From: an uncultured SAR116 cluster alpha proteobacterium
GTDB lineage: Bacteria; Pseudomonadota; Alphaproteobacteria; Puniceispirillales; Puniceispirillaceae
DNA length: 64,000 nt
Direction: 5' to 3'
NCBI GenBank assembly: GCA_902520885.1
Contig: CABYPW010000001.1
Coordinates: 1 to 64,000, forward strand
Positions 1 to 64,000 of this stretch are shown piece after piece. The notes under the pieces are model-generated. The model saw only the letters and a list, made by a program, of their open reading frames with translations, did not search any database and was not told the origin of the DNA. Position numbers and translations under genes: made by a program. Every line of letters begins with the position of its first letter. Position 1 is the first letter of the stretch.

Positions 1-1
1 A

Positions 2-556
2 AAAATAATATCTGGAATTTTGAATGGTTCTATCCCTCGTTCTGAACGTCTGCAAATCTATGAGAATGCAAAAGACCAAATAAGAAGAGGATTAAACCCA
101 GAAATTGCACGCGAGGTTATGCACATAATTGATACTACTGCCGTCCCTCCCCTTCAGGCGGAATATGTTTTTATGGGATATTGCCCAGATGCAAAACTTG
201 AAAACAGACAAGATGACATTTGGATTAAGGACGGAATTTGCGAATACAACTGGGTTTCTGATTCTAAACAACTTTCTAAATTTGATCAGATAATGGTTGG
301 AGACACCATAATATTAAAGAAGCGGGAGATTTTTGGTGAAACTATGAAAATTCATGCACATGGCAGAATTACTAAACGAGAAACTTCAGATATCACAAAA
401 AAAATCTATTTTAGAGTTGATTGGAGAGTGCCAAAAGAGTTTTTAATAGTACCGTTGATGGGGTGCAACTCAACTGTTAACCCTCGAATTATTGAAAATG
501 TAGAGCGTGAAATGCATGAAGATTTTTGGGCATGGTTAAAAGAAGGTATAAAATAA
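2..556 (+). CDS. Partial hypothetical protein (C-terminal part), probably on an integrated element
   Basis: The reading frame is open from the first complete codon of the window to a TAA at 554-556, so this is probably the C-terminal part of a longer protein rather than a gene starting at the TTG at 20. About 184 residues are visible. The stretch after roughly residue 80 has an alternating beta pattern (DTIILKK, HAHGRITKR, YFRVDWRVPKEF) that loosely resembles PUA/EVE-like modules found in some restriction and modified-base-reader proteins; this is only an impression. No catalytic motif is visible. It lies just left of a truncated tRNA-Arg that looks like an attachment site, so it is probably cargo at the right end of a mobile island. 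Function unknown. Confidence 0.6.
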   Translation, partial: KIISGILNGSIPRSERLQIYENAKDQIRRGLNPEIAREVMHIIDTTAVPPLQAEYVFMGYCPDAKLENRQDDIWIKDGICEYNWVSDSKQLSKFDQIMVGDTIILKKREIFGETMKIHAHGRITKRETSDITKKIYFRVDWRVPKEFLIVPLMGCNSTVNPRIIENVEREMHEDFWAWLKEGIK

Positions 557-609
557 AAACAAAATTAATTGCCTTAGCAGTTTTTTGATAATTTTATACG
601 ACTACTGCA

Positions 610-629
610 TGACACAGTATTGACACAGT
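610..629. repeat. Tandem direct repeat TGACACAGT, 11-bp period
   Basis: TGACACAGT occurs at 610-618 and again at 621-629, two copies one helical turn apart. They lie about 65-85 bp left of the tRNA-Arg fragment. Short direct repeats at this distance from a core site are typical of integrase or excisionase arm-binding sites, but that role is inferred from position only. Confidence 0.5.
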
Positions 630-647
630 GCGTTAGTCAAGTATGCT
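620..647 (+). promoter_or_regulatory. Candidate sigma-70-type promoter
   Basis: TTGACA at 620-625 is a perfect -35 hexamer, followed after 16 bases by TATGCT at 642-647 as a plausible -10. The -35 overlaps the second TGACACAGT repeat, so a protein bound there could compete with polymerase. It points toward the truncated tRNA; no complete gene lies immediately downstream. Confidence 0.35.
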
Positions 648-693
648 ATATACGTAAACAGGATCTGTGTAAAAACAATTACTTACATGGGAA

Positions 694-756
694 AATGGAT
701 AGAGCGCTGCCCTCCGAAGGCAGAGGTCAGAGGTTCGAATCCTCTCGGGTGCGCCA
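694..756 (+). tRNA. tRNA-Arg(CCG) 3' fragment, 5' half missing (putative attR)
   Basis: From about 694 the sequence matches a tRNA-Arg: second half of the D arm (GGATAGAGC), anticodon stem CTGCC/GGCAG around loop CTCCGAA (anticodon CCG), T arm with GGTTCGAATCC, acceptor 3' strand CGGGTGC at 746-752, discriminator G and encoded CCA at 754-756. The matching 5' acceptor strand (GCACCCG) and the first half of the D arm are absent upstream, so no cloverleaf can form. A T7 run follows the CCA. This is what remains on the far side when an element integrates into a tRNA 3' end and restores the intact tRNA at its other junction. The element would lie to the left of this site. Confidence 0.75.
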
Positions 757-905
757 TTTTTTTCTAAAATAGAAATTGATTAGTGCCCTTAAATATAATT
801 TGCTTATACCAAAAAGGAATTAGTGATTTGTATTGCAACGTAATGAAAGCAAAATTAAAGATTAAATTACTCTTACTTTAAACTTTGCGATGAAATTTAT
901 AAAGC

Positions 906-1865
906 ATGAATAACATGACTAATATCAAGGTAACAAACAAGGATATGTCGTCTGCGACTTATCGAGATGTTTTGCGGTCATTATCAAGGGATGAAAAACG
1001 CCGGCTAGTTAGACTAACTAATTATCATGGTTTCCTCTGGCTCTTTGCACATTTTACATTAATAGCATGTATGGCATGGGCTAGTTTTTATTACACTGGC
1101 TTTTTTGGTTGGCTGGCGATTGCAGGGCAGGGCATAGGATTAAGTTTTCTTTTTTGTGCCATGCATGAGTGTAGTCATGGAACTGCCTTTAGAACCACAA
1201 TCCTCAATAAGCTAATTTCATCATTTTTGGGATTACTTTTATTCATAGGGCCCCGTTGGTTTCAGTATTTTCATGCTGCACATCACCGCCATACACAAGA
1301 TCCAGCGCTTGATCCTGAACTTGCTATTTCAAAACCGAAAACTTGGTGGCAATATCTTTTTCACCTCACTGGTATCATGATCTGGACTTCAAACCTCAGA
1401 GCATTGTTATTTAATGCGATAAGAACCCCAAAGCATTCTTTTATTCCTCCATCATCCCAATATCGCATTAAGACAGAAGCACGACTAATGCTCCTGACCT
1501 ATACTTTTATATTTACTGGAGCAGTAATTTTAGCACCTCAGTATATTTTGCAGTTTTGGCTTCTACCGCTTTTATTAGGTCAGCCTTTCCTGAGGTTATT
1601 TTTGCTGGCAGAACATGCTGGATGTTCCCATGAACCAGACATGCTGAAGAACAGCCGAACCACCCACACCAATCCTCTTGTATTATTCCTGTCATGGAAC
1701 ATGCCTTTTCACACCGCGCATCACAGCTTTCCAGCTGTACCATTTCATCAGCTACCTAAGTTTCATCAGCATATCGCAAAATACAAAGCAGTTACAGCAA
1801 ATGGATATTCTACTTTTCATCGCTTCTATACGAAGCGCTTTCTTAATGAAAAAATTCCGTCTTGA
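906..1865 (+). CDS. Fatty acid desaturase family membrane protein
   Basis: A 319-residue integral-membrane di-iron enzyme of the fatty acid desaturase/hydroxylase superfamily. The three histidine boxes are present: HECSH at residues 87-91, HAAHHRH at 123-129 and HTAHH at 269-273, with an extra EHAGCSH near 236. Hydrophobic stretches at about 43-64, 68-85, 103-118 and 195-230 fit the usual two-hairpin topology. It inserts a double bond or hydroxyl into a lipid or carotenoid-like substrate using O2; the substrate cannot be told from sequence. ATG at 906 is chosen, though ATG at 915 is equally possible. It stands alone, right of the putative att site, so it belongs to the chromosomal side. No Shine-Dalgarno sequence is obvious. 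Confidence 0.85.
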   Translation: MNNMTNIKVTNKDMSSATYRDVLRSLSRDEKRRLVRLTNYHGFLWLFAHFTLIACMAWASFYYTGFFGWLAIAGQGIGLSFLFCAMHECSHGTAFRTTILNKLISSFLGLLLFIGPRWFQYFHAAHHRHTQDPALDPELAISKPKTWWQYLFHLTGIMIWTSNLRALLFNAIRTPKHSFIPPSSQYRIKTEARLMLLTYTFIFTGAVILAPQYILQFWLLPLLLGQPFLRLFLLAEHAGCSHEPDMLKNSRTTHTNPLVLFLSWNMPFHTAHHSFPAVPFHQLPKFHQHIAKYKAVTANGYSTFHRFYTKRFLNEKIPS

Positions 1866-2319
1866 TAAGATATCACTTATTTACGCTCCTATGCTTCTAA
1901 AAAAGCGGGGGCAAGAACGCGGTCCTCACAAAAAGAAGCAGATTTGCTTTGGTTAAAATCACACGAAATTTTTGATCACAGGTTCCACAGTAATAACTGA
2001 TTATATTAGAAATACACGACGAATCAATAAACTCACACCAAACAATGTGTTATATCAGCGTAAGTTTACTTTAACATACCTATATTATTGATAAATTTAA
2101 ATTATATTAAAAAAGTAATTAAATTCCATTCAATTTATAAATAGTTTTTTAACTCTCACTACTTTTCTTAAATTAAACAACAGATTCAGTATGTTATATA
2201 ATTATTAGTTATTTATTTAAATTATCCTTTAAATTTAGGTTTTTTACTTGTTTTAATTTGAGTGTATTAGTGTATTGTTTTAAACTTTTTATTATGCTGT
2301 AAGACGGAAAATCATTATA
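1866..2319. other. AT-rich intergenic stretch, nothing recognised
   Basis: About 450 bases of strongly AT-rich sequence between the desaturase and the methyltransferase. An open frame near its left end (to 1956) is an out-of-frame continuation over the desaturase 3' end and is not credible. No hairpin with a T tract, RNA gene or repeat was recognised. Confidence 0.5.
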
Positions 2320-2949
2320 GTGAGATGTAGTGTCTGTCATTCAATTAATACCGAAATATTTACGGAACTCGACTCAAAAACATACTGGGAATGCCTCAGC
2401 TGTTATGCCAAGTTTTTGGATAGTTCTCATTTCCTTTCGGAAGATGAGGAATACGCTCATTATTGTACCCATCAAAACGAAATTTATGACCCAGATTACC
2501 GTCAATTTTTATCAAAACTTTCTATACCCCTTAAACGCTATTTAATAGCGCATAGTGAAGGCCTTGATTATGGCTGCGGTCCAGGACCTGCACTTTCAGT
2601 AATGCTTCAGGAAGATGGTTATAAAATGTGCAAATATGATCCATTTTTTTTTCGAGACAAAAAGATATTTTTAAAACAATTTGACTTCATTACCTGTAGC
2701 GAAACAGCTGAGCATTTTCATAATCCAAATTATGAATTTATTACACTCGATAATATGCTCAAACCATCAGGCATCCTTGGCATCATGACAAATTTCCTCA
2801 CTAAAGACATGGTTTTCGAAAATTGGTTTTACAATAAAGACCCCACACATGTTGTTTTCTATTCACCCGTTACATTCGAAATTATAGCAAAACAACGAGG
2901 CTGGAGGATACAATTCATAGATGCCAACATTGTAATCTTTAAAAAATAA
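2320..2949 (+). CDS. Class I SAM-dependent methyltransferase with N-terminal zinc ribbon
   Basis: A 209-residue protein with a GTG start at 2320. The N terminus carries two CxxC pairs (CSVC at 3-6, CLSC at 26-29), a zinc-ribbon often found in front of sugar or small-molecule methyltransferases. A SAM-binding glycine motif (DYGCGPGP, about residues 83-90) and an ITCSETAEHF segment (about 124-133) follow, as in the Methyltransf_23/13 type. The substrate is unknown. The gene is isolated: 450 bases upstream and more than 500 downstream are non-coding. It is probably cytosolic. The family call is fairly secure; the role is not. Confidence 0.75.
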   Translation: MRCSVCHSINTEIFTELDSKTYWECLSCYAKFLDSSHFLSEDEEYAHYCTHQNEIYDPDYRQFLSKLSIPLKRYLIAHSEGLDYGCGPGPALSVMLQEDGYKMCKYDPFFFRDKKIFLKQFDFITCSETAEHFHNPNYEFITLDNMLKPSGILGIMTNFLTKDMVFENWFYNKDPTHVVFYSPVTFEIIAKQRGWRIQFIDANIVIFKK

Positions 2950-3014
2950 GAATCGTGTGAAACAAATATTTTTTCAACACCTTTAGAAAAAATTTTTTAT
3001 GGGTGCTATTTTAC

Positions 3015-3050
3015 GGTGTATAAGGATAACATATGGGCTAATCCTACACC
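3015..3050 (+). terminator. Bulged inverted repeat, possible terminator of the methyltransferase gene
   Basis: GGTGTA-TAA-GGAT (3015-3027) pairs with ATCCTACACC (3041-3050), a 10-bp stem with a 3-base bulge and a 13-base loop, followed by TTCTTTTC. It lies 65 bases after the methyltransferase stop. It could be a weak terminator or part of a structured small RNA ending at the stronger terminator downstream. Confidence 0.4.
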
Positions 3051-3176
3051 TTCTTTTCACCTGATGAAAATAATATATTTTGCCCTGGAATCAATTTGTA
3101 TCTTCGAAAAAAAAATGTCTAAATTTGGAATATGTTTGAGTTTACGAATTCAAACTTTAGGGGGAAAAGTAGGAAA

Positions 3177-3205
3177 GGGGTAGTTTTCGAACTGCCCTTT
3201 TTTTT
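3177..3205 (+). terminator. Strong Rho-independent terminator
   Basis: GGGTAGTT (3178-3185), a TTCG tetraloop (3186-3189) and AACTGCCC (3190-3197) form an 8-bp stem with one G-T pair, followed by T8. This is a textbook intrinsic terminator on the plus strand. The nearest upstream gene ends 230 bases earlier, so it may end a small non-coding transcript instead. Confidence 0.8.
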
Positions 3206-3327
3206 GGTGCACTAAATTTTGCATCACATGTAGCAATTCTTAGCACTATGCCAACAACGGGTAAATTTGTAGTATATAATGGTCATTTATTCCTCCCTAA
3301 ATGATGACCTAAAAAAGTAGTATGTAG

Positions 3328-3349
3328 GGGGATAGTTAAAGCTATCCCC
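3328..3349. terminator. Perfect 8-bp hairpin between converging genes
   Basis: GGGGATAG (3328-3335) and CTATCCCC (3342-3349) are perfect inverted repeats around TTAAAG. There is no T tract on either side. It sits between a plus-strand gene and a minus-strand ORF, where a bidirectional terminator would be expected, but a protein-binding site is equally possible. Confidence 0.4.
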
Positions 3350-3482
3350 TAATACTTCTGTTATTCTTGAAAGACTAGTGGGAATAATGGAATGATTATT
3401 GTGTTCGGAAACCCCATTAAAATATACTCATACACTCACTTTTTTAGTAAAAGACTATCGTAATTTTAATAACATAAAAAAA

Positions 3483-3695
3483 TCAAGTGTCTAGTTTCGA
3501 GGCACAATTGGTGCAAAGCAACTTTCCGGTATCTAATATTTTTGTGTAAAATGGAGGATTGTATTCAGCCTGTAGTTCATTGTCACAGCCATCACAACCA
3601 TATTTATTATATTGATGGTATGTTCTGCCTTCATAAATAGTGGCCGTACCCATTATTATTTGTAGTTGCTTTTCCATATCTATTTTTCTGACCAA
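3483..3695 (-). CDS. Small putative zinc-ribbon protein
   Basis: An open frame of 70 codons, or 64 if the ATG at 3677 (MEKQLQ) is used. The only recognisable trait is a pair of CxxC motifs (CDGC and CTNC) about 24 residues apart, which could bind one zinc. No family is recognised and no neighbour suggests a job. The paired cysteines argue weakly for a real gene; length and isolation argue against. Confidence 0.35.
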   Translation of the reverse strand: MVRKIDMEKQLQIIMGTATIYEGRTYHQYNKYGCDGCDNELQAEYNPPFYTKILDTGKLLCTNCASKLDT

Positions 3696-3874
3696 CGTAA
3701 TTATAATTGAAGGATAAACATATTTAAATTTAAAAAAAATAAATTTTTGTCCCTATTCGATGTATTAGATAAATTCTCTGTAGCCTTAATACTAAATCCT
3801 TCACACCAAGCTTGCAAAATATATAAAAATAAAGTTTTATCCATTATGACTTAAAATTGGAAATCTAGATATTC

Positions 3875-5410
3875 ATGACCACAAAGCCAGTACTATTAGA
3901 AAGTCGTGAGATAAGTAAATCATTTGGTTCTTTTTTGGCCAACGACGGTATCAACTTCAACATTCTTGAAGGTGAAATTCATGGATTGCTTGGCGAAAAC
4001 GGGGCTGGGAAATCAACCTTTGTAAAAATGGTCTATGGTTTATTAGAGCCAAGTAATGGAACGTTCTACTGGAATGGCAAAAAAATAATAATCGCAAGGC
4101 CACAAGAAGCAAGAAATTTTGGCATTGGAATGGTGTTCCAACATTTTACATTATTCCCAACACTAACGGTAATAGAAAATATTCAACTTGCATTAAATGA
4201 CTATTTCGCCACTCATGAATTAAGAGACACAATAAACAAAAAATCTGCTGAGTTCGGAATAACAGTTGACCCTGATATTTACATTCGAGATCTATCCGTG
4301 GGGGAGCAACAGCGTGTAGAAATTTTGAGGTGTCTTCTACAAAACCCAAAATTATTGATTATGGATGAACCAACTTCAGTCTTGACTCCTCAGGAGAGCG
4401 AACAACTTTTTTCAGTACTGAAAAAGCTATCGAAAACTGGGTGTTCTATTTTATTTATATCTCATAAGTTAAAAGAAATAAAAAAAATAACTCAGCGGGC
4501 TACAATTCTTAGAAGGGGTTGCGTTGTAAGTACCGTGGAAACAGCAGACGTATCAACTGAACAACTTGCAAAAATGATGGTTGGCAGCAACCCACAAAAT
4601 GTAAAACCAAAAACTGCAAAAAAAAGTGGTGATATTTTGGTCAGAATATCTGGATTGAACAGACCTGCAGATAATCCATTTGCAACCGCTCTTGATAACA
4701 TTAGTCTCAATGTGAAAGCCGGTGAAATCAAAGGGATAGCGGGGATCGCGGGAAATGGCCAAAGCGAACTTATGGAAGTTCTCTCAGGGGAATGGCGTTC
4801 AACTGAAAATATCGACGTTTTTAATGTTCTTGGGACTGATATTAGAAATTATAGCCCACATAAAAGACGTCAATTAGGTGTTGGTTTCTTGCCGGAAGAA
4901 CGACATGGTCACTCTGCTGTTATAAACATGAAACTGACTGAGAATACTTTGTTGACAAACCATAATAATCCCGTCATCCAAAGAAATAATATTGTCAAAA
5001 ATGAAAACCTTGAGAAACTGACCACGAATATAGTTGATAAGTATGATGTTAGAACCCCGTTTCAAAACCCTCACGCAAGCTCTCTATCAGGTGGAAATTT
5101 GCAAAAATTTGTTGTTGGACGAGAAATAATAAAAAAACCTAAAGTATTTTTCGTTGCTCAGCCAACCTGGGGCGTAGATATTGGCGCCACAAAATCTATT
5201 CGAAATTCACTTATTGACCTTGCTAATGATGGTTGCGGTATCATAGTGATTTCACAAGATTTAGAGGAGTTATTCGAGCTTGCAGATAACATATGTGTCT
5301 TATTCAGAGGTAAACTTTCCGACAGTAAGCCGCTCCAAGAACTAAACTCCGAAAAAATTGGCATGCTCATGGGTGGGGAAGATTTGTATTCTGAAAGTCA
5401 AGGTCATTAA
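3875..5410 (+). CDS. ABC transporter ATP-binding protein, BMP/nucleoside-purine type
   Basis: A 511-residue protein with two ATPase domains in tandem, as in sugar and NupO/YufO-type nucleoside importers. The first domain has Walker A GENGAGKST (40-48), signature LSVGEQQ (140-146) and Walker B LLIMDEP (160-166). The second (from about 255) has the degenerate GNGQSE loop and LSGGNLQK signature typical of the C-terminal half in this family. It would energise the two permeases that follow. The gene begins a tight run: the next ORF starts 3 bases after its stop. With the binding protein at 7543 and a purine-degrading cluster downstream, the likely substrate is a nucleoside or free purine. Confidence 0.9.
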   Translation: MTTKPVLLESREISKSFGSFLANDGINFNILEGEIHGLLGENGAGKSTFVKMVYGLLEPSNGTFYWNGKKIIIARPQEARNFGIGMVFQHFTLFPTLTVIENIQLALNDYFATHELRDTINKKSAEFGITVDPDIYIRDLSVGEQQRVEILRCLLQNPKLLIMDEPTSVLTPQESEQLFSVLKKLSKTGCSILFISHKLKEIKKITQRATILRRGCVVSTVETADVSTEQLAKMMVGSNPQNVKPKTAKKSGDILVRISGLNRPADNPFATALDNISLNVKAGEIKGIAGIAGNGQSELMEVLSGEWRSTENIDVFNVLGTDIRNYSPHKRRQLGVGFLPEERHGHSAVINMKLTENTLLTNHNNPVIQRNNIVKNENLEKLTTNIVDKYDVRTPFQNPHASSLSGGNLQKFVVGREIIKKPKVFFVAQPTWGVDIGATKSIRNSLIDLANDGCGIIVISQDLEELFELADNICVLFRGKLSDSKPLQELNSEKIGMLMGGEDLYSESQGH

Positions 5411-5413
5411 GTT

Positions 5414-6508
5414 ATGTTTTATTTAACGCCGAGAAAAGAAATATCACTTTTTTTTACAATATCTATTCCCGTTATTTCTATCTTACTCACAATTATCTTT
5501 GGGTTCTTTATATTTAGTGTTTTAGGCTATGATCCTGGTAAAGCACTTTACCATTTTTTTATGTCCCCTCTATCGCGCTTAGACAAAATAGCTGATTTAT
5601 TCGTAAAGGCCTGTCCTCTCATGATCATAGGTACAGGACTAGTACTCTGTTTCAGAGCAAATATTTGGAATATTGGCGCAGAAGGACAGTTGATTATGGG
5701 TGCTGTCTTTGCTGGTGGACTTGCGTTATCATTTTCAGAAACCCAATCTCTCTGGTTATTACCTGCCATGGCCATTTTTTCATTTATTGGTGGGGCTTTA
5801 TGGGCATTATTCCCAGCACTCCTTAAGATAAAACTTCGTACAAATGAAATCCTAGTAACATTAATGCTTACTTATGTTGCAAGTTTGTTCTTGGATTGGC
5901 TTGTCAGAGGACCATGGCGAAGTCCAACATCTTTTGGTTTTCCTCTAACAAAATACTATCCTGACGTGGGGTTAATTTCTAAAATTTATTTTCCGGGCAT
6001 TGGCAATATTAGTCAACTACACTGGGGTGTTTTCGTAGCTATTTTAATTTGTCTTCTATGCTGGTTTGCGATGGAAAAGACAGTTTTTGGTTTTCAAATT
6101 AAACTTATAGGTGATAGCCCTCAGGCTCTTCGATTTTCAGGCTTTAACGAATCTAAAACAACTATAGCATTATTTATTATTTCTGGGGGACTAGCTGGTT
6201 TGGCAGGAATGATTGAGGTATCTGCAAATATTGGTCAATTACAACCTAACATTTCTTTTGGTTATGGATTTACTGCTATAATTGTTGCCTTTCTTGCACG
6301 TTTAAATCCTGCAGCTGTAATAATATCAGGTCTGTTAATTGCCCTTATCGAGGTAGGAGGAGATTCTGCCCAAATTGCTTTAGCCATTCCAAAGGTAGTT
6401 ACTGGTGTGTTCAAGGGAATACTCTTATTTTTTCTACTTGCCGGTGAAACTTTAACAAAATATGAGATTGGATTTAATTACCACCAAAAGAGTAGTTTAA
6501 ATGATTGA
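5414..6508 (+). CDS. ABC transporter permease, nucleoside/purine type (NupP/YufP-like)
   Basis: A 364-residue inner-membrane protein with about ten hydrophobic helices, of the BPD_transp_2 family (as in sugar and nucleoside importers). The NIGAEGQLIMGAVFAGG segment near residue 90 is typical. It starts 3 bases after the ATPase stop and overlaps the second permease by 8 bases, indicating translational coupling. It should form the heterodimeric pore with the next gene product. It is longer than the second permease because of an N-terminal extension with one more transmembrane segment, usual for the first permease of this type. Confidence 0.88.
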   Translation: MFYLTPRKEISLFFTISIPVISILLTIIFGFFIFSVLGYDPGKALYHFFMSPLSRLDKIADLFVKACPLMIIGTGLVLCFRANIWNIGAEGQLIMGAVFAGGLALSFSETQSLWLLPAMAIFSFIGGALWALFPALLKIKLRTNEILVTLMLTYVASLFLDWLVRGPWRSPTSFGFPLTKYYPDVGLISKIYFPGIGNISQLHWGVFVAILICLLCWFAMEKTVFGFQIKLIGDSPQALRFSGFNESKTTIALFIISGGLAGLAGMIEVSANIGQLQPNISFGYGFTAIIVAFLARLNPAAVIISGLLIALIEVGGDSAQIALAIPKVVTGVFKGILLFFLLAGETLTKYEIGFNYHQKSSLND

Positions 6509-7409
6509 TGCACTTGTTCTAACAATCTTAATGACATCTGTACCCCTAATCCTAGCAGCCACAGGGGAACTTGTTGTTGAACGCAGTGGTGTTTTAAATC
6601 TTGGCCTAGAAGGAATGATGCTTATGGGAGCTGTATCTGCTTTTGCTCTAACTTATATATCAGGAAGTTTGCTGGTTGGATTACTTGCTGGTATTATATC
6701 TGGTTGTCTCACAGCAGCTATTTTTGGATTCTTCGTTTTAGGACTTGCTACAAACCAGGTTGCTACTGGTCTTGCTTTAACAATTTTTGGAACGGGTCTT
6801 TCTGGTTTAATTGGCTCTGATTTTGTGGGTAAAGCCATTGAAGGTCTTCCAACATTATTTCCAGAAACTTTCAGCAATTTGCCCATCATAGGAGTGTTTT
6901 TTGCGTTAGACGCAGTTGCATACTTATCCCTTTTTATTGTATTTCTTGTTTGGATATTTTTGTTTAAATCTAAATACGGATTGATTCTCCGAGCCTGCGG
7001 AATTAGCCATAACAGTGCCCATTCACTTGGTTACAAGGTTTTAACTGTAAGATGGTGTTCTATACTATTTGGGGGTATGATGGCTGGTTTAGGAGGGGCT
7101 TATCTCCCATTAATGTTAACACCCCATTGGTCTGAAGGAATGACAAGTGGGCGCGGATGGATCGCTTTAGCCTTAGTCGTTTTTGCATCTTGGATGCCCT
7201 CAAGAATTATTTATGGCGCGATATTGTTTGGAGCCATTACTATAATGCAGCTTGCAGGACAAGCACGTGGCTGGACAATTCCACCCCAATTTTTATCATC
7301 TCTTCCTTATATTGCCACTATTTTCGTGCTTGTTTTAATATCTAGCAAAGGAACTGCAAAGTACTTAGCACCTTCTGATTTAACCAGACCGTTTATTTCA
7401 TCAAAATAA
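6501..7409 (+). CDS. ABC transporter permease, nucleoside/purine type (NupQ/YufQ-like)
   Basis: A 302-residue inner-membrane protein, the second permease of the pair. It carries the family-typical GVLNLGLEGMMLMGA segment near residue 30 and about eight transmembrane helices. The ATG at 6501 lies inside the previous gene (8-base overlap). The binding-protein gene follows after a 133-base gap containing a T-rich tract, so it may have its own promoter or be expressed at a different level. ABC family and partnership are secure; the exact purine or nucleoside carried is inferred from the downstream catabolic genes. Confidence 0.88.
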   Translation: MIDALVLTILMTSVPLILAATGELVVERSGVLNLGLEGMMLMGAVSAFALTYISGSLLVGLLAGIISGCLTAAIFGFFVLGLATNQVATGLALTIFGTGLSGLIGSDFVGKAIEGLPTLFPETFSNLPIIGVFFALDAVAYLSLFIVFLVWIFLFKSKYGLILRACGISHNSAHSLGYKVLTVRWCSILFGGMMAGLGGAYLPLMLTPHWSEGMTSGRGWIALALVVFASWMPSRIIYGAILFGAITIMQLAGQARGWTIPPQFLSSLPYIATIFVLVLISSKGTAKYLAPSDLTRPFISSK

Positions 7410-7542
7410 TTAAAAGCGACTGCATTAGCCTAATTTTTGAACAGAGTTAGGATGCCTTACCTAAATTGATTTACCCACTAGTTTTTTTTTAATATTATAG
7501 AGTATGCTTATAAAAAATTTTTAGTAACTTGAGGTTTGAAAA

Positions 7543-8664
7543 ATGAAAAATAATAGATTTATAATATTCGCAGGGTTATTAGCAATTATTGCTTTCGTTT
7601 TCTATTTTACTACCAACGTAGACCAGGTAGAGGATAAGGAAACGAAAATGAAAGTTGCTTTTGTGTATCTTACTAATCCAGGAGACCATGGCTGGACATA
7701 TGCTCATGAGGTTGGCCGCCAACAAGTGCAAGAACACTTTGGCGATAAAGTTGAGACATCTTATGTTGAGAATGTTCCAGAAGGACCAGACGCAACTCGT
7801 GTTATCCGTGAGCTTGCACAAAATGGTAATGATATGATTTTTACTACTTCATTTGGCTACATGGAACCGACCTTAAAAGTTGCTAAAGAATTTCCAAATA
7901 TTAAATTCGACCATATCACTGGCTATATGCGTGCTGAAAATATGGCTACTGGTAATATTCGCTTTTATGAAGGGCGTTATGTTCAAGGAGTTGTGGCAGG
8001 CTTAACAACCAAATCAAACAAAATTGGTTATGTCGCAGCTTTCCCAATTCCAGAAGTTATTCAAGGTATAAACTCATTTGCACAAGGTTTAAAAAGCGTA
8101 AATAAAAATGCAACTATTTCAGTAGTTTGGGCAAATACATGGTATGACCCTGTTAAAGAGGGAGACGCAGCAAAGGTGCTCATTGCAGAGGGAGCAGATG
8201 TACTAGCACAACATACAGATAGTCCAGCTATGTTACAAACAGCTGAAAAAGCTGGTGTTTATGGATTTGGTCAATCATCCGATATGCATGAATTTGCTCC
8301 TAATGCACAGCTTTTTGCATCTGTAAATAATTGGGGGCCTTACTATATTGCTCAAATTCAAAAAGCTATGGATGATTCTTGGACTACTGGCGAAGGACCT
8401 GACCACTGGGCGGGAAATACCTGGAAAGGGCTTAGCGAAGACTTCCTAGTTTTAACTGACTTTAAAAATATGCCTTCTAATGTAGCTAAAGCCGCTCAAG
8501 AAGCTAGAGATGGAATTGCAAATGGAAGTATTAATATATTTTCTGGTCCTATGATGGATAATGAAGGCAATCAAATTCTTGCAAGTGGAGAAGTTCTAGA
8601 TGACGGAGGACTTTGGGCAATGAATTATTATGTCGATGGTGTGATTGGCAAAATACCTAATTAA
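7543..8664 (+). CDS. BMP-family substrate-binding protein (PnrA/Med-like), purine or nucleoside binding
   Basis: A 373-residue periplasmic binding protein. An N-terminal hydrophobic segment (residues 5-23) acts as signal peptide or anchor. There is no lipobox cysteine, unlike PnrA/BmpA lipoproteins, which suggests a soluble or uncleaved form as usual for proteobacterial members. The mature part opens with KVAFVYLTNPGDHGWTY, the typical BMP start, and contains a WANTWYDPVKEGDAAK segment conserved in members near purine genes. It should deliver substrate to the preceding ATPase and permeases. It ends just before a strong hairpin (8672-8712) that may protect its mRNA and boost its level relative to neighbours. 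Confidence 0.88.
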   Translation: MKNNRFIIFAGLLAIIAFVFYFTTNVDQVEDKETKMKVAFVYLTNPGDHGWTYAHEVGRQQVQEHFGDKVETSYVENVPEGPDATRVIRELAQNGNDMIFTTSFGYMEPTLKVAKEFPNIKFDHITGYMRAENMATGNIRFYEGRYVQGVVAGLTTKSNKIGYVAAFPIPEVIQGINSFAQGLKSVNKNATISVVWANTWYDPVKEGDAAKVLIAEGADVLAQHTDSPAMLQTAEKAGVYGFGQSSDMHEFAPNAQLFASVNNWGPYYIAQIQKAMDDSWTTGEGPDHWAGNTWKGLSEDFLVLTDFKNMPSNVAKAAQEARDGIANGSINIFSGPMMDNEGNQILASGEVLDDGGLWAMNYYVDGVIGKIPN

Positions 8665-8671
8665 TTAAACA

Positions 8672-8712
8672 AATATCTATCGGAGGATAGTTTGCTTCCT
8701 CCGATAGATATT
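8672..8712 (+). terminator. Perfect 16-bp intercistronic hairpin
   Basis: AATATCTATCGGAGGA (8672-8687) is exactly complementary to 8697-8712, with a 9-base loop. No T tract follows, so this is more likely an mRNA 3'-stabiliser or attenuator after the binding-protein gene than a full terminator. The GGAGG inside the 5' arm is ideally spaced from a TTG at 8692 in the deaminase frame, so the structure could also mask a ribosome binding site. Confidence 0.75.
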
Positions 8713-8727
8713 GGAATAAATTATTTC

Positions 8728-10083
8728 ATGGCAACGCTACTCTTAAAAAATGCTGCAATAATTGCAACGATGAATGATGCTGATGATGAATTACGTGACC
8801 AGTCTATATTCTGTGAAAATGGCATAATTAGGCAAATCGGTCCTCTAGATACTCTTCCAAATACAGCAGACAAAATGATTAATTTGTCAAAGTCTATTGT
8901 TATCCCTGGAATGGTTAATACTCACCATCACCTTTTCCAGAATTTAACAAGAGTGATCCCAAACGCCCAGAATGAAAGTCTTTTTGGCTGGCTTACCACA
9001 CTTTACCCCATCTGGTGTGGATTAGGCCCAAGGCATATTTACATTTCCTCAGCAGTTGGATTAGCAGAGTTAGTGCTATCAGGTTGTACAACATCAACAG
9101 ACCATCAATATTTATTTCCGGGAGGTTCAAAATTAGATGACTCAATAGAGGCAGCAATCGATATAGGAGTTAGATTCCATCCAACGCGTGGATCCATGAG
9201 TATTGGTGAGTCACAAGGTGGATTGCCACCCGACAAGCTAACTGAGAATGAGAAAGATATTTTGAAGGACTGTGAACGTGTAATATCTCAATTTCATGAT
9301 AAAAGGCCAAATGCTATGATCAAAGTAGGCCTAGCCCCATGTTCCCCATTTTCAGTCAGTAATGATTTGATGACCCAAACAGCAGTTCTAGCCAGAGAAA
9401 ATAATCTTAATTTGCACACACACCTGGCTGAAAATTTCGAGGATATAGAATATTCTCTTGCTAAATTTAATATGAGACCTGGCGAATATGCCCAGAGCCT
9501 TGGCTGGCTCGGAGAAGACGTTTGGCACGCACATTGTGTTCAATTAAACACTGATGAAGTTAAATTATTGGGAAAAACAAATACTGGTATCGCCCATTGC
9601 CCATCTTCTAATATGCGGCTAGGCAGCGGCATTGCACCCTTGTTAGAGATGTTTGAGCATAAGGTTAGGGTGGGTCTTGGTGTCGATGGTTCTTCCTCTA
9701 ACGATAGTGGACATATGCTAAATGAAGCGCGTCAAGCAATGTTGCTCCAAAGAGTCAAACATGGTGCATCAGCTATAACTGCGAGAGAAGTCCTAAGAAC
9801 TGCAACGAGAGGCGGCGCAAAAGTATTAAGACAAGACAATATAGGGCAAATAACTCCAGGTTTCTCTGCTGACATGGCTATTTATGATATGCAGTCAGTG
9901 GATTTGGCGGGAACTCACACCGACCCTCTCGCTGGTCTTGTTTTCTGTGGTCCCGTCAAAACTAAACATACAATTATAAATGGTAAATTTGTGGTTGAAG
10001 ATGGTTATCTTACAACAATGAATATAAATTCTTTAATGGAAGAACATCGCAAATTATCAATTGAACTTTTTAACTCTGCATAA
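8728..10083 (+). CDS. Guanine / 8-oxoguanine deaminase (amidohydrolase, COG0402)
   Basis: A 451-residue amidohydrolase from the ATG at 8728; the frame extends upstream to a TTG at 8692, but MATLLLKNA is the usual family start. Metal-binding HxH is in NTHHHLF (66-68 are His), followed by an HTHLAE strand-end, HAHCV and the catalytic Asp in GVDGSSSND. The SSSNDSGHML stretch is characteristic of the 8-oxoguanine deaminase/AtzB-like branch. It hydrolyses the exocyclic amine of guanine (or 8-oxoguanine), giving xanthine (or urate) plus ammonia. In this context it would feed xanthine to the dehydrogenase encoded next door. It converges on xdhC with a 9-base gap. Confidence 0.82.
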   Translation: MATLLLKNAAIIATMNDADDELRDQSIFCENGIIRQIGPLDTLPNTADKMINLSKSIVIPGMVNTHHHLFQNLTRVIPNAQNESLFGWLTTLYPIWCGLGPRHIYISSAVGLAELVLSGCTTSTDHQYLFPGGSKLDDSIEAAIDIGVRFHPTRGSMSIGESQGGLPPDKLTENEKDILKDCERVISQFHDKRPNAMIKVGLAPCSPFSVSNDLMTQTAVLARENNLNLHTHLAENFEDIEYSLAKFNMRPGEYAQSLGWLGEDVWHAHCVQLNTDEVKLLGKTNTGIAHCPSSNMRLGSGIAPLLEMFEHKVRVGLGVDGSSSNDSGHMLNEARQAMLLQRVKHGASAITAREVLRTATRGGAKVLRQDNIGQITPGFSADMAIYDMQSVDLAGTHTDPLAGLVFCGPVKTKHTIINGKFVVEDGYLTTMNINSLMEEHRKLSIELFNSA

Positions 10084-10092
10084 AAACTCTCG

Positions 10093-11004
10093 TCAAAGTG
10101 TCCAATTTGATATCTGACCTGCAACAGAAAGGGCTATCCTAAATGGCTCATCTCCAGGAATTTCTGGCAAGCCAATCGGACAGATTATTTTTTCAATATC
10201 AGTTGAAGTAAACCCCGCCTTTGAAAGCTGATTTTTGAATCTGGTCTTCTTAGTTTTTGATCCTATCAAACCCAATTTATAAAATTTGTTTCCCTTGAGT
10301 AGCGATTGTATAATTGCTAAATCAAGTGCGTGTGAATGCGTAAGAATGAGGTGTATGCCATCATCAGGAAAATTCTTGGCCAAATTCGTAGGTTCATTTG
10401 CCCAAATGGGGTGTACATCATCATCAATTGAAGTAGGAAACCTTTCCCTCGAAATATCAATCCAGTAACGATTTAAAGGTAAAGATTTTGTAGAGGAAAT
10501 TATTTCTCGCCCTGTATGACCAGCGCCCCAAACAAATAAGTTTTTTCTTTCATCTATCATTAGTTCCTTAAAAAACTTTTTTTTGTCTAAAGATAAAGAC
10601 TTATTATTTTCATAAGGATAATTTTGAGTATCAAGCTCATGTATCAAGTTATTAGCCTTTTTTAATTTCTGAATTTCCTTCAAATCAGAATGATGAAAAT
10701 ATTCGATCAATATATTCACACTTCCACCACAACATTGCCCAAGAGAAGGACCAAGTGCAAATCGCCTAACTTCACGTCCAAATTTCTTCAATGAAGAAAG
10801 ATGAGCACGACAAATTGAAGTAACTTGATATTCAAGCTGTCCTCCACCAATACTCCCAAATATTTGATTTTCTGTAATAAGCATTTGCGAATATGCTTTT
10901 CTAGGTGCAGAGCCTTTTGTAGACATAATTATCACTCTTGCCACAGTATTATAAGTCGAGAGTTTTTCAATAATCTGTTCAATTTTTGAGATTGGTTCAA
11001 TCAT
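10093..11004 (-). CDS. xdhC: Xanthine dehydrogenase accessory protein XdhC
   Basis: A 303-residue cytosolic accessory protein that binds molybdenum cofactor and promotes its sulfuration and insertion into xanthine dehydrogenase. An N-terminal XdhC/CoxI domain contains STKGSAPRK and GQCCGGSV; a C-terminal Rossmann domain contains FVWGAGHTGREI. It is the third gene of an xdhA-xdhB-xdhC unit on the minus strand, 25 bases after xdhB. The gene order is the same as in Rhodobacter capsulatus. The family call is secure. Confidence 0.92.
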   Translation of the reverse strand: MIEPISKIEQIIEKLSTYNTVARVIIMSTKGSAPRKAYSQMLITENQIFGSIGGGQLEYQVTSICRAHLSSLKKFGREVRRFALGPSLGQCCGGSVNILIEYFHHSDLKEIQKLKKANNLIHELDTQNYPYENNKSLSLDKKKFFKELMIDERKNLFVWGAGHTGREIISSTKSLPLNRYWIDISRERFPTSIDDDVHPIWANEPTNLAKNFPDDGIHLILTHSHALDLAIIQSLLKGNKFYKLGLIGSKTKKTRFKNQLSKAGFTSTDIEKIICPIGLPEIPGDEPFRIALSVAGQISNWTL

Positions 11005-11029
11005 ATTTCATTGATATTCCTGCGACAAA

Positions 11030-13318
11030 TTAAAACTGAGTAAAATATAATTGCTCAGCGGTGGCTGGACTATTAAGGCTAGGATAGCTCTCTTTAAGAG
11101 ATATTAATGCATGCGAATAAGCAAAAAATACGCTCATTGCAAGCATAAATGGTGGTTCGCCTACTGCCTTTGAACGATTGATGGTTTCTTCAATATTTCC
11201 ATCGCCCTTATAAAACTCAACATTCCAGTTAATTGGTGAGTCTGAAAAAGCAGGAATCTTGTAGGTTGCTGGGGAGTGTGTCATCAATGTACCGTCGTCC
11301 GCATAGACTAACTCTTCCATACTCAGCCAACCAAGCCCCTGTACAAACCCGCCTTCTATCTGTCCTTTGTCTATTGATGGGTTAATAGAATGTCCAACGT
11401 CATGCAATATATCAACACTAACCACCCGGCTTTCACCTGTTAATTTATCAATAACAATTTCGCTAACCGCTGCACCATATACAAAATAATAAAATGGCCT
11501 GCCTTCTCCTTTTTCTGAATCCCAATATATATCTGGCGTCTTATAAAAACCCGTTGAAGATAGTGAGATACGCCCCATCCAACATTTTTCAGCTGCCTGA
11601 GAAAATGTCATTTTTTCTTCTTCAAATATTATTATCTTTCCTCTAGAAAAAATGACTTCTGAACTCTCACATTGATACAAATGACCAAGATATGCTGCCA
11701 TTCTTTCTTTAATTTGAAAAGCAGCCAAGTAGGCTGCCATTCCATTAAGGTCCGTTCCCGAAGAAGCAGCTGTAGCAGAGGTATTGGGAACTTTATTAGT
11801 ATCTGTGGCACTAATTTTTACATTATTTGACGCTATGCCAAAAGTATCAGCTACAATTTTTCTTACCTTTGTAAATAAACCTTGCCCCATTTCCGTACCG
11901 CCATGATTCAGATATACGGAACCGTCAGAATATACATTTACCAAGGCACCTGCTTGATTTAACATCAGTTTATTAAATGAAATACCAAATTTTACGGGAG
12001 TTAGTGCAATCCCCTTTTTAATTATGCTGGATGTTTCGTTAAAACGTTCTATTTCTTTCCGTCGGCTACTATAATTGGAAGAATGTTCAAGCTTATTTAC
12101 AAGGTCATTAATAATACAATCTTTAACAAACTGCCCGTAAGGCGTTTGTTGTTCTTTTTGCATTAGGTTTTTATTATCCAAGTAAAAATTTCGCTTTCGA
12201 ATAGTAAGCGGATCTAATTTTAAGAAATGGGCGATTTCGTCAATAACTCGCTCCATGGCTAACATACCTTGTGGGCCACCAAAACCTCTGAATGCTGTAT
12301 TCGAAGGGGTATTCGTTTTATACAAATTCGCTATGAATTCAACATTCGGGATGTAATAACTGTTTTCAGAGTGCATAAGCGCACGTTCTGCTATTGCCGC
12401 AGATAAATCCATCGACATACCACATCGCATATCATGTTGGATGCGCAATGCGTTAATAACACCATTTACATCAAAACCAACCTTATATACTGAAATAAAA
12501 TCGTGTCTTTTCCCTGTTATTCGCATATCGTCGTCACGGTCATAAACTAGTTTGCAAGGTTTACCTGTTTTTTGAGCTGCAATTGCTACAATGCAGGCAG
12601 GTAAATTAGCCTGACTTTCTTTACCTCCAAATGCGCCACCCATTCGTCTTACCTCTACAGAAACATTATGAAGCGACAGATTCAAGACATCTGCAACTTT
12701 ATGCTGAATTTCAGATGGATGCTGTGATGAAACAAATATTTGAATGTCTTTATTTTCCTTTGGAACTGCTAAAGCTGCCTGACCCTCTAGATAAAAATGC
12801 TCTTGTCCACCAATGACGATTTCACCTTCAATTATGTGGTCAGAATGGTTAATAGAGGATGCAAAATCACCTCTCGAAACAATTTTAGGAGGACATAAAA
12901 GAGTTTCTCTATGTCTTGCTTGGGCTAATGTTATAATTGGAGGCGACTCCGAATATACAATTTTAGCCTCCTTAATTGCTACTTTTGCATGCTCCAAGGA
13001 TTCAGCAATTACAGCAAAAATTACCTGCCCATTATAAATAACTTCGCTTTCAGCAAAAATAGGATCATCTCCAAATATTGGGCTAGCATCATTTTTACCT
13101 GGAATATCTTTTGCTGTTATTACATCAATTATACCTGGCATTTTTTTTACGTTATTTAATTCCATCTCCATAATTTTACCATTTGCAATCTTGCTCAATC
13201 CAAGCAATATATGTAAACAGTTAGAAGGAATAGGAATGTCATCAACATAAATAGCACGACCTGTTACATGCAACTTAGCGCTATCGTGGAAATCTTCGAT
13301 GACAATGCTTTTAGACAT
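11030..13318 (-). CDS. xdhB: Xanthine dehydrogenase molybdopterin-binding subunit XdhB
   Basis: A 762-residue molybdenum subunit that oxidises hypoxanthine to xanthine and xanthine to urate in the cytosol. Cofactor-binding motifs are present: GGAFGGKE, AFRGFGGPQG, GGTEMGQG and the C-terminal catalytic glutamate in KAVGEPPFM. Length matches R. capsulatus XdhB closely. The start overlaps the xdhA end by 8 bases, indicating coupled translation. Together with XdhA it makes the bacterial heterodimer-of-dimers enzyme. TupBC-like genes at 26-27.5 kb could supply its metal, although that family usually prefers tungstate. Confidence 0.95.
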   Translation of the reverse strand: MSKSIVIEDFHDSAKLHVTGRAIYVDDIPIPSNCLHILLGLSKIANGKIMEMELNNVKKMPGIIDVITAKDIPGKNDASPIFGDDPIFAESEVIYNGQVIFAVIAESLEHAKVAIKEAKIVYSESPPIITLAQARHRETLLCPPKIVSRGDFASSINHSDHIIEGEIVIGGQEHFYLEGQAALAVPKENKDIQIFVSSQHPSEIQHKVADVLNLSLHNVSVEVRRMGGAFGGKESQANLPACIVAIAAQKTGKPCKLVYDRDDDMRITGKRHDFISVYKVGFDVNGVINALRIQHDMRCGMSMDLSAAIAERALMHSENSYYIPNVEFIANLYKTNTPSNTAFRGFGGPQGMLAMERVIDEIAHFLKLDPLTIRKRNFYLDNKNLMQKEQQTPYGQFVKDCIINDLVNKLEHSSNYSSRRKEIERFNETSSIIKKGIALTPVKFGISFNKLMLNQAGALVNVYSDGSVYLNHGGTEMGQGLFTKVRKIVADTFGIASNNVKISATDTNKVPNTSATAASSGTDLNGMAAYLAAFQIKERMAAYLGHLYQCESSEVIFSRGKIIIFEEEKMTFSQAAEKCWMGRISLSSTGFYKTPDIYWDSEKGEGRPFYYFVYGAAVSEIVIDKLTGESRVVSVDILHDVGHSINPSIDKGQIEGGFVQGLGWLSMEELVYADDGTLMTHSPATYKIPAFSDSPINWNVEFYKGDGNIEETINRSKAVGEPPFMLAMSVFFAYSHALISLKESYPSLNSPATAEQLYFTQF

Positions 13319-14825
13319 TTTGCTGACTTTTAGTTACAGAGTTTCCAGATACATTTTCAAACACAGCACCTGGCAAATAACTTGATGGTTCTCCAGCAAT
13401 TTTATTGCATGCTTTTAAAAACAAATTAAAGGCAACGTCATTCCTATACTCCCGACTAGCTCTTACATCTGTAATTGGTTGAAAATCCTCTTTGAGGGCT
13501 TTTTTGCAATCGTCTAGAGGCAGATTTCCTAACTCCTTACCAATTACGAGTTCACTTAAATTAGAGGCTTCTTTTGGGATAGCTGCCATACCACCATAAG
13601 CTATTTGGGCTTTTTCAATGAACCCGTCCTCACTTATTGAAAACAAAAACGCACCCATTACGGCAGATATATCTTGGTCAAATCTCCTTGAAATTTTAAA
13701 GCATTCAAATCTCTGATTTTTCCCTAATTTTGGTACATAAACAGATTTAATGAATTCACCTTTCTTTAAATCCTGTTTGCCATAGGAAATAAAAAAAGAC
13801 TGAATAGGTATAACCCTTTTATTCTCTAAATGACTAATTGTTAATGACGCTCCAAGGGCAATGAATGCGGGTGAAATGTCAGCTATAGGAGAACCATTAG
13901 CGATATTTCCGACCACAGTTCCGCTCGCCCTTACCTGCTCAGAGCCAAACCGCCTCCATAATTCCAATAGTGCTTCAAAATGTGACCCAAGCTTTTGCAT
14001 AGCAACTTCATGAGATACAGAAGCGCCTATTTCAAATCCTTTCTGATTTTCGTTCAGGAAATTTAGTTCTTTTACATCGCCAAGGTATAAGAATTGACCT
14101 ATTTCCATATGCTTTTTTGTAACCCAAAGTCCTATATCAGTAGCACCTGATAGAATTAAAGGCTCCTCTTCTTGAAGAATTGAACCAACCATTTTAATAT
14201 TTTTAGGTGCATCAAATCTAAACCGGCGTTTTTCATTTTTCACATTAATAGACAATGGTTCATTTTTTAAATTCCGGATTACAAATTCTTCTTCTATATT
14301 GAGATAACTAGTATCTCTCTCTTCTTCGGGTATCGCTCCAATCTGCAAAGCAGCCTTTTTAATTGGGAGATAACCAGTACACCGGCATAAATTACCGGCA
14401 AATAAATTGTCAATATCCGAAACCTCTGGCTTTTGTTTTTTACACCAAGCTGCATATAAAGACATAACAAAACCTGGTGTACAAAATCCACATTGTGAGG
14501 CATGTTTTTCTACGAAGGCAGTTTGTACTGGGTGTAACTCGTCTTCGCTATAGGCTAGACCCTCCACTGTTCGGATTGAGCACCCATCTAGCATTGGTAA
14601 AAACAATATACAGCTATTAACCGCGCTCCATGTCACTCCACCTAAACTATGATTATATTTTCCAATCACCACCGTGCAGGCGCCACAATCTCCCTCTGCA
14701 CATCCTTCTTTTGTGCCAGTAAGATTTTTATTATTCCTTAACCAATTCATGAGCGTCACAGCCGAATTAATAGGAGGTATATGTTCTATATTGCCATTTA
14801 ACATTAAAGTAATATTTTCACGCAT
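13311..14825 (-). CDS. xdhA: Xanthine dehydrogenase FeS/FAD subunit XdhA
   Basis: A 504-residue electron-transfer subunit. The N terminus has the plant-type [2Fe-2S] ferredoxin motif GCAEGDCGAC, then a second [2Fe-2S] helical domain with CGFCTPGF and NLCRCTGY. A central FAD-binding domain contains GATDIGLW and GNIANGSPIAD, and a CO-dehydrogenase flavoprotein C-terminal domain follows. It passes electrons from the molybdenum site of XdhB to NAD+. It is the first gene of the minus-strand unit and is divergent from uraH, with a 193-base shared regulatory region in which purine control would be expected. Confidence 0.95.
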   Translation of the reverse strand: MRENITLMLNGNIEHIPPINSAVTLMNWLRNNKNLTGTKEGCAEGDCGACTVVIGKYNHSLGGVTWSAVNSCILFLPMLDGCSIRTVEGLAYSEDELHPVQTAFVEKHASQCGFCTPGFVMSLYAAWCKKQKPEVSDIDNLFAGNLCRCTGYLPIKKAALQIGAIPEEERDTSYLNIEEEFVIRNLKNEPLSINVKNEKRRFRFDAPKNIKMVGSILQEEEPLILSGATDIGLWVTKKHMEIGQFLYLGDVKELNFLNENQKGFEIGASVSHEVAMQKLGSHFEALLELWRRFGSEQVRASGTVVGNIANGSPIADISPAFIALGASLTISHLENKRVIPIQSFFISYGKQDLKKGEFIKSVYVPKLGKNQRFECFKISRRFDQDISAVMGAFLFSISEDGFIEKAQIAYGGMAAIPKEASNLSELVIGKELGNLPLDDCKKALKEDFQPITDVRASREYRNDVAFNLFLKACNKIAGEPSSYLPGAVFENVSGNSVTKSQQNV

Positions 14826-14914
14826 TATAAGACACCTTGTTTACCTCTGGCAGGGAAAGACTAATTATAAAGACTTATAAAATTACATTAAAATTTCACT
14901 TTTTAAAATTAAAA

Positions 14915-14943
14915 TAAAGACTTTCTCATATTACGGTTATAAT
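14915..14943 (+). promoter_or_regulatory. Candidate promoter for uraH-puuD
   Basis: A perfect -10 hexamer TATAAT at 14938-14943 follows a poor -35 (TAAAGA, 14915-14920) at 17-base spacing. It lies about 75 bases before the uraH ATG in the divergent xdhA/uraH region. The weak -35 would fit activator-dependent control. In AT-rich DNA such matches are common, so this is tentative. Confidence 0.35.
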
Positions 14944-15018
14944 ACCCATAATCATTTGAATTTTCCAAATTAACGTTTTACTGTGAAATTGAGCAAATTT
15001 TTGGGATAATTTATAGTT

Positions 15019-15366
15019 ATGAGTGATGGATTTCTTACCACACATGTTTTAGATATTGGAGTTGGCAAGCCAGCTGCTGCTATCCCAATTAAACTTTTAA
15101 ATAAAGACGGTCAAATCATTCAAGAAACCATAACGAATGCAGACGGGAGAACAGATTCGCCCGTATTGTCTGGAATAGCCTTTGAAGCTGGAAAATATTC
15201 ACTTATTTTCAACGTAAAAAAATATCTCAAAGACAAGCACGAACTTGTTGATGAACCATTTTATGACCAAATCAAGATTGAATTTATAATTAGCAATAAT
15301 TGTGACCATTACCATGTTCCATTGTTACTATCACCCTACGGGTATAGTACTTATAGAGGAAGTTGA
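15019..15366 (+). CDS. uraH: 5-hydroxyisourate hydrolase UraH
   Basis: A 115-residue transthyretin-related hydrolase, the usual size for the family. It has the N-terminal LTTHVLD motif and ends with the diagnostic YRGS tetrapeptide. It opens the 5-hydroxyisourate ring made by PuuD to give OHCU, the substrate of UraD (17367). No clear signal peptide is present, so it should be cytosolic. The puuD start follows closely after its stop and the two genes are surely co-transcribed. Confidence 0.95.
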   Translation: MSDGFLTTHVLDIGVGKPAAAIPIKLLNKDGQIIQETITNADGRTDSPVLSGIAFEAGKYSLIFNVKKYLKDKHELVDEPFYDQIKIEFIISNNCDHYHVPLLLSPYGYSTYRGS

Positions 15367-15376
15367 GGACAGTATT

Positions 15377-16633
15377 TTGGATATAGATATTTTAATGCCT
15401 ATTTTGTGGGAATGGCTTGAATTTTCTGTCAGATGGTTACACGTAATCACTGCTATCTCGTGGATTGGTACGTCTTTCTATTTTATTGCTCTAGACCTGG
15501 GATTGCGAAGAAACAAAAATGCTGAGGAAGGCATTGCTGGAGAAGAATGGCAAGTACATGGAGGGGGGTTTTATAATATCAAGAAATATACAATTGCACC
15601 CTCCCATCTTCCTGAACATTTAACCTGGTTTAAATGGGAGGCTTATGCTACGTGGCTTTCGGGTTTTGCCCTTATGGCAATAGTTTATTATTTGGGGGCA
15701 GATTTATTCTTAATAGATGATAGTAAAATGCCAATGCCAACTTATGTCGGTATTATCATCTCCATTGCTTCACTTGGCATCACTTGGCTTATTTATGATT
15801 ATCTTTGCAAAACTGGCATTGGCAAAAACAGCAATTTACTGATGATACTTCTATTTGGGTATCTCGTCCTAATTGCTTGGGGTTTCGACCAAATTTTCAC
15901 AGGAAGAGCAGCATTTATTCATTTAGGAGCCGTTACTGCTACAATAATGGCATTTAACGTATTTATGGTTATTATTCCAAAACAGAAAATTGTGATTGCA
16001 GACTTAAAGGCCGGTAAAACACCAGAAGCACACTATGGATTTGTTGCTAAACAGCGCTCAACGCACAATAACTATCTGACACTTCCTGTTCTTTTTTTGA
16101 TGTTGTCAAATCATTATCCATTATCATTTTCGACGGAATATAACTGGATAATTGCTTCAGTTGTTTTTTTGATGGGCGTTTCCATACGACATTATTTTAA
16201 TACTATACATGCTAGAAAAGGAAACCCAATATGGACGTGGTTTGTAACGCTAGGTCTGTTTATAATTATTATTATTCTTTCTATTTATCCTGCACTTAAC
16301 GGAACAATAAATGAGCGAGAAGCGGTATCTTTGTCAAAAGTTAATTTAACTTCCCGACAAATAGAACTCCTGAATTCGAAGGATTTTGAAGAGGTCGTTG
16401 AAATTGTCTATACAAGATGTAACATGTGTCACGCAGCGGAGCCTTATTACGATGGAATAATTGTGGCTCCAAAAAATGTTGTACTAGAGACAGAATTAGA
16501 TATACTAAAGCATGCAAGGCAGATTTACGTCAATTCTGCTATTTCACATGCAATGCCACCTGCAAATATAGCATCTATGGAAACGAATGAACGTCTTTTG
16601 ATCGCCCAATGGTATCAGAAGAATGTTCGCTAA
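15377..16633 (+). CDS. puuD: Membrane-bound urate oxidase PuuD with C-terminal cytochrome c domain
   Basis: The frame is open from 15302, but a TTG at 15377 preceded by GAGGA (15365-15369) with 7-base spacing is the best start; ATG 15395 is the alternative. It gives about 418 residues. The N-terminal DUF989/PuuD domain has some eight transmembrane helices, beginning with the WLHVITAISWIGTSFYF segment. The C-terminal part carries a c-type heme site, CNMCH, and a possible axial Met in AMPPAN. PuuD oxidises urate to 5-hydroxyisourate without making H2O2, passing electrons via its heme domain to the respiratory chain. It ends overlapping by 3-4 bases the convergent pseudoazurin gene, a plausible electron acceptor. 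Confidence 0.92.
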   Translation: MDIDILMPILWEWLEFSVRWLHVITAISWIGTSFYFIALDLGLRRNKNAEEGIAGEEWQVHGGGFYNIKKYTIAPSHLPEHLTWFKWEAYATWLSGFALMAIVYYLGADLFLIDDSKMPMPTYVGIIISIASLGITWLIYDYLCKTGIGKNSNLLMILLFGYLVLIAWGFDQIFTGRAAFIHLGAVTATIMAFNVFMVIIPKQKIVIADLKAGKTPEAHYGFVAKQRSTHNNYLTLPVLFLMLSNHYPLSFSTEYNWIIASVVFLMGVSIRHYFNTIHARKGNPIWTWFVTLGLFIIIIILSIYPALNGTINEREAVSLSKVNLTSRQIELLNSKDFEEVVEIVYTRCNMCHAAEPYYDGIIVAPKNVVLETELDILKHARQIYVNSAISHAMPPANIASMETNERLLIAQWYQKNVR

Positions 16634-17073
16634 TCATTCAATTTTTCTATTAAACTAGCAAGTTTTTTCTTACTTTTACCAACGGCTTTAGCATTGGAAA
16701 TTTCATTTTTATTTGAAATATCTTTTCCAACGACGATCAATCCTATCATACCGGTACCTTTATGAGGTGTGCACCAATAGTAATAAACACCAGGAATATC
16801 TAACACCATATCAAATTGTTTATTCATTTTACTTCTTTTAGGAAGTGAAAATCCTGCTGGTCCGGCAATAAACTCTACGTTATGCCCTTTTGATTTAGGC
16901 CATATAATTTTGTCACCTACTTCTGAATAGAGTATTTCAGGTGAATACGACATTTCAAGCATCTCAACTTGTAATTCCTCAGAAATTCCTATCTTTGATA
17001 ATAATATCGTTGAAGCAAATATCGGAATTAGAAACATCAATTTTAGTTTAATGTTATTCATTTTATTACCCAT
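16630..17073 (-). CDS. Pseudoazurin-like type 1 copper protein
   Basis: A 147-residue exported cupredoxin. A signal peptide (Lys-rich start, hydrophobic core about residues 10-27) directs it to the periplasm. All four type 1 copper ligands are visible: His64 in GHNVEF, then Cys101, His104 and Met109 in WCTPHKGTGMIG. A lysine-rich C-terminal tail of about 30 residues is typical of pseudoazurins. These small proteins shuttle electrons to cytochromes and terminal reductases. The position tail-to-tail with puuD suggests that it accepts electrons from the PuuD heme domain; this is inference. The start may be the ATG at 17061 (MNNIK). Confidence 0.88.
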   Translation of the reverse strand: MGNKMNNIKLKLMFLIPIFASTILLSKIGISEELQVEMLEMSYSPEILYSEVGDKIIWPKSKGHNVEFIAGPAGFSLPKRSKMNKQFDMVLDIPGVYYYWCTPHKGTGMIGLIVVGKDISNKNEISNAKAVGKSKKKLASLIEKLND

Positions 17074-17366
17074 AGATTTTCTATTTACCGCAAAAAATAA
17101 ATAGTATCATTATACTATTAAAAGTGTAATTTCATAGAGTTTAAATTTCTCGACTGAAATAGTATACTTTCTTATGGTCAGGAATCCTTTATACCATCAT
17201 TGAAAATTTTTTTGTTAGTTCCCCTAGCATAAATAAATAGCATTAGGCTGCATTTCTTTAAATTCTCAGAGCCAATAGTTTTACTGATTGCTGAAATATT
17301 AAAATACAATATAATATTGAGTAAAACTTAAATATTTTTAAAAATATGTGATTTTTTAGAAACAAG

Positions 17367-17885
17367 ATGATGACCATTAAACCAATTCCTTCAGAACTAT
17401 CTAAAACTGAATTTCTAAGCCTATTTGGCAGTGTTTTTGAAAAATCAAATTGGATTGCAGAGGATTTATATTTATCAGGAATTAAAAATGAATATAACAA
17501 TGCAGATGGCCTTCATAATGCAATGGTCAGAATATTCAGGTCATCAAGTCGTGATAAAAAGCTAAATGTTCTTTTAGCACATCCTGATCTTGCAGGAAAA
17601 TTAGCACAGCGTGGTGAACTTACCATAGAATCAACAAATGAGCAAAAGTCCGCTGGTCTAGACCAACTTACTCCAGACGAATTTGCAGAATTTAAGTATT
17701 TAAATACAACTTATATGAATAAATATGGGTTCCCGTTTATCATTGCGGTGAAGGGCCTAACAAAAATAAAAATTTTGGCTCAATTTAAAAAAAGGGTGGA
17801 TAATTCAAAAACTGCGGAATTTAATGAAGCATGCCTGCAGGTTGAAAAGATCGCGTACATCCGAATTAGAGACATAATAGATTAG
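17367..17885 (+). CDS. uraD: 2-oxo-4-hydroxy-4-carboxy-5-ureidoimidazoline decarboxylase UraD
   Basis: A 172-residue cytosolic OHCU decarboxylase, normal length for the family. It contains the active-site LLAHPDLAGK segment with the catalytic His and the STNEQKSAGLDQL segment. It converts the UraH product OHCU to (S)-allantoin, completing urate breakdown in three steps with PuuD and UraH. It has its own 293-base upstream gap, in which no clear regulatory motif was recognised. Allantoinase and later enzymes are not in the window unless the distant HyuAB-type protein plays such a role. Confidence 0.92.
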   Translation: MMTIKPIPSELSKTEFLSLFGSVFEKSNWIAEDLYLSGIKNEYNNADGLHNAMVRIFRSSSRDKKLNVLLAHPDLAGKLAQRGELTIESTNEQKSAGLDQLTPDEFAEFKYLNTTYMNKYGFPFIIAVKGLTKIKILAQFKKRVDNSKTAEFNEACLQVEKIAYIRIRDIID

Positions 17886-17910
17886 TCTATACCAATAAAT
17901 CACTTTTATA

Positions 17911-18606
17911 TTAAAGGTGCTTCTTGGAAGGTACAAAATGGTTTAGAAAAAAACAACCAACAGAAATAGACGGACCAACTAAAAATGCAAATAATAAGGT
18001 ACCTATCCCAACTGTGCCTCCCAGAAACCAGCCGGAAATAACAACTAATATTTCTATCGTGCTTCGCACAATTGAAAAAGGTAAATTGGTCACTCTTGTC
18101 AGCCCTGTCATAAGCCCATCTCTGGCTCCAGGCCCAAGGTTGGCGCTAAGATATAGGGCAGCACCAAAGCCTACAATCAGAACACCAATAAATGATTGAA
18201 ATATCTGAAACAAATACAAATCTGGTTTAGGAAGGTAGGGTAAAGAAAGGTCCAACATGGAGGCAACTATAAATGCGTTTGCAATTGTTCCTATCCCTGG
18301 TATCTGACGAAGGGGTATCCATGCCAGCAGCACAACAAAACTAATTATAAATGTTGCAAAACCAACAGTCCAATCAGTAATTAAACTTATACCTTCAGCA
18401 AGAGTTGTCCAAGGACTTACACCGGCACCCGCGGCGATTAGCAGTGCTTCCCCTAAACCAAATAAAACCAATCCCAATATTAATACTAATATACTAAATA
18501 TTGGGGGTCGAATGGTTAATGCTTTTGGGGACCTCCAAAATAAGCGAGGCGCATGTTTTATGGTTAAAAACTGAAATACTTTGATAAAATTCATCAAAAG
18601 ACTCAA
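17911..18606 (-). CDS. YczE/YitT-like integral membrane protein
   Basis: A 231-residue protein with about five transmembrane helices, resembling the YczE/YyaS family of unknown function. Family-like segments include AAGAGVSPWTTLAEG and LSANLGPGARDGLMTGL, which give the pattern G-x-P-W-x-T and GxxARDGLM. It converges on uraD with a 25-base gap. Its role in purine use, if any, is unknown; such proteins have been suggested to be transporters or transporter regulators. Confidence 0.75.
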   Translation of the reverse strand: MSLLMNFIKVFQFLTIKHAPRLFWRSPKALTIRPPIFSILVLILGLVLFGLGEALLIAAGAGVSPWTTLAEGISLITDWTVGFATFIISFVVLLAWIPLRQIPGIGTIANAFIVASMLDLSLPYLPKPDLYLFQIFQSFIGVLIVGFGAALYLSANLGPGARDGLMTGLTRVTNLPFSIVRSTIEILVVISGWFLGGTVGIGTLLFAFLVGPSISVGCFFLNHFVPSKKHL

Positions 18607-18905
18607 AATAGTAAATTTTCAAAGAATCTTAGCTTGAATCAGAAAATTAGTCATTATTTTAAAATAAAAATATTCGTCAAGCTATCCGAAGATAAAGCAC
18701 AAACCATGGAAGCCAAGTCTCAAAAGGGACTATATTTTATCGAAGAAGTTATCGATGTAACTGTACATTTAGGAGAATATAATTTTTTAATGGGCATGGT
18801 CATCTGTTTTGTTGCTGGACAAGATGTCTGAAGATTTCGCAGAGATCATATATTGAAAGTCAATCCCCCTCTATGTTTTTAATATTTTTAACTACAGTAG
18901 TGTTA

Positions 18906-20225
18906 CTAAGAAGCTAGAGCTTTCTCGATAGGACCTAAAGCCTGTTCAATGTCGGCAATGATATCATCAATATGCTCTATTCCAACTGAAAACCTCACAT
19001 ATCCTGGCGTCACCCCTGTTTCAAGTTGTTCCGTTTCACTTAGTTGAGAATGTGTAGTAGATGCCGGATGTATTGCAAGCGTGCGCGCATCTCCTATATT
19101 GGCAACATGATAGACCATCTTGAGATTATCAATTAACTGTCTCCCCGCTTTTTCACCTCCTTTAAGTTCAATGCCAAGTAGGGGACCATATCCTGTCCGC
19201 ATATATTTATCAGCTCTTTCTTTATCAGCACCAGAAAAATAACTTGGATAAATTACATTGAATACCTGATTATGATTACTAAAATAGTCAGCCAGTTTTT
19301 GAGCATTAGCCTGCTGTTCTCTATAGCGCAACGGCAATGTTTCGAGTCCTTGGATGATTTGAAAGGCGTTAGTTGGAGAGATAGCTGGTCCTAAATCCCG
19401 GAGTAAAACTACACGGGCTCTTATAGCAAAAGCAATAGGTGCGCCAAGAGCTTCAGGGACAAGTTCACCCCAAACTGCGCCATGATAACTGTTGTCAGGA
19501 GTATTCATCAATGGCTGTTGTTCTGGTTTTTCTATCCAACTAAAATTACCACTATCAATTATCACTCCACCAATAGATGTCCCATGGCCTCCAATAAATT
19601 TTGTCAAGGAATGAACAACAATAGAAGCTCCATCCTCTATCGGCTTACAAGTAATTGGCGAGGCTGTGTTATCGACAATAAGAGGAATACCAAGTTTTTT
19701 ACCAATTTTGGCAACTTCGCTTGTCGGAAACAGCTTTAATTTTGGATTTGGAAGAGTTTCGCCAAAATAAGCACGTGTTTTTTTATCACTTAATTCAGCA
19801 AAACTTTCTGGTCTTTCTGGATCTGCAATACGAACCTCTATTCCAAATTGTTTAAGTGTATTATTAAATAAGTTCCACGTACCACCATACAAATGTGGAG
19901 ATGAAATAATATTGTCTCCCGCAGATGCTAGGTTTTGAATGGATAATGCAATAGCTGCTGAGCCGGAAGAAACACAAAGAGCAGCAAGCCCTCCCTCTAA
20001 TGCAGCCAACCTCTCCTCTAGTACAGCTGTTGTTGGGTTCATAATCCGAGTGTAAATATTACCTAACTCCTTAAGTGCAAATAAATTGCCTGCATGTTCA
20101 GTGTTATCGAATTGATAACTTGTAGTCTGATAAATAGGTACCGCTACAGAATTTGTTGATTTATCAGAGCGGTAACTTCCAGCATGTAAAACTAGTGTCT
20201 CTGGATTTTTTGAATTATTAGACAT
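18906..20225 (-). CDS. metY: O-acetylhomoserine sulfhydrylase (MetY-type, PLP)
   Basis: A 439-residue Cys/Met-metabolism PLP enzyme. The PLP lysine lies in HSLTKFIGGHGTSIGG and the phosphate-binding SSGSAAIALS near residue 85. Length near 430 and the NTPDNSYHGAVW-type insert favour O-acetylhomoserine aminocarboxypropyltransferase over MetB/MetC (about 390). It makes homocysteine directly from O-acetylhomoserine and sulfide. It is divergent from an Lrp-family regulator with 141 bases between, suggesting that the regulator controls it. Confidence 0.9.
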   Translation of the reverse strand: MSNNSKNPETLVLHAGSYRSDKSTNSVAVPIYQTTSYQFDNTEHAGNLFALKELGNIYTRIMNPTTAVLEERLAALEGGLAALCVSSGSAAIALSIQNLASAGDNIISSPHLYGGTWNLFNNTLKQFGIEVRIADPERPESFAELSDKKTRAYFGETLPNPKLKLFPTSEVAKIGKKLGIPLIVDNTASPITCKPIEDGASIVVHSLTKFIGGHGTSIGGVIIDSGNFSWIEKPEQQPLMNTPDNSYHGAVWGELVPEALGAPIAFAIRARVVLLRDLGPAISPTNAFQIIQGLETLPLRYREQQANAQKLADYFSNHNQVFNVIYPSYFSGADKERADKYMRTGYGPLLGIELKGGEKAGRQLIDNLKMVYHVANIGDARTLAIHPASTTHSQLSETEQLETGVTPGYVRFSVGIEHIDDIIADIEQALGPIEKALAS

Positions 20226-20343
20226 CCTAACCTCCGTTAAAATAGTAAATATTTATTTAAAGTATTTTATCCCTAATTTAAATAAAAATTATTTACTTTT
20301 TTCTTTTTTTTCTCTATTTTATATAAAAAAAAAGGAAAATTTT

Positions 20344-20355
20344 CTGTAATTACAG
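20344..20355. promoter_or_regulatory. Palindromic candidate Lrp-family operator
   Basis: CTGTAATTACAG is a perfect 12-bp palindrome, 11 bases before the ATG of the Lrp-like gene and in the divergent gap with metY. The AT-centred dyad resembles half-site pairs bound by Lrp/AsnC proteins. Binding here would overlap the regulator's ribosome binding region and could serve autoregulation. Confidence 0.45.
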
Positions 20356-20366
20356 GTTTTTATAGT

Positions 20367-20828
20367 ATGGATGAAATAGATAATAAAATACTCAAAATTT
20401 TACAGGACAACTCAAACATATCTTTGAGTAATCTATCAAAGCGAATAGGAATTTCCAAAACACCGTGCTGGAATAGAATAAGACGTTTTGAGGAAGAGGG
20501 TATTATATCCAAGCAGGTTGCTTTATTAAACAGAAATGCAATAGGGTTGCCTATCGTGGTTTTCTTATCTATTTCAGTTGGGAGACATAGTGCTGAATGG
20601 TCAGAAAAATTTAATGAACTTGTATATTTGCATAAGGAAATTGTTGAGGTTCATCGCCTAACTGGGTCTGGAGCTGACTACCTTTTGAAGATTGTAAGCC
20701 CAACTATTGAGGCCTATGACAAGTTCCAGCAAATACTTATTACAAAAATTGATTTTACTTCGATGTCATCAAGCGTTTCTCTGCACGAAATAAAATATCA
20801 AACTAGCTTTCCACTGAATTTGATTTAA
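20367..20828 (+). CDS. Lrp/AsnC-family transcriptional regulator
   Basis: A 153-residue regulator: an N-terminal winged helix-turn-helix (residues 1-60, with ISLSNLSKRIGISKTPCW as the recognition part) and a C-terminal RAM ligand-binding domain including the HRLTGSGADYLLKI segment. Members sense amino acids and bind DNA as oligomers. Divergence from metY and a palindrome just before the start codon point to control of methionine/sulfur metabolism and of itself. A perfect 20-bp AT palindrome spans its stop codon. Confidence 0.88.
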   Translation: MDEIDNKILKILQDNSNISLSNLSKRIGISKTPCWNRIRRFEEEGIISKQVALLNRNAIGLPIVVFLSISVGRHSAEWSEKFNELVYLHKEIVEVHRLTGSGADYLLKIVSPTIEAYDKFQQILITKIDFTSMSSSVSLHEIKYQTSFPLNLI

Positions 20829-20836
20829 ATCAAATT
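20817..20836. terminator. Perfect 20-bp AT palindrome between converging genes
   Basis: AATTTGATTTAAATCAAATT reads the same on both strands and overlaps the TAA of the Lrp-family gene. It sits 20 bases before the end of the convergent HD-domain gene. Position favours a bidirectional terminator, although it has no GC and would form a weak hairpin. Confidence 0.4.
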
Positions 20837-20856
20837 AAATTAGAGGTTTAAAGAAA

Positions 20857-21447
20857 TTAAAATTGAGATGGTTCTTTTAAAAAGATTTTATCAAAAGCAG
20901 GTCTGCTAAAAATTTCTCTGAGCATTGGCTCAAAATAACTTAGAGACTTTGTTTCGTAATCTGGATCAAACGACATTTGATCCCAATCACGGCAAAATTG
21001 CTCACATTTATCAAACCATGGATGCCCCCTCCATCGCTCTCTCTCATCTGGATTAAGTCCAACCTTATCTGCATAATATTTATATTGAAAAATCCCATGC
21101 ATTTCTAAAATCCAAGCTACTTCAGCTCTTACGTACGGCCGTATGATACACGCTGCCATTTGAGAATGATTCTCTGGAGCTAATTCGTCCCCTATATCAT
21201 GAATGAGAGCGGCTACAACCAACTCTATATCTGCCCCATCTGCCTCCGCTCTTGTTGCAGACTGAAGAGAGTGTTCAAGACGTGTAACTTGATAGCCTGC
21301 TAACGTGTCATCTAATCGCAAAAGAGCTTTTAAAATTCTATCTGGAAGTCCTTTGATATATTTAGTTTCCAGTGAATGCAAAAGCTTGTAATCTTCAATG
21401 CTTCCATGATCCATTCTTTTGAAAGAAACCTTATTTTCTTTGCTCAT
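20857..21447 (-). CDS. HD-domain protein, PhnZ-like di-iron oxygenase family
   Basis: A 196-residue cytosolic HD-fold protein. Probable metal ligands are His59, His83-Asp84 (ALIHDIGD), His94 (PENHS), His117 (EMHGIFQ) and Asp161. The pattern TRLEHSLQSATRAE, LIHDIGDELAPENH and HGIFQ matches the PhnZ/TmpB branch, in which a mixed-valent di-iron centre oxidatively cleaves 1-hydroxyalkylphosphonates. Other HD relatives are phosphohydrolases, so the chemistry is inferred. No partner 2-oxoglutarate oxygenase (PhnY) is nearby. It lies 28 bases downstream of a Sir2-family gene on the same strand and is probably co-transcribed with it. Confidence 0.7.
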   Translation of the reverse strand: MSKENKVSFKRMDHGSIEDYKLLHSLETKYIKGLPDRILKALLRLDDTLAGYQVTRLEHSLQSATRAEADGADIELVVAALIHDIGDELAPENHSQMAACIIRPYVRAEVAWILEMHGIFQYKYYADKVGLNPDERERWRGHPWFDKCEQFCRDWDQMSFDPDYETKSLSYFEPMLREIFSRPAFDKIFLKEPSQF

Positions 21448-21475
21448 TTTAATTTCCTACAATATGACTATTTAT

Positions 21476-22228
21476 TTACCCTTCTAGTCGTGAAATATAA
21501 TCCTCTGCTGTAGAACTATGATAAGTGATTGAAGGAATGCCTAAGTCAATGGGTTCAGGGTCAACAATTTCTATATCAGCCTTGTTTTGTAAAGCAATTC
21601 TAAGTGCAATTGAAGTGATATTTACACTGAAAGAAGTGCCTATAAAAACCACTTTATCTGCCTCTTGCATCCATCTCTCTGCCTCAGTCATTCTATATAA
21701 ATCCGTATAATATTCATCAAACAATAGTATAAAGGGCTTCAACGAAACCCCCTTTTCAGGCTTTTTTGTTGAGAGTGATATTTTAAAACTTTCTAGTAAC
21801 ACATATTTCAAACGAATATGGTCTTCAGCTTCTATTTTTAAATGCTCTACATCTTCCCAAGGGGCTTCTAGCAATTCTTGAGGTTGTTCCTGACTACTAT
21901 AAACAGTTACCCTATCTAACCTACCATGAATAGGAATATATGTTTTGTTTCCCGCCTTGCCATCAAGTCCGTCTATATTCTGAGTAATAAGTCTTTTATC
22001 TGAGAGCCATTGATGTGCTCTGTTTGGAGAGACATCCTTATAGGTCACAAAACGTTTATAATACCATAATAAAAATTCATCCGGTTGAGAACGGTATATC
22101 TGACGTGTAGCCATTTCCTGAGGAGTGTAGTTCGTACTCCCAATTGTCCAGAAGCCATCCTCACCCCTAAAAGTTGGGATTCCACTTTGTTTGCTAACTC
22201 CTGCTCCAGTAATGTACAAAGTTTTCAT
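21476..22228 (-). CDS. Sir2-family NAD-dependent protein lacking the zinc ribbon
   Basis: A 250-residue sirtuin-fold protein. NAD-binding motifs are intact: GAGVSKQSGIPTFRG (8-22), TQNIDGL and the catalytic His in PIHGRLD. The C-terminal Rossmann part has GTSFSV. Bacterial CobB and eukaryotic sirtuins hold a Cys4 zinc module, but this protein has no cysteine at all, so the zinc ribbon is gone or replaced by the acidic/Gln-rich segment after IHGRLD. It may act as a deacylase, ADP-ribosyltransferase or NADase. It heads a two-gene unit with the HD-domain protein and is divergent from the large hydantoinase gene. Confidence 0.82.
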   Translation of the reverse strand: MKTLYITGAGVSKQSGIPTFRGEDGFWTIGSTNYTPQEMATRQIYRSQPDEFLLWYYKRFVTYKDVSPNRAHQWLSDKRLITQNIDGLDGKAGNKTYIPIHGRLDRVTVYSSQEQPQELLEAPWEDVEHLKIEAEDHIRLKYVLLESFKISLSTKKPEKGVSLKPFILLFDEYYTDLYRMTEAERWMQEADKVVFIGTSFSVNITSIALRIALQNKADIEIVDPEPIDLGIPSITYHSSTAEDYISRLEG

Positions 22229-22371
22229 AATGTGTAATTTCCAAATAAAATAATTTAATCATATCGATTTACCTTTTGTTTTAAAAGTATTCAAATTTAT
22301 ATAGATTTATCGTAAATTGAGGAAATCTGAATCTCATATGTTCAAACCTAATTACAAAATAAGAATCTGTG

Positions 22372-25300
22372 ATGAGTAAATGGCATTTCTGGATAGATAG
22401 AGGCGGAACTTTTACTGATATTGTTGCGCAATCACCTAAGGGAAAATTGATAACAGATAAATTATTGTCAGAAAATCCAGACAAGTATAAAGATGCGGCC
22501 ATCCATTCCATTCGGAATTTAATGCAGTTGGAGAAGAGCTCAAAAATACCTGTTAGTCTTATTGGATCGATTAAAATGGGGACAACAGTAGCAACAAATG
22601 CCTTATTAGAGAGGAAAGGGGAACCTGTTGGACTTATAACAAATAATGGCTATGCGGATTCGCTCGAAATTGGATTTCAAGCAAGGCCCTCGTTATTTGC
22701 TCGTGAAATAAAAAAACCTGACCTTTTGTATAAGAGGGTGGTTGAACTTGACGTAAGGGTTGACTGGAAAGGGAACGAACTAAGCTATCTGAATAAATTA
22801 GAAACAAGAGAAAAATTACAGCAATTGTTTGATGCTGGTATTCGTTCTATTGCTGTTGTGTTTATGCATAGTTATAAATTTCCCAAGCATGAAAAACAAG
22901 TAGGGAGAATAGCACAGAAAATTGGTTTTAAACAAATATCACTAAGTCATGAAGTGTCACCGCTAGTTAAATTTATAAGCAGAGGTGATACTACAGTAAC
23001 AGATGCGTATTTGTCCCCATTGCTACATAGATATGTAGAGCAAATTAGAAGCGTTTTTGATGATAATCTAAATCAGCTAAATCTATTATTTATGACCTCT
23101 TCCGGAGGCCTTACGTCTGCTAATTTGTTTAGAGGAAAAGATGCCATTCTATCTGGACCCGCCGGGGGTATTATTGGTGCAATTAGAACAAGTGAATACT
23201 CAGGAGCCAAAAAAATAATAACGTTTGATATGGGGGGCACTTCAACAGACGTTGCTCACTATTCAGGAATAATTGAAAAGGAATTTGAGACTGAAATTGC
23301 CGGCATCAGAATGCGCGTTCCTATGTTGAAGATAAATACTGTGGCCGCTGGTGGTGGCTCCATTCTTGGTTTTGATGGCGAGCGCTTTCAAGTTGGCCCT
23401 TTTTCTGCTGGGGCAAATCCAGGGCCCGCCTGTTATGATATGGGTGGTCCACTTACAGTAACCGATGCCAACTTAATTCTTGGAAGACTGCAGCCTAAAT
23501 ATTTTCCAAAGCTTTTTGGACCAAATGGACAAAATGCACTTAATACTTCCATAGCTTTTTCAAAAATGAATAAAATAGCTAAAGAAACTAGGAAATCTGT
23601 ACTGAATGTTGCTGAAGGTTTTATTAAAATTGCAAATGAGAATATGGCGAATGCAATAAAAAAAATATCGGTTCAAAAAGGTTATGATATTTCTGACTAT
23701 GCCTTATCTTGCTTTGGAGGCGCTGGTGGACAACATGCATGTGCTGTTGCTGACTTACTTGGAATTAAAAAAGTCATAATCCATCCATTTGCCGGAGTTT
23801 TGTCTGCTTATGGAATGGGGCTTGCAGAAGTCACATCTAATCATCAACATCAAATTGAGCAGACTATAGATGAGAGGATAACTCCACTTCTTCAGAATGT
23901 AATTTCCTCATTGAGTGCTGATGCAAAAACAAAACTGATAAAACAAAATATTTTAGAAAAAGATATAAAAATTAGCTGCAAAGGTCACTTAAAATATAAA
24001 AATAGCGACAATACAATAGAGACTCCAATTTCTGATTTTAAAGGTATGAAAGCGAATTTTGAAAAAGCTCACAAAGAACAATTTGGCTTTGTAATGCAAA
24101 AAACAGATATCATTTTAGAATTTTTAGAAGTAGAGGCTAGCAGCGGCGCAACTCAAACACAAAAATTTAATCCAAGCTCGAAAAAAAATTGCCCTGAGCC
24201 TATAGATATTTGTGACTTATACTTTGGAGGTGGATGGCACGAAACTGCTATGTATTATCGTTCGCAAATAAACGAAGAACTAAAGATATCTGGTCCAGCT
24301 GTCATAATAGAAAAAATAGGAACGATTTTTGTGCAACCCTCATGGGAGGCAATAATAGATAAAAATGGCTGTGTTATTTTGTCTAGCATCCAAAGAAAAA
24401 ATGATAAGTTTATAAAACAAAAAAATGCAGACCCAGTTTTGTTAGAAGTTTTTAATAATTTATTCATGTCCATTGCAGAACAGATGGGCGTTAAATTGCA
24501 ACAAACAGCCCGCTCTGTAAATATCAAAGAGAGGTTAGATTTTTCTTGTGCTATATTTGATAGTAATGGAGACCTGATTGCAAATGCTCCGCATACGCCC
24601 GTTCATCTTGGTTCAATGGATAGGTCCGTTGCATCTGTTATTCAAGCACATCCAATAATGCATAAAGGAGACGTTTTTGCAACAAATGCGCCGTATAACG
24701 GAGGCACTCACTTACCAGATATAACAGTAATTACTCCTGTCTTTGATGCAAAACAAACAAAGCCAATCTTTTTTGTGGCATCACGTGGACATCATGCCGA
24801 TATTGGTGGTACAGCACCAGGCTCGATGACTCCTCTTGCAACTCATATTGAAGACGAGGGTGTGATTTTAAATAATATTAAGTTAGTGAGTAAATATAGA
24901 TTTCTTTATGAGGAGATTTCCCAAATACTCACTGAAAACAAATATCCATGTCGTAATCCAGAACAAAATATAGCAGATCTGAAAGCCCAAATTGCTGCAA
25001 ATGAGAAAGGTGTTATCGAACTAAATTCAATGGTCTCACAATTCAGCCTTAAATCGGTTGAAGCCTATAAAGGGTATATTCAGGATTATGCAGAGAATTG
25101 CATAAGGCGCATGATCAGTAAAATAAATGATGGAAAAGCAGAAATTTATTTTGACCAAGGCTGTAAAATTTCAGTTTCTATTACGGTTAATAAAACTAAA
25201 AAAACAGCAGTTTTTGATTTCACGGGCACGAGTTCCCAACAGCCTGATAACTTTAATGCACCAGAACCCATCACGAGGGCAGTAATCCTATATTGTATTA

Positions 25301-25962
25301 GGTGCATGATTGATGAAAACATTCCAATTAATGCAGGATGTTTGCGACCGATTTCCATTATTCTTCCACAGAATTCAATGTTAACCCCAAGCTATCCGGC
25401 TGCAGTGGTTGCTGGAAATGTAGAAGTTAGTCAAGCAATTGCTGATTGTATTTATTTAGCATTAAATGTCATGGCAAATGCTCAAGGCACGATGAATAAC
25501 CTAAATTTTGGCAATGAAAAGTTACAATATTATGAAACAATTTGCGGAGGTTCTGGAGCTGGTAATGGATTTCATGGCGCGAGTGCTGTGCAAACTCATA
25601 TGACTAATACACGTCTTACTGACCCAGAAATTTTAGAAATGAGGTATCCTGTTTTACTAAAACTTTCCAAGATAATGCGAGGAAGTGGAGGAGATGGAAA
25701 ATGGCGAGGGGGCGATGGGATAGAACGCCATATTACTTGTTTTGAAGAAATGGATGTATCAATTTTATCTGGTAGGCGCATCATAGCACCGATGGGTTTA
25801 ATGGGAGGCGGAAATGGAATTACTGGAAGGAATACTGTTTTACGCAAAAATGGAAGTTTTGAAGAGTTGGCAAGCAGAGTGCAATTTAAAGTTTATCCAT
25901 TTGAAACAATAATTATTCAAACACCCTCTGGAGGTGGTTACGGAGAACCCGGTAATGGATAG
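22372..25962 (+). CDS. Fused HyuA-HyuB hydantoinase / 5-oxoprolinase
   Basis: A 1196-residue cytosolic enzyme from ATG 22372; a GTG directly before it (22369) is in frame. The N-terminal half (to about 680) is HyuA-like, with [10 protein letters not shown] near the start, [11 protein letters not shown] as ATP-binding loop and AAGGGSILG. The C-terminal half is HyuB-like, with [29 protein letters not shown] and [11 protein letters not shown]. Fusion of the halves is known for eukaryotic OPLAH and some bacterial 5-oxoprolinases; many bacteria keep them separate. It opens cyclic amides (5-oxoproline, hydantoins) with ATP. Allantoin is itself a hydantoin, so a purine link is conceivable but unproven. 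Confidence 0.85.
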
Positions 25963-26013
25963 CAAATAAGCTTTTTAGCTAAAAAATTTTTAAAAATCCT
26001 GTATGTCCTTATT

Positions 26014-26757
26014 TTAAAATATAAGTTTACCCTGAACAAAGGCCTGTGCGAATTTACTTTCCGGATTATTAAAAAACTCCCTTGCAGATTGATATGCTTC
26101 TAGCTTGCCCTTATGAATGAAAATTATATCTTCAGCTAATCGTCGAGCCTGATTTAAATCATGTGTAATAAATATTATTTTTGTATTCTGATTACGCAAT
26201 TTTATTAAAAGTGTTTCTATCATCTGCACCGAATAAGGATCTAGGCTAGCTGTGGGCTCATCTAACAATAATATTTCTGGTCTTGATACCAATGCACGAG
26301 CTAGTGATAGTCTCTGTTTTTCTCCACCCGATAAACGTCTTGCTGGTAGATTTTTTTTCTCATAAAGGCCAACCTCTTGAAGTAATTTGTTTAGATTGGA
26401 TGTCTGTTTTGGTCTTTGAAGACTTGCTACAAAAGAAAGATTTTCTATTGCTGTTCTTCTGAGCAAAACTGCATTTTGAAATACCATCGCTTGTTTGAGT
26501 CTTATAGTGTTATTTAAATTGATACCATTAAATAACACTTCACCTGAGCTTGGTTTCTCAAGCCCATGTAGTAGTCTCATCAAAATACTTTTTCCTGCAC
26601 CATTCGGGCCCAAAATAATTGTTATACCTTTTGAATTAATAGAAAGTGAGATATTATCTATTAGATTGTTACCCAATTTTTGAAATGATACTGAGCGTAA
26701 CTTTATGGGTATCAATTCAAATTTGAATGATGCTTCTGAGTAATTTGTTTCAAACAT
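26014..26757 (-). CDS. tupC: Tungstate/molybdate-type ABC transporter ATP-binding protein (TupC-like)
   Basis: About 247 residues from the ATG at 26757, which lies one base after the permease stop; an upstream ATG at 26796 would overlap the permease gene by 38 bases and is less likely. Walker A GPNGAGKS, signature LSGGEKQRLSLARAL and Walker B LLLDEPTASLD are all intact. The C-terminal AREFFNNP segment is typical of TupC/WtpC-like ATPases. It should energise oxyanion import with the TupB-like permease. No periplasmic TupA gene is nearby. Confidence 0.75.
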   Translation of the reverse strand: MFETNYSEASFKFELIPIKLRSVSFQKLGNNLIDNISLSINSKGITIILGPNGAGKSILMRLLHGLEKPSSGEVLFNGINLNNTIRLKQAMVFQNAVLLRRTAIENLSFVASLQRPKQTSNLNKLLQEVGLYEKKNLPARRLSGGEKQRLSLARALVSRPEILLLDEPTASLDPYSVQMIETLLIKLRNQNTKIIFITHDLNQARRLAEDIIFIHKGKLEAYQSAREFFNNPESKFAQAFVQGKLIF

Positions 26758-26758
26758 C

Positions 26759-27457
26759 TTACCTGTCCATTGCCCAATTTTTAACTTTGACCGCAAATAT
26801 ATTCACACCAAGTGCAATCGCTAATAAAATAAAGCCTAGCGCGAGTGCTAATGAAAGATTACCCCTCGAAGTCTCTAGGGCAATTGCGGTGGTCATAACG
26901 CGAGTAAGATGATCAATATTGCCACCCACAATAGAAACAGCACCCACTTCTGAAATTGCCCTCCCAAAGCCTGCCAAAATTACAGTCAAAAGTGACATCT
27001 TTGCGTCTATAATATATGCCATTATAGCCTTGAATGTGGACACGTTCAGAGAACGAAATAAGTCGCGATATTCAATGTGCAAGTCCTCAATTATTTGCGC
27101 AGATAAAGCAGCAATAATAGGAATAACTAGTAACATTTGAGCTATAATCATTGCAGTTGGAGTATAAAGTAAGCTCAAAAAGCCAAGTGGCCCAGAACGC
27201 GAGAGGTATAAATAAACTATTAATCCAACAACAACTGGGGGCATTCCCATTAATGCATTTAGTATAGACAGGATAATTGAGCGTAACCTAAACCGATGGA
27301 TGGCTAAGAATGCTCCCAATGGCAAACCTATTACAATACTTCCAAACAATGAGGTTAGACTAACTTTTATTGAAAGCATAATAATTTCAAATAAATCAGA
27401 ATTGCCTGAAACAATCAGATAAAAAGCAGTTTGAAGGGATTCTGAAAATAGCTGCAT
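26759..27457 (-). CDS. tupB: Tungstate/molybdate-type ABC transporter permease (TupB-like)
   Basis: A 232-residue inner-membrane permease with about five helices. The cytoplasmic coupling segment FGRAISEVGAVSIVGGNI is typical of the TupB branch of molybdate/tungstate permeases. It is the first gene of a two-gene unit with the ATPase. Tungsten or molybdenum uptake would serve the molybdopterin-dependent xanthine dehydrogenase in this window. The substrate-binding subunit must be encoded elsewhere, or it has been lost. Confidence 0.8.
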   Translation of the reverse strand: MQLFSESLQTAFYLIVSGNSDLFEIIMLSIKVSLTSLFGSIVIGLPLGAFLAIHRFRLRSIILSILNALMGMPPVVVGLIVYLYLSRSGPLGFLSLLYTPTAMIIAQMLLVIPIIAALSAQIIEDLHIEYRDLFRSLNVSTFKAIMAYIIDAKMSLLTVILAGFGRAISEVGAVSIVGGNIDHLTRVMTTAIALETSRGNLSLALALGFILLAIALGVNIFAVKVKNWAMDR

Positions 27458-27547
27458 GAAAAGTGAAGCATCAATAAAAATAAAATGGAAAGCAGTAATC
27501 TAATTTTTCTGTGGAATGTAACAGAAATTTTATTAAATATTTAATAT

Positions 27548-28288
27548 CTAAAACATCAAATATATCAAAATTCCCCATATAATTCCTGTCAAAACCAAAA
27601 ATGTTCCTGTTATTACAAATAAACGTTTTATAATTTTTAACCAAAGTATTTTTTTAGCTGCAGAATTTTGATAAATAGGTTTGTTTACTGAAACTGTTGG
27701 ATTTTGTTCTTGGGGTTTTACATGTTCTAAAGCTTCAATCCTATCTAAAACATCTACAATCTCTTTTACCATTGCTCTGGTCTGTTTTTCTTGCTGTTCA
27801 AGCCCCGAGAGACGAGAACGCACCTCAAACTCTACCCACTTATCAGTCAAATTAATAATATCATCAGTTTGTTGGTCATTTTCAGCCTGAGTATTTTTTG
27901 CTAAAGAAGTTTGTTCTGTGGATTTTTCTTCAATTTGATTTTCTTGCCTTACTGAAGACTCTTTTATTAGAGTTTCATCATTTGCAGTTTCTGGCTCATT
28001 CACCTGAACTAGCTGGGAATCATTTGTTGATAATTCGCTAAAATTTTTACTGGGAACCTTCTTTTTACTTTTACTATTTTTTTTCTTTGCTAACTTATTT
28101 TTTTTTCCTGTATTTCCTTCTTCAATATTATTCTTTGGTTTCTTAATATAAGTTGCATTAGGCATAGCTGTTTCGATTTCCGCATCTAGGTGCGGTTCGG
28201 CATCGTGAGCTGTAACATCTACCGGAGGTTCAGCCAGAACACGTAACCGCATTTCCTTTATACGTTCTTTTATATTAGCTTGAGCCAT
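27548..28288 (-). CDS. Hypothetical protein: Lys-rich linker, coiled coil, C-terminal membrane anchor
   Basis: A 246-residue protein of unrecognised family. The first 45 residues include a conserved-looking EMRLRVLAEPPVDV stretch; residues 50-75 are very lysine-rich and 80-135 are Glu/Gln/Asn-rich low complexity. Residues about 145-190 could form a coiled coil (VEFEVRSRLSGLEQQEKQ and on). A hydrophobic segment at about 222-244 forms a C-terminal transmembrane anchor. The layout suggests a cytosolic tail protein tethered to the inner membrane. It lies 90 bases upstream of tupB on the same strand, but no functional link is visible. Confidence 0.6.
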   Translation of the reverse strand: MAQANIKERIKEMRLRVLAEPPVDVTAHDAEPHLDAEIETAMPNATYIKKPKNNIEEGNTGKKNKLAKKKNSKSKKKVPSKNFSELSTNDSQLVQVNEPETANDETLIKESSVRQENQIEEKSTEQTSLAKNTQAENDQQTDDIINLTDKWVEFEVRSRLSGLEQQEKQTRAMVKEIVDVLDRIEALEHVKPQEQNPTVSVNKPIYQNSAAKKILWLKIIKRLFVITGTFLVLTGIIWGILIYLMF

Positions 28289-28518
28289 ATCATTTTACTT
28301 TGCACAGTGAGCAACCACTTCTTTAAATAGTGCGAATATAACATTATTATTTGACGGTGACGCACAATTCTAGCGTGATATAAAGTTAAACATTAATCAA
28401 CAATTTATTGGGAACGACTGAATAATTCCCATGTTTAATTTTCTTAAGGCCACTAAAATACACTTAAAAAATTATCGTTTATTCCTTATGTTTAAGTATG
28501 AAGAAATTTTGTAGCTCC

Positions 28519-29280
28519 TTAGTTACGCAGTCTATAGCCAGTTTTGAAAATCCAACCAATAATTGTGATACAAATGAGAGTAAATATACCTATTGCCAAA
28601 AGACTATAATGAATACTAACGTCTGCCGTACCGAAGAACGACCAGCGAAGTCCAGAAATTAAATATACGACCGGATTAAATAGAGTAATTTGCTGCCAAA
28701 TCGGGGGCAACATATTGATAGAATAAAAGCTACCACCTAAAAAAACTAAAGGCGTTAAAATAAGCATAGGAACGAGGTTCAATTGCTCAAAATTTTTTGC
28801 CCATATGCCTAGAATAAATCCAAATAGACTGAATGAAACACAGGTAAGAGCAAGTAGCAAAAGCATTATTGTAGGATGTTTAATTTGGACATCCACAAAA
28901 AGTGTCGCAGTCATAAGTATTATTATACCGATTATGAACGATTTGGTTGCAGCAGCACCAACATACCCAATTATAATTTCTACATAAGAAATGGGGGCCG
29001 AAAGTACCTCGTAAATTGTACCTAAAAACTTCGGGAAATAAATAGCAAAAGACGCATTTGATACACTTTGTATTAATACTGTCAACATAATTAAACCTGG
29101 AACAATAAAAGATCCATATTCTATATTTTCAATCTGTTCCATTCGTGAACCAATAGCAGAGCCAAAAACAACAAAATATAAAGCTGTCGAAATTACGGGA
29201 GAGATTATTGATTGGAGAAGAGTTCGAAATGTTCGGGCCATCTCAAACTTATAAATTGCAATTATCGCGAAAAAATTCAT
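28519..29280 (-). CDS. ABC-2 type exporter permease (NodJ/YadH-like)
   Basis: A 253-residue inner-membrane protein with six hydrophobic helices, of the ABC2_membrane family. The segment [16 protein letters not shown] is characteristic of the NodJ/YadH branch. It starts 3 bases after the stop of the ATPase gene, so the two form one exporter. Members export lipids, polysaccharides, drugs or Nod factors; the cargo here is unknown. An alphaproteobacterial origin fits, though the family is widespread. Confidence 0.85.
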
Positions 29281-29283
29281 GGA

Positions 29284-30204
29284 TTATTCCTTGACGAGAT
29301 TTACAAAAATTTCTTCAAGTGTGCTCTGCGATGTTTGAAGGTCACGCAGTTTGAAAGAAGCTTTTTTCAGTTCTGAGAGCAAATCGACAATTCCCGTTTT
29401 CTGTGCCCGAACATCATAAATATAGTTAAGCTGCATACCATCATTACTTAATGTCAAGTTAAAGCGAGAAAGTGAGGTGGGAATTTTTTTAGCTGGTTCT
29501 TGTAATTCTATTAATAGATTTTTAGACCCCATTCGCTGAATTAGTTCATTTTTTCCCTCAACAAGCAGCAATTCTCCTTTATTTATAACACCTATTCTAT
29601 CAGCTATTTCCTCTGCCTCCTCTATGTAGTGAGTTGTTAAAATAACTGTCACCCCAGACTCTTTCAATCTGGCAATGACATCCCACATGTCTTTTCGCAA
29701 TTCCACATCAACCCCTGCTGTAGGCTCATCTAAAAATAAAATTTTAGGTTCGTGGCTCAGTGCTTTTGCTATCATCACACGACGTTTCATACCACCAGAT
29801 AACGTCATATTTTTTTGATTACGTTTATTATAAAGAGATAAATCTGTTAAAAGTTGTTCTATGTAAGCTGAATTTTTAGGCTTTCCAAATAATCCTCTTG
29901 AGAAACTTACTGCATTCATTACCGTTTCAAATGGTTCAATCGTAATCTCTTGGGGCACCAACCCTATTAGTGACCGACTTTTTCGATAATCCTCGGAAAC
30001 ATCAAAACCTCCGATAGTTATTGTATTTTTGGGCACTGACAACAGACCGCAAACGGACGAAATTAATGTAGTTTTTCCTGCTCCATTTGGTCCAAGTAAA
30101 GCCAAAATTTCACCCTCTTCTATCTCAAGTGACAGATTAAGGAGTGCGTGGAAACCATTACTATATGTTTTTGTTAGATTTTTTATAGATATGATTGAGG
30201 TCAT
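29284..30204 (-). CDS. ABC exporter ATP-binding protein (NodI/YadG-like)
   Basis: A 306-residue ATPase. Walker A GPNGAGKTT lies near residue 38, the signature is TLSGGMKRRVMIAKAL and Walker B is ILFLDEPTAGVD. The C-terminal extension of about 80 residues (with LEEIFVNLVKE at the end) is usual for this subgroup. It is the first gene of the exporter pair with the ABC-2 permease. A 290-base AT-rich gap separates it from the divergent phosphoesterase gene; no operator was recognised there. Confidence 0.88.
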   Translation of the reverse strand: MTSIISIKNLTKTYSNGFHALLNLSLEIEEGEILALLGPNGAGKTTLISSVCGLLSVPKNTITIGGFDVSEDYRKSRSLIGLVPQEITIEPFETVMNAVSFSRGLFGKPKNSAYIEQLLTDLSLYNKRNQKNMTLSGGMKRRVMIAKALSHEPKILFLDEPTAGVDVELRKDMWDVIARLKESGVTVILTTHYIEEAEEIADRIGVINKGELLLVEGKNELIQRMGSKNLLIELQEPAKKIPTSLSRFNLTLSNDGMQLNYIYDVRAQKTGIVDLLSELKKASFKLRDLQTSQSTLEEIFVNLVKE

Positions 30205-30494
30205 GGTTCGGCTTTCTTATTGAACTGATAAAATCAAAAATTTTACAAATTCCTTTTTAAAGTGTAATGTTCCTGTCGGTTGTATTAAAATAATATTACT
30301 AATATCTGATTTTTTTTATCTAAAATAAATCTTGTTATTTTTTTTTAATAGCTTTTGTCTATTACTGGTATGTTTTTTATTTCTCGCTTATAAGGATTGG
30401 CAAGGCTAGCTTAAGAGAATAGGTTTATAACACTTGTTAATAAATCATCAATACATATATCCCAAAAAGTTCTAAATAAAAAATTTAATACAGC

Positions 30495-31286
30495 ATGAGA
30501 AAAATAGTGTCATCTAAAACACAGAAAATTCATCAGTTTGAAACAATTTGGATATCAGATATTCACCTTGGGAGCAAAGGTGCAAAGGCATTAGATTTAT
30601 TAAATTTTCTATCAATTACCAAATCCAATAAGTTATATCTGGTAGGGGATATTATTGATTGCTGGAGACTGAGAAAAAGATGGTATTGGCCACAGGAACA
30701 TAATGATGTTATGGCCAAAATTTTGGAAAAATCGCGAGCAGGAACTGAAGTAATTTATATCCCTGGCAATCACGACGATCTTATTCGTCAATTCGTTGAA
30801 CATCAATTTGGTGAAATACTAATAAAGATGGATGATGTTCACATTACTAAAAATGGAAAAAAGATATGGGTGATGCACGGTGATTTATTTGATAGTATAA
30901 TCCAGCATTTTAGGTGGTTAGCCTTTATCGGAGATGGGTTATATACTATTCTGCTTGGTTTTAATGGAATATTAAATGCCGTGAGACGACTATTTCGACT
31001 CGAATATTGGTCACTATCGAAGTTTTTAAAACAAAAGGTAAAACAGGCTGTTTCTTTTTTATCTGCATTCGAAACAGGCATAATGAACGAAACACGAAAA
31101 AGAGAATGTGACGGAGTGGTTTGTGGTCACATACACAAAGCGGAGATAAAAATAATAGATGGACTGATTTATGCTAATGACGGAGATTGGGTCGAATCAA
31201 AAACGGCACTTATAGAAGATAAAGATGGATACATTTCTTTAATCTCATATGACGATTATTCGATTGGCAAGTTACCCAGTAAGTAA
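30495..31286 (+). CDS. UDP-2,3-diacylglucosamine diphosphatase-like metallophosphoesterase (COG2908)
   Basis: A 263-residue calcineurin-like phosphoesterase. Metal-binding motifs run in order: SDIHLGS (near residue 20), VGDIIDCW, GNHDD, MHGDLFD and CGHIHKA. It belongs to the LpxH-like COG2908 group, whose best-known member removes UMP from UDP-diacylglucosamine in lipid A synthesis. Many alphaproteobacteria use LpxI for that step and carry an LpxH-like paralogue of uncertain role, so the substrate is open. It is followed 47 bases later by galM on the same strand. Confidence 0.8.
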   Translation: MRKIVSSKTQKIHQFETIWISDIHLGSKGAKALDLLNFLSITKSNKLYLVGDIIDCWRLRKRWYWPQEHNDVMAKILEKSRAGTEVIYIPGNHDDLIRQFVEHQFGEILIKMDDVHITKNGKKIWVMHGDLFDSIIQHFRWLAFIGDGLYTILLGFNGILNAVRRLFRLEYWSLSKFLKQKVKQAVSFLSAFETGIMNETRKRECDGVVCGHIHKAEIKIIDGLIYANDGDWVESKTALIEDKDGYISLISYDDYSIGKLPSK

Positions 31287-31333
31287 GCGGACCAAGCTTA
31301 GATATTTATCTAATGATGAAGGGATAAATCGCC

Positions 31334-32302
31334 ATGCAACTTGTAAAGATTGGGAATGAAAATCTAACAGTTAAATTAATCCCATATGGTGCAAGGATGG
31401 TAGATATACGTCTAGCATCATTCAATTTTCCACTAATATTAGGCTATCCAAATATAACAGATTATCACAAAGATATTGCCTATTTAGGAGCAATCATTGG
31501 AAGGGTTGCTAACCGAATTCGCGGTGCTCAATCAAAAATTGGAGGCGTTATATATACCTTTGATGAAAATGAATGCTCAAAACAAACCCTTCATGGTGGA
31601 TCAAAAGGATGTGCTTTCCAAAACTGGAAGATGAAAAATATAAGCAATACATCTGTTACCTTCATTCTCGATGAGCCTGATGGTCACATGGGTTTTCCAG
31701 GTAATATACATTTTGAAGTCTGTTATGAAATAATTAATTACTCGAGCTTGAAAATAATAATGCGAGCGGTTGCAGATAAAGACGGGATTTGCAACCTCAC
31801 CTCGCATCCTTATTTTTGTCTTGATGACAGTGGTGACATATCTGCCCACGAATTGAAAATTAATGCATCGCATTATCTGCCCGTGAATAAATTAAATATT
31901 CCCACAGGTAAGATTAATGCAGTATCAAATAGTCAATTTGATTTTCTTAACCCACGAAGTCTAGCAGAAATTGTAAAAGGCACAAATAAATCAATAGACC
32001 ACAATTTTTGCTTAAATAACAAACGATCAACTCTTCGTGAAGCAGCTGTCCTTGTTAGTAAGTTGTCAAATATAAAATTGAGAGTTTTATCCACCGAAAC
32101 AGGTTTGCAGTTTTATACTGGGCATCATTTGTTAGATACTCCTCCAGGATATAGCAATCTTCCATACACACCTTTCAGTGGCTTGTGTTTAGAACCTCAG
32201 GGTTGGCCAGATGCCCCAAACAAAAAAAATTTTCCTTCAGTTTTTTTGCCAGCTAACACGCTTTACCAGCAAATCATATACTTTGAATTTACAAAAAACT
32301 GA
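31334..32302 (+). CDS. galM: Aldose 1-epimerase (GalM)
   Basis: A 322-residue mutarotase interconverting alpha and beta aldose anomers. It has the family segments GRVANRIRGA, the LTSHPYFCLD strand with the catalytic base region and the C-terminal catalytic Glu in LEPQGWPDAPN. Length is close to that of the usual 340-residue GalM proteins. The cytosolic form has no signal peptide. It could feed sugar catabolism; no sugar operon surrounds it. Confidence 0.88.
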   Translation: MQLVKIGNENLTVKLIPYGARMVDIRLASFNFPLILGYPNITDYHKDIAYLGAIIGRVANRIRGAQSKIGGVIYTFDENECSKQTLHGGSKGCAFQNWKMKNISNTSVTFILDEPDGHMGFPGNIHFEVCYEIINYSSLKIIMRAVADKDGICNLTSHPYFCLDDSGDISAHELKINASHYLPVNKLNIPTGKINAVSNSQFDFLNPRSLAEIVKGTNKSIDHNFCLNNKRSTLREAAVLVSKLSNIKLRVLSTETGLQFYTGHHLLDTPPGYSNLPYTPFSGLCLEPQGWPDAPNKKNFPSVFLPANTLYQQIIYFEFTKN

Positions 32303-32307
32303 CAATA

Positions 32308-32329
32308 TTTATTCGGAATTCCAAATAAA
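32308..32329. terminator. Palindrome between converging galM and mmsA
   Basis: TTTATT-C-GGAATTCC-A-AATAAA forms a near-perfect dyad of 22 bases just after galM. A rightward transcript would end in A-rich, not T-rich, sequence, so it is at best a weak bidirectional terminator. The next 170 bases up to mmsA hold nothing recognisable. Confidence 0.35.
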
Positions 32330-32507
32330 AAGAAACTCAAATATAAAGGTTTAAATTATTTTCATAAATTTTTTAAAGTGAATACAAAAAGACAAAAAGC
32401 TCCAGACAGTTCAAAAAAATATACAATCCATATTAAAGACAAAAAACAACGTCTTTGAACATTTTTTATTTTAAATACATTCCCTTATTTACAGAAAAAT
32501 CATTTAC

Positions 32508-34010
32508 CTAACCAAGGGTTGGCATTTTGAATTCTGGGTTTTGGCGAAGCCCTGTTGGCCACCGTGTAGTTGTGGTTTTTATTCTTGTATAAAAACGTAT
32601 TCCTTCCATTCCATGCATAGCGTGATCGCCGAAAATTGATGATTTCCATCCACCAAAACTATGGAAAGCCATCGGGACTGGAATTGGTACATTTACTCCT
32701 ACCATACCAACCTCAACATCTTGCATAAAATTCCTTGCAATATCACCATCACGAGTAAAAATTGCAGTACCATTTGCATATTCATGACTATGAATTAAGT
32801 CCAACGCTTCTTGATACGAGTTTTTTCGAACGACAGATAAAACTGGGCCGAAAATCTCCTCCCTATAACATCTCATGTTTTCTTTTACATTATCTAATAA
32901 AGTTCCACCGATGAAAAAACCGTTTTCATATCCTTGTTTATCTTGTTTAAAATTTCTTCCATCTACAATTACATCTGCGCCTTCACTCTCACCCGCATCA
33001 ATATAACCAGAAACTTTCTCTAAATGTTGGGCTGAAACTAATGGACCCATCTCTGAAGATGAATCCGTTGCTGGCCCTATTTTAAGCTCTTTAATTTTTG
33101 GCACTAACCTTTTAACAAGTGCATCAGCAACCGCTTCGGTTACAGGCACAGCAACAGAAACTGCCATACATCGCTCGCCAGCAGAGCCGTACGCTGCACC
33201 CATTAAAGCATTTGTAGCCATTTCCAAGTCTGCATCAGGCATAATAACCATATGGTTTTTAGCTCCTCCTAATGCTTGAACTCGTTTTCCATTTGCTGTG
33301 CCCGTCGTGTAGATATAATTTGCTATGGGCGTAGACCCTACAAAACTTATTGCCTTAACATCTTGGTGACTAATTAGTCTGTCAACGGCTATTTTATCTC
33401 CTTGTATCACATTAAAAACACCATCTGGAAGTCCTGCCTCTTTAAGCCATTCTGCAATCAGTATTGAAGCCGAGGGGTCACGCTCTGAAGGTTTGAGTAC
33501 GAAACAATTTCCAGTGGCAAGAGCCACCGGAAACATCCACGATGGAACCATAGCTGGAAAATTGAATGGCGTTATGCCAACACAAACACCCAAAGATTGT
33601 CGTATCATGTGACTATCAACATCACTTCCAACATTTTCGGAAAACTCACCTTTCATTAAAGTTGGTGCTGCAGTCGCAAATTCAACAACTTCTAGGCCTC
33701 TTGTAACTTCTCCAATTGCATCATCGATAGTTTTTCCATGCTCTGATGAAATGACTTCTGCAAGTTGATTTAGTCTCTCCCAAAGAATGTTTTTGAATTT
33801 ATCTAAAATACGTGCACGTCGTAATACTGGTGTTTTTGACCACTCTGGCCAGGCTTCTTTTGCTGCTCTAACAGCATCATCTACATCTTTCTCGCTAGCA
33901 AGTATAACTGTTTTATCAGCATTACCTGTTGCAGGGTTAAACACGTCCTGACGCCGACTAGAATTACCGTTTACTACTTGACCGTTAATAAAATGAGCAA
34001 TTTCTGACAT
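32508..34010 (-). CDS. mmsA: Methylmalonate-semialdehyde dehydrogenase, CoA-acylating (MmsA/IolA)
   Basis: A 500-residue aldehyde dehydrogenase, the normal family length. The catalytic cysteine is in GSAGERCMAV and the cofactor segment in SFVGSTPIANYIY. PFNFPAMVPSWMF and the C-terminal GGWKSSIFGDHAMHG are typical of the CoA-dependent MmsA branch. It converts methylmalonate semialdehyde (valine, thymine degradation) or malonate semialdehyde (myo-inositol, beta-alanine) to propionyl- or acetyl-CoA. No valine or inositol genes are adjacent. It is divergent from the metallo-beta-lactamase gene. Confidence 0.92.
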   Translation of the reverse strand: MSEIAHFINGQVVNGNSSRRQDVFNPATGNADKTVILASEKDVDDAVRAAKEAWPEWSKTPVLRRARILDKFKNILWERLNQLAEVISSEHGKTIDDAIGEVTRGLEVVEFATAAPTLMKGEFSENVGSDVDSHMIRQSLGVCVGITPFNFPAMVPSWMFPVALATGNCFVLKPSERDPSASILIAEWLKEAGLPDGVFNVIQGDKIAVDRLISHQDVKAISFVGSTPIANYIYTTGTANGKRVQALGGAKNHMVIMPDADLEMATNALMGAAYGSAGERCMAVSVAVPVTEAVADALVKRLVPKIKELKIGPATDSSSEMGPLVSAQHLEKVSGYIDAGESEGADVIVDGRNFKQDKQGYENGFFIGGTLLDNVKENMRCYREEIFGPVLSVVRKNSYQEALDLIHSHEYANGTAIFTRDGDIARNFMQDVEVGMVGVNVPIPVPMAFHSFGGWKSSIFGDHAMHGMEGIRFYTRIKTTTTRWPTGLRQNPEFKMPTLG

Positions 34011-34192
34011 AATTATTGTAAAACCCTTCTATCTGAAACATTGTTATTATAAATCTTATGCATTACTCTGATGCAAATTTAAAGTAATTTTCCTCTTCAT
34101 TGTCCACTATTTGATTGTGTTTAATTCTGTGTAAAAGTATTAAATAGAAATAACTTAGAAGAATTGGTTTTTAAACTTTAGGGTACTTTAGA

Positions 34193-35026
34193 GTGAAACT
34201 TACAGAAGATAAGCTCATTTTTTGGGGCACCCGGGGAGGGCTGCCGTCTGGCGAAATTACATCCGCCAAATACGGGCTGGCAACCTCATGTGTCGAATTG
34301 TCATTCTCAGACCGACACATTATTCTAGACGCAGGGAGCGGCATTTCTCTGTTTGGAAAACAAATTGACCTTAACGATAGAAAACCTATTGATATTTTAA
34401 TTGGACATTATCATTATGACCATTTAATTGGTTTGCCATTTTTTCTGCCCTTATTTAATGGAAATCATACTGTTCGAATATTTCTTCCAGAACTTGAGGG
34501 AAAACATGGGATTGAAGCTATCGATAAACTCATATCGCCACCTCTTTTTCCTATAACAAGAGACATGTTTTCTGATAATGTAAGTTTTCATAGCTTTGTG
34601 CCAGGTGAGACACTTACATTAGGCTTACATGATACCATAGAGACTTCACTATTTCCCCATCCCGGACAAAATTGTGGGTATCGATTGAACAGACGAGGCA
34701 AAAATACGCTATGTTACATTTCTGATATTGAAAACAATTCAGACTCCACTTTAGATGATGTAATAAAATTTATAAAAAACTGCAACCATCTCATAATAGA
34801 TAGCTCTTACACAAAAGAGGAGAGCAAATCCAGAAAAGGATGGGGGCATCTAAATCTTGATGATATCGAAATAATCGCTTCCCGTTTGCCTGGTGTGCAA
34901 ATATATTTGTACCATCATGATATATTCAAAACTGACTCCCAAGTAGAAATGGACTCACGCAATCTGTTAAACGAATATAATAACGTCAAACTCGCAAAAC
35001 AACTTGATGTAGTAGAGTTATCTTAA
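34193..35026 (+). CDS. Metallo-beta-lactamase fold hydrolase, possible phosphodiesterase
   Basis: A 277-residue MBL-fold enzyme with a GTG start at 34193. The N-terminal FWGTRGGLPSG and ILDAGSGI segments, then the zinc motif GHYHYDHLIGLPFF (HxHxDH), match a branch related to phosphodiesterases such as PhnP and PDE-like MBL proteins. Further ligands are in FPHPGQNCGY, SDIE and the C-terminal YHHD. Its stop overlaps by 9 bases the end of a convergent cyclic-nucleotide-binding protein gene. A cyclic-nucleotide or nucleic-acid phosphodiester substrate is plausible but unproven. Confidence 0.8.
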   Translation: MKLTEDKLIFWGTRGGLPSGEITSAKYGLATSCVELSFSDRHIILDAGSGISLFGKQIDLNDRKPIDILIGHYHYDHLIGLPFFLPLFNGNHTVRIFLPELEGKHGIEAIDKLISPPLFPITRDMFSDNVSFHSFVPGETLTLGLHDTIETSLFPHPGQNCGYRLNRRGKNTLCYISDIENNSDSTLDDVIKFIKNCNHLIIDSSYTKEESKSRKGWGHLNLDDIEIIASRLPGVQIYLYHHDIFKTDSQVEMDSRNLLNEYNNVKLAKQLDVVELS

Positions 35027-35350
35027 AAATTGAAAAAGAGATGTAACACCAAGCTGAAAAAGCTGGTCAGAGGCATCAAATTTTCCACGGATAAAACTTT
35101 TTGGTATATTTGTTAACGTAACCGCAACCAGTGCTTGTGCGCCGGCAGAACGCGGAAGGTCAGAGAACAATGCCATCTCGCCAAACACCTCGTTGTCTGA
35201 CAACGTAGCAAGAGTTACGTCACTACCATTGATCTCTTTAACGATTTGAACCATACCTGATTTTATTAAATAGAGACTGTCTCCAGGATCACCCTCTTTA
35301 AAAATCCATTCAGCACGCTCGAGAACTAAAGTTGATGGTTTATCACTCAT
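35018..35350 (-). CDS. Small cyclic nucleotide-binding domain protein
   Basis: A 110-residue stand-alone CNB domain. The phosphate-binding cassette is recognisable as FGEMALFSDLPRSAGAQA, with Gly-Glu and Arg-Ser-Ala in canonical places for cAMP/cGMP contact. There is no DNA-binding or catalytic domain, so it must signal through a partner. The start overlaps the stop of the preceding gene by 4 bases, so the two are translationally coupled. It ends overlapping the convergent MBL hydrolase gene. Confidence 0.82.
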   Translation of the reverse strand: MSDKPSTLVLERAEWIFKEGDPGDSLYLIKSGMVQIVKEINGSDVTLATLSDNEVFGEMALFSDLPRSAGAQALVAVTLTNIPKSFIRGKFDASDQLFQLGVTSLFQFLR

Positions 35351-35748
35351 TCAGCGCCTCTAAATCCCAAATTTTCCTTTGCTTTTTCAATTCTCTGAAG
35401 AGTATAGTCTGTAACTGCTGTTAGAAATCTATCTTCTGTCTTAAATCGACCGGTAAATATATTTGCTTCAAAAATATATATTTTACACTTTTGAGCTGCC
35501 ACTGCCCAACATCCTAAGGGGACTTTAAGAATTAAATTGGGAGCATTGAGGATTACTGGGCCTTTTAATACACAGGCCGCATTTTTTTTTGATGCTTTCG
35601 AAATCAATGCTTCTTTATCAATCAGGTAAACTATGCCGTGCTCTAAAAAATAACCATTATCATCTTCAGGATCAGGTTTGTAAATAACTTCTCCCTCTTC
35701 CACTTGCCTTTGAAATTGCATTATGTGTTGATAATCTATTTGTGACAC
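35347..35748 (-). CDS. CNB-fold-like small protein, partner of the adjacent CNB protein
   Basis: A 133-residue protein whose beta-rich pattern (EEGEVIYKPDPEDDNGYFLEHG and on) resembles the first strands of a cyclic nucleotide-binding domain, but the Gly-Glu / Arg-Ser-Ala phosphate cassette is not seen. It is followed by a probable C-terminal helix (TLQRIEKAKENLGF). It overlaps by 4 bases the true CNB protein and may form a heterodimer with it. This is inferred from fold pattern and coupling; no exact family is recognised. Confidence 0.6.
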   Translation of the reverse strand: MSQIDYQHIMQFQRQVEEGEVIYKPDPEDDNGYFLEHGIVYLIDKEALISKASKKNAACVLKGPVILNAPNLILKVPLGCWAVAAQKCKIYIFEANIFTGRFKTEDRFLTAVTDYTLQRIEKAKENLGFRGAE

Positions 35749-35889
35749 GGTTATCTCCTCAGTGTTTACAACTGTATCAGAAATATTTAATAAAAAAAGT
35801 AGGTGTTTGAGGAAAATGATACTTCTTTTGCCAAAGAAACCCCAAAAATAGGAAAAGAATCAAAACAAATGCTAATTTATAATAAATCG

Positions 35890-35917
35890 CAAAAGATGTA
35901 ATCAGTAACATCTTTTG
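35890..35917. promoter_or_regulatory. Perfect 10-bp inverted repeat upstream of the SMR pump gene
   Basis: CAAAAGATGT (35890-35899) and ACATCTTTTG (35908-35917) are exact inverted repeats separated by 8 bases, a spacing typical of dimeric regulator operators. It lies 50 bases before the SMR ATG. It could also form an RNA hairpin, but no T tract follows. Confidence 0.5.
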
Positions 35918-35966
35918 TCCAAATAGTATGAAAAGTTTATTCAATGGAAAATATTACGGTTAAAAA

Positions 35967-36311
35967 ATGATAAAGAGTTACCTATTGTTGACCTTGGCCA
36001 TAATTTTTGAGGTAGCTGGAACAATGCTTTTACCATTATCTCAAAATTTTACAAAATTCTTACCTACTTTTGGGTTGACTATTTTTTATGTGGGTTCTTT
36101 TTATTGCCTAACTTTTACCCTAAAGCTCATTCCTATTTCCATTGTATATGCAACATGGAGTGGAATGGGCATTTTTCTTATAACAATATTGGGATATTTT
36201 ATTTACCGTCAAACGATTAATTGGCAAGTGGCTGTAGGACTAATACTAATCATTACTGGGGTATTTTTAGTTAATATATATACTCTTTCAGACTATGAAA
36301 AATTCTTTTAA
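35967..36311 (+). CDS. SMR-family multidrug/cation efflux protein
   Basis: A 114-residue inner-membrane protein with four transmembrane helices. The essential proton/drug-binding glutamate is Glu15 in IIFEVAGT, and the third-helix signature YATWSGMGIF is present, as in EmrE. It exports lipophilic cations, quaternary amines or guanidinium-like compounds in exchange for protons as an antiparallel dimer. It stands alone, preceded by a perfect inverted repeat (35890-35917) that may be an operator. Confidence 0.9.
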   Translation: MIKSYLLLTLAIIFEVAGTMLLPLSQNFTKFLPTFGLTIFYVGSFYCLTFTLKLIPISIVYATWSGMGIFLITILGYFIYRQTINWQVAVGLILIITGVFLVNIYTLSDYEKFF

Positions 36312-36472
36312 ACCCTAATATAAAATTTATTGCTATAAAGGGTATAGCCATGCAAAATTCCTAATAGATTTGGCGTTTTTTTATCAGTAGACTAAAAAGT
36401 TGATGTTTTTTATTTGTTTGGTTACCTTTTTAAATGAGGTTTGCTTGATAGATTTATAAAAATGAGTTCGAG

Positions 36473-37153
36473 ATGGATTATGAATTTGAGCTAGAGAATT
36501 TTAATTTTAAAGCAAAAACTGAGCTATCTAGCTTTAGTGATGCCTGTGAATCCAGATTACGAGATAGGTTTCATAATCTTTTTTATGATTTAAGAACCAC
36601 AGGAACAAGTGAGGAGAATTTAAATATTCTTCAATCTGCAAAAATTACAATTGATAATAAACCAAGACGAGCATTAGACCTAGTTTCCATAACGGTAGAA
36701 CCAGAACAAATAAATTTTTTTTCAAGTAGCGGGCAGGCATTAGCAGGCGTTAAAGAATATATGATATCGGAAAAAGGTTTCAAAAAAGTTATTGAAGATC
36801 CTAGGTCAGGTAAGATTACAGTTAAATTGCCTAAACTTACCTTTGAAAATAAAATGGAACTCTCTGATAGTATAGATGGTAAATATGGAACTTTTCAAAA
36901 AAATATTACAGGTGTGAAAGCTCAAACTGGAACTCAGATAAGAGCAGGACTAACCAATGAGTTTATAGATGGGAAAGAAGCTACAAAAGCTGGCAAAGAG
37001 ATTGATCTAATTTTGAACCACTATAAAAAATGGGGACGTACCTTTGCACTGACCAAACAAAAACTTATTCTTGGTCGAGACTTTAAAGCGACTAAAGACG
37101 AAGATATTTTGCTAGAAAAAAATATCAAAACCGTTCTATACCTTTTTCAATAA
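36473..37153 (+). CDS. Divergent ribosome-recycling-factor-like protein
   Basis: A 226-residue soluble protein. Its pattern follows RRF: an N-terminal helix ending FYDLRTTGTSEENL (where RRF has IRTGRAS), a beta domain with VSITVEPEQINFF (RRF: VSVPEPRTLVI), KITVKLPKLTFENKMEL (RRF: IRLPPLTEERRKEL), then long helices with KEIDLILNHYKK and KQKLIL. Canonical RRF is about 185 residues, so this has short extensions at both ends. The conserved Arg of the GRAS motif is missing. It may be a specialised paralogue acting on stalled or hibernating ribosomes. The assignment is from pattern matching by eye. It is a stand-alone gene. Confidence 0.5.
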   Translation: MDYEFELENFNFKAKTELSSFSDACESRLRDRFHNLFYDLRTTGTSEENLNILQSAKITIDNKPRRALDLVSITVEPEQINFFSSSGQALAGVKEYMISEKGFKKVIEDPRSGKITVKLPKLTFENKMELSDSIDGKYGTFQKNITGVKAQTGTQIRAGLTNEFIDGKEATKAGKEIDLILNHYKKWGRTFALTKQKLILGRDFKATKDEDILLEKNIKTVLYLFQ

Positions 37154-37282
37154 TTCAAACTCATTATTAAAAACAAGGCATAGATTAATTTGTCTGTGTT
37201 TTATTTAAAGGTTTTATTTTGTGAATTTAGAATGTTTCTAAATGAAAAAATTTTTAGTAAAAATTTTAAAAATTATTAATCT

Positions 37283-38521
37283 ATGAAAAATTATAAGACA
37301 AATAATTTTGAGCGAAATGATATATTATTTTCATGGTTTATAGTTTGTTGTGGTGTAGTAGGCGCTATAAATCTTGCTAAACTTGCTCCTTCAATGAGTA
37401 GACTAATTGATTACTTTGATATTTCATTATCAATCTCTGGGCTATTCGGCGCTATATTCTCGATATTGATGATTTTTACAGGCCTTATAAGTGGAATTTT
37501 TATTTCACGATATGGTCCTCGTCTAGCCATGATGCTTGGCCTAATTATAAGCTTAACAGGAAATATCATGCCAGTATTGAACCCGTCATTAGCAATTTTA
37601 ATGATTGGTCGAATTTTAGAAGGCTATGGATTCTTATTGATCAACCTATCTGCTCCAGTGCTTCTAACGCTGCATACTAATAAACGAAATCGAGGTCGCG
37701 TAATGGGTATATGGGGTAGCTTCATGCCGGCAGGCAATGCCCTAATTATATTAATTGCACCTGTAGTTTATCTTATCTCTAATTGGTGGTTTTTATGGGA
37801 ATTATCTGCATTTTTTTGCGCTATCATTTTGTTTCTCGCGTATTTTATAATTCCAGTTGATCCAAAAAAGTTTAAGGAAAACTCACCGGATAAGTTATCT
37901 TTGGTTTTTGTGAAAACAATTAAAAAATGGCATATTGTAGTTATTGGAACTACATTTGCCTGTCATTCATTAATTTTTTTGGGGAATATGCAATTTTTGC
38001 CATATTATTTTGAAAAAATTCAAGGTTTAAGTGAAAATCTCTCGTATTTTACAACAGCATTATATTGTTTAATAAGCTTTGTTGGGCATCTTTACTGCGG
38101 ACGTCTATTAAATAAAGGTTATAAACCCCAAAACTTAATGGGTTTTGCATTTTTAATATCGGCAACCTTTGTAGCTTTCTTTTTTGGATTATTCGATAGA
38201 TTTATCTTATGGGAGCAAATATGGATAATTAAATCTGCAAGTATAATGGTTGTAGCTTTTTTTATGGGGCTCACACCACCTACGATATTCTATTTAGTTT
38301 CTTATATTGAAAAACCATCCCGAAACACCCCTATTAATTATGGCTACATGGTTCAATTCCAAGCAATTGGCATTTTTGCTGGCTCGTTTCTTTTTGGATG
38401 GCTGGTTGATATCACTGGTGGTTGGCAAGTAATAGGATTTCTAAGTATTTTTATTTCTTTATTTGGTATAATAGGAGGAATAATTAGTTCAAAAATAATT
38501 TTAAGACAAATGATAAAATAA
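37283..38521 (+). CDS. MFS transporter (CynX/NimT-like)
   Basis: A 412-residue inner-membrane protein with about twelve transmembrane helices. The loop 2-3 signature appears as ISRYGPRLAMMLG, and the EGYGFLLINLSAPVLL segment in helix 4 resembles CynX/NimT-type members, which move small organic anions or nitrate-like solutes. The substrate is unknown. It stands alone, 57 bases before the GFA-family gene on the same strand. Confidence 0.82.
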   Translation: MKNYKTNNFERNDILFSWFIVCCGVVGAINLAKLAPSMSRLIDYFDISLSISGLFGAIFSILMIFTGLISGIFISRYGPRLAMMLGLIISLTGNIMPVLNPSLAILMIGRILEGYGFLLINLSAPVLLTLHTNKRNRGRVMGIWGSFMPAGNALIILIAPVVYLISNWWFLWELSAFFCAIILFLAYFIIPVDPKKFKENSPDKLSLVFVKTIKKWHIVVIGTTFACHSLIFLGNMQFLPYYFEKIQGLSENLSYFTTALYCLISFVGHLYCGRLLNKGYKPQNLMGFAFLISATFVAFFFGLFDRFILWEQIWIIKSASIMVVAFFMGLTPPTIFYLVSYIEKPSRNTPINYGYMVQFQAIGIFAGSFLFGWLVDITGGWQVIGFLSIFISLFGIIGGIISSKIILRQMIK

Positions 38522-38577
38522 ATTCTATTATTTAAACAAAAATTTTATAGATATTTCTTGTTTTCAGGAGTTTATTA

Positions 38578-38964
38578 ATGTCAGAAGAAATGTATGTAAA
38601 TGGTATCTGTCATTGCGGAAAAATTAAGATTACTGCTCAAATAGAGAAAAATACAGTCCGAGCCTGCCATTGCACAGATTGCCAAAAGATGAGTGGGGCG
38701 CCACTTCGTGCAATTGCTATTGCACCAGCTGATAAAATAATTATTTCTGGCAATCCAAAAGAATATGTAAAGATTGCAGATAGTGGAAACAAACGTATTC
38801 AGGCTTTCTGTAGCGAATGTGGAACACAACTTTATGCAACTGATGTTGATAAAAGAAGTTATAATCTGAGGACAGGTTTTTTAGAGCAGAAAAATGAGCT
38901 TAAACCCTTACATCATGTGTTTACTAATTCTTGGATGTCTTGGATAAGAAATATTGATTTTTAG
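38578..38964 (+). CDS. GFA (glutathione-dependent formaldehyde-activating)/CENP-V family protein
   Basis: A 128-residue zinc protein with the family cysteine pattern: ICHCGKI (residues 11-14 region), CHCTDCQ (about 32-37) and CSECG (about 82-86). Such proteins bind two zinc ions in a Mss4-like fold; some bind glutathione-S-hydroxymethyl adducts, but most have no proven activity. It follows the MFS gene closely and may be co-transcribed. Family secure, function open. Confidence 0.85.
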   Translation: MSEEMYVNGICHCGKIKITAQIEKNTVRACHCTDCQKMSGAPLRAIAIAPADKIIISGNPKEYVKIADSGNKRIQAFCSECGTQLYATDVDKRSYNLRTGFLEQKNELKPLHHVFTNSWMSWIRNIDF

Positions 38965-39066
38965 CAAAATAAATAACTTTCAGATACTTACAAATTGCGC
39001 AATTATTATTTATATCGTTATTGTTAGTAAAAGTACGTATTTTAAATGACCAATTAGAGATTACCT

Positions 39067-39861
39067 TTGATAAATTTAAAAAATAAAATAATTGTAATAA
39101 TCGGAGGTTCTGGCCTTTTGGGAGGTGAATTTCTATATTCAGCTATTGAAAGTGGAGCCAAGGTAATAAATTTAGACCTAGAAACTCAAAATAAGAATGA
39201 TAAAAAAATTCATTCCATTTCTGACAATTATTTTGAAATATATTGTGATATTACAAATGAAAAAAATATTATTAAAGTAGCAAACTTAATTAAAGAAAAA
39301 TTTTTATACATTGATGGCTTGGTAAACTTCGCATCAATAAATCCCCAACCAGACCAAATAAGTAATACCCAATTAGAAAATATGAGTATTGGACAATGGA
39401 TTGTTGACCTAAATGTTGGCTTAACGGGCGCATTTTTAGTTCTTAAATATATTGGGAAAATTATATCTGAAAATAAAAATGGTGGCTCTATAGTATTAAT
39501 TTCAAGTGATCTAGGTATTATTGCACCAGACCAACGGCTCTATGAAACAAACACTCCTGATACAAAAGACGGAAAAAAACCTATAAGCTATAGTGCAGTC
39601 AAATTTGGTGTAATCGGACTTAGTAAGTATATCGCTACTTATTGGGCTGAAAAAAATGTTCGTTCGAATGTTATATGCCCTGGAGGTGTTTTTAATGGCC
39701 AAAATATTGAGTTTACAAAAAAAATTGAAGCTAGAATACCACTTGGCAGAATGGCAAGAAAAGATGAATTTAATTCAGCATTAATTTGGTTGCTGAGTGA
39801 CTCTAGTAGCTATGTAAATGGGGCTGTAATTCCAATAGATGGTGGCCGAACAGCCTGGTAG
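39067..39861 (+). CDS. SDR oxidoreductase, PtmA-like (nonulosonate locus type)
   Basis: A 264-residue classical short-chain dehydrogenase, probably starting at TTG 39067 (MINLKNK). It has the NAD-binding GGSGLLGG (about residues 13-20) and the catalytic YSAVK. The C-terminal stretch CPGGVFNGQN and IPIDGGRTAW is typical of the SDRs called PtmA in legionaminic-acid-type loci. A CMP-nonulosonate synthetase and a NeuB-family synthase lie 4-13 kb away on the opposite strand, which supports a role in modifying a nonulosonic acid or precursor. It converges on the glycan cluster. Confidence 0.75.
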   Translation: MINLKNKIIVIIGGSGLLGGEFLYSAIESGAKVINLDLETQNKNDKKIHSISDNYFEIYCDITNEKNIIKVANLIKEKFLYIDGLVNFASINPQPDQISNTQLENMSIGQWIVDLNVGLTGAFLVLKYIGKIISENKNGGSIVLISSDLGIIAPDQRLYETNTPDTKDGKKPISYSAVKFGVIGLSKYIATYWAEKNVRSNVICPGGVFNGQNIEFTKKIEARIPLGRMARKDEFNSALIWLLSDSSSYVNGAVIPIDGGRTAW

Positions 39862-39908
39862 ATGTAAAAGGAAATACTAAAATTTTCTTTAGTTACAAGT
39901 TACGCCAA

Positions 39909-40595
39909 TCAATTTGAAATACGAATAATAGCAGTTGGTTGGTTAGAATGTCTAACAGCCTCAATTCTCAGTTTTTTCTCTTTTAAAAATTCATCTACCG
40001 CATCACTCTCACCCCATCCCTTTTTACCATACTCATCTAAAATTAAAATTGCTCCGGGAGACATAATTGGAAAAAAATTTTCTAAAGCTGTCTTGGTTCC
40101 CCTATATGTATCAAAGTCCAAATTTACTAATGACAAACGAAGACCAGGCATCGATTGAACAAATTCTGGAATAGTTCTTGATACTTCCCCTTCGACAAGT
40201 TCAAAATTTTCAAATCCATATGATAAAATTAATTTTTCGAGATTTTCTTTATCTACACCCATAAACTCTGCCTCATTAATAAATGATTTAGCAGTTTCTT
40301 TCTCATAATCTTCTAATTCATTTGAAAATGAGGAAAAAGTATCAAAGCCAAACACAGTTTTTTTCTCATGAGGGGCATAAATTTTTAAAAGCTTCAACCA
40401 ATGCATTAGGCCTGCACCTTTGAAAACTCCGCACTCAACAATGCTACCAGGAACGTTGAGCGTTTCTCTAAAAATATCATACCTAATATTTAGTTTCTGC
40501 AATCGGCCGATATCTTTGCTAATGAGAAGATTGTTATACGCTTCCCAAAGTTTCTCATCCTCACCGTTTTTAGCGTATAAATTTGCTGTAGACAT
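39909..40595 (-). CDS. TylF/MycF-type sugar O-methyltransferase
   Basis: A 228-residue class I SAM- and Mg-dependent methyltransferase. SIVECGVFKGAG is the SAM loop; the metal and substrate-binding LDFDTYRGTK and ILDEYGKKGW segments are typical of macrocin O-methyltransferase (TylF) relatives, which methylate sugar hydroxyls. It is the last gene of the minus-strand glycan cluster. Its ATG overlaps the previous stop (TAATG), so the two methyltransferases are coupled. It probably O-methylates a residue of the surface glycan. Confidence 0.85.
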   Translation of the reverse strand: MSTANLYAKNGEDEKLWEAYNNLLISKDIGRLQKLNIRYDIFRETLNVPGSIVECGVFKGAGLMHWLKLLKIYAPHEKKTVFGFDTFSSFSNELEDYEKETAKSFINEAEFMGVDKENLEKLILSYGFENFELVEGEVSRTIPEFVQSMPGLRLSLVNLDFDTYRGTKTALENFFPIMSPGAILILDEYGKKGWGESDAVDEFLKEKKLRIEAVRHSNQPTAIIRISN

Positions 40596-41287
40596 TATTT
40601 TACTCCTGTGCCTAATAACATTATCTCATTGCTAAACCGAATAAACTTATTCAGTTTTAAAGGAAAGCTAACGTCGTTTTGTGGACTGTAGGGAATCGGA
40701 AGTTTTCTGACTAATTCACAGAAAATTTTGAAGACTGGAAACTTCCAGACAAGCGGTAATTGCGTAAAATGAAAAACCTCTGCATTTGAAAACCCAGATA
40801 ATTTTAAAATGTCACGCAATGACGGCTTTGTAAAAGGCGTTACATGAGTGTGATCTTGATAAAAAGGTCCCCATCCCATATGCACCCAACTTGGACACAT
40901 AATTATCGCTCTTCCGCCAGGCTTTAAGACTCTAAAAGCTTCACCCAATAATCTTTCAGGATTTTGTAAATGTTCAATCAACGATTTTGAAAAGACTATG
41001 TCAACGGAATTATTTTTAATTGGGAGAGGATCGATTTCAATATTATTTATCAGAACAGAAAACGGTGCACATAATTCTTGGGACTCAGGATCCAAATCTG
41101 TTCCTTGCACTTGTAACCCCAAATTTGCAAAACTTTTAATAAGGTCTCCCCTTCCACAACCAATGTCTAGGAGTTTTGAGTTAGGTTTAATATTAAATTT
41201 ATCAATCAGATGTTCCGAAAGTAATTCTGGATAATTACTCAGAGGTCGTTTATCGAGATTATAATAGGTTTTCAGATAATTGCTCAT
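40595..41287 (-). CDS. Class I SAM methyltransferase (Methyltransf_11 type)
   Basis: A 230-residue methyltransferase with the SAM motif LLDIGCGRGD near residue 40 and the VFSKSLIEHLQNPERLL and FRVLKPGGRAIIM segments typical of the UbiE/Methyltransf_11 family. The target is unknown; the place between an oxidoreductase and TylF-type gene suggests a sugar or lipid-linked sugar. The stop overlaps the next ATG by one base and 7 bases separate it from the preceding gene. Confidence 0.85.
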   Translation of the reverse strand: MSNYLKTYYNLDKRPLSNYPELLSEHLIDKFNIKPNSKLLDIGCGRGDLIKSFANLGLQVQGTDLDPESQELCAPFSVLINNIEIDPLPIKNNSVDIVFSKSLIEHLQNPERLLGEAFRVLKPGGRAIIMCPSWVHMGWGPFYQDHTHVTPFTKPSLRDILKLSGFSNAEVFHFTQLPLVWKFPVFKIFCELVRKLPIPYSPQNDVSFPLKLNKFIRFSNEIMLLGTGVK

Positions 41288-41294
41288 AATTTTT

Positions 41295-42302
41295 TCATTC
41301 TTTTTTAAACTTTAATAATTCGTCAATTAATTTAGTAATAATACTTATTTTATCTAAGTTATTAATGCTACTATGTTTTTCTGTAATTTTCTCAAAAAAA
41401 TATTTTATTTCTGAAACGAAAACATCATTTCTTTGTATATCACTAAAGTCAAAGACTTGAGCATCATTTGATCCTTTTTCAAAAACTTTTACTATATTCT
41501 CTAAAAAGTTACAGTAAACAAAGCCCTTCTCAAATTGCAACTTAACGTCACGCATCTCTTTATTCTGAGCATATGAGAGGAAGAGGCTTACTGGAAAAGA
41601 AATCTGTTTTTTACAAAATTCTAATATGCACATCATAGTTTCATCAGATTTCAGATCGAGTGGTTTTACATCAGAAAATCTTGCATAAACCTTTTCGGGT
41701 GAACCGAACAAATCGACTATCATAAAAATTTCGTGACTTAGCCCTCTAGTTACTCCACCTCCCATATCGTCATTTGATGCATAACTCTTCAAATAATTTT
41801 CATATGGGTGATGGTCGGGTAAATACGTACCCCATTCGAAACGAGCAGAAACTATTTTACCAAGAACTTCGTTTTCTACTATTTCTTTAATTTTCTTGAA
41901 ACAAGGATCAAATATCGCTTGATATGCAACAAAGATGTTTTCATTGGCATATTTATTGAAAAAATCTTTAGTTTGTGAAAAAGACATTGCAAAGGGTTTT
42001 TCAATAAATAAAGATGCGCCTATTGAAGCAAATTTTTCAGCAAACGGAAGATGAAGGTTCGTGGGGTTAGTTATAAACACAACATCAGGCTGCAACTCCA
42101 AGGCACTTTCAATATCCGAAATTAAATTAAAGCCCAAATGTCCGGATAAATTATCAACAGTAGAGGCAAAACCATTTTGAATAAGTAGATTATTATTGTT
42201 AGTCCTTAGCGCATACAACTCATGTGTAGCACCGTATAGACTTTTTATATTGGTCATATGTCTTTGGCCGATAGACCCTAAGCCAACAAAAAGAATCTTC
42301 AC
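41295..42302 (-). CDS. Gfo/Idh/MocA-family oxidoreductase
   Basis: A 335-residue NAD(P)-dependent sugar oxidoreductase. The N-terminal Rossmann motif is GLGSIGQRH and the catalytic-lysine motif is FIEKPFAMS. Relatives near NeuA/NeuB genes act on nucleotide sugars or nonulosonate precursors. Its start overlaps the end of the preceding TIM-barrel gene by 4 bases (ATGA), so translation is coupled. The precise substrate is unknown. Confidence 0.87.
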   Translation of the reverse strand: MKILFVGLGSIGQRHMTNIKSLYGATHELYALRTNNNNLLIQNGFASTVDNLSGHLGFNLISDIESALELQPDVVFITNPTNLHLPFAEKFASIGASLFIEKPFAMSFSQTKDFFNKYANENIFVAYQAIFDPCFKKIKEIVENEVLGKIVSARFEWGTYLPDHHPYENYLKSYASNDDMGGGVTRGLSHEIFMIVDLFGSPEKVYARFSDVKPLDLKSDETMMCILEFCKKQISFPVSLFLSYAQNKEMRDVKLQFEKGFVYCNFLENIVKVFEKGSNDAQVFDFSDIQRNDVFVSEIKYFFEKITEKHSSINNLDKISIITKLIDELLKFKKE

Positions 42303-43111
42303 TTATTAACCTCAAAAAGACTTTTAACAAAAAGAAGATTGTCTTTTGCACAGTCAATAGGATTGTAAGGATAACTTGTCTCTAAGGTCATCATTCCTTT
42401 ATATTCTATATCCTTTAATGCATTTAAACATTCTAAAAAATCAACGTCACCTTGACCCAAGATTACATTTGGCCCTCCGATTTTCCTATCCTTAATATGC
42501 ACATGATAAATTAAATGATTTAATTTTTTTATCTCTTTTTCTGGCCTTAATCCTAAATGCATTAAATTACCCAGGTCTAAACAAATACCTAAATTTTTAT
42601 TTTCTAAATCACTAAAAGCCTCAATTATTAAGTCTGAACTGAGATTTAGTTCTAAAGCAAACCGTAACTCCTTACCTTCATTCATGGATTCCAGATTAAC
42701 ACTATTGATGATATCTATTACTTTTTTGGCAAATTCTTTATCCCTCAAAGAATCATTGGATAAAAATGGAAGAATTATCATTTCTAGGGGCAGAATTTTT
42801 ATAAAGTTTTCCAAATCTCTAAGATAATTTTGAATTTTGTGTCTGTCATCAATGCTTAAATTGGTAATTGCATCCAAACAAATTGCCCTCAATAAGCGCT
42901 TTCTATCAATGTCTTCCACTTTTTTTGATTTCTTGAAATATTCGATCATAGAGCTAATTTTGTTATCTTCGTCATACAAGCATTCAATAAAATCAAAGCC
43001 CATTTTATCGATTAAATCTATTTCCTCTTTCCAATTATTTTCAGGAAAATTTTGATATGTAAATCTATCTGGAGGTAGCATTCGTCCCTGCATCAATCCA
43101 ATTGAAAACAT
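42299..43111 (-). CDS. Sugar phosphate isomerase/epimerase-like TIM barrel protein
   Basis: About 270 residues from the ATG at 43111, which lies one base after the neuA-like stop; the frame extends to 43144, but that overlaps the upstream gene. It starts with FSIGLMQGRMLPP, typical of xylose-isomerase-like AP_endonuc_2 proteins in sialic/legionaminic loci. Metal-binding acidic and His residues lie in CLDLGNLMHLG, YHVHIKDR and MTLETSYP. It is of the same family as the C-terminal domain of the NeuB fusion at 50450. The substrate is unknown. Confidence 0.8.
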   Translation of the reverse strand: MFSIGLMQGRMLPPDRFTYQNFPENNWKEEIDLIDKMGFDFIECLYDEDNKISSMIEYFKKSKKVEDIDRKRLLRAICLDAITNLSIDDRHKIQNYLRDLENFIKILPLEMIILPFLSNDSLRDKEFAKKVIDIINSVNLESMNEGKELRFALELNLSSDLIIEAFSDLENKNLGICLDLGNLMHLGLRPEKEIKKLNHLIYHVHIKDRKIGGPNVILGQGDVDFLECLNALKDIEYKGMMTLETSYPYNPIDCAKDNLLFVKSLFEVNK

Positions 43112-43112
43112 A

Positions 43113-43883
43113 TTATCCAGCCTTAATATAATCCAAATATTCAATTAGATATCTATATTTATCTGAATTGGATACATATTTTGCATAGTCTAATTGAGTG
43201 ATAGTATCAATATCTGGAACAGACTCAGTGAGCCAAAGTTTCATTTTTTTGCCATGAAGAGAGTTTTGAGAAAACAAAGTATTCGGTTTTACTATATCTA
43301 CATGACCATTTGGAACATAAACAACAGGAAACCTCTGTCTTGGTAAGTTATAACTTTCTTCATGAGCTGTAAGTTCTAAAATTGGCTTCATAAAACCGTT
43401 CTCTTCATAAAATGACTTAAAGGGCGTATGGACTGATGTTTCGCATGATCTTAAGGAAGTAGCTGTTTCGTTTTCTTCCATAAATTCTATGGCATTTTCA
43501 ACAATAGATAGTTGCCTAAGTGGGCTGGTTGGTCTGAGATGAACAATTAATTCTGGTGTCAAATTTTCATTAGCTTTCATCCAATTGAGAAAATGAGAAA
43601 AAAACTCTATATCTGTGCTTTCAGCAGTGGAAATGTTATTTGGTCTTAAGAAGGGAACCTCAGCACCATAAGAAATTGCGACCTTTGCGTATTCATCAGA
43701 ATTTGTGGATACGAAAACTCTTGAAATTTTTTTAGAAAGCCTGGCTACCGCAATAGCATAAGCCATTATTGGATGACCTTTTATTTGTTGCAAATTTTTA
43801 TCTTTAATACTTTGTGAACCAGCCCTCGCCGGAATCAAAGCAAAAATATTGCTTTTAGTGTTTAATTTTTTATTGAATGACAT
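43113..43883 (-). CDS. CMP-nonulosonic acid synthetase (NeuA/PtmB-like cytidylyltransferase)
   Basis: A 256-residue cytidylyltransferase. The CTP-binding P-loop-like motif is ALIPARAGSQSIKDKN, and VSTNSDEYA, HLRPTSPLR and YVPNGHVDI are the family landmarks. It activates a nonulosonic acid (sialic, legionaminic or similar) with CTP. Together with the NeuB-domain fusion at 50450 it provides the two hallmark steps of a nonulosonate pathway, and the PtmA-like SDR at 39067 hints at a legionaminic-type sugar. The exact sugar cannot be read from sequence. Confidence 0.87.
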   Translation of the reverse strand: MSFNKKLNTKSNIFALIPARAGSQSIKDKNLQQIKGHPIMAYAIAVARLSKKISRVFVSTNSDEYAKVAISYGAEVPFLRPNNISTAESTDIEFFSHFLNWMKANENLTPELIVHLRPTSPLRQLSIVENAIEFMEENETATSLRSCETSVHTPFKSFYEENGFMKPILELTAHEESYNLPRQRFPVVYVPNGHVDIVKPNTLFSQNSLHGKKMKLWLTESVPDIDTITQLDYAKYVSNSDKYRYLIEYLDYIKAG

Positions 43884-43913
43884 TCACCATAAATCCAATA
43901 TTACAAAGCAATT

Positions 43914-45041
43914 TTAAATTTTACCCCATACATTTCTATTTATGAAGCCTGTGTAGCTATAAACTATTTTAACCATTTTTTTTGATATGTTCTCTACTTG
44001 ATAGTCGTCAATTCGTTGCCTTTTTGAAAAAACTTCTTGATTTGAATCAAGTATTACCTTCACAGAATTTAATACATCTTCGCTATTTAAACCACTCATT
44101 ATCAATGTGCCTGCATCCATTCCCTCTGGTCTTTCGTGCTCATTCCTAATAGTGATTGAGTTTAAATTGAGTATATCTGTCTCTTCAGTTATTGTTCCAC
44201 TATCGGAAATAACTGTGAGAGCGTTTTTTTGAAGAGTTACATAATCAAAAAAGCCAAACGGAGGCATAAATTTTACTCTTTCGTCTACTTTTATAGGAGC
44301 TAGCTCTTTTATTCGCTTTTGGGTTCTAGGGTGAGTTGATACGATAACTTTCTTATTATAATTTTTAGCAAGTGCGTTGAAGGTCTCTAAAAGTTTTAAT
44401 AGATTTGTTGATGTATCTACATTTTCTTCCCTGTGAATGCTTGCAATAAAATAATCATTTTTTTTAAGCTTGTGCTTTTCTAAAACTTTTGAATTGTCTA
44501 TTTTGTCTTTGTAATAATCAAGAACTTCTAGCATATGAGAACCAGTCTTAATTATTCTATCTTGTTTTATTCCCTCTGATATAAGATAACGCCTCGCATG
44601 TTCAGTAAGCACTAGATTTATATCACTCAAATGGTCAACAATTTTTCTATTTAATTCTTCCGGAACATTCTCATTAAAACAGCGATTTCCTGCTTCCATA
44701 TGAAAAACTGGAATTTTATATCGTTTTGCAACGATGACTGATAAACAGGAATTTGTATCTCCATAAAGTAATATAGCATCTGGTTTTTCTTTGATTAAAA
44801 TTTCTTCAAAACTAGCTAATATGTTTGCAATAGTCTTTATGGCAGTTTTATCACCAGCCTCTAAAAAATAGTCTGGTTTCCTAAATTCTAGGTCGTCAAA
44901 AAAGATTTGGCTTAACTCATAGTCATAATTTTGACCAGTATAAACAATAATGTGATTTGAATGTTTATCAAACTCTGCTGCAACACGACACATTTTTATA
45001 ATTTCTGGTCTAGTCCCAAGGACAGTCATCACTTTAAGCAT
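43914..45041 (-). CDS. UDP-HexNAc 2-epimerase (non-hydrolysing, WecB/FnlC-like)
   Basis: A 375-residue epimerase. GTRPEIIKM at the N terminus, HREENVD in the middle and SDSGTITEE near 290 are catalytic landmarks; HERPEGMDAGT is typical of the FnlC/WbjD branch acting on UDP-L-sugars rather than UDP-GlcNAc. It overlaps by 13 bases the preceding 4,6-dehydratase gene. In context it should finish a UDP-N-acetyl-6-deoxy-L-hexosamine. It could alternatively make UDP-ManNAc. Confidence 0.85.
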   Translation of the reverse strand: MLKVMTVLGTRPEIIKMCRVAAEFDKHSNHIIVYTGQNYDYELSQIFFDDLEFRKPDYFLEAGDKTAIKTIANILASFEEILIKEKPDAILLYGDTNSCLSVIVAKRYKIPVFHMEAGNRCFNENVPEELNRKIVDHLSDINLVLTEHARRYLISEGIKQDRIIKTGSHMLEVLDYYKDKIDNSKVLEKHKLKKNDYFIASIHREENVDTSTNLLKLLETFNALAKNYNKKVIVSTHPRTQKRIKELAPIKVDERVKFMPPFGFFDYVTLQKNALTVISDSGTITEETDILNLNSITIRNEHERPEGMDAGTLIMSGLNSEDVLNSVKVILDSNQEVFSKRQRIDDYQVENISKKMVKIVYSYTGFINRNVWGKI

Positions 45042-46060
45042 AGTTTCTCTCTAATATAGTCTAACTCCTTGAGAATTGTTTTTGTTTCCTCAATATCTAG
45101 TCGTTGAGTATTATGGGAAGTATAATCGTCATAGTTATTGATTGACTTTGAACCTTCGCTAAAAAATGACTCATAATTTAAACTCCTATTATCCATTGGT
45201 ATCTTGAAATAATTTTCAGTAGATACGGCTTTTGACATTTCTTCTCTAGAAACAAGAGTTTCATAAATTTTTTCACCATGTCTGGTTCCAATATAGGAAA
45301 TTTTAGACTTTGAATTAAATATATCTTTTATAGCCCTGGCTAGGGTTTCAATAGTACATGCAGGAGATTTTCTTACAAACAAATCTCCTTGCTGACCGTA
45401 TAAGAAAGCATGTAATACTAAGTCTACTGACTGCGGCAACGACATCATAAAACGGGTCATATTGGGGTCAGTTAGAGTTATATTTTCTCCAGATATCGCT
45501 TGCTCCACGAAAAGAGGTATAACCGAACCTCTAGATGCCATGACATTTCCATATCTGGTTGCCGTAAATTTGACTTCATTCTCATTCATGGTTCTAGACT
45601 TTGCTACGACGAGCTTTTCTGCCAAAGCCTTAGTCATTCCCATCGCATTTATAGGATAAACTGCTTTATCTGTGCTCAAAACGACAACTCTTTCAACACT
45701 GTTTAAAAATGCGGCCTCTATTAAATTGTTTGTACCTTCCACATTTGTTTTTATAGCTTCCATAGGATAAAACTCACAAGAAGGGACCTGCTTAAGTGCA
45801 GCAGCATGAAAAATAAAATCTACATTACGAGAGGCGATACTTATGCTCTCTCTGCTTCTAACATCACCAATTATAAATTTTAGCTTTGAATTTTTGTATT
45901 GGTTTCTTAAATCATCTTGTTTTTTCTCATCTCTACTAAATATTCTAATTTCCTTAAGGTCTGTTTCCAAAAATTTTGATAAAACAGCATTACCAAATGA
46001 GCCAGTCCCCCCCGTTATCATTAATATTTTATTTTTAAAATACGTGTTATAATCATTCAT
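45029..46060 (-). CDS. UDP-GlcNAc 4,6-dehydratase/5-epimerase (FnlA/CapE-like)
   Basis: A 343-residue soluble SDR of the Polysacc_synt_2 family. NAD motif GGTGSFGN; the usual Tyr of YxxxK is replaced by Met in INAMGMTKALAEK, as in FlaA1/CapE relatives; TRYGNVMASRGSVIPLF follows. It converts UDP-GlcNAc to a 4-keto-6-deoxy-L-hexosamine. It overlaps its upstream neighbour by 8 bases and downstream one by 13. With the RmlD-like reductase and FnlC-like epimerase it makes a complete three-step module. Confidence 0.88.
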   Translation of the reverse strand: MNDYNTYFKNKILMITGGTGSFGNAVLSKFLETDLKEIRIFSRDEKKQDDLRNQYKNSKLKFIIGDVRSRESISIASRNVDFIFHAAALKQVPSCEFYPMEAIKTNVEGTNNLIEAAFLNSVERVVVLSTDKAVYPINAMGMTKALAEKLVVAKSRTMNENEVKFTATRYGNVMASRGSVIPLFVEQAISGENITLTDPNMTRFMMSLPQSVDLVLHAFLYGQQGDLFVRKSPACTIETLARAIKDIFNSKSKISYIGTRHGEKIYETLVSREEMSKAVSTENYFKIPMDNRSLNYESFFSEGSKSINNYDDYTSHNTQRLDIEETKTILKELDYIREKLCLK

Positions 46061-46910
46061 ATCGAGCTTGCCTCATTTCGGAAATCATGCAGTCCCAATT
46101 CTTTGGCTTATATCCTGTTTTATTATAAAATTTTTCTGAGGAAAAACTCCGGTCTATCACTAATTCTTCGCTAGGTAAGATATTAATATTTTTATTATAT
46201 TCATTAGAAATAATTTTTAATAGATCATATTTATTGATTTTATTACCCCCAAGATGATTTACACCACAAATAGTATTGTCTGGTAAAACATATTTCGCCA
46301 TAACACGGGTCAATTCAATTGTTGTTAATCCTGAAAATATTGCTTTATTGAATCCTTTACACTGATTTTTTTGTGATAAAAACCATTCCAAAAGTCCAAA
46401 TTTAGTGCCAATCTCATGACCTATAGTTGAAGTTCTGAGTGTTAACATTCTTTCATCAACAAGCTCTCCTAAAAATTTAGACCGCCCGTAAAAATCTTGC
46501 GGATCTGGAAAATCTGCCTCAATGTAATCACCTCTTTTTCCAGAAAAAACGCAATCCGTGCTTATCTGTATCATTCTTATGGATTTTTCACTCGAAATTT
46601 CACATAGTATTTGTGGTAAGACTGAATTTATAAATATAATTTCACTTATTTTGATGTTATTCATCCTGTGTTTGGTAATACCTAAACAATTAATTACTGC
46701 ATCAGGTTTAGTCTCTTCAAACATTTTTTTTAGGTATTTTTCGTCTAAGTATTGTGCATCATTTATTTGAAACCACTGATTATAATCATAAATTAGTTTA
46801 GGTTTAGTTCTCTGGGCTAAAATAATTTTATATTGCCCAAATCTTCCTAAAAATCTTCCTAAGGCTGTACCAATTAAGCCACTAGATCCAATTAATAATA
46901 CTTTTAACAT
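46053..46910 (-). CDS. RmlD-like SDR reductase (UDP-4-keto-L-hexosamine reductase candidate)
   Basis: About 285 residues from the ATG at 46910 (MLKVLLIGSSGLIG); an in-frame ATG at 46931 overlaps the preceding gene. Motifs: GSSGLIG, STDCVFSG and YGRSKFLGE (YxxxK). Unlike FnlB/CapF (about 370 residues) it lacks a C-terminal cupin domain. The size and RmlD similarity better match WbvR-type reductases that make UDP-L-RhaNAc, later epimerised to UDP-L-QuiNAc. The product assignment is inference from the gene set. Confidence 0.8.
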   Translation of the reverse strand: MLKVLLIGSSGLIGTALGRFLGRFGQYKIILAQRTKPKLIYDYNQWFQINDAQYLDEKYLKKMFEETKPDAVINCLGITKHRMNNIKISEIIFINSVLPQILCEISSEKSIRMIQISTDCVFSGKRGDYIEADFPDPQDFYGRSKFLGELVDERMLTLRTSTIGHEIGTKFGLLEWFLSQKNQCKGFNKAIFSGLTTIELTRVMAKYVLPDNTICGVNHLGGNKINKYDLLKIISNEYNKNINILPSEELVIDRSFSSEKFYNKTGYKPKNWDCMISEMRQARYE

Positions 46911-46914
46911 TAAT

Positions 46915-48162
46915 TTATTTAACCGCCCCAATAACCCATTTTTTTAAAATATCCATCAATTTAAAGTGATCAAAATGAAGTTTAAAATAATTTTTACCAT
47001 TTTCGCCCATCTTTTTTAGTTCCTTCTCTTTCATATCACTTATCTTCAAAATTGCATTTGCCAGAGCAACTGGATCTGATGAGGGTACAGAAATACCAGC
47101 TTTAGATTTTTCTAAAATTTTTTTTGCTTCGCCATCTACTGCTGCAACTATAGGCTTGCCAGCAGCTAAATAGGACTGAAGCCTATTTGGTATAGTAAGG
47201 GAAAAAATAGGCGATTTTTCGAGTGTTAAGAGTAAAATAGAAGATTTTTCATAAACAAATTTTAAATATGGTGCTGGTAAACGTCCTAAAAACTGAATAT
47301 TATGAATGTTTCGCAATTTCGACTGCTCTTTTATAAAATTCAAAGAGCTACCTGAACCCACAATTGTTATTTTTATTTTGCTAGCATTTTTTAATATCTC
47401 TGATGCATCTAAAATGGTTTGGGGCGATTGCGCCTTACCAATGTTTCCGGCAATAACAACGTTAAAACTGTCTCCTTTAAGTGTATTACTTATTTGAGAA
47501 CACAATTCTTTTGAGTATTGTGAGAATGCTTCATCATTCTCAAACACAGAATTTGGTAAAAATCTTACATCAGCATTTTGACAAAGTTTTCTTATTTTTG
47601 GAATAAAACCTTCTGACTGTACTAATATTATTTCGGAATTTTTATATATAAATTTAACTAGTTTCTCTATTGCATTTAATATAAATTTATTTTTAATAAA
47701 GCCAGTATCTTTTACGCTTTCAGGCCAAATATCTTGAACATAGAGCATAAGTGGGGCTCTAAACAACTTAGAAATTATTATTGCTGGGATCGCTTGTAAG
47801 ATAGGAGAAGTAGCATAAACTAGAAGAATATTGGGATTTGTTTTTCTAATTAAAAAAATTCCAACTGAACAGGAAAATAATAAAAAAGAAAAATAATTTA
47901 AGGTCAGCATAAGTGCAGAACCATTTCCTCTCGGTATCACTGGAACTCTAAAAATTGTTATTCCTTGAAAATATTCTCTTATTACTCCCCAAAATTTATA
48001 ACCCTTAAAAAATTTACCCTGAGGATAATTTGGTTTTCCCGTTAATACAAATACATTCATGTTTGGGTCTAAACCTAGATACTGTGAAATTTCATTGATC
48101 CTGAAATTTTCTGGCCAAAAATATTGGCCCACGATTAAAATATTAATATTTTTCTTTTTCAT
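46915..48162 (-). CDS. Glycosyltransferase family 4, WbuB-like
   Basis: A 415-residue GT-B enzyme with the WbuB/WcaI-type N terminus (ILIVGQYFWPENFRINE) and GT1-like C-terminal donor domain (IAGNIGKAQSPQTILDA, then FSLTIPNRLQSYLAAGKPI). A hydrophobic segment at about residues 85-105 suggests membrane association. WbuB is known to transfer L-FucNAc from UDP-L-FucNAc. Placement directly upstream of the UDP-L-hexosamine module fits transfer of that sugar onto the lipid-linked glycan. Confidence 0.85.
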   Translation of the reverse strand: MKKKNINILIVGQYFWPENFRINEISQYLGLDPNMNVFVLTGKPNYPQGKFFKGYKFWGVIREYFQGITIFRVPVIPRGNGSALMLTLNYFSFLLFSCSVGIFLIRKTNPNILLVYATSPILQAIPAIIISKLFRAPLMLYVQDIWPESVKDTGFIKNKFILNAIEKLVKFIYKNSEIILVQSEGFIPKIRKLCQNADVRFLPNSVFENDEAFSQYSKELCSQISNTLKGDSFNVVIAGNIGKAQSPQTILDASEILKNASKIKITIVGSGSSLNFIKEQSKLRNIHNIQFLGRLPAPYLKFVYEKSSILLLTLEKSPIFSLTIPNRLQSYLAAGKPIVAAVDGEAKKILEKSKAGISVPSSDPVALANAILKISDMKEKELKKMGENGKNYFKLHFDHFKLMDILKKWVIGAVK

Positions 48163-48304
48163 ATGATGCCAATCTAAATTTTCAGCATAATTTTAAATTG
48201 AAATGTTGAAAAATAAATAATCCTGCAAAGAATAATTTTTTATGCACCTAACTGAGTAAAATTCTTATTATTTAAGTTATAGAATATGCTTCTATCTGAA
48301 GATA

Positions 48305-49336
48305 TCAAAAAAATAATGTACTAATGTTTTTTTCTTCATAAGACGACAAATTCACTTTAAGAAATCTCGTGACTGCCCTTTTGATTGACAAAGAGGACAA
48401 AGGGTCAAAAGTTTCTTTTGGTACCACTGTATCTCTTACAAAATCCTTTTCAGACGCTATAATAGGAATATTTAGTTTTTTTGCCTCAATCAAAGGCAAA
48501 CCAAAAGATTCTACCAAAGATGGAAAAATTAAACATTTGGATTTTTTCAATGCATTCATAGTAGCTTGATGCGATAAATTACCAAGACAAAAAATATTTA
48601 ATTTCCCTAGATCAAGTAAAAGTTCTTTTGAAAAATCTCTTAATTCATCGTCACTTATTGTTAGGGCAAGACTTGGGAAAATACCCGATTCTGCCAATTC
48701 CATCCATCCTTTTAATAAATTTTTATGATTTTTGTAAGCAAGGTTGTTGCTAATATAAATAAAGTCAAATTTCATTTTACCTCTGTAACTCTGAATTTTA
48801 GCCACCGATGGAGACAATGGAATAACAGTCGCTTTATTATCAAATTTTTGTTCAAATAAACGCTTCATTGAAGGCGTCTGCACAATTGCATTATATTCAG
48901 TTTTAAAAAAGAAATTAATCCAGAGTGTTTCAATCCAAATTCTAAGTTTAATGTTTAGATTTAGAGTATTTAGGTATGTTTTATCAAATAAAAATATATT
49001 ATGAATGTAAACGTAAACAATGCATTTACATCTAAATAATGGGGGAAGATTCCCAAGAGAAAATAAAAAATCAGTATTCCTAGAGAGTCTAAAAATCTTA
49101 TACTCCGCAAAAAGCCTCCCAAAAATAGTTGGACTCACAAAATGAGCATTTGGTAAGTCACTGAAGTCCGTATTAGCGCGCTTATCTATAAAAACTATTC
49201 TGTCTATACTTTGTGTCTGGTCTAATAGAGTTCTCAATATAGTCAACCCACCACCACTATGCACATTCATTGCATTGATAATCATTTTCTTATTTGACAT
49301 TTGATTTAATTTTTTATCATTTTTCTGATTACTCAA
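48305..49336 (-). CDS. Glycosyltransferase family 1/4
   Basis: A 343-residue GT-B glycosyltransferase; translation may really begin at an internal ATG (MSNKKMIINAMNVHSGGG or MIINAMNVHSGGG). The donor-binding signature is FPSLVESFGLPLIEAK, preceded by FIYISNNLAYKNHKNLL. It should add one residue to the surface glycan; sugar and acceptor are unknown. Gaps of 142 and 125 bases separate it from its neighbours, longer than most in this cluster. Confidence 0.82.
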   Translation of the reverse strand: MSNQKNDKKLNQMSNKKMIINAMNVHSGGGLTILRTLLDQTQSIDRIVFIDKRANTDFSDLPNAHFVSPTIFGRLFAEYKIFRLSRNTDFLFSLGNLPPLFRCKCIVYVYIHNIFLFDKTYLNTLNLNIKLRIWIETLWINFFFKTEYNAIVQTPSMKRLFEQKFDNKATVIPLSPSVAKIQSYRGKMKFDFIYISNNLAYKNHKNLLKGWMELAESGIFPSLALTISDDELRDFSKELLLDLGKLNIFCLGNLSHQATMNALKKSKCLIFPSLVESFGLPLIEAKKLNIPIIASEKDFVRDTVVPKETFDPLSSLSIKRAVTRFLKVNLSSYEEKNISTLFF

Positions 49337-49461
49337 AAAAAAGAGTTTTACTCCATCATTTCCATTTGATTTAAAATTTTTTTATAAAAAAAAGCAAAAT
49401 TTACAACTAAAATTTTCCTTACAAACAATTTCAAATTATCACACCTAATTAATTGAACATT

Positions 49462-50453
49462 TTACAATTCAATAAAATATACATTTTCAAGATGAGCTAT
49501 TTTTTTCTTTAGAAATAAGTTAAACTCATAATTGCTACCACAATTTTTCTTCACATTTGAAGTGTAAAAAACAACTTTTTTCTTATGTTCCGACGCATGA
49601 ATTATGAGTCTTGAACCAAGGGTCCTAACCTCACTCACAAAAGGTAAAATTACTTCTGCCGGAATATTTGGTTCTATTTGACTAATTATTTTAAGTTTCT
49701 TTAATTCATCTCTTCCAGATATGTAACGTTCAATATCAGTATCAGGGTGGAGCTTAAGAACGTTGTTTGAACTTAAATTTAAATCCAAAATAAACCTATC
49801 AATTATTTTTTTTCCAAATGCTTTTACATCGTGTTCATAGGAATACCCTAACAGGTATAAGGTTTTCTTAGTATATTTACGCTTTAAATGCGAACTATGT
49901 GTTAGGATTTTCTCTGGCTCAAACAATTGGTGCTTAAGCTCAAGCTTTTTTTTTGTTATATAGACTGGAAGCTTCCCTAAAAAAATTTCTGAGTCAACGC
50001 TTAGAACTTGAAGAAAATTTCTTAGAAAAAATAGCGAAAGAAAAAATTGAATAAATAATTGTTTCTTTCCCAATAGTAGGAAAATAGATGCTTTTTTTAT
50101 TTCACGTGACGGGACTAGTGGCACGTATATCAGTTCAGACCTGCTATTACAAAGAAAAGATAGGAAGCCAATGTCGTCACAAAAACTTGAGAAAAAGATT
50201 TGAGAAGTTTCGTCCTCAAATTCATCATACTCATTTGGAGCAAACCAAGTTTTTAGATCTTCATAAAAAAAACGTGGCCTAATAACTTTGCTTGAAACAT
50301 TAATTTTTCTTATTTTAAATCCCATATTTGAAATATGTGAATAGACAGAGTTAGAAGGCGTGATTATCTTTATTTTAGGATATTTTTCTATGATTTTAAG
50401 GGCCGTAGTTATTTGCTCAAAACTATTACAAAAATAGAACTTTTTTTTTTCAT
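49462..50453 (-). CDS. Polysialyltransferase-like glycosyltransferase with A10 tract frameshift after the ATG
   Basis: The uninterrupted frame covers 287 codons from an internal ATG at 50325. The same frame is open without stops back to 50442, and a start ATG at 50451-50453 overlaps the preceding stop as ATGA. Between them lie ten A residues (50441-50450 read on minus). With A10 the ATG leads to a stop after 14 codons; with one A more (A11) or two fewer (A8) it reads straight into about 330 codons. So the gene needs slippage or is switched off. The product pattern (KIKIITPSNSVY, LKLHPDTDIERY, IPAEVILPF, VRTLGSRLI) loosely resembles GT52/polysialyltransferase proteins, fitting its place after the NeuB gene. 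Confidence 0.7.
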
Positions 50454-52684
50454 GATAGCTGAAAATCCTCTAGCATTTCTAATGCTTTCCAAAATCCTAT
50501 ACCTTGATTCTTATGACCTTGCCAAATTTCTGGTATAAAAGACGCATCAGGACAATATTTATCTAAAGTTTTTATCAAACTATCAAAATTTATTGTACCC
50601 TCTCCAATTTGTAAACCTTCACCATTCGTGCCATCTCCATCTCCAAAATGAATGTGTTTTACAAATGGTGATACAGCTTCTACGTATTCAATCAAGTTTT
50701 TATTAAATTCGTTACAGTAAAGGTAACTATGGGAAATATCCAAACAAATATTTAATTCTAAAACTTTACAATATTTTATAATTTCATCTAAATGTAGGAA
50801 TAAGTTCTGATATCTTTGACCCCCAAAGTGCCACGGAAATGGTGCCATAGTTTGTGCGATAATCTCAACATCATTACTCCTGAGTTGTTTTAAACTATCA
50901 GCAAATAAGGAATACCTTTTCACCCTTTCCTTCTCTGTCAAAGGAGAATCCATGGTAAATCCACCTATATTAGTAACTATTAATGGTTTTTTCGTTTTTG
51001 GGAAAAGTTCTTTCAAGTTTTGGGTTATATGAATAATTTTTCTCATTTCATTTATAGAGTTTTCTCTATAAACCTCCGATAAAGACGCCAAATCTAATAA
51101 ATGACTATCCTTGAATAGTTCCGGGGCATGAACCACAAAATCCATAGTTTGGGGACCATGAATAAAATTTGAAAATTCCAAATTCATGTCAGAATAAGAT
51201 AAGTGAAATTCCACTAAATCAGGATTTGAGATATCCTTGAATTTCTGAAAATCATGATAACGAACGGGGATGCCCCATGGCCTAGAAAATTTATATTCAC
51301 GGGCATTTATTGCATCATCGTTTATATCTGATTCAAAAAAATAATCTTCTTTCTCAAAATCTCGCTTAGCAACTTTTCCAATAATATTTTGAATTTTTTG
51401 GGGACTTAAGCCTTGACCAGGGCTTTTAATATTTAGATGATGCCTTTTTAAAATAGTTCCTTTCTTAATAGCTGTTTTTGCGACAATACTTTTGCCAAGA
51501 TTCTCTCGATTTATTAATTCCCCTTGGGAAACACTCTTGGCATTACTGCTACCTAATGCTATTTCAATTTCTCTAACACCTTCAACTAATAAACTAAATT
51601 CCTCAAATTCTAAACTTGCGGCATGATCTGGACCTTCCATCGTTCTATCTAATGTAAAATGTCTCTCAATAATGCAGGCCCCTAGTGCAATAGCCGCCTG
51701 AGAAACTGCTATTCCCCGTTCGTGGCCGGAATATCCTATAATGGGGTGAATATTCTTCAATGTATTTAAATAATTTAAATTTATATCATCTAGGGGAGCC
51801 GGGTAAGTGCTGTTGCAATGCAACAACGCAAAACTTGTTCCCAGTCTATTTAAATACTCCACAGAAAATTTAATTTCTTCCTGTGTTGACATACCCGTTG
51901 AAAGTATTAACGGTTTATAAGTATCGTGAAATTTTTCGAGCAATGGTATATTAGTTAGATCAGCAGAGGAAACTTTATAACCCTTAACACCAAATTCCTC
52001 TAAATTTTCGATACTTACTTCATCCCAAGCAGTACATAAATACAATATGCCTAAATTATCACAGTATTCTTTCAGTTTAAAATGTTCATCCACTGTTAGT
52101 TCAATTTTCTCCAGCAAATCAAGAACATATTCAGTTGCAAGATCCTCTCCAGTTTTTTTAAGAGTTTTTTCTCTATAGAGCGACTGTAAATCTCTCATTT
52201 GAAATTTTACACAATCAACAGCTGCTTTCTTTGCTAAATCTACCATTTCTTTGGCCCTATCGAAGCATCCATTATGATTATTACCAATTTCAGCAATTAT
52301 AAATGTTCTTGCATCAGGTCCAACTGTGTGATTACCAATAACCATATCATTAGGAGGGTTTCGCAACACTCCAACCACAGAGCCATTTGATTTTATAACT
52401 GGATAAACCTTATATCGTGGATCAAATATTGCTTTTGAGATGTTATTTTCTTTTATGCTTTTACAATCAGTATTGCAAACTTCTATTACCTTTGTTTTGT
52501 TAGGCGTAACTCTTGACTCAATTAAACCCCTTCTAATATCCGAGTCAGTTATGCTTCCTAAGAGCTTTCCATTTTGGTCTATTACAAAAAGCGTTTTCTC
52601 GTGAATATGAGTCAAGCTCTCAAGCGCTTTTTCTACTAAGACAGAGCTTTGTACAAAGTATTTTTGAGTTTCAACGAAAATCAT
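50450..52684 (-). CDS. CBS - NeuB synthase - SAF - TIM barrel fusion (nonulosonate synthase)
   Basis: A 744-residue fusion. Residues 1-115: a CBS-domain pair (TLFVIDQNGKLLGSITDSD, YPVIKSNGSVVGVL). Residues about 121-375: NeuB synthase barrel, with IIAEIGNNHNG, LHCNSTYPAP and GYSGHERGIAVS plus the RHFTLDRTMEGPDH metal/substrate segment. Residues about 385-450: SAF/antifreeze-like domain (RENLGKSIVAKTAIKKG). Residues about 465-744: sugar isomerase/AP-endonuclease-like barrel with CLDISHSY, HIHFGDGDG and FIPEIWQG. NeuB condenses PEP with a six-carbon sugar to a nine-carbon acid; the added domains suggest nucleotide sensing and built-in precursor processing. It overlaps the next gene as ATGA. Confidence 0.87.
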   Translation of the reverse strand: MIFVETQKYFVQSSVLVEKALESLTHIHEKTLFVIDQNGKLLGSITDSDIRRGLIESRVTPNKTKVIEVCNTDCKSIKENNISKAIFDPRYKVYPVIKSNGSVVGVLRNPPNDMVIGNHTVGPDARTFIIAEIGNNHNGCFDRAKEMVDLAKKAAVDCVKFQMRDLQSLYREKTLKKTGEDLATEYVLDLLEKIELTVDEHFKLKEYCDNLGILYLCTAWDEVSIENLEEFGVKGYKVSSADLTNIPLLEKFHDTYKPLILSTGMSTQEEIKFSVEYLNRLGTSFALLHCNSTYPAPLDDINLNYLNTLKNIHPIIGYSGHERGIAVSQAAIALGACIIERHFTLDRTMEGPDHAASLEFEEFSLLVEGVREIEIALGSSNAKSVSQGELINRENLGKSIVAKTAIKKGTILKRHHLNIKSPGQGLSPQKIQNIIGKVAKRDFEKEDYFFESDINDDAINAREYKFSRPWGIPVRYHDFQKFKDISNPDLVEFHLSYSDMNLEFSNFIHGPQTMDFVVHAPELFKDSHLLDLASLSEVYRENSINEMRKIIHITQNLKELFPKTKKPLIVTNIGGFTMDSPLTEKERVKRYSLFADSLKQLRSNDVEIIAQTMAPFPWHFGGQRYQNLFLHLDEIIKYCKVLELNICLDISHSYLYCNEFNKNLIEYVEAVSPFVKHIHFGDGDGTNGEGLQIGEGTINFDSLIKTLDKYCPDASFIPEIWQGHKNQGIGFWKALEMLEDFQLS

Positions 52685-52724
52685 CTTTTTCCTCTTTCCA
52701 TTGAAAACATATTACATTTTTTTT

Positions 52725-53708
52725 TTATGAAAAATAAATTATTTTTGAGCCATTGAAATCAAATTTAAATGGAACGAACATTTTATCAGCTAAAGCATCT
52801 TTTATTTTTGTATGAAATTCTGGTGCAGCTAAAAAAAGCATAAAACCGCCACCACCCGCTCCAAGAAGCTTTCCACCCATGGCACCATTCTTTTTTGCTA
52901 TTTTATAGATTTCATCTATGTGGCTATTTGATATTAATTCTGTTAATCCTCTTTTGATTTTCCATTGTTCATCTAATAAACGCCCGATTTCAGATAAAAA
53001 ATCATTTTTTCCTCCAAAAGCTTTATACCCCTCTTCACAAATAGATAACATATAATTAAGATCTATCTTTTTTGATTTTGTGAGATTTATTTGTGTTTCT
53101 GCTATTTCTGACGCATTTCTTGTAAAACCAGTAAAACATAATAGGAGATGGTTTTCTAATTTTTTTAGATCAATATTATTCAATTTTATAGGATAAACAT
53201 TGAATTCATTTAAATCAGAATATTCAGTATAATTAATACCTCCATAAGAAGCCGCCACTTGGTCTTGGGAACCAACTGCCTCACAAATTTTGTCTTGCTC
53301 AATCTCAATGGCTTTCAATGCGAGATCTCTTTTTGAAATAAGTTTGCCCTCAAACCCCGTTAAAGCATTTATCATACTTACCGTAAATGCTGAGCTCGAA
53401 CCTAAACCTGAACGAGATGGAAGGTCCCCTTGATGTACAATTTCCAACCCCGAATTAATATTGAAATATTTCAAACATTCTCTAATTGAAGGATGTTTAA
53501 TTGTCTCAATAGAAGAGACTTCCTCAGTCATGAAATATCTCAATCTCCATTTATAGTCAAAAAAAGGTGGCAATTCTCTTATTGAGATGTAACAAAATTT
53601 ATCGATGCAGGCATTTATCGTTTTACCACCGTTTTGCCGGTACCATATTGGGTAATCCGTTCCTCCTCCAAAAAATGTAATGCGAAAAGGTGTTCTTACA
53701 TTTAACAT
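52725..53708 (-). CDS. hddA: D-glycero-D-manno-heptose 7-phosphate kinase (HddA)
   Basis: A 327-residue GHMP kinase. The N terminus RTPFRITFFGGGTDYP and the ATP loop LPSRSGLGSSSAFTVS are diagnostic of HddA, with C-terminal GGKLLGAGGGGFMLF. It phosphorylates heptose-7-phosphate at C1 in the GDP-D-glycero-D-manno-heptose pathway. It overlaps HddC by 7 bases. GmhA and GmhB, which complete the route, are not in the window. Confidence 0.9.
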   Translation of the reverse strand: MLNVRTPFRITFFGGGTDYPIWYRQNGGKTINACIDKFCYISIRELPPFFDYKWRLRYFMTEEVSSIETIKHPSIRECLKYFNINSGLEIVHQGDLPSRSGLGSSSAFTVSMINALTGFEGKLISKRDLALKAIEIEQDKICEAVGSQDQVAASYGGINYTEYSDLNEFNVYPIKLNNIDLKKLENHLLLCFTGFTRNASEIAETQINLTKSKKIDLNYMLSICEEGYKAFGGKNDFLSEIGRLLDEQWKIKRGLTELISNSHIDEIYKIAKKNGAMGGKLLGAGGGGFMLFLAAPEFHTKIKDALADKMFVPFKFDFNGSKIIYFS

Positions 53709-54466
53709 CGTAATTCCTTAATCTTTTCTATAATTTTTATAATAGAATCCATTCCACTGGAACGCCCATAGTCTGATGGAATCCCTATATCAATAAAATC
53801 ATCAGTGTAAATTTTTCCTGTTATCAAAATTTTTTTTAACTCTAACTTTTGCAAAATATCATTCTCAAAATTTAAATTTACATTTCGGGGAAAATCTTTG
53901 AGGATAGACCTTCCTGAAAAAAAATAAATACCCCCATTTTTTGCTTTAGATAGATTTTTTTCCTTCAAAAAATAATCCTTGTCCATCATCGTTTTCAAAT
54001 GATTTTTGCCATCCAGATAAACATCACCATAGCGAGTGTCATCAGACTTAAATAATGCCAGAGAGACATCTGCACCAAGCTTTTTTGAGAAAGAAAAAAA
54101 ATTACTTAAGTCTATATTAAAAAATGTATCTCCATTTAACACGAAGAAGGAATCATTGTCGTTGATACAATCACTAGATTTTAGAATAGCTCCGCCAGTG
54201 CCTAACAATTTTTCTTCTAGGGCATATCTAATTCTCATTCCCAAATACTCAGAACCAAAATAATTTATTATGTGTTCCGACTTGTATCCCACAGAAATGA
54301 TTACTTCGGTTATAAATTGGTTTTTGCAAAGCATCAAGAGTACCTCTAGAAATGGCACTCCATGGATTGGAGCCATCGGCTTTGGAACTCCCGGCAAAAC
54401 GGAACGTAACCTGGTACCTAAACCACCAGCCAAAATAATAACTTTTTTTGTTTGAATTAGCTTCAT
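53702..54466 (-). CDS. hddC: Heptose-1-phosphate guanylyltransferase (HddC)
   Basis: A 254-residue nucleotidyltransferase. The N-terminal LAGGLGTRLRSVLPGVPKPM loop, VGYKSEHI and LGTGGAI are typical of HddC, which makes GDP-D-alpha-D-heptose from heptose-1-phosphate and GTP. It overlaps hddA by 7 bases and the 4,6-dehydratase gene by 4 (ATGA), so heptose activation and dehydration are translationally coupled. A hexose-1-phosphate substrate cannot be excluded. Confidence 0.87.
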   Translation of the reverse strand: MKLIQTKKVIILAGGLGTRLRSVLPGVPKPMAPIHGVPFLEVLLMLCKNQFITEVIISVGYKSEHIINYFGSEYLGMRIRYALEEKLLGTGGAILKSSDCINDNDSFFVLNGDTFFNIDLSNFFSFSKKLGADVSLALFKSDDTRYGDVYLDGKNHLKTMMDKDYFLKEKNLSKAKNGGIYFFSGRSILKDFPRNVNLNFENDILQKLELKKILITGKIYTDDFIDIGIPSDYGRSSGMDSIIKIIEKIKELRC

Positions 54467-55482
54467 CTAATTAAGAACGCATTCCCATATTTTGAAACTT
54501 TCTCACGCCAATAATTTAATAAGTCTTCCATTGTTTTTTCAAAACTAATCTCAGGTTTCCAACCAGTATGGCTAAAGAATTTTTCAGTGCTAGGAAGCTG
54601 CAAGTCTGCATCAATTGGTCTCAATCTATTCTCGTCAACCACAAAATCTAACTCAGAACTTATTGAAGAAATAGATATTAAATGTTCTAATATACCTCTG
54701 ACAGTTACTGTATGAGTGCCCCCGATATTATAATATTCTCCGGCTATAGGGTTCACTGTAACCAGCAGGAAATACGCTCTTACAGCGTCCCGCACATCAG
54801 CTATAGTCCTCAAACTATCAAGATTACCAACCCGTATTATAGGTTCCTGAAACCCCGCCTCTGCCAAAGCTATTTGTTTAGCAAAAGAAGACTCTGCAAA
54901 TACATCCCCTCTTCTTGGACCCGTATGTGTAAACATTCTTGTAGTTAATACTTTTAGACCATATGCTTCTGCATAGAATCTTCCGATTAGATCCGTCCCC
55001 ACTTTAGAGATTGCATATGGTGAAGCAGGGTGAAAAGAACAATCTTCCTTTATGGGCGTTTTTTCCTTTGGCACTCTGCCAAATACCTCAGAAGAGGCAC
55101 AAACATGAATAATAGCCTTTGGAGAAGTTGTTTTGAGTGTTTCAAGAATAGTTGAGGTCCCCAAAATGTTTACATTATACGTTTCGAGGGGGCTAGAAAA
55201 ACTAGTCTTAGGAAAACTTTGCGCTGCAAGATGAAATACATAATCAAAGTTCTGGTTTTCTAGAGCATTATGAATTGATGTAGGGTCAGTTAGATCACCA
55301 TAGATAAAATTTACTCTATTGCTAGAATTTGCAAAATTTATAAGTGTGGAAATATTTTCTAAAGAACTTCTCCATCTTATTAATCCAACGATTTTCCAGT
55401 CAGTATTATTAATTAAATATTCAGCCAAATGAGAGCCAACCATGCCTGTAATTCCCGTAATCAACGCTATTTTTTGATTCAT
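54463..55482 (-). CDS. GDP-sugar 4,6-dehydratase (GMD/DmhA-like)
   Basis: A 339-residue extended SDR. NAD motif GITGMVGSHLAE, catalytic YAISKVGTDL (YxxxK) and TRMFTHTGPRRGD are typical of GDP-mannose 4,6-dehydratases. Members such as DmhA act on GDP-manno-heptose to give 4-keto-6-deoxyheptose. Direct coupling to hddC favours a heptose substrate. The 4-keto product is the expected substrate for the ColD-like enzyme at 58106. Confidence 0.85.
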   Translation of the reverse strand: MNQKIALITGITGMVGSHLAEYLINNTDWKIVGLIRWRSSLENISTLINFANSSNRVNFIYGDLTDPTSIHNALENQNFDYVFHLAAQSFPKTSFSSPLETYNVNILGTSTILETLKTTSPKAIIHVCASSEVFGRVPKEKTPIKEDCSFHPASPYAISKVGTDLIGRFYAEAYGLKVLTTRMFTHTGPRRGDVFAESSFAKQIALAEAGFQEPIIRVGNLDSLRTIADVRDAVRAYFLLVTVNPIAGEYYNIGGTHTVTVRGILEHLISISSISSELDFVVDENRLRPIDADLQLPSTEKFFSHTGWKPEISFEKTMEDLLNYWREKVSKYGNAFLIR

Positions 55483-55500
55483 ATTGGTTTCTCTCAGATA

Positions 55501-56472
55501 TTATATTTTTAAATTTCCAGCTTGTTTTGCTTCCAACCACCAACTGCAGGTTAAGGCAATTCCTGTTTCGAGCGATATTGACGGACTCCATCCTGTAGCA
55601 GACTTAAATTTTGAGTAATCAATTTCTATGTTAGTCGGTATTGTGGGCTTGGACAAATCATGATTTATGATTATATTCTTATCTGAAATTTTAATAATAA
55701 GTTCTATAACCCTTTTTACCGGTTCAGATTTTCCAGCACCAACATTAAATATTCCAAATTTTTCATTAATTTTTAATGAATTATCTACTGCTTTTACAAA
55801 ATCTGAAATGTACAGTAAATCTCTCCTTTCCTCACCTTTGCCCCAAATTTTGATTGAACTATTATTCTCAGATGAGAGAACTTTTGTAATATTAGCACCC
55901 ATCATATGGGACCGATCTAAATCAAATTTATCGTAAGGACCATAAATGTTGGAATGCCTTAATACAATATGTTGTGTATTTCCTATTCTTGAATAAAATT
56001 CGCACATTTTTTCGATATATAGTTTTGTGTTTCCAACTCCAAAATAATTTTCTTGAAGCTCCGCATTAGCATCAAAATCTGTTTCTTTTATAGCTTTGTC
56101 ACTGGTTTGATACATTACAGTACAACTCGGAAAAATAAATTTTTTTATTTTATTTTCGAAGGCAGCCCTGAGGATCAAACTATTTATAACTGCATTATCT
56201 GTCACATGAATAAAGGGCTGCAAAACCATATCACGAGCACCTGAGGTAGTGGCAGCAAATTGAAGAATGATATCTTTATTTTTACAGACTTTATTTACAA
56301 AATTTACATCTCTCAAATCACCTCTAATAAACTTTTTCCCAATCAAATGAGAAGGCACTTCAGACTTAAAAATGACACCTGTCACTTCATATTTAGGGTC
56401 ATTACAAAAGTAAGACATAAGATTTTGCCCTATAAAACCACTGGCACCACATATTAACATTTTAAGCATCAA
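55501..56472 (-). CDS. NAD-dependent epimerase/reductase, GDP-fucose-synthase-like
   Basis: A 323-residue extended SDR with GASGFIGQNLM at the N terminus, FPSCTVMYQ at the active-site Ser/Cys region, a Y-x3-K candidate around YFGVGNTKLY, and RHSNIYGPYDKFDLDRSHMM, all reminiscent of GDP-L-fucose synthase and its DmhB/ColC-like relatives. It likely epimerises and/or reduces a 4-keto-6-deoxy GDP-sugar. It overlaps the next upstream gene by 11 bases. Which of the three SDRs here performs which step is not decidable by eye. Confidence 0.8.
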   Translation of the reverse strand: MMLKMLICGASGFIGQNLMSYFCNDPKYEVTGVIFKSEVPSHLIGKKFIRGDLRDVNFVNKVCKNKDIILQFAATTSGARDMVLQPFIHVTDNAVINSLILRAAFENKIKKFIFPSCTVMYQTSDKAIKETDFDANAELQENYFGVGNTKLYIEKMCEFYSRIGNTQHIVLRHSNIYGPYDKFDLDRSHMMGANITKVLSSENNSSIKIWGKGEERRDLLYISDFVKAVDNSLKINEKFGIFNVGAGKSEPVKRVIELIIKISDKNIIINHDLSKPTIPTNIEIDYSKFKSATGWSPSISLETGIALTCSWWLEAKQAGNLKI

Positions 56473-57145
56473 TCATTTCCTTAATTGCATGTTCAGAATT
56501 AAAAATAAGGTTAGGGAAATGTGTATAAATAGGATTCTGATAGTTTATTGGAGAAATATATTTGTATGAACCGGTTTTACTATTCGATTTTAACATTTTC
56601 TTTACTTCATTAACCTTTATATTGTTAGTAGAAACAAAATCAAATGTACCCTTTGCAGTTAAGAATTTATCCGACGTCAGCGCACGTAAAAAACCATTCA
56701 CGGATATATAATTAAACGTAGACCATCTTGAAAGACCTATATTTTGTCCATACTTTAGTTTTGTTATATGATTTGGTCTCATGTAGGGGCCGATAATCAT
56801 TGATGACCTTAAAATCAAAGCGTGTGGGTGTTTTTTTAGAATCTCTTCGCAATTCAATTTTGCTCTACAGTAAATAGTTGTAGGATCTCTATAGATGTCA
56901 ACCGTAGAAATAAAAATGATCGTATCGTGGCTAATCTTTAGGATGCTCTTCAGAAGAAATTCGCTTTCCAAAATTATGTTTTCAGATTGATGTTCAGATG
57001 AACCAGCACAATGAATAATTATTGGGTAGTGTATTTTCGAATGCTCAATTAAATTTGACCTTTTTAAAGGAACTGAGTTTGGCATGGATTTATATAAAAA
57101 TTTTCCCAGACCAGAACTCGTTCCAGTTATTAAGATATTTTTCAT
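56462..57145 (-). CDS. Short SDR-family protein (nucleotide-sugar reductase candidate)
   Basis: A 227-residue Rossmann protein with GTSSGLGKFLY as dinucleotide loop, CAGSSEHQ, ISTVDIY and YCRAKLNCE (Y-x3-K), so the catalytic set is intact. It is shorter than typical extended SDRs (about 300), mainly in the substrate-binding C-terminal part. It overlaps both neighbours (4 and 11 bases). A reductase in the unusual GDP-sugar pathway is the likely role. Confidence 0.7.
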   Translation of the reverse strand: MKNILITGTSSGLGKFLYKSMPNSVPLKRSNLIEHSKIHYPIIIHCAGSSEHQSENIILESEFLLKSILKISHDTIIFISTVDIYRDPTTIYCRAKLNCEEILKKHPHALILRSSMIIGPYMRPNHITKLKYGQNIGLSRWSTFNYISVNGFLRALTSDKFLTAKGTFDFVSTNNIKVNEVKKMLKSNSKTGSYKYISPINYQNPIYTHFPNLIFNSEHAIKEMIDA

Positions 57146-58116
57146 TTATTAAATGCATTAAAACGATTTAAAACCGTTTCCCTATTTTCTGAAAACCACT
57201 TAATCGTGTCACGTATACCATCTTCAATTGAGATTTTAGGAAATAATCCCATTTCTCTAGCACGTGTGCAGTCCATAACCCTTATGTTATCGCCTACAAA
57301 TTTCGTCCCAAGCCAATTTATATCGAGTTCTGGATTTGTATATTTCACGACTATTTGTGCAATATCAGAAATAGAGTACCCAACACCCGAGCCTAAATTT
57401 ATTGGTTTTTCAATATCTTTTTCGATTGCAAATATCAACCCCTCTGCAACATCATCTGCATGAATAAAATCTCGAACAGGACTCCCATCACCAAAAACAT
57501 CTAATTTTTTTCTGGCTATTGCAGCTTTGTGAATCAGTGCCGGTATAACCATTGCTCCATTTAAATCAAAATTATCAAAACGTCCGTAAACATTTGCTGG
57601 ACGCAATATTTTTATTCCATTCCAATTATATTGAACCCTATAAGCATCAGCCTGCATTTCACCTATTCTTTTGGCCCACCCCCCATACCAATCGTTTTCT
57701 GACGGTAGGCCATCCCATAACTCATTTTCCTTGAACAAAGATGCAGGTGAATATACCCCAATTGAACTAGTGTAAGCTACTGCTCTTACTCCAGCGTTTC
57801 GGGCAGCCTCCATCACATTTGTATTGAATTGGATCATAGGAATAAAAAAATCTGCTGGATTTTGCATGCATGCCTGAGGTGAGCCCTTAATACCAGCTAC
57901 ATGAAAAACAATATCTATATCGTTCATGATATCTTTACAGAAACTAAACTCCCGCAAATCTCCTTGTTTAAACTGAACTTGTTTCGAATCATATTTATTC
58001 TCAAATAAGTCCACTGCTAGAATATTTGCTCCGCGTTCAATCATTTTATCAATAAGAGAACGGCCTATCATTCCATTTGCTCCAGTGATTAATACGTTTT
58101 TGTCTTTAAAGGTCAT
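57142..58116 (-). CDS. NAD-dependent epimerase/dehydratase, ColC-like candidate
   Basis: A 324-residue extended SDR: GANGMIGRSLID, YTSSIGVYSP, a W-A-K variant of YxxxK in YGGWAKRIGE, and RPANVYGRFDNFDLNGAM. It resembles GDP-fucose synthase/ColC. Lying directly after the ColD-like gene with an 11-base overlap, it could reduce (and epimerise) the 3-deoxy-4-keto sugar, as ColC does in colitose synthesis. The sugar identity is inferred. Confidence 0.8.
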   Translation of the reverse strand: MTFKDKNVLITGANGMIGRSLIDKMIERGANILAVDLFENKYDSKQVQFKQGDLREFSFCKDIMNDIDIVFHVAGIKGSPQACMQNPADFFIPMIQFNTNVMEAARNAGVRAVAYTSSIGVYSPASLFKENELWDGLPSENDWYGGWAKRIGEMQADAYRVQYNWNGIKILRPANVYGRFDNFDLNGAMVIPALIHKAAIARKKLDVFGDGSPVRDFIHADDVAEGLIFAIEKDIEKPINLGSGVGYSISDIAQIVVKYTNPELDINWLGTKFVGDNIRVMDCTRAREMGLFPKISIEDGIRDTIKWFSENRETVLNRFNAFNK

Positions 58117-59263
58117 TTAGTACCTCTGAAATTAATTTTATTTGACTGGGGGTCACATTCTCGTGATTTCCGATATATAAACCGAAAGTATGAATTTTAT
58201 TCGCATTTATTAGTTCACCTGAAACTCTATGGCTGTTTTCCAAAACAAACGGTTGTTTTGCTAAGTTTCCACCACCAGCAGTTCCAATACGAAACTCTAC
58301 TTTATTTTTCTTTAGACATTCCGTGATTTTAGAGAATAGCTTTTTATCTCCTTCTCGAAGAAGTAATGGTAGAGCAAAATTACTTGAACCCTCAAGATTG
58401 AATTCTGTGAAATATAGCGAACTGTCAAGACTCTCCAGCCAAAAAATTAGATTATTAGTTCTTATATCAATTATTGAATCTATTTTACTTAATTGTTGTA
58501 ATCCTAAAAAAGCGTTAATCTCAGTAGATCTTAAATTAAAACCAGGCACTGCAAACGTAAATAGTGGATTCAAGTCAGGAAATTCTGCTTTGAAAGTCTC
58601 CTGAGTGTTTTCTTCAGCTTCTCTGACCATCCCATGCGACCGAAACATTTTTGCCAACTCATTGAATTGAGCACTTTTCGAACAAACCATTCCACCCTCG
58701 ATAGTGGTAATATGATGACCATAATAAAATGAAAATACTGATAAATCCCCAAAAGACCCTACACGCTGATCTCTAAACTTGGCCCCATGTGCCTCACAAC
58801 AGTCTTCGATCAAGAAAAGATTATTTTTTTTACAAAGTTCAATTATTTTATCTGATAGCCCATTAAATCCGAGTGTGTGAATAAGAACAACTCCTATTGT
58901 ATCGGGTGTTATTGCCTCTTCTAGGGCAATCTCGTTCATACTGAAGTTTTCAATATTTACGTCTACGAAGACTGGTTTTAAACCCAATTGAATTAGTGAG
59001 GATATATCAGTTGACCATCCTATTGCAGGCACTATCACTTCACCAATACCATTAGCCTGTTTTAGAATTGCAGATGTAATTAAATTACCCGATGCCCCTG
59101 AATTAACCATTACTGAATTTTCCGCACCAACCCAAGAACTCCAGTTTTCCTCAAACTTTTTTACTAATGGGCCATTAGTAAACCGATTTGTAGTTTTAAT
59201 AAAATTGCATAATTCCTCTCGCTCAAAAGCACTAAATTTACCTTCCATTAAATTCCACATCAT
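58106..59263 (-). CDS. PLP-dependent GDP-4-keto-6-deoxy-sugar 3-dehydratase (ColD-like)
   Basis: A 385-residue DegT/DnrJ/EryC1/StrS-fold enzyme. The Schiff-base lysine found in aminotransferases is replaced: the local motif is FSFYYGHHITTIEGG with His at 183-184, the same YGHH arrangement as ColD (GDP-4-keto-6-deoxymannose 3-dehydratase). IEDCCEAHGA holds the PLP-binding Asp. The family removes the C3 hydroxyl using PLP and glutamate, giving a 3-deoxy-4-keto sugar. It follows the thiamine-enzyme genes (4-base overlap) and precedes a ColC-like SDR. Function as dehydratase rather than aminotransferase is strongly supported by the His. Confidence 0.88.
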   Translation of the reverse strand: MMWNLMEGKFSAFEREELCNFIKTTNRFTNGPLVKKFEENWSSWVGAENSVMVNSGASGNLITSAILKQANGIGEVIVPAIGWSTDISSLIQLGLKPVFVDVNIENFSMNEIALEEAITPDTIGVVLIHTLGFNGLSDKIIELCKKNNLFLIEDCCEAHGAKFRDQRVGSFGDLSVFSFYYGHHITTIEGGMVCSKSAQFNELAKMFRSHGMVREAEENTQETFKAEFPDLNPLFTFAVPGFNLRSTEINAFLGLQQLSKIDSIIDIRTNNLIFWLESLDSSLYFTEFNLEGSSNFALPLLLREGDKKLFSKITECLKKNKVEFRIGTAGGGNLAKQPFVLENSHRVSGELINANKIHTFGLYIGNHENVTPSQIKLISEVLNDL

Positions 59264-59805
59264 ACATCTACACCATACAAATCATAGTGTTCAACCATTA
59301 CGAAAGTACCCCTCTGTTTTAAGGCTTTTTGATATTCTAGTCGGGGATTGCTACCTTTGCTAAGCTCAATTATTTTTACCCAATCAAGCATCATTTTTAG
59401 AGCAGATGTGTGATTTTGGGTATGCTGAGGTCCCGCATCTAGAGGTTTTTTAGCTCCAACTGCTACTCTAAATATTATATTAGGTAAAAATTCCCCATTA
59501 CTCATTTCTGGGAGCTTATCTACATGGTTAACTAGCTGATTCAAACTTAATATAAAAAAATCAAACCTTGGATATATTGAAACAACAAAATTGTTATCCA
59601 TTGCAAGACCAAGCGCTAATCCTGTTTGAAGTTCTTCAAAAACGGGCAGCTCAATTTTTTTTCTGTCTTCTACCTCTTCTAATGTTGGCGAAATACCATG
59701 TCCACCATCCTTAACGCCCTGACCGATAAATATTGAATTATCCATCATTGAGATTTCATTCATTGCATCCGTCAAATGCTGTTTATAACTTAGTCCTTTT
59801 ATCAT
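59260..59805 (-). CDS. Thiamine-diphosphate enzyme, E1 beta/transketolase pyrimidine-domain subunit (short)
   Basis: A 181-residue protein resembling only the N-terminal pyrimidine-binding domain of E1 beta: SYKQHLTDAMNEI start, FIGQGVKDGGHG, the catalytic-glutamate region PVFEELQTGLALG and the RVAVGAKKPLDAGPQHTQ loop. Normal E1 beta is about 325 residues; the C-terminal transketolase domain is missing. It begins directly after the alpha stop with no gap. With the alpha-like subunit it should form a split ThDP enzyme transferring a ketol/acyl unit, proposed here to act on a keto-sugar. Confidence 0.78.
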   Translation of the reverse strand: MIKGLSYKQHLTDAMNEISMMDNSIFIGQGVKDGGHGISPTLEEVEDRKKIELPVFEELQTGLALGLAMDNNFVVSIYPRFDFFILSLNQLVNHVDKLPEMSNGEFLPNIIFRVAVGAKKPLDAGPQHTQNHTSALKMMLDWVKIIELSKGSNPRLEYQKALKQRGTFVMVEHYDLYGVDV

Positions 59806-60447
59806 TTAAAAATTAACCCAAGTTCCTGTTCCATGGTGAGGATATGATGGCTCATATTGATAGTAGACAACATTTTGTAGCAAATGCATTTTTCTACCCC
59901 AAGCCGATTGCGTATCCGAGGTAACGCTTTTTCCATTATCCTCAATCACAAACGTTAGAGGTAGGTTAAAATTAATGCTGTATTTGTATGCCTCCCAAAA
60001 AATACCAGTTTCATAAGTCATATCGCCTATAAAACACCAGACTCTTTGCCCATCATTTTTATTTTTTTTTGATAACGCAACACCCAAAGCAGCTGGAATT
60101 GAACCAGTAACAATAGAGGATGAATAAAACTTTGGCTCATTGCTTATTACACCCATACTTTTTCCAGCTAAAATTTTCTCTAATAAACAATCCCGGCTTA
60201 TGCCATGCAACAACGCATGATAATGATTACGCCAAGCAGAAAAAACCCAATCAAATTGACCAATATATTGGAAAATGTGCAACAATTCGTTTTCATTTCC
60301 TGAAGACAGATGTATTGGCCCAGTTATATCTCCAGCCTCATATCTTTTTACAATATCGTTCTCAAATTCAACTAATTCCTTAGAAGAATAAGGTATATTC
60401 TTTTTTTTCCCTATTTTTTCTAAAATATGGTTTCCATGCAAATTCAT
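59806..60447 (-). CDS. Thiamine-diphosphate enzyme, E1 alpha-like PP-domain subunit (short)
   Basis: A 213-residue protein matching the E1 alpha PP domain: RNHYHALLHGISR (E1: R-x-H-G-H-A), VTGSIPAALGVALSKK, and the ThDP-Mg motif GDM (141-143) ending in EDNG (169-172). Normal E1 alpha is 320-400 residues, so it is trimmed at both ends. Its ATG overlaps the RmlC-like stop by 4 bases and its stop touches the beta ATG. Placement in a nucleotide-sugar operon, away from any E2/E3 genes, argues against an oxo-acid dehydrogenase role. Confidence 0.8.
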   Translation of the reverse strand: MNLHGNHILEKIGKKKNIPYSSKELVEFENDIVKRYEAGDITGPIHLSSGNENELLHIFQYIGQFDWVFSAWRNHYHALLHGISRDCLLEKILAGKSMGVISNEPKFYSSSIVTGSIPAALGVALSKKNKNDGQRVWCFIGDMTYETGIFWEAYKYSINFNLPLTFVIEDNGKSVTSDTQSAWGRKMHLLQNVVYYQYEPSYPHHGTGTWVNF

Positions 60448-60953
60448 TTATCTCTATCCTGCAAAATTGGATTGTTATGAGGCCATGAGATTTGATGTCT
60501 ATCGTCATCCCATTTTATAGTAAATTGCTCCTCCACATCTGGATAATTGCCTTCGTAACACCATTTGTAATGAAAGACAACGCTATCAGATAATACAAAA
60601 AAACCATTGCCAAATCCAGGAGGCAATAATATTGAACGAGGACGGTCACCGCTTAAAACCATTGTTTCTGATTCAAGTTTATTTTGATTTTCATTGGGTT
60701 TTCGATAATCTACAACCGCAAAAAAAAGTTCCCCATAAAGGACAGTAATGTATTTGTGTGATTTATAGTCTCCGTGTATGCCTCTCAGCACGTTTTTTTT
60801 TGAAACAGATACTTTATCATGATTGAATTTGAGTTTACTGGGGTCTAGCCTACTGCTCCATATTGTCCATAGATTGCCGCGATAATCATAATGGGCATCA
60901 TGATTGCAAACACTAACTTCAGGGAATTTCTTTGATTTTGTCCAATTTTGCAT
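60444..60953 (-). CDS. RmlC-like nucleotide-sugar 3,5-epimerase (cupin)
   Basis: A 169-residue cupin of the dTDP-4-dehydrorhamnose 3,5-epimerase family. The catalytic His-containing VLRGIHGDY strand, ILLPPGFGNGFFVLSD and VFHYKWCYEG are the usual landmarks. It is slightly shorter than RmlC (about 180). No rmlA/rmlB genes are near, so it more likely acts on the 4-keto GDP-sugar of this cluster than on dTDP-rhamnose precursors. It overlaps the E1 alpha-like gene by 4 bases. Confidence 0.82.
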   Translation of the reverse strand: MQNWTKSKKFPEVSVCNHDAHYDYRGNLWTIWSSRLDPSKLKFNHDKVSVSKKNVLRGIHGDYKSHKYITVLYGELFFAVVDYRKPNENQNKLESETMVLSGDRPRSILLPPGFGNGFFVLSDSVVFHYKWCYEGNYPDVEEQFTIKWDDDRHQISWPHNNPILQDRDK

Positions 60954-60986
60954 TATTTTTGAATGCCTCCTGATATGGGTCTATTT

Positions 60987-62726
60987 TCATTTAAAAGTAA
61001 TTGAATGAAGTTTTTGATTATTCAAATTAAAAACTCTGTCACAAACCGAGAAAATTTCTTCTCTATGAGAAATTATAAAAAGAGTGATATCTGAAGGTAA
61101 AGAATTTAGGTAATATATAAAATCTCTTTCTGTGTTCTTATCAAGAGCACTTGTTGGCTCGTCAAATACAATAAATTTTGCTTCTTTATATAAAGCACGG
61201 GCGATTGCAATTCTCTGTTTTTGTCCTGAGGATAGCGAATTTCCACGTTCACCAACGGTGCTGTAAGATTTTTCTTCTCTCTCTTCTAAAAAGTTTGACA
61301 ATTGAGTTATTTTTAAACAGTAATCAAGCTTATCCTTACAAATATTTTTCGGATTTATGCCAAAAGCAACGTTCTCAGCTATACTTAAATCAGCAATGAA
61401 AACATTTTGTGATACATAAGCTACATTCTTTAACCAACCATTTATTAATTCTGGTTTTAATTTTCTTCCATTTATAAACACGTCTCCAGAGGTAGGTCTT
61501 TTTAGCCCCAAAAGAATAGCTCCCAATGTGCTCTTTCCTGAACCTGATGCCCCCATAATACCAATTTTTTCTCCGGCATAAATTTTCAGATTTAAAGCTT
61601 TCAAAACGTCGTTTTGTTTTCTGTAACCAAATGATAAATTTTTCATTTCAATATGTTTAAAGGCACCACTAAAAGTGTCTTGGCTTGATAAATCAGTTGC
61701 TGTCCAATGAACTTGTTTTTTGTTTAACTCAACTGATATGTCTTTTATAATTTGACTTGCACCATTTATAGAGGTCCAACTTGCATAACATTGTTGCATA
61801 AGCGGAAGAACTCGCTGTGCAGCAAGCGCATATCCCCCTAATAATGGCAATATTTCAATTACATCTAACCCTAGATTTATCATCACAATAATGTACACCA
61901 TAAATAATGAAAGTATTGTTGTCTCAATAATATTTTTTGGCAAACTTGATAAAACAGTAATATTCCTTATTATTTTTCTAAGCTTGGTTAAAATCGCGTT
62001 AAAACTATACTGATATTTATTACTGAGTTGGTAAATTTTTAAATCAGCAAAACCATCTAAGCTTTCTTGGCATATTCGAATCAGTTTATTTTGATTTAAA
62101 CTAAATTCCGTTGCCCATTTTTTTATTTTTGGATTGATAGTGTATGCAGCTAAAATATAACAAAATAGAAAAAAAACTATAGAAGCTATGGATAATACTG
62201 GAGCAGTAGAAAGCAAAAAAATAACAATTATCATTATAATGAAAGAGGAACTAATAAATACCAAAGTAGGTGTAATAACCATATTTACCAAATCGTTTAG
62301 TTTTGTACTTACAATTGCAATAACATCTCCAGTATGAAAGTTTTTGTTATATTGGTCAGAATTAATAATTACCTTTTGAAATAATTTAGAACCCACAAAA
62401 ACTCCTACCTCTTTTCCAATTTGAGCTTGGACAAAAACCAGAGTAGTGCGCAAGATTCCGCTTGCTAATATAAAAATAATAAACAAAATACCAAAGTTTG
62501 TAGTTCCCCCAATCCCCAGATTTTCAGATAAAATTTGCGTGAAAAAGTCATTTTGCTTACCTAGGTCAGCATTCCCTAACAATAAACTCGCACTTAAGGG
62601 TATTATAGCAGCAACACTCATCAATTCACAAAAAGCTGCGGTAAAAATAGTCATTACGTATAGGGCAAATTTTAGCTTATTCCGGCCTAATGCAAATAAG
62701 TAAAATTCAAAAATGGCTCCGAACAT
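60987..62726 (-). CDS. ABC transporter, fused permease-ATPase (PglK/MsbA-like flippase)
   Basis: A 579-residue half-transporter. Residues 1-330 hold six transmembrane helices; residues 350-579 hold the ATPase domain, with Walker A GASGSGKST, signature SLSSGQKQRIAIARAL and Walker B FIVFDEPTSALD. As the first gene of the long minus-strand glycan cluster it is most likely a flippase for a lipid-linked oligosaccharide, like PglK. It lies 33 bases upstream of the RmlC-like gene. MsbA-type lipid A export is the alternative. Confidence 0.85.
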   Translation of the reverse strand: MFGAIFEFYLFALGRNKLKFALYVMTIFTAAFCELMSVAAIIPLSASLLLGNADLGKQNDFFTQILSENLGIGGTTNFGILFIIFILASGILRTTLVFVQAQIGKEVGVFVGSKLFQKVIINSDQYNKNFHTGDVIAIVSTKLNDLVNMVITPTLVFISSSFIIMIIVIFLLSTAPVLSIASIVFFLFCYILAAYTINPKIKKWATEFSLNQNKLIRICQESLDGFADLKIYQLSNKYQYSFNAILTKLRKIIRNITVLSSLPKNIIETTILSLFMVYIIVMINLGLDVIEILPLLGGYALAAQRVLPLMQQCYASWTSINGASQIIKDISVELNKKQVHWTATDLSSQDTFSGAFKHIEMKNLSFGYRKQNDVLKALNLKIYAGEKIGIMGASGSGKSTLGAILLGLKRPTSGDVFINGRKLKPELINGWLKNVAYVSQNVFIADLSIAENVAFGINPKNICKDKLDYCLKITQLSNFLEEREEKSYSTVGERGNSLSSGQKQRIAIARALYKEAKFIVFDEPTSALDKNTERDFIYYLNSLPSDITLFIISHREEIFSVCDRVFNLNNQKLHSITFK

Positions 62727-63030
62727 TGGTATTTTCTCAGTCTATCACATGAATATCAAAATTAAGGAACTGATTACTAAGAATGAAAACAACAATAATG
62801 CTAAAACCTATAAACATATTTTTTCTGATCATAGTTTGTCTTAATTTTAGTTTAGAGATAAAAACCAATAACATAATACCTAGTAAAAACATACGAAATT
62901 ACTTATTTAAATTTTTATTTTCTAAAGCTTGAGGATTTTTATAATATACTCTATTGGTGGAATTTTTATTACACTGTAGACACATTTAAATCTTTCAGAT
63001 AATCCTTAAATAAAAATTTTGGTGCCTCCA
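62727..63030. other. Divergent intergenic region between flippase and GT10 genes
   Basis: About 300 AT-rich bases between two divergently transcribed genes. It must hold the promoter of the long glycan cluster and probably that of the GT10 gene. No palindromic operator, riboswitch or JUMPstart-like element was recognised. Confidence 0.5.
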
Positions 63031-64000
63031 ATGTATAAAGTGAGCTTGGTTACTTCCCCCTATTATTATAGAAATCGAATTTTTAACATTGAAGATCCTA
63101 TATCGAACAGGGATAATCATCTTTATGTTTATTGGCTTTTAAAAAAAGAACTGCAAAACAGGGGAATAGTAATTGCAACAAGCGATATTCATAAACCACA
63201 AGACTCCGATGTGGTTATATACATGGATATCCTGAAGCATTTGCCCAAGAAAAATGAATTTCACAAGAGCATATTAATTATTAACGAAGTAGCCGTCGTA
63301 AAACCTGCTAATTGGCAGATAAAAAATCATAAATATTTTTCAAAAATATTCACATTTTGTGACGACATAATAGATAACAAAAAATACTTCAAGCTAAATT
63401 CATGCCGTTCTTTTAATAAAAATGTCCCGATAAATATTACTAAAAAAACTAAATTTTGTACAATGATTTCAGGGAATAAGTCTTCGAAACATCCCCTTGA
63501 ATTATATTCCAAAAGACTGGAGGCTGTAAATTGGTTTGCTTCCCAACACCCAGATGATTTTGATTTTTATGGCTTAGGATGGGACAAAAAAAATTTTACT
63601 GGGATATCACGCCCTTTGAATAGAATTCCTTTTGTAAGAAAATTTTTCGCTGAAAAATATCCTACCTGGAAAGGCCCAATCCGCAATAAATACGAAACTT
63701 TATCAAAATATAAGTTTTCAATTTCTTTCGAAAATGCAAGGGGAATAAATGGATACGTAACAGGAGATAAAATCTTTGACCCAATGGAAGCTGGATGCAT
63801 ACCAATTTATTGGGGTGCACCAAATATTGAAAAATATGTTCCCAAAAACTGTTTTATTAGTATGGAGGATTTTAAAAATTGGGAGGATTTATATTTTTAC
63901 ATTAAAAACATGCCACAACTAGAATATTTAAGCTATTTAGATAACATAAAATATTATATAGAAAATGTTGCTAGAACTGGCCCCTACAGCGAACATGGTT
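63031..64000 (+). CDS. Glycosyltransferase family 10 (fucosyltransferase-like), 3' end beyond window
   Basis: An ATG at 63031 opens a frame that runs without stop to the end of the window, at least 323 residues. The N-terminal part (MYKVSLVTSPYYYRNRIF) is followed, near residue 225-270, by the GT10 landmark: KYKFSISFENARGINGYVT, then DKIFDPMEAGCIPIYWGAP, the GDP-fucose-binding alpha-1,3-fucosyltransferase motif. Bacterial GT10 enzymes decorate lipopolysaccharide or other glycans with fucose or related GDP-sugars. Here the donor may be the unusual GDP-sugar made by the adjacent cluster. It is the only plus-strand glycosyltransferase here. Confidence 0.85.
   Translation, partial: MYKVSLVTSPYYYRNRIFNIEDPISNRDNHLYVYWLLKKELQNRGIVIATSDIHKPQDSDVVIYMDILKHLPKKNEFHKSILIINEVAVVKPANWQIKNHKYFSKIFTFCDDIIDNKKYFKLNSCRSFNKNVPINITKKTKFCTMISGNKSSKHPLELYSKRLEAVNWFASQHPDDFDFYGLGWDKKNFTGISRPLNRIPFVRKFFAEKYPTWKGPIRNKYETLSKYKFSISFENARGINGYVTGDKIFDPMEAGCIPIYWGAPNIEKYVPKNCFISMEDFKNWEDLYFYIKNMPQLEYLSYLDNIKYYIENVARTGPYSEHG

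Follow-up and report, generated by a model that had tools for sequence, protein, structure and literature searches.

An operon of an uncultured SAR116 cluster alpha proteobacterium probably directs, by the steps proposed below, the synthesis of a branched, heptose-derived nucleotide sugar with the help of a split thiamine (ThDP) enzyme. The operon is known here from sequence alone, within a stretch of 64,000 nucleotides of contig CABYPW010000001.1 (the window), and its eight-gene cassette is shared with large T4-like phages.

Organisation of the operon

A sequence-only reading of this DNA had described a continuous minus-strand run of overlapping or nearly touching genes. Gene calling and family matches confirm this run, without breaks and with the same limits: adjoining genes abut or share 4-11 bases, and one pair is separated by an 18-base gap. 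The operon and its neighbours, from the upstream side, are as follows.

60987..62726, minus strand: ABC transporter gene preceding the cassette (PF00005 1e-30, PF00664 3e-9)
60444..60953, minus strand: RmlC-like epimerase, first cassette gene (130-142 bits to eight solved chains)
59806..60447, minus strand: mini E1alpha-like subunit (ThDP/PP domain), 213 aa (PF00676 2.5e-13)
59260..59805, minus strand: mini E1beta-like subunit (PYR domain only), 181 aa (NCBI PDH E1 beta model 9e-13)
58106..59263, minus strand: ColD-type PLP 3-dehydratase (best solved relative ColD, 173 bits)
57142..58116, minus strand: SDR3, SDR-fold, GDP-fucose-synthase-like (GDP-fucose synthases ~100 bits)
56462..57145, minus strand: SDR2s, short SDR with YxxxK (34/34)
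55501..56472, minus strand: SDR1, SDR-fold, epimerase-like, TTG start
54463..55482, minus strand: GMD-like 4,6-dehydratase of GDP-heptose type (PDB 7us5, 335 bits)
53702..54466, minus strand: HddC-like heptose-1-phosphate guanylyltransferase (NF049965, 191 bits, 2.8e-56)
52725..53708, minus strand: HddA-like heptose-7-phosphate kinase (NF049969, 153 bits, 1.2e-44)
50450..52684, minus strand: CBS-NeuB-SAF-xylose-isomerase-like fusion, next gene after HddA-like (PF00571, PF03102, PF08666, PF01261)

The fusion probably serves another sugar of the same locus, and the viral loci examined contain no match to the ABC transporter at 1e-20. We do not regard the operon as a chance assembly, because its E1alpha-like subunit belongs to a family of its own and because 17 of 98 viral contigs repeat the order of its eight genes.

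A split, shortened thiamine enzyme

The E1 alpha- and beta-like ThDP subunits recognised in the sequence-only reading are borne out by family models, profiles and structure models. In Pfam, the alpha subunit matches E1_dh (PF00676); the beta subunit is without a match at 1e-3 and is recognised by the NCBI PDH E1 beta model. The top match of the alpha profile was human PDH E1alpha (3e-16), with split transketolase at just 3e-4, and the beta profile matched PDH E1beta structures. Furthermore, the alpha structure model (pLDDT 92) has PDH E1alpha as its top Foldseek match, while the beta model (pLDDT 94) reaches TM 0.85-0.87, by query length, against its eight top-scoring E1beta chains, which are 323-338 aa long. 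The PP domain is related to E1alpha, and H46, R73, H75, G141, N171 and H204 are invariant in an alignment of 43 alpha members. In the PYR domain, E57 and H128 are invariant among 42 beta members and align with the E1beta Glu and His that we take to be catalytic there. The C-terminal (transketolase_C) domain of E1beta is missing, the model of the 181-residue subunit spanning about half of those chains, and we therefore file the two subunits (the mini-pair) as E1-like and as an incomplete E1.

Other identities were considered and rejected. A split transketolase is disfavoured by the profile values given above, and a YerE-like decarboxylase would carry TPP_enzyme_N/M/C in one chain, an architecture seen instead in a viral locus (L288), whereas the window pair is E1-like. 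The sequence-only reading had itself asked whether the pair might be plain oxo-acid dehydrogenase fragments; instead, the subunits form a distinct short family that keeps the E1 catalytic residues and lacks the E1beta C-terminal domain. Relatives of the alpha subunit number 104 in genome contigs and 227 in viral contigs, and the short alpha is present in 5 of the 151 relatives searched, this genome included. In antibiotic biosynthesis, E1 alpha/beta pairs are described as drawing on pyruvate to make C2-branched sugars (PMC12247030, PMC4753412), and pyruvate-dependent carboligation onto keto-sugars, as in these alpha-KADH2 enzymes, is the likely candidate function of the mini-pair.

Evidence for 3-deoxygenation and a heptose backbone

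The assignment of a ColD-type 3-dehydratase with a YGHH motif stands: ColD outscores perosamine synthetase (111 bits) as its best solved relative, and the two histidines of the motif line up with those of ColD. GHH occurs in 9/9 listed rows from window and phages, H183 and H184 are invariant in a five-member alignment, and, as in ColD, a histidine occupies the place of the PLP-binding lysine of aminotransferases. We predict that this enzyme probably carries out 3-deoxygenation of a 4-keto sugar.

That the sugar might be heptose-derived had been no more than a suggestion, which now gains weight from two enzymes and from the phages, where an HldE-like kinase replaces HddC and HddA. The GMD-like enzyme, with YxxxK in 70/70 sequences, scores 335 bits against a GDP-D-glycero-D-manno-heptose 4,6-dehydratase (PDB 7us5), 177 bits against the next chain and at most 127 bits against GDP-mannose 4,6-dehydratases. 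The eight solved chains closest to the RmlC-like protein are well separated from the next, at 58 bits; four are named GDP-4-keto-heptose 3- or 3,5-epimerase, one is named as both GDP-heptose and dTDP type, and the other three, including the top chain by 0.1 bit, are named as dTDP-rhamnose type. We would expect, with good confidence, a heptose backbone in the product.

The proposed coupling of the 4,6-dehydratase to HddC- and HddA-like genes also holds, in that the genes adjoin and their best families are so named. Their labels keep the suffix because their scores (191 and 153 bits), though from the best family of each list, fall under the NCBI equivalog cut-offs of 300 and 600. Outside the cassette, the same genome encodes GmhA-like proteins (best 187 bits, below the NCBI cut-off of 209) and a GmhB/HisB-like protein (114 bits, above its NCBI cut-off).

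The three SDR-fold proteins

Three SDR reductases or epimerases had been proposed, and three SDR-fold genes are indeed present; two of their products lack the Tyr of YxxxK, however, which makes it uncertain that all three deserve the reductase/epimerase label. At that site (K-4), SDR3, whose best solved relatives are GDP-fucose synthases, has A, P or G in 89/89 sequences, and SDR1 has V in 47/48 and A in 1/48. The missing catalytic Tyr counts against a full step-by-step assignment of the pathway. SDR2s has no Pfam match and is found in 16 of 28 mini-E1 ColD clusters and in none of the 14 that carry a different type of ThDP enzyme (p 2e-4); it is a candidate branch ketoreductase, a role that is not general since the remaining 12 of the 28 clusters do without it.

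The cassette in phages and in other cells

The sequence-only reading had proposed a search for these gene families together in other genomes. They do co-occur, chiefly in phages, which it had not foreseen. RmlC is present in 81/98 viral contigs, and in 15 of the 17 full viral cassettes an HldE-like gene, of heptose kinase type, directly follows GMD where the window has HddC-HddA. Structural genes and the full cassette share a single contig in L133 (T4-type terminase and portal) and in L231 and L233 (capsid, terminase and portal), and a head maturation protease adjoins the cassette in L137; viral structural genes were not found on most contigs or fragments tested. The eight genes, compared between phage cassettes, have dN/dS medians of 0.09-0.28: the cassette is under purifying selection in phages.

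Of 54 ColD-bearing viral contigs, 38 carry an HldE-like kinase and none carries HddA, HddC or GmhA in the stretches examined, a weaker nucleotidyltransferase (73 bits) on L133 being the sole one among them. Among the cellular loci seen, only the window has the complete cassette; in the seven that belong to clade I (L040-L045, L080), the mini-pair occurs with no ColD within 9 kb that scores above 180 bits.

Four types of thiamine enzyme at ColD loci

Viral loci were anchored on the ColD gene alone (n=80), with GMD-anchored loci (n=80) as control. A ThDP enzyme was present in 72/80 ColD-anchored and 3/80 control loci, and, among loci of 15 kb or more, in 55/56 versus 2/33, although many viral loci are mutually related and these counts are not independent. 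Clustering of the long loci at 90% identity gave 31/32 versus 1/25, and all 80 ColD-anchored loci fall into 48 ColD clusters at the same identity, 42 of them with a ThDP enzyme. Four ThDP types occupy otherwise similar cassettes: mini-E1, a longer E1-like pair, split transketolase and an acetolactate-synthase type, the last being the ThDP enzyme of L288, beside a PanB-like hydroxymethyltransferase. These observations point to a modular sugar-branching pathway and favour the earlier claim that a 3,6-dideoxy sugar undergoes carbon branching. No ThDP enzyme is present in L346, a viral locus that combines ColD with a true GDP-mannose dehydratase (547 bits, cut-off 415). As the mini-pair does not adjoin ColD in 19/80 ColD-anchored loci and occurs in clade-I loci with no such ColD within 9 kb, its acceptor need not be a 3-deoxy sugar.

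Proposed pathway and alternatives

The order of steps proposed here takes each step from homology. Sedoheptulose-7-P would be isomerised by the GmhA-like enzymes, phosphorylated at C1 by the HddA-like kinase, dephosphorylated at C7 by the GmhB/HisB-like enzyme and joined to GMP by the HddC-like enzyme. The GMD-like enzyme would then form the 6-deoxy-4-keto-heptose, the RmlC-like protein would epimerise it beside the keto group, and the ColD-like enzyme would remove the C3 hydroxyl. The mini-pair would decarboxylate a 2-oxo acid (in the likeliest case pyruvate) and place a two-carbon unit on the C4 ketone, giving a tertiary alcohol with an acetyl group that SDR2s may reduce to hydroxyethyl; since the E1beta C-terminal domain is absent, it would act without E2 or E3. 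The product would enter the surface glycan encoded around the operon. Against this order, C3 epimerisation by the RmlC-like protein makes little sense before C3 deoxygenation. Carbon-carbon branching by a ThDP enzyme is very probable, addition at C4 of a pyruvate-derived C2 unit moderately likely, and the exact product tentative.

In T4-like phages, the heptose would be activated through an HldE-type kinase, in part with a nucleotidyltransferase, and exchange of the ThDP module among relatives would change the branch. It is conceivable, if short of probable, that these phages keep a fixed heptose core (HldE-like, GDP-heptose-type 4,6-dehydratase, ColD-type, SDR3) with an interchangeable ThDP carboligase, such that their sugars differ only in the branch and either remodel the host surface, so that a receptor is hidden or altered, or coat the virion; the SAR116 cassette would then stem from an old phage exchange.

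The pathway might run as proposed with a mini-pair that transfers another unit, either hydroxyacetyl, like transketolase, or a longer 2-oxo acid, so that the branch is neither acetyl nor hydroxyethyl. The split transketolase and acetolactate-synthase-type enzymes of sister cassettes, the PanB-like neighbour in L288 and the preference of ErwE for hydroxylated donors (PMC12247030) would suit such a transfer, which we consider unlikely given that the mini-pair is far closer to PDH E1 than to split transketolase and that the alpha-KADH2 enzymes described in PMC12247030 add only C2. The same closeness to PDH E1 makes it very unlikely that the pair is a small transketolase/DXS-like enzyme supplying sedoheptulose-7-P for the backbone, with no branching; the mini-pair family does often accompany heptose genes, in both clades, but the ThDP enzyme of L288 would not yield sedoheptulose.

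The substrate of ColD is GDP-4-keto-6-deoxymannose, which would fit a hexose route from GDP-mannose to a C2-branched 3,6-dideoxy hexose resembling yersiniose, HddA and HddC serving another sugar. The lack of HddA, HddC and GmhA in the examined stretches of the ColD-bearing viral contigs agrees with this route, but the heptose type of the GMD-like and RmlC-like enzymes, the frequent HldE-like kinase and the absence of a ThDP enzyme from L346 render it decidedly unlikely. Finally, the phage copies could be non-functional filler or host contamination, with a fortuitous match in gene order. Knowledge of LPS-like clusters in marine T4-like phages goes back at least to 2010, PMC3037559 voices doubt whether such cyanophage genes are functional or 'stuffer DNA', and most contigs tested yielded no structural gene; set against the ordered cassettes, their purifying selection and the structural genes of L133, L231 and L233, this explanation is scarcely credible. 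A defined, ordered and selected pathway with a predictable product makes the 'stuffer DNA' question directly testable.

Relation to known systems

Yersiniose (YerE), E1-type antibiotic-sugar branching, GDP-heptose modification and the LPS clusters of marine T4-like phages are kinds already known; within the scope of our searches, the mini-pair, the probable heptose substrate and the ordered eight-gene cassette common to a bacterium and phages are new. The yersiniose A pathway of Yersinia O-antigen likewise leads through a 3,6-dideoxy-4-keto nucleotide sugar and ThDP-dependent two-carbon branching at C4 to a surface glycan (PMC12247030, PMC4753412), but with a CDP-hexose and a single decarboxylase-type flavoprotein in place of what is here probably a GDP-heptose and a split mini-E1 pair. 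The alpha-KADH2 pairs (AviB1/AviB2, Pau11/Pau12, KbDH alpha/beta) are similarly E1 alpha/beta-like and are shown or proposed to transfer C2 from pyruvate to a keto-sugar. They are described from specialised natural products (PMC12247030) and antibiotics of Gram-positive bacteria (PMC4753412), whereas the mini-pair occurs in surface-glycan and phage loci, with a heptose pathway.

GDP-heptose modification (the 7us5 4,6-dehydratase; 3- and 3,5-epimerases) provides the closest enzymes to the GMD-like and RmlC-like proteins, and matches the HddA/HddC-like supply. This pathway is known from Campylobacter, and we know of no such pathway with a 3-dehydratase or a ThDP enzyme. The colitose pathway (GMD-ColD-ColC) also combines a GDP sugar, a 4,6-dehydratase and ColD, but colitose is a hexose made without carbon branching.

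The LPS clusters of P-SSM2, S-SM2, S-SSM7 and the pelagimyophages, the last described as including rfaE, likewise place sugar-nucleotide genes in phages; the available portions of the accounts of these clusters propose no product or pathway for the thiamine enzyme. Puzzling sugar genes of large phages gain a testable product from the shared cassette. If the proposed pathway is true, E1-type carboligases, described for antibiotic sugars, would enter surface glycans and viruses, which a 2025 review, in its available part, mentions only as a place to look for them. It would also offer natural enzymes, with a choice of four ThDP modules, for the synthesis of tertiary alcohols, and link phage genomes with a surface locus of SAR116. 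In S-SM2 and P-TIM68, a homologue is annotated as 'transketolase central region' (PHROG 34187).

The cassette and its setting

The sequence-only reading had described an operon here, and both the operon and its gene calls are borne out, with family searches in agreement. The minus-strand run extends from 60953 to 54463 and then through HddC-like and HddA-like genes down to 52725:

54463-60953, minus strand: cassette of eight genes (RmlC-like, mini-E1 alpha, mini-E1 beta, ColD-like, SDR3, SDR2s, SDR1, GMD-like)
57142-58116, minus strand: SDR3
56462-57145, minus strand: SDR2s
55501-56472, minus strand: SDR1

The genome comprises 2.17 Mb in 39 contigs and is 95% complete. GC content is 0.349 in the cassette against 0.344 in the window, so that recent transfer into the window finds no support from composition, a measure that would not by itself exclude transfer. 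At 50450-52684, CBS, NeuB, SAF and xylose-isomerase-like domains are fused in one gene.

Just beyond the window end, the same contig carries SDR, UDP-glucose/GDP-mannose-dehydrogenase-type, C-methyltransferase-type and nucleotidyltransferase genes (G000:C1:64212-69475; L207:3713-8976). Among the loci retrieved for comparison, the best viral match of each of these four genes (51, 37, 49 and 42% identity) lies on a single viral contig, L133, which also bears the full cassette. A fifth gene amid this module (281 aa) has no viral match among the same loci.

The cassette in phages

Conserved co-occurrence in other genomes had been proposed as a check on the operon, and all eight genes recur as an uninterrupted same-strand run, ordered as in the window, in 17 of 98 viral contigs (16 different alphas). 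Taken singly, the RmlC-like gene was found in 81 of the 98, SDR3 in 83, GMD in 64 and ColD in 54. These 98 are distinct names with repeats merged by hand, some of them near-identical, and the stretches examined were mostly 20 kb; the viral scans kept the best 80 of 227, of 137 and of at least 537 relatives. The alpha scan contributed 52 contigs, with clade-II loci (L170-L173, L176-L199) left out; the count includes L166 and L167, two loci that the alpha tree places outside clade I, as well as contigs from further scans, which are absent from that tree. Identity between the window and the 17 contigs is 63-66% for GMD, 51-58% for E1alpha, 49-57% for RmlC, 49-54% for ColD, 48-54% for SDR1, 50-53% for SDR3, 39-48% for E1beta and 29-39% for SDR2s, the last having no match in the named-phage collection.

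An HldE-type kinase directly follows GMD in 15 of the 17, at the place occupied in the window by HddC and HddA. The kinase and nucleotidyltransferase of one viral locus, L126, match the PfkB family and phrog_8133, together with phrog_7878, 'bifunctional heptose 7-phosphate kinase/heptose 1-phosphate adenyltransferase'. Within the stretches examined of the 54 ColD contigs, mostly 20 kb, a kinase occurs in 38 and a nucleotidyltransferase in 20, and HddA, HddC and GmhA in none; L133 shows one weaker nucleotidyltransferase match.

Gp23 capsid protein was detected in 3 of 20 records (L231, L233, L243), terminase in 6 of 20 (L133, L231, L233, L243, L272 and, weakly at 8e-6, L129) and T4 portal in 7 of 20 of a second, overlapping set, including L133, L231 and L233; in L137 the cassette is closely followed by a head maturation protease. 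Most other viral fragments tested showed no Gp23, terminase or portal. The Gp23 and terminase set covered 14 of the 17 full-cassette contigs, with L123, L137 and L214 outside it. Control bacterial genomes matched the terminase family in 11 of 14 cases, and Gp23 or portal in none. Between phage cassettes, median dN/dS is 0.09-0.28 and the maximum 0.49 (14-22 pairs per gene, limited to pS between 0.02 and 0.6), which indicates that selection, as read from these sequences, keeps the cassette genes in phages.

A gene matching alpha also occurs in the cyanophages S-SM2 (L200:8971-10179) and P-TIM68 (L201:8052-9197). At about 400 and 380 aa it is long enough for alpha and beta together; it is annotated 'transketolase central region' and lies near phosphoheptose isomerase and kinase genes.

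A distinct thiamine enzyme

The mini-E1 alpha and beta subunits measure 213 and 181 aa. Matches to alpha occur in 125 of 151 genomes searched, most in frames of 310-400 aa. The short form is confined to five of these, the window's own included (open frames of 203-213 aa, E 1e-51 or better), and the best genome beyond the five reaches 6e-16. The short alpha forms a family of its own, with 104 relatives among genome contigs from several phyla and 227 among viral ones, the best 80 of each being kept. Alpha and beta both match a single PHROG family, annotated as of unknown function. Plasmid carriage finds no support: 228 plasmid records match, all below 60% identity, and the 15 listed lie at 25-30% and, where annotated, mostly bear dehydrogenase or ThDP-enzyme names.

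The pair might have been ordinary oxo-acid dehydrogenase fragments, the outcome that the sequence-only reading had named as fatal to its proposal. The best solved relative of the alpha profile (43 sequences) is human PDH E1alpha, and those of the beta profile (42 sequences) are archaeal and human PDH E1beta. Ordinary PDH fragments are rejected: the mini-pair family is distinct, and E1alpha- and E1beta-like matches stand side by side elsewhere in the genome (contig C19, 16583-18496). The alpha alignment retains the E1alpha HL-motif His, the Arg, and the ThDP-motif Asn and Asp (the Asp nearly invariant), and beta E57 and H128 fall on the E1beta Glu and His. Shortly before the alpha C-terminus lies a conserved PHxGxG segment, which by eye we take to resemble the E1alpha active-site loop. 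The predicted models are confident (pLDDT 92 and 94). Because the beta model spans about half an E1beta chain and the E1 residues are retained, the mini-pair is predicted to be a minimal catalytic core lacking the E1beta C-terminal domain.

The alpha tree has 139 rows (135 short alphas and four long ones as outgroup, identical sequences entered once); from the genome-contig scan of 80 loci, 14 whose alpha frame is masked by a longer overlapping frame and the over-length L099 are absent. Clade I (SH-aLRT 96) has 54 rows, 46 viral, seven cellular and the window, whose branch is long and its exact sister unsure. Clade II (SH-aLRT 82) holds 58 cellular and 20 viral rows, and three rows fall outside both. 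Clade-II alphas often have as neighbours a B12-radical-SAM protein together with GmhA-like and HddC-like genes; the printed loci add HddA-like genes, part of these neighbour labels resting on families named from genes of one locus, L036. The B12-binding radical SAM protein recurs near the mini-pairs of L036, L038, L053 and others, often with HddC- and GmhA-like genes; this context may perhaps denote a methylated or rearranged heptose.

Exchange of the thiamine module

A scan of viral contigs with ColD alone (best 80 of at least 537 relatives) found a ThDP enzyme in 72 of 80: the mini-E1 pair in 49 (three also with an acetolactate-synthase type), a longer E1-like pair (PF00676 + PF02779) in 18, a split transketolase (PF00456 + PF02779/PF02780) in four and the acetolactate-synthase type alone in one. 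Among loci of at least 15 kb the count is 55 of 56; in the sole exception, L346, a true GDP-mannose dehydratase adjoins ColD, as in the colitose pathway. A control anchored on phage GDP-mannose dehydratase (two of three seeds true by NCBI cut-off) gave 3 of 80 (best 80 of at least 595) and 2 of 33 long loci; it was used in place of an earlier anchor, a UGD-like phage protein, that yielded one locus only. After clustering at 90% identity, the proportions are 42/48 for ColD versus 2/61 for the control, which took only loci with a GQDG-bearing frame, and 31/32 versus 1/25 for long loci.

As the replacement module, the longer pair in 17 loci and the transketolase in four stand no more than four genes upstream of ColD. 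In the four longer-pair loci printed, the pair directly precedes ColD, which is also the placement of the mini-pair in the window. The mini-pair stands elsewhere in its locus in 19 cases. SDR2s is present in 16 of 28 mini-E1 clusters versus none of 14 with another ThDP type. In one viral ColD cassette (L288:3914-6780), the acetolactate-synthase-type enzyme, whose frame begins inside the N-terminal domain and whose start is unsure, adjoins a PanB-type ketopantoate hydroxymethyltransferase, which suggests that the transferase could supply a hydroxylated 2-oxo-acid donor, unusual and phage-made.

A putative heptose-branching pathway

E1-type pairs (alpha-KADH2) add C2 from pyruvate to C3/C4 keto sugars of natural products, on evidence from feeding, knock-out and in vitro work in single cases each (PMC12247030). 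That review describes YerE as placing activated acetaldehyde onto CDP-3,6-dideoxy-4-keto-glucose for LPS; it treats E1-type sugar branching chiefly as a feature of specialised natural products, with viruses named solely as somewhere to search. Two other papers report cyanophage LPS clusters of unknown function in 2010 (PMC3037559), and pelagimyophages whose rfaE and glycosyltransferases are believed to alter the O-chain of the host (PMC7029224). The literature searched, consisting of open-licence papers, showed no description of such a pathway in a phage or surface glycan.

For the GMD-like protein, GDP-D-glycero-D-manno-heptose 4,6-dehydratase gives 335 bits and the next chain 177. Eight chains reach 130-142 bits with the RmlC-like protein, and the next stands at 58: four of the eight are named as GDP-4-keto-heptose epimerases, one carries both kinds of name and three are of dTDP-rhamnose type, one of the latter leading by 0.1 bit. 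The HddA- and HddC-like genes adjoining the cassette both score under NCBI equivalog cut-offs, as do GmhA-like genes elsewhere in the genome, on C11 and C6 (187 and 113 bits; cut-off 209); a GmhB/HisB-like gene on C16 is over its cut-off. An HH motif marks the ColD-like enzyme. The cassette contains what a C4-branched 3,6-dideoxy-heptose pathway would need, and sequence comparison supports the earlier interpretation of a branched 3,6-dideoxy, perhaps heptose-derived, sugar. What we observed is gene content, order, conservation, residues and linkage; all reactions are inferred, as are the identities of donor and reductase, the position of the branch and the use of the product.

Several observations count against this reading. 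The seven cellular clade-I loci show no ColD at the threshold used. The YxxxK Tyr is absent from 89/89 and 48/48 members of the SDR3 and SDR1 families (window proteins and relatives), with the Lys kept; the same method finds the canonical motif in GMD (70/70) and SDR2s (34/34). An RmlC role is hard to fit if C3 is deoxygenated. Overall, the comparisons favour a probably heptose-based sugar-branching pathway, common to bacterium and phages and with exchangeable ThDP modules, a broader finding than had been claimed.

The same genome has a second, full-length E1 alpha/beta-like pair (G000:C6:104.6-106.7 kb; L208:11614-13678; PF00676; PF02779 + PF02780). It lies within another glycan-like cluster with a GmhA-like gene and, by eye, one cytidylyltransferase-like and two DegT-type genes; similar alphas occur in the same-genus genomes G008 and G009.
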